From NCBI GenBank assembly GCA_002404345.1, contig DHJN01000175.1, positions 1-6,808 on the forward strand: 6,808 nucleotides of DNA, read 5' to 3'. The first letter of the stretch is position 1; each line of letters begins with the position of its first letter. Shown piece by piece: positions 1-6,808 of the stretch. A model generated the notes under the pieces. That model searched no databases and was not told the DNA's origin. It worked only from the letters and a program-made list of their open reading frames with translations. This DNA is from Actinobacteria bacterium UBA4719 (GTDB taxonomy: Bacteria; Actinomycetota; Actinomycetes; Actinomycetales; Dermatophilaceae). Both the position numbers and the translations under genes were made by a program.

Positions 1-98
1 GTCAAGGAGACCGGTCGACGCCCACGGCACGTCCGTAGGATGCGCACACAAACGTTCACGGGCCGCCGTGATCGCCAGTCCGAAGGTGAGGTGGGTCG

Positions 99-1499
99 AT
101 GTCAAGGCTGTTCCGGTGGGGTTTCCGTGCCAGTTCGCGGGCCGGGGTTCGTGCGCGATCCACAGCAGCGGCAGTCCTGGTCGTGACGATTGCATTGGTC
201 GCTGGTGCCGCGCTACTGGTCTTCTTGCTGCAGAGTGCACTTAGCAACGGCGTCCAGGATGCTGGCCGGGTCCGAGCCGGCGAGGTCGCGACAATTCTTC
301 ATGCCGAAGGGGTTAAGGGACTGGGCGAGCGTCTGGCCGAGAACAACCGTGCTGGGCAGATCGTCCAAGTCGTCAACCGCGGCGGGACGGTCGTCGCGAC
401 ATCCACGCCCAAGGCAGCCAAAGCGCCCCTGTCTACAGCTCGCCCCGGCCCAGGGCAGGCCCTGCGTACCGAGACAGACTCCCTGACGACCGCTCACGAG
501 GACGACCCCTACCTGGTCACTACCGTGGGGGCACTGAACCATCAGGGTGTCCCCTACACGGTGATCGTTGCCTCACCGATCGGGGCTCAGCGTGAGAGCG
601 TCCGGACTGTCCTTTCCTATCTGGTTGTCGGTCTGCCCCTGCTGGTGCTGCTCGTTGGGGCTGCCATGTGGGTTCTGGTTGGCAGAGCTTTGCACCCGGT
701 CGACCTGATCCGTGCGCGGGTCCACGGAATTGGGGCGGCTCAGCTCGCCGACCGGGTGCCAGTCCCGGACACCGGAGATGAGATCGCTCGTCTGGCGGTG
801 ACGATGAATGAGATGCTCGACCGGCTTCAGAACGCCCAAACGGCACAGCGCCAATTCGTGGCCGACGCCAGCCATGAACTGCGTTCACCAATCGCGACCC
901 TGACCGCCGCCCTAGATGTTGCTCTGGCCGAGCCGACTGGACGTACTTGGCGAGACCAGCACCAACTAATGGAGGCTGAGGCGGACCGAATGCGCCGGCT
1001 GGTGGAGGATCTTCTGCTTCTTGCAAAGGCCGACGACAACGGGTTGCGGCTGGTTCGATCAGATGTCGACCTGGACGACCTGCTCGGCGCCGAGGCGCGC
1101 CGGCTGCGGACCTCCACCGACCTCCGCATCCAGGCTGAAATCGAGCCGGTGAGGGTGACCGGGGATGCCGACCGGCTCAGTCAGGTCGTGCGTAACCTAG
1201 CCGACAATGCGGTCGGCCACGCCAAACACCAGGTCCGGCTCGCTCTCTCACAAGAGCATGACACGGTGCTGATCGTCGTGGAGGATGACGGTGACGGTAT
1301 CCAAGCCCGTGACCGCGAACGGGTCTTCGAGCGCTTCGTCCGCCTTGACGAGAGCCGCGAGCGCGGCCATGGCGGTTCTGGGCTGGGGCTGGCCATCGTT
1401 CGAGAGGTCGTCCGCGGACATGGCGGCACGGTGTCTATCGGGGACTCACCCCTTGGCGGGGCCCGGTTTGAGGTCTATCTCCCGATCAGCACTTCCTGA
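99..1499 (+). CDS. Two-component sensor histidine kinase, membrane-bound
   Basis: This is a 466-residue sensor kinase predicted to autophosphorylate on histidine and pass the phosphate to an OmpR-type regulator. Two membrane segments (about residues 23-48 and 172-195) flank an extracytoplasmic sensor region of roughly 120 residues that I do not recognise. A HAMP linker follows (about 194-253). The phosphoacceptor is His259 in the motif ASHELRSP. The ATPase domain has every expected box: N366 and N370 in RNLADN, DDGDG at 396-400, the F box around 410-413, and GGSGLGLAI at 425-433. The protein therefore looks intact and active. The ATG is preceded by a purine-rich stretch (AAGGTGAGGTGG, 83-94), which supports this start. 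The likely partner is the convergent regulator at 1630-2307. Related actinobacterial kinases usually lie directly downstream of their regulator on the same strand, so this layout is odd. The signal sensed is unknown. Confidence 0.95.
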   Translation: MSRLFRWGFRASSRAGVRARSTAAAVLVVTIALVAGAALLVFLLQSALSNGVQDAGRVRAGEVATILHAEGVKGLGERLAENNRAGQIVQVVNRGGTVVATSTPKAAKAPLSTARPGPGQALRTETDSLTTAHEDDPYLVTTVGALNHQGVPYTVIVASPIGAQRESVRTVLSYLVVGLPLLVLLVGAAMWVLVGRALHPVDLIRARVHGIGAAQLADRVPVPDTGDEIARLAVTMNEMLDRLQNAQTAQRQFVADASHELRSPIATLTAALDVALAEPTGRTWRDQHQLMEAEADRMRRLVEDLLLLAKADDNGLRLVRSDVDLDDLLGAEARRLRTSTDLRIQAEIEPVRVTGDADRLSQVVRNLADNAVGHAKHQVRLALSQEHDTVLIVVEDDGDGIQARDRERVFERFVRLDESRERGHGGSGLGLAIVREVVRGHGGTVSIGDSPLGGARFEVYLPISTS

Positions 1500-1629
1500 G
1501 CGACGACAAGCGGGGGAGCGGCCGATCGCAGCGGCCATGGCCAGTGCCAACTACACCGTCGGGTTGATGTCCCGCGCGGCGGGCACACCGGCCATGACAA
1601 CCTGAATAGATCGGTGACCCTGGCTGCTC

Positions 1630-2307
1630 TCAGCCGCCGTCGTGGGCAAGCCGGTAGCCCATCCCGCGGACCGTTTCAATGGCGTGCCGGTCGAAGGGGA
1701 CATCGATCTTGTTGCGCAGGTACCGGACGTAGACCTCCACAATGTTGGGATCACCCTCAAAAGCGGGATCCCACACGCCGCCCAGGATCTCGGACTTGGT
1801 CGTGACATCGCCGCGGTGATGCATGAGGAACTCCAAGAGCCCATACTCGCGCGGAGTCAACGGAATCTCCTGACCGGTACGTTCGACCCGGCGCCGTGCA
1901 GGGTCGAGGGACAAGTCGCCCGCAGTCAGGATGACGGGTCGTTCGGGACCTCCGCGCCGGATCAAGGCGCGCAGTCGTGCCACCAGGACGATGAAGCTGA
2001 ATGGTTTGGTCAGGTAGTCGTCGGCGCCGAGGTCGAAAGCGTCGCTCTGGTCATACTCCCCGTCCTTGGCCGTGAGCATGAGCACCGGCGTCCAGACTCC
2101 GCGCCGGCGCAACTCTTCTAACACCTTGTAGCCGTTGAGCTTTGGCAGCATGATGTCCAGGATGATGACGTCGAACGCGTTCTCGGTCGCGATCCAGACC
2201 GCGTCTTCACCGTTGTGAACGACATCGACAGCGAACCCGCCATCGCCTAGACCACGGCGGACCGTCTCGGCCAATCGCACCTCGTCTTCGACTACCAGTA
2301 CCCGCAC
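1630..2307 (-). CDS. OmpR/PhoB-family response regulator
   Basis: This is a 225-residue DNA-binding response regulator of normal family length. The N-terminal receiver domain (about 1-115) has the acidic pair E7/D8, the phosphoacceptor D51 in VIILDIMLP, T79, and K101 in TKPF. The C-terminal winged-helix domain (about 125-221) carries typical OmpR-family sequence: LTPREYGLLEFL, then VEVYVRYLRNKID, and RGMGYRL near the end. It should bind DNA and control transcription once phosphorylated, most likely by the kinase at 99-1499, although that gene is on the opposite strand and ends 130 bases away. The start is GTG. Two nearby ATGs just upstream are out of frame, and AAGGA sits seven bases before the GTG. 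The gene is divergent from dedA across a 348-base gap, so control of dedA or of itself is possible. That is inference. Confidence 0.95.
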   Translation of the reverse strand: MRVLVVEDEVRLAETVRRGLGDGGFAVDVVHNGEDAVWIATENAFDVIILDIMLPKLNGYKVLEELRRRGVWTPVLMLTAKDGEYDQSDAFDLGADDYLTKPFSFIVLVARLRALIRRGGPERPVILTAGDLSLDPARRRVERTGQEIPLTPREYGLLEFLMHHRGDVTTKSEILGGVWDPAFEGDPNIVEVYVRYLRNKIDVPFDRHAIETVRGMGYRLAHDGG

Positions 2308-2314
2308 GTCATCA

Positions 2315-2319
2315 TCCTT
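2315..2319 (-). promoter_or_regulatory. Ribosome binding site that fixes the GTG start of the response regulator
   Basis: The minus strand reads AAGGA followed by seven bases and then GTG. The two overlapping ATG triplets between them are in the wrong frame, so the GTG at 2307 is the supported start. Confidence 0.6.
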
Positions 2320-2565
2320 CGCTTACCCTCACCGCAACGGTTGGATCCTTTCGGCACAGTGTCGAGGACGACCGCTGAGAAACTCCTGAGTGTCAAGGGT
2401 ATACACGACAGCCAGCCCAAGAACTCGGCGACGACGGCCCGGGCATCCCGGTCGCAGAGCAGGACCGACTACGTGAGCGCTTCGCTCGCGGCTGGCAGAC
2501 AGCTGCCTCCGGCTCCGCGCCCGCCCCGACAGCGGAACCTTGGGTTCACGCGGTGATCGCAGCAC

Positions 2566-2615
2566 CTGAGTGATTCGAGGTGTTTCGACCTGAGGTACGC
2601 CCTTTGGTCTGAGGT
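2566..2615 (+). repeat. Three CTGAG(G/T) direct repeats upstream of dedA
   Basis: CTGAGTG begins at 2566, and CTGAGGT occurs at 2590-2596 and again at 2609-2615. They lie about 40 to 90 bases before the dedA start. OmpR-family regulators commonly bind directly repeated half-sites upstream of their targets, and such a gene lies on the other side of this region. The spacing (24 and 19 bases) is not the usual 10-11 bases, so regulator binding is only a suggestion. Confidence 0.25.
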
Positions 2616-2642
2616 GAAGTAGTCGCAACGGGCGCCGCGGCA

Positions 2643-2648
2643 TACCCT
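2643..2648 (+). promoter_or_regulatory. Possible -10 box for leaderless dedA transcription
   Basis: TACCCT matches the actinobacterial TANNNT -10 pattern and ends seven bases before the GTG at 2656, the distance expected if transcription begins at the start codon. No Shine-Dalgarno sequence precedes the start. The -35 region is weak (TAGTCG at about 2620). Confidence 0.35.
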
Positions 2649-2655
2649 CGATGCT

Positions 2656-3309
2656 GTGATGCACACTCTCGGACCCGGCTGGATGGATCCCCAGTACCTG
2701 CTCGACCAGTTCGGCTCTCAGTTCTTCTGGGTCAGTGTCGCCATCGTCTTCATCGAGTGCGGCCTGCTGTTCCCCATCCTTCCGGGCGACTCCCTGCTCT
2801 TCGCGGCGGGGCTGTTCATCGCCAACGGCAGCATCCACATCAACATCGCGGTGGCCTGCGTGATCTTCAGCGCCGCGGCCTTCGCGGGCAACGTGGTGGG
2901 CTACGAGATCGGTCGCGCCGTCGGTCCGCCTCTCTACCACCGTGACGGGCGGATCCTGAAGCGGAAGTACTTCGACCAGACGACGGTGTTCTTCGACAGG
3001 TACGGCAACAAGGCGCTCGTGCTCGGCCGTTTCGTGCCGATCGTGCGCACGTTCATCACCGTGGTGGCGGGGGTGGGCCGGATGGAACGGCGCCGGTTCT
3101 TCACCTGGAGCGCCGTGGGCGCGGTGCTGTGGGCGACGGGCATCACCCTGCTCGGCTACTTCCTCGGCCAGGCGTTCCCCGTGCTGCAGGACAAGCTCGA
3201 GCTCGCGATCGTCGCGATCGTCGCAGTCTCACTGATCCCCGTTGGAGTGGAATACGTGCGTCACCGCATCAGCAAGGGAAAGGTCACCCAAAAGGCCGTG
3301 GACCGCTAG
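2656..3309 (+). CDS. DedA-family (VTT domain) integral membrane protein
   Basis: This 217-residue inner-membrane protein has the DedA/VTT (SNARE-associated) fold, a family linked to envelope homeostasis, recycling of undecaprenyl-phosphate or other lipids, and resistance to cationic agents. Hallmarks are E34 followed by FPILPGDSLLFAAG (39-52), and GRFVPIVRT (124-132) with R125, P128 and R131, then AGVGRM (138-143) and a tryptophan-containing helix leading into GYFLG. Several hydrophobic segments fit the usual DedA topology, and the C-terminus is basic and cytoplasmic. Length is normal and nothing appears broken. Third-codon G+C is very high, more so than in the flanking small genes, which points to a long-resident chromosomal-type gene. 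Starts at GTG 2656 or ATG 2659 are both possible. Neither has a Shine-Dalgarno sequence, and a -10-like box suits leaderless transcription from 2656. The substrate cannot be told from sequence. Confidence 0.93.
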   Translation: MMHTLGPGWMDPQYLLDQFGSQFFWVSVAIVFIECGLLFPILPGDSLLFAAGLFIANGSIHINIAVACVIFSAAAFAGNVVGYEIGRAVGPPLYHRDGRILKRKYFDQTTVFFDRYGNKALVLGRFVPIVRTFITVVAGVGRMERRRFFTWSAVGAVLWATGITLLGYFLGQAFPVLQDKLELAIVAIVAVSLIPVGVEYVRHRISKGKVTQKAVDR

Positions 3310-3330
3310 TCGGGCCTGTCCCGCCCTGCC

Positions 3331-3373
3331 GGGCAAGGTGAGGCCAGCTCCTCCCGGACAGAAAACCTTGCCC
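3331..3373 (+). terminator. Perfect 9-bp inverted repeat after dedA, possible terminator
   Basis: GGGCAAGGT (3331-3339) and its exact reverse complement ACCTTGCCC (3365-3373) flank 25 bases, starting 21 bases after the dedA stop. A U-tract is absent, which is common for actinobacterial terminators, but the loop is long. It could instead be a protein-binding site or the trace of a small element's ends. Confidence 0.4.
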
Positions 3374-3375
3374 AC

Positions 3376-3406
3376 CGGTACCTTTCAACCAAGTTGACAG
3401 GTACCG
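3376..3406. repeat. Compact inverted repeat, 14-base arms and 3-base loop
   Basis: The arm CGGTACCTTTCAAC (3376-3389) pairs with GTTGACAGGTACCG (3393-3406) with one mismatch, around the loop CAA. A third, degenerate copy of the right arm (GTGACCTGTACC, 3419-3430, 9 of 12 bases like TTGACAGGTACC) lies 25 bases downstream in the same orientation. The right arm contains a consensus -35 hexamer (TTGACA, 3394-3399) without a convincing -10. It may be an operator, a terminator hairpin or a recombination site. The sequence alone does not decide. Confidence 0.6.
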
Positions 3407-3561
3407 CCACCGACGCGGGTGACCTGTACCAGACAGTCAGCACCGGCCACTGCTCCACCACCACATGATCCAGGCAAGTGATTCCGGACAGGCGAAGACA
3501 GCCTCAATGACCGAACTCACTATCGCATTGGCTCCTATCGTCGTTCTGTCGCTGCGGACGC

Positions 3562-3576
3562 CCCGCGTTCAGCGGG
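3562..3576 (-). terminator. Short GC hairpin just after the whiB-like gene
   Basis: CCCGC (3562-3566) and GCGGG (3572-3576) form a five-pair stem with a five-base loop, starting four bases after the stop codon of the WhiB-like gene on the minus strand. There is no U-tract. The position favours a terminator, but the stem is short. Confidence 0.3.
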
Positions 3577-3580
3577 CTGG

Positions 3581-3829
3581 TCAGCCAGCGCGACGAACGG
3601 GTGCCTCGCCGCTCTCGAGGGCGTGTCGTTCTTCCTGGGACAATCCGCCCCAGACTCCGGCAGCCTGGCCGGAGTCGATAGCCCACGTCAAGCAAGCCTG
3701 GGCGACCTCGCACCGACGGCAAACGGCTTTTGCTGCTTCTAACTGGAGAAGCGCGGGACCGGTGTTCCCCTCAGGGAAGAACAACTCCGGATCCTCGCCG
3801 AGACAGGCAGCGCGGCGCCAACTCAGCAT
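3581..3829 (-). CDS. WhiB-family iron-sulfur transcriptional regulator
   Basis: This 82-residue protein has the Wbl signature: four cysteines at C9, C37, C40 and C46 (C-x27-C-x2-C-x5-C), which should bind a redox- or NO-sensitive [4Fe-4S] cluster, and the GVWGG turn at 58-62. It opens with WRRAAC and DPELFFP as in WhiB1-like proteins. Wbl proteins usually act by binding the main sigma factor and tuning promoter choice. Two points are unusual. The residue after CxxC is E41, where proline is common, and the C-terminal tail after LSQEERHAL has few basic residues (it reads ESGEAPVRRAG) where many family members have an arginine/lysine-rich DNA-contact tail. The ATG start is supported by AGGGAG seven bases upstream. 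Plasmids and phages also carry Wbl genes, so mobility is possible. The gene stands alone, so its targets are unknown. Confidence 0.92.
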   Translation of the reverse strand: MLSWRRAACLGEDPELFFPEGNTGPALLQLEAAKAVCRRCEVAQACLTWAIDSGQAAGVWGGLSQEERHALESGEAPVRRAG

Positions 3830-3836
3830 GGTCGGG

Positions 3837-3842
3837 CTCCCT
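3837..3842 (-). promoter_or_regulatory. Ribosome binding site of the whiB-like gene
   Basis: The minus strand reads AGGGAG, seven bases before the ATG at 3829. It confirms the start that puts the first cluster cysteine at residue 9. Confidence 0.6.
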
Positions 3843-3897
3843 GAATCGAGGTCCGGGGGATCTGCATCATGGAAGTCACTTCAGGGGACGGGACGAA

Positions 3898-3912
3898 CCA
3901 TTACAACAATGG
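3898..3912 (-). promoter_or_regulatory. Possible -10 box and operator-like palindrome upstream of the whiB-like gene
   Basis: On the minus strand TGTAAT (plus 3900-3905) differs from TATAAT by one base, and it lies within the inverted repeat CCATT-GTTGT-AATGG (3898-3912). It is about 70 bases upstream of the start codon. No good -35 box is visible. A repressor or autoregulator bound here would block the promoter, but this is inferred from layout only. A second small palindrome, GAAGT-C-ACTTC, lies at 3872-3882 in the predicted leader. Confidence 0.3.
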
Positions 3913-4063
3913 GCAACGAGGTTGGTGCCGTTTGATAATCCTTCTCCCCATTCCCGTGTTTCCCCTGTGTACCGTCTGAAAATAAGATGAGTGCCCCGTG
4001 TGGCTTTAGGGTCGGCCGGGCGTCCAACCAGAGACGTCTGACCCGTCAGCCAGCGGTGGGCTA

Positions 4064-4423
4064 TCAGCTGAGTTGCCAGCCGGCCATGACACCGCCACCG
4101 GTCAGGACGCATATCTGGAGGCCGAAAGCCAGTCGGTCGCCAGCGAAGTGAAAGTAGAGGAAGTCGCTGCCCTTGGACGCCTCGCGGTGTCGCTGCGTGA
4201 ACACCTCGATGAGCACGCCGCTATGCAGAGGTGCCATGCGTCGGAATTCCTGCAACGCAGCGGCCCCATCCTCGTATCGAATCGCATCTGTGATCCCCAT
4301 CCCGACAAAAGTGACCAATGCGGTCTTCTCTCCAAGGGGAGTCAAACCCCCAAAGAGTGCGTCTTGTCGTTGTGCCAGGGCCGCGAAGTCAACAAAAAGA
4401 GGCCAGGCTGAACGATGGGTCAT
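4064..4423 (-). CDS. Hypothetical protein, about 119 residues
   Basis: I do not recognise this protein. From the ATG at 4423 it runs 119 residues with a balanced composition (hydrophobic runs such as LVTFVGMG, an acidic and basic central part, and a glycine-rich end near VLTGGGVMAGWQ), unlike the arginine/serine/proline-rich shadow frames around it. Third-position G+C is only about 55% over the first 69 codons but about 82% over the last 50, which supports coding most strongly in the second half. The frame is open back to an ATG at 4615, but those extra 64 codons read like non-coding sequence and I left them out. No Shine-Dalgarno sequence precedes 4423, so the true start is uncertain. It could be a foreign gene, or a fragment whose 5' part has decayed. 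It lies alone upstream of the whiB-like gene on the same strand, with a 234-base gap. Confidence 0.4.
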   Translation of the reverse strand: MTHRSAWPLFVDFAALAQRQDALFGGLTPLGEKTALVTFVGMGITDAIRYEDGAAALQEFRRMAPLHSGVLIEVFTQRHREASKGSDFLYFHFAGDRLAFGLQICVLTGGGVMAGWQLS

Positions 4424-4792
4424 GCCAGCGCAAGCCCGGCCCTCAGCGGCCGAGGACTCCCAGCAACGCTCTTGTCCTATCTCATCTTTCGCAAGCCGAC
4501 AGGACGTGCGCGGAAATTCTCCCGAACCTATTTCCGTTCTGCGGGTATGGAAGAGCCACATCATCGAGGCCGACACGCGCTTCCCCTTCCCCCTCGACCA
4601 AACCCCACCCTCCAAAATAGCCCCGTGAGCGCGACTGCCGCCACAGCTGGGCGTCTGCGATCTCGAGATCCTGATGGCTGACGAGGCTCGCGAACCGCCG
4701 CGCCCCAGGACGCAACCTCGACGCGAGCCGTTGGGGGGACGGGCTTCGAGACAGTTCGGAGCCTTCGCCGACCACCGCAGATTGCCACTGGC
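4424..4792. other. 369-base stretch without a recognisable gene
   Basis: Overlapping open frames exist on both strands, but none has a recognisable motif, a supported start or balanced amino-acid composition. I find no tRNA, strong hairpin or repeat. It may be decayed coding sequence between the two minus-strand small genes. Confidence 0.4.
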
Positions 4793-4987
4793 TCACGTCT
4801 CAGACCGTGCCGCCGGCATCATCTGAACTCCGACGTACAACGCCCAGATTGCCCCCATGACCTTCCGGTCGCGCGCGGTCTGAGAACCTGGGCGGCCGGC
4901 CGGCGACACCGTGGGTGGAGTGATCAGAGGCCCTCCCTGTCTCCTGCTCCAACGGTTACGCAGGCGCGACCACAACTTCGTCAACAT
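4793..4987 (-). CDS. Possible small protein, 64 residues
   Basis: I do not recognise this product. The N-terminus is strongly basic (MLTKLWSRLRNRWSRR), the middle is rich in proline and glycine, and near the C-terminus there is one hydrophobic stretch (VMGAIWALYVGVQMM, about residues 44-58) that could touch or span a membrane. Third-position G+C is fairly high. There is no Shine-Dalgarno sequence, but a TANNNT box (TAATAT) ends six bases before the ATG, as expected for leaderless transcription starting at the A of the start codon. Short open frames are common by chance in high-GC DNA, so this stays tentative. It may also be the tail of a decayed gene. Confidence 0.3.
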   Translation of the reverse strand: MLTKLWSRLRNRWSRRQGGPLITPPTVSPAGRPGSQTARDRKVMGAIWALYVGVQMMPAARSET

Positions 4988-4993
4988 GACGCG

Positions 4994-4999
4994 ATATTA
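4994..4999 (-). promoter_or_regulatory. -10-like TAATAT for leaderless transcription of the 64-residue frame
   Basis: TAATAT on the minus strand lies six bases before the ATG at 4987 and is an AT-rich island in GC-rich DNA. The best -35 candidate (CTGACG) is 20 bases away, which is longer than usual. Confidence 0.3.
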
Positions 5000-5012
5000 G
5001 GCCTTGTGGAGG

Positions 5013-5027
5013 TCCTGAGCGTCAGGA
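5013..5027. repeat. Perfect 6-bp inverted repeat TCCTGA-GCG-TCAGGA
   Basis: A short hairpin-forming palindrome lies between the divergent 64-residue frame and the Rid-family gene. Its right half (GCGTCAGGA, 5019-5027) is also the core of the tandem repeat at 6698-6718. The match is nine bases and may be chance. Confidence 0.4.
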
Positions 5028-5128
5028 TGGCAACTCCCGGGCAATTCAACGCTGCGGTCCACATGCCCATCGGCGACCGGGACGTCCGATCGTCGGCGCT
5101 TTGCGCCGCGCGCGAGTGTGCGGCATCC

Positions 5129-5134
5129 TACGAT
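5129..5134 (+). promoter_or_regulatory. Possible -10 box of the Rid-family gene
   Basis: TACGAT fits the TANNNT pattern and ends 14 bases before the ATG at 5149, so the leader would be only a few bases long and without a Shine-Dalgarno sequence. None is visible. GATACT (5138-5143) is an alternative that would make the message leaderless. Confidence 0.3.
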
Positions 5135-5148
5135 CCCGATACTGAACT

Positions 5149-5547
5149 ATGAGCAGTATGTCTGTCTCTCGCGTGGCCTCATCTTCGCCTTATGCCCCCG
5201 TCATCGGCTTCTCCAGTGCAGTTCGAGCGGGAAGCTTGGTCCTCGTGGCCGGGATCACTGCTATTGACAGCTCAGGTGCCATCGTCGGCGGCGACGACCC
5301 GTACGCGCAGACGCAAGAGGCCCTGCGCAAGATCGGCGATGTGCTCGCCGAGGCAGGCACCGACTTGTCGCACGTTGTCCAGACGCGGATTTACCTCATT
5401 CGCCCAAAGCACTGGGCGCACGTCGGGCGCGCCCACGGGGAGGTCTTCGCCGAGAACCCTCCGTCCGCGACGATGGTCGTCGTCGCAGGACTGCTCGACC
5501 CACGCATGCTTGTTGAGATCGAAGCCGTCGCCCATCTGGGTTTGTGA
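5149..5547 (+). CDS. Rid family (YjgF/YER057c/UK114) protein without the catalytic arginine
   Basis: This 132-residue protein has the length and fold signature of the Rid superfamily, small trimeric cytosolic proteins. Visible family features are PY at 14-15, the strand LVLVAGITA (30-38), the helix with TQEALRKIGDVLAEAG (55-70), a TRIYL strand (79-83) and the C-terminal VEIEAVA (122-128), whose glutamates match the conserved Glu of E. coli RidA. Classical RidA hydrolyses enamine/imine intermediates of threonine dehydratase with Arg105. Aligning PARSC of E. coli with PSATM here places Ala107 at that position, so imine deaminase activity of the RidA type is unlikely. It fits the Arg-less Rid subgroups, whose roles are mostly unknown. 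A second in-frame ATG at 5158 is an alternative start, and neither has a Shine-Dalgarno sequence. The gene converges on the winged-helix gene with a 72-base gap. Confidence 0.9.
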   Translation: MSSMSVSRVASSSPYAPVIGFSSAVRAGSLVLVAGITAIDSSGAIVGGDDPYAQTQEALRKIGDVLAEAGTDLSHVVQTRIYLIRPKHWAHVGRAHGEVFAENPPSATMVVVAGLLDPRMLVEIEAVAHLGL

Positions 5548-5552
5548 CTATC

Positions 5553-5595
5553 GACGCCCACCGTGTTGCGCATGCGGACCCCCTTGAGGGGCGTC
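5553..5595. terminator. Stem-loop between the convergent Rid and winged-helix genes
   Basis: GACGCC (5553-5558) pairs with GGCGTC (5590-5595). A second, competing hairpin, CCCC-TTGA-GGGG (5580-5591), lies within it. It sits just after one stop codon and 24 bases from the other, where a bidirectional terminator would be expected. There is no U-tract. Confidence 0.4.
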
Positions 5596-5619
5596 GGTGT
5601 GGAGTGGGCTGTTCGGCGT

Positions 5620-6627
5620 TCATCGCAGTTGGCGCAGGTCGAGGATCGCGCAGGCACGGCGAGCGACGGTGCGTCGGATGACGGGCATGCCCTCGGCGGT
5701 CAGTTCGGCGCGGGCCTGGGCCTGGAGGGCAGGTCGCAGGCCGTCCGTCTCGGCCAGTCGTGCCTCCATTTCGGCGAGTTCGCGGGCGTCCATGGCTTGG
5801 TCGACACCGAGGGGGAGAGAGTCCCACCACGGTCCGGCTTCGGCCACACGTGCCGGCGAGCGGCTTTCTGGGTCGCGGGCAACGGCCAGGAGGGCCTGTC
5901 CCATCAAGGCTGGCGGCCAACCCCGGGTCACCACAGCCAGCTTGATGACGACGGCCAAGCACCGAGCGGTCCACCGGGCGGTCGGTTTGCCGAACAACTG
6001 GCGTGCGGTCATGCACTGACGAGCCAGCTCGTCGAGGTCGGTGATGGCGCAGGCTTCCAGCAGGTCGTGGTCTGCCTCCTCCACCTGCGTCGGCGCGGGC
6101 CGGCCGCGGTGTGAGGGGGTAGGGGGAGGAGGTTTGTCGGTGAGGATCTCTGGGTTGTGCCGCACTTCTGCGGCCACCCTGGCCGCAGAAGTGCGGCCAG
6201 GGGTAGCCGCAGATGTGCGGCTACCGGTTCTGGGGGGTTCGGGGGTAGCCGCAGATGTGCGGCCACCCCCATCGGCGGTCGCCACCTGAGTCGGGGCGGT
6301 GGTGCGCACGTGGTACCGGTTGGACAGGAACTGCTCACCGTTGCGGCGGTGCTCGACACGGACGATGCCGGCTTCGGTGAGCTGGCGCATCGCCCGGTCG
6401 ATGGCGTCGACCGAGCGGCGCAGCCGCCGGGCCAGGGTCTGCCGGGACGGCATCCGGGACCCGGAGCCGTTCCCGTAGCGAAGCAGCAGGGAGTAGAGGC
6501 GGAACGCACCGTCGGAGATAGCAGCGTCGATCACCCATTCGGGGACGATCGCGAACCGCGGTTCCTCCACGACGAGGGTTCCGGCGACTGGGGGAGTTGT
6601 GGGCGTCGATGGGGCTTGGCGGGTCAC
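5620..6627 (-). CDS. Winged-helix protein, replication-initiator-like
   Basis: From the GTG at 6627 this is a 335-residue protein. Residues about 23-110 form a winged helix: FAIVPEWVIDAAISDGAFRLYSLLLRYGN, written here in two parts as FAIVPEWVIDAA and SDGAFRLYSLLLRYG, then MPSRQTLARRLRRSVDAIDR and MRQLTEAGIVRVEHRR, ending in SNRYHV. This pattern resembles the N-terminal DNA-binding domain of plasmid initiators of the RepA_N type, and also many uncharacterised actinobacterial helix-turn-helix proteins on plasmids and integrative elements. Residues about 120-157 form a repetitive linker (RTSAATP units) encoded by DNA palindromes. The rest (about 180-335) is alpha-helical in appearance and unrecognised. 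An upstream TTG (6666) is in frame but lacks a Shine-Dalgarno sequence, whereas AAAGG lies eight bases before the GTG. A role in replication is inference; a transcription regulator is the main alternative. Confidence 0.85.
   Translation of the reverse strand: MTRQAPSTPTTPPVAGTLVVEEPRFAIVPEWVIDAAISDGAFRLYSLLLRYGNGSGSRMPSRQTLARRLRRSVDAIDRAMRQLTEAGIVRVEHRRNGEQFLSNRYHVRTTAPTQVATADGGGRTSAATPEPPRTGSRTSAATPGRTSAARVAAEVRHNPEILTDKPPPPTPSHRGRPAPTQVEEADHDLLEACAITDLDELARQCMTARQLFGKPTARWTARCLAVVIKLAVVTRGWPPALMGQALLAVARDPESRSPARVAEAGPWWDSLPLGVDQAMDARELAEMEARLAETDGLRPALQAQARAELTAEGMPVIRRTVARRACAILDLRQLR
6159..6270. repeat. Cluster of four palindromic iteron-like repeats inside the winged-helix gene
   Basis: The 16-base unit GCCGCA-N4-TGCGGC occurs at 6159-6174, 6182-6197, 6206-6221 and 6248-6263. 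The inner four bases are GAAG or GATG, and the first copy is the exact reverse complement of the second. Copies 1 and 2 form a perfect 18-bp inverted repeat with a three-base loop (6159-6197). Copy 3 has 10-base perfect arms (6202-6225). Copy 4 has 13-base arms with one mismatch (6241-6270). Copies 3 and 4 share an exact 22-base direct repeat (6200-6221 and 6242-6263). Centres are 23, 24 and 42 bases apart, close to two, two and four helical turns. Iterons in the central part of the initiator gene are known for RepA_N plasmid origins. Confidence 0.85.
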
Positions 6628-6635
6628 GGTGATGG

Positions 6636-6640
6636 CCTTT
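6636..6640 (-). promoter_or_regulatory. Ribosome binding site that favours the GTG start of the winged-helix gene
   Basis: AAAGG on the minus strand lies eight bases before the GTG at 6627. The in-frame TTG 39 bases further upstream has no such sequence. Confidence 0.55.
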
Positions 6641-6697
6641 CGAGCGGGTGCGCTGAGGGTGGGCAAGGCTGACTCGACCGCTGCCCTCGACGGGAGC

Positions 6698-6718
6698 GCG
6701 TCAGGAATGCGTCAGGAA
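6698..6718. repeat. Tandem 10-bp direct repeat upstream of the winged-helix gene
   Basis: GCGTCAGGAA occurs at 6698-6707 and again at 6709-6718, a period of 11 bases, or about one helical turn. It lies about 70-90 bases upstream of the GTG start. A pair of half-sites on the same face of the helix suggests binding by a dimeric regulator or by the initiator itself. Confidence 0.5.
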
Positions 6719-6736
6719 ATGCACCGGAACTGCACG

Positions 6737-6752
6737 GACACATCGGTGTCAA
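6737..6752 (-). promoter_or_regulatory. TTGACA box overlapped by the inverted repeat GACAC-N4-GTGTC
   Basis: The minus strand has a consensus -35 hexamer TTGACA (6747-6752) pointing toward the winged-helix gene. It overlaps the perfect inverted repeat GACAC-CGAT-GTGTC (6737-6750). At 17-18 bases from the hexamer there is only a poor -10 (TTCCGG or TCCGGT). The arrangement resembles an operator over a promoter, but promoter function is unproven. Confidence 0.35.
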
Positions 6753-6802
6753 GCGTCCAGACCGGCACGATGGGCAGGTATGAAACCGCAGGTCATCCCT
6801 GT

Positions 6803-6807
6803 AGGAG
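6803..6807 (+). promoter_or_regulatory. Shine-Dalgarno-like AGGAG for a gene starting past the right edge
   Basis: AGGAG ends one base before the end of the window, at the distance where a plus-strand start codon would fall just outside. It would serve a gene divergent from the winged-helix gene. Alternatively, the ATG at 6780 opens a frame (MKPQVIPVG) that stays open to the edge. Confidence 0.35.
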
Positions 6808-6808
6808 C

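Follow-up and report, generated by a model that had tools for sequence, protein, structure and literature searches.

The O protein of bacteriophage lambda has a two-domain layout, RepA_N plasmids of Firmicutes carry their origin iterons inside the initiator gene, and actinomycete integrative elements of the pSAM2 type integrate at tRNA genes. Iterons inside an initiator gene are also a feature of rep1 of the Streptomyces plasmid pSLA2, for which the literature searched here yielded no report. The lambda origin maps within O, where inverted repeats bind O dimers and a 40-bp A+T-rich region lies adjacent, as described in PMC5043065. Actinomycete integrated elements of the pSAM2, SLP1 and pMEA300 type encode their own replication initiator and are reported to replicate autonomously after excision; the survey describing them defines AICEs by a RepSA, RepAM or Prim-Pol initiator together with an FtsK-type Tra, and states that extending the search by 15 further initiator families gave one more element (PMC3218068). 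The extrachromosomal actinophage prophages Miko and Rachaly have a helix-turn-helix RepA-like initiator, and their authors consider that, by the example of lambda, the origin may be situated within repA or a short way upstream of it, with no repeated motifs reported in the regions examined there (PMC7157519). Initiators of the Streptomyces iteron plasmids pWTY27, pFP1 and pFP11 bind repeated or inverted sequences, and the account of pWTY27 places its iterons adjacent to repAB (PMC3583192).

The window analysed here, a stretch of 6,808 nucleotides, is one entire contig of a 3.77-Mb draft genome of 275 contigs. It contains a predicted replication initiator gene (rep) whose layout, among the systems described so far, comes nearest to that of the lambda origin within gene O. 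As in lambda, an array of inverted-repeat iterons lies inside the initiator gene, with the dyads placed between the coding regions of two domains, and the Rep protein matches PHROG_391, 'replication initiation O-like' (E=2.1e-8). Rep gives no match to Pfam Phage_rep_O (PF04492) up to E=0.1, and the locus differs from lambda in that no P-like loader was recognised, the gene has a mild GC dip rather than an A+T-rich tract, and relatives of rep adjoin relaxase genes instead of residing in a lambdoid phage. The original prediction had looked for the counterpart among RepA_N plasmids. For that comparison we considered the RepA_N initiators of Firmicutes plasmids (pSK41, pTZ2162) and the PLE satellite RepA. 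The in-gene position of the array would agree with it if the array is the origin; Rep has no match to Pfam RepA_N (PF06970) up to E=0.1, the RepA_N-type winged-helix structures 4pql, 4pt7 and 5kbj tied with unrelated winged helices in structural comparison, and the units here are GC-rich and without a central A tract. The AICEs are similar in being actinobacterial integrated elements with a replication initiator and different in their partners, the recognised neighbours in relatives of rep being a MobA/VirD2-type relaxase, a NikA-like protein and a TraG-type coupling protein; the Pfam matches of Rep up to E=0.1 include neither DUF3631 nor Prim-Pol (RepSA has no Pfam model). Compared by description, Miko and Rachaly are alike in having a helix-turn-helix initiator in actinophages and different in that their published regions come with no reported repeats, and pWTY27 differs, on the published account, in having its iterons beside repAB where the array here lies inside rep.

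Rep and the palindromes in its gene

The gene lies at the right end of the window on the minus strand, with its stop at 5620. The mechanical open reading frame starts at TTG 6666 and encodes 348 aa; we consider GTG 6627, giving 335 aa, to be the likely start, because 22 of 30 aligned homologues begin in this column and an SD-like GAAAGG lies immediately upstream of it. The features of the gene and its array are as follows.

5620..6627, minus strand: predicted replication initiator gene (rep), from the open reading frame and profile matches, with its probable start
6307..6543, minus strand: winged-helix domain, aa 42-120, AlphaFold2 model
6088..6306, minus strand: linker-coding region, aa 121-193, mostly low-confidence in the AlphaFold2 model; contains all four sites
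5623..6087, minus strand: all-helical C-terminal domain, aa 194-348, AlphaFold2 model
6248..6263, unstranded: first palindrome along the gene (palindrome 1), read in codon frame 1 as R-T-S-A-A
6206..6221, unstranded: palindrome 2, also in codon frame 1, at a distance of 42 bp from palindrome 1
6182..6197, unstranded: palindrome 3, again in codon frame 1, at a distance of 24 bp from palindrome 2
6159..6174, unstranded: last palindrome along the gene (palindrome 4), read in codon frame 0 as A-A-E-V-R, at a distance of 23 bp from palindrome 3
6133..6153, minus strand: codons 172-178 (PEILTDK), directly after the last palindrome, synonymous-site conservation +0.257 (observed minus expected codon identity)
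5580..5591, minus strand: hairpin CCCCTTGAGGGG downstream of the rep stop, a putative terminator

The sole Pfam match of Rep above cut-off is HTH_36, a helix-turn-helix domain (E=1.2e-6). In PHROGs, aa 37-174 match PHROG_270, replication initiation (E=6.6e-15), which by profile match places Rep in this family together with its relatives L053 (2.4e-15), L050 (8.8e-38) and the fragment L047 (9.7e-8). In the AlphaFold2 model (mean pLDDT 67), the array falls as had been proposed between the winged helix and the C-terminal domain (helical over aa 194-347), over the low-confidence linker. Structure comparison of the C-terminal domain gave no confident match and no recognisable helicase-loader fold.

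The four copies of GCCGCA-N4-TGCGGC on which the original prediction was built are all exact and fall within 6159-6263. Markov-shuffled windows (orders 1 to 3, 300 each) contain on average at most 0.007 exact sites and at most one in any window, against the four observed, and none of 1000 synonymous shuffles of the window rep, with protein and codon usage fixed, reached four (mean 0.025, maximum 1). Genome-wide there are eight exact sites, of which four lie in the window, two in a broken second rep copy on contig C197 and one each on C168 and C240; a control pattern occurs five times in the same genome. The spacing had been described as about whole helical turns, which fits the 42-bp gap and not those of 23 and 24 bp, which correspond to 2.2-2.3 turns at 10.5 bp per turn.

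The predicted perfect 18-bp stem with a three-base loop is present in the window (arms 6159-6176 and 6180-6197). Since each site is able to form a 6-bp stem and two adjacent window sites form this longer one, the sites might act as RNA or single-strand hairpins, either in mRNA structure or as a replication hairpin. We regard this as highly improbable: the 18-bp stem is imperfect in the four sister copies L022, L028, L029 and L030, whose cores differ, and arm deviations are mostly one-sided, with 64 such pairs against 5 compensatory ones among 80 candidate sites (3-mismatch background hits included), which is not what base pairing would favour.

Conservation of the array in close and distant relatives

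For comparison of DNA with protein we used 15 family genes, a set without the broken or partial copies L022 on C197, L027 and L030, without duplicate records (L025 equals L037, and L031-L033 equal L028-L030) and without the distant L044 and L047; within it, L042 is cut by a contig end and the L029 reading begins at the conserved part. The repeat array lies within rep in all 15 (at most 3 mismatches), and in 14 of them the exact sites exceed every synonymous shuffle (300 per gene, 1000 for the window). The exception, L037 from Kineococcus siccus, has one exact site, reached by 5/300 shuffles. With one mismatch allowed, relatives have 1 to 7 sites, and the observed numbers are reached by 1/300 shuffles for L040, 2/300 for L041 and 62/300 for L037. 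Further genomes gave 3, 4 and 4 sites at one mismatch in L097, L099 and L101 (0/200 shuffles each) and two sites in the broken copy L102 (reached by 7/200); L098 and L100 are apparently the same records as L038 and L042. Among distant genes, the same test found one near-site in L044, reached by 64/300 shuffles, none in L047, and no GCCGCA sites in the distant matches L103 and L104. Both of the latter are on the minus strand, L103 having a related C-terminal part and a different N-terminal part, and by eye their linkers carry near-copies of CCTGRAAAACCG in L103 and of GGGGGTAAATGCTGACCC in L104.

At up to 3 mismatches, all 15 genes have a gap of 23 bp between their last two sites, with variable gaps further out, and the reading frame switches in 15/15, the first sites encoding R-x-x-A-A and the last site A-A-x-x-R in another frame. 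Synonymous-site conservation of rep peaks at the last site (+0.376 over the 15 genes; SD of windows 0.118), and the next windows are two other parts of the array (+0.300 and +0.230), the block after the last site and codons 191-199 (+0.178). As judged from these sequences, the palindromes are conserved as DNA rather than as protein, given that the codon frame changes at the last site. The converse explanation, that a flexible R-T-S-A-A-T-P linker was expanded by tandem duplication and that the palindromes are a by-product, would accommodate the varying number of sites and the low confidence of the modelled linker, yet it is hardly credible: it is already contradicted at the DNA level by the failure of synonymous shuffles to reproduce the sites, the last site encodes a different peptide, core residues vary while the arms stay constant (the sites were picked by their arms), and in phage-like genes this position is taken by different peptides and different dyads.

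The conserved block at codons 172-178, which in relatives is often near ACCCAGAGATCTCTACCCAGAG, is a candidate unwinding or accessory element. GC content beside the array is 67% against 70% for the window gene, and across the family the 60 nt after the last site have 60-72% GC against 69-77% in whole genes; the GC-poorest 60 nt lie at or just after the last site in 8/15 genes, the window not being one of them.

The 19 loci compared, 18 of the family plus phage L053, contain 50 exact sites within rep and not one in the 231,074 bases outside it. This distribution bears on the possibility that the sites are operators through which Rep represses its own transcription from inside the gene, as a roadblock and with no origin function. 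Winged-helix proteins often bind palindromes, and the best Pfam and structural neighbours include many repressors; however, the sites are more than 350 bp inside the gene, exact sites are absent from the promoter region and from the remainder of the 231 kb examined around rep, and multiple sites with a fixed 23-bp pair, together with the PHROG replication matches, fit an origin better. We therefore consider an operator function unlikely.

Beyond the family, we examined 43 viral loci and four genome loci (L044-L047), 47 loci that reduce to 36 distinct genes, mostly from viral contigs, whose main part in common with Rep is the winged helix. The expectation that homologues would carry clusters at the same place was borne out in the family, and some phage-like genes combine other units there with a different recognition helix, but 26 of the 36 distinct distant genes lack an array directly after the winged helix (25 with none above all shuffles, plus L081). 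A repeat cluster above all 20 codon shuffles is present in 11/36 (about 1.7 expected by chance), and in 10 of these 11 it directly follows the winged helix, the array of L081 being far from it. Seven of the 10, of which a Microbacteriaceae draft genome contributes two and viral contigs five, are close relatives of one another, and their units are of the GGGACA-N4-TGTCCC type, spaced mostly at 21 bp. In a re-test of four such arrays by synonymous shuffles, each was reached by 0/60. Phage L053, 47% identical in the winged helix, retains GCCGCA-N4-TGCGGC with gaps of 23 and 24 (0/60 shuffles). Under the stricter test of 60 synonymous shuffles, the arrays of L047, L070 and L061 were reached by 2, 6 and 51, respectively. 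The predicted recognition helix, assigned from the model, reads D.[IV]DRA[ML]R in the GCCGCA genes shown, L053 included, and K.VERAV in the two GGGACA genes shown; L047, with another unit, has the predicted recognition helix K.IDRALR. Co-variation of dyad and recognition helix is thus seen in a few groups only.

Mobile-element context of rep

Homologues of rep are sporadic, occurring in 5/58 related genomes and 10/197 genomes of the class (the own genome counted in both), and a protein search gave 433 matches; few of these carry an organism name, and almost all of the named ones are actinobacterial. No homologue was found among PLSDB plasmids, and with PLSDB yielding none, no replicating plasmid with a homologue lacking the sites was seen. 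Of the two settings first proposed, a plasmid or an integrated element, the second is the one that gained ground, relatives of rep residing in what resemble integrative mobilizable elements.

An antisense sequence resembling a tRNA 3' half lies upstream of rep in 12/12 aligned loci that reach that far (by eye; the alignment has 13 rows, the window ends too early, and L030, L034, L038, L041 and L042 were left out). Seven of these sequences resemble tRNA-Arg(ACG) and the rest other tRNAs, again by eye, with ARAGORN confirming only the partner in L027. Among loci added later, L097 and L099 have such a sequence, and L098, L100, L101 and L102 were negative by a simple pattern. One of seven loci, L027, shows within the DNA examined a pair of direct att repeats, one end being marked by a complete tRNA gene: a tRNA-Arg(TCT) at 446-519, whose 3' half is repeated over 48 nt (476-523 and 10511-10558, 98% alike), the direct repeats being 10,035 bp apart with rep just inside. 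The rep copy of L027 is interrupted by a TGA. The 10-kb element between these repeats (520-10510) contains coupling-protein-like DNA 84% alike to that of L026, and encodes AAA ATPase and DUF6414 proteins.

Among 28 neighbour proteins searched against Pfam, relaxases of the MobA/VirD2 type were recognised in L024, L026, L034 and L040, NikA-like proteins in L025, L036 and L040, TraG-type coupling proteins in L026 and L040, DUF4913 in L026 and L027, and DUF2637 in L024; the relaxase-like proteins of L025 and L035 gave no Pfam match. Between rep and the relaxase gene, 8/17 loci carry a block that hardly varies from genus to genus and consists of AGCAAGATAT and, after it, the inverted repeat GCATCTGG-N3-CCAGATGC.

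L024, L026, L027, L034, L036, L039, L040, L043: candidate transfer-origin block (AGCAAGATATGCATCTGG and inverted arm)

The 18-mer core of this block is present in 2/58 related genomes, with three occurrences, each less than 2 kb from rep; the window is without the AGCAAGATAT block. We suggest the block as a candidate origin of transfer of these elements. The palindromes themselves might be a parS-like partition site, an incompatibility site or a transfer site bound by the winged helix, with replication starting elsewhere, since arrays bound by element-encoded proteins also serve partition and the related elements carry transfer genes. We think this quite improbable, given that in 8/17 loci a separate transfer-origin-like block lies between rep and the relaxase gene, that the Pfam search of 28 neighbour proteins revealed no ParA and that the annotation of the relatives is replication.

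Taken together, the relatives' rep genes look as if they sit in integrative mobilizable elements and not in plasmids. Membership of the window's own copy in a tRNA-integrated mobile element is presumed by analogy with its sister copies, since within the window's genus nucleotide homology to the four sisters stops near the hairpin, at 5562-5603, 17-58 bp past the rep stop, and since the window contig shows no transfer gene such as a relaxase and neither an integrase nor a tRNA half. The contig ends 142 bp upstream of the open reading frame, and the sisters L022, L028 and L029 have their tRNA-half-like sequence further upstream. The second copy in the same genome (G000, contig C197, 260-1044; L022) is broken by an internal TAG and a missing stretch and retains its two exact palindromes. 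Elsewhere in the window, sensor kinase and response regulator genes (99-2307) are convergent and do not form one operon, and 3581-3829 encodes a WhiB-family transcription factor (Pfam E=5.6e-23).

A predicted origin inside rep

In our best reading, the array would serve integrative elements of the mobilizable or conjugative kind as a lambda-O-like origin placed within the gene. We think it probable that the palindromes are the dimer-binding iterons of Rep itself and form the predicted origin from which a mobile element, likely integrated at a tRNA gene, would replicate. The in-gene origin put forward in the original prediction is in this respect supported, by clusters at the same place in homologues and by the matches to PHROG 'replication initiation' families; the sequence evidence covers the position of the array, its conservation as DNA, its near restriction to rep and the presence of other units in some phage-like relatives.

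By analogy with lambda, the winged helix of a Rep dimer would bind each dyad, and the array would bend or open DNA right beside the last site, a step that is the weakest of the mechanism because GC content falls only a little in the block that follows. The helical C-terminal domain may help to load the host helicase. The excised circle would then replicate, as the actinomycete elements described in PMC3218068 do after excision, and this would support its maintenance while it is transferred by the relaxase, NikA-like and coupling proteins encoded alongside rep in other genomes.

More broadly, we lean towards the view that these genes represent an unnamed actinobacterial replicon family in which the origin lies inside the initiator gene, 6-4-6 dyads at 21-24 bp encode the initiator's own linker, and dyad and recognition helix are swapped together between integrative conjugative or mobilizable elements and phages. 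If so, the family would offer a natural code of winged-helix/iteron pairs and would add a replication module of tRNA-integrated elements that is absent from the part of the AICE survey considered here (PMC3218068). Beyond RepSA, RepAM and Prim-Pol, little has been described of the replication modules of integrative elements. The segment is short enough for a mini-replicon test in actinobacteria without vectors, and the paired change of dyad and recognition helix would provide a direct handle on winged-helix specificity. The layout of an origin inside its initiator gene may extend to a large unnamed family that accompanies integrative elements.
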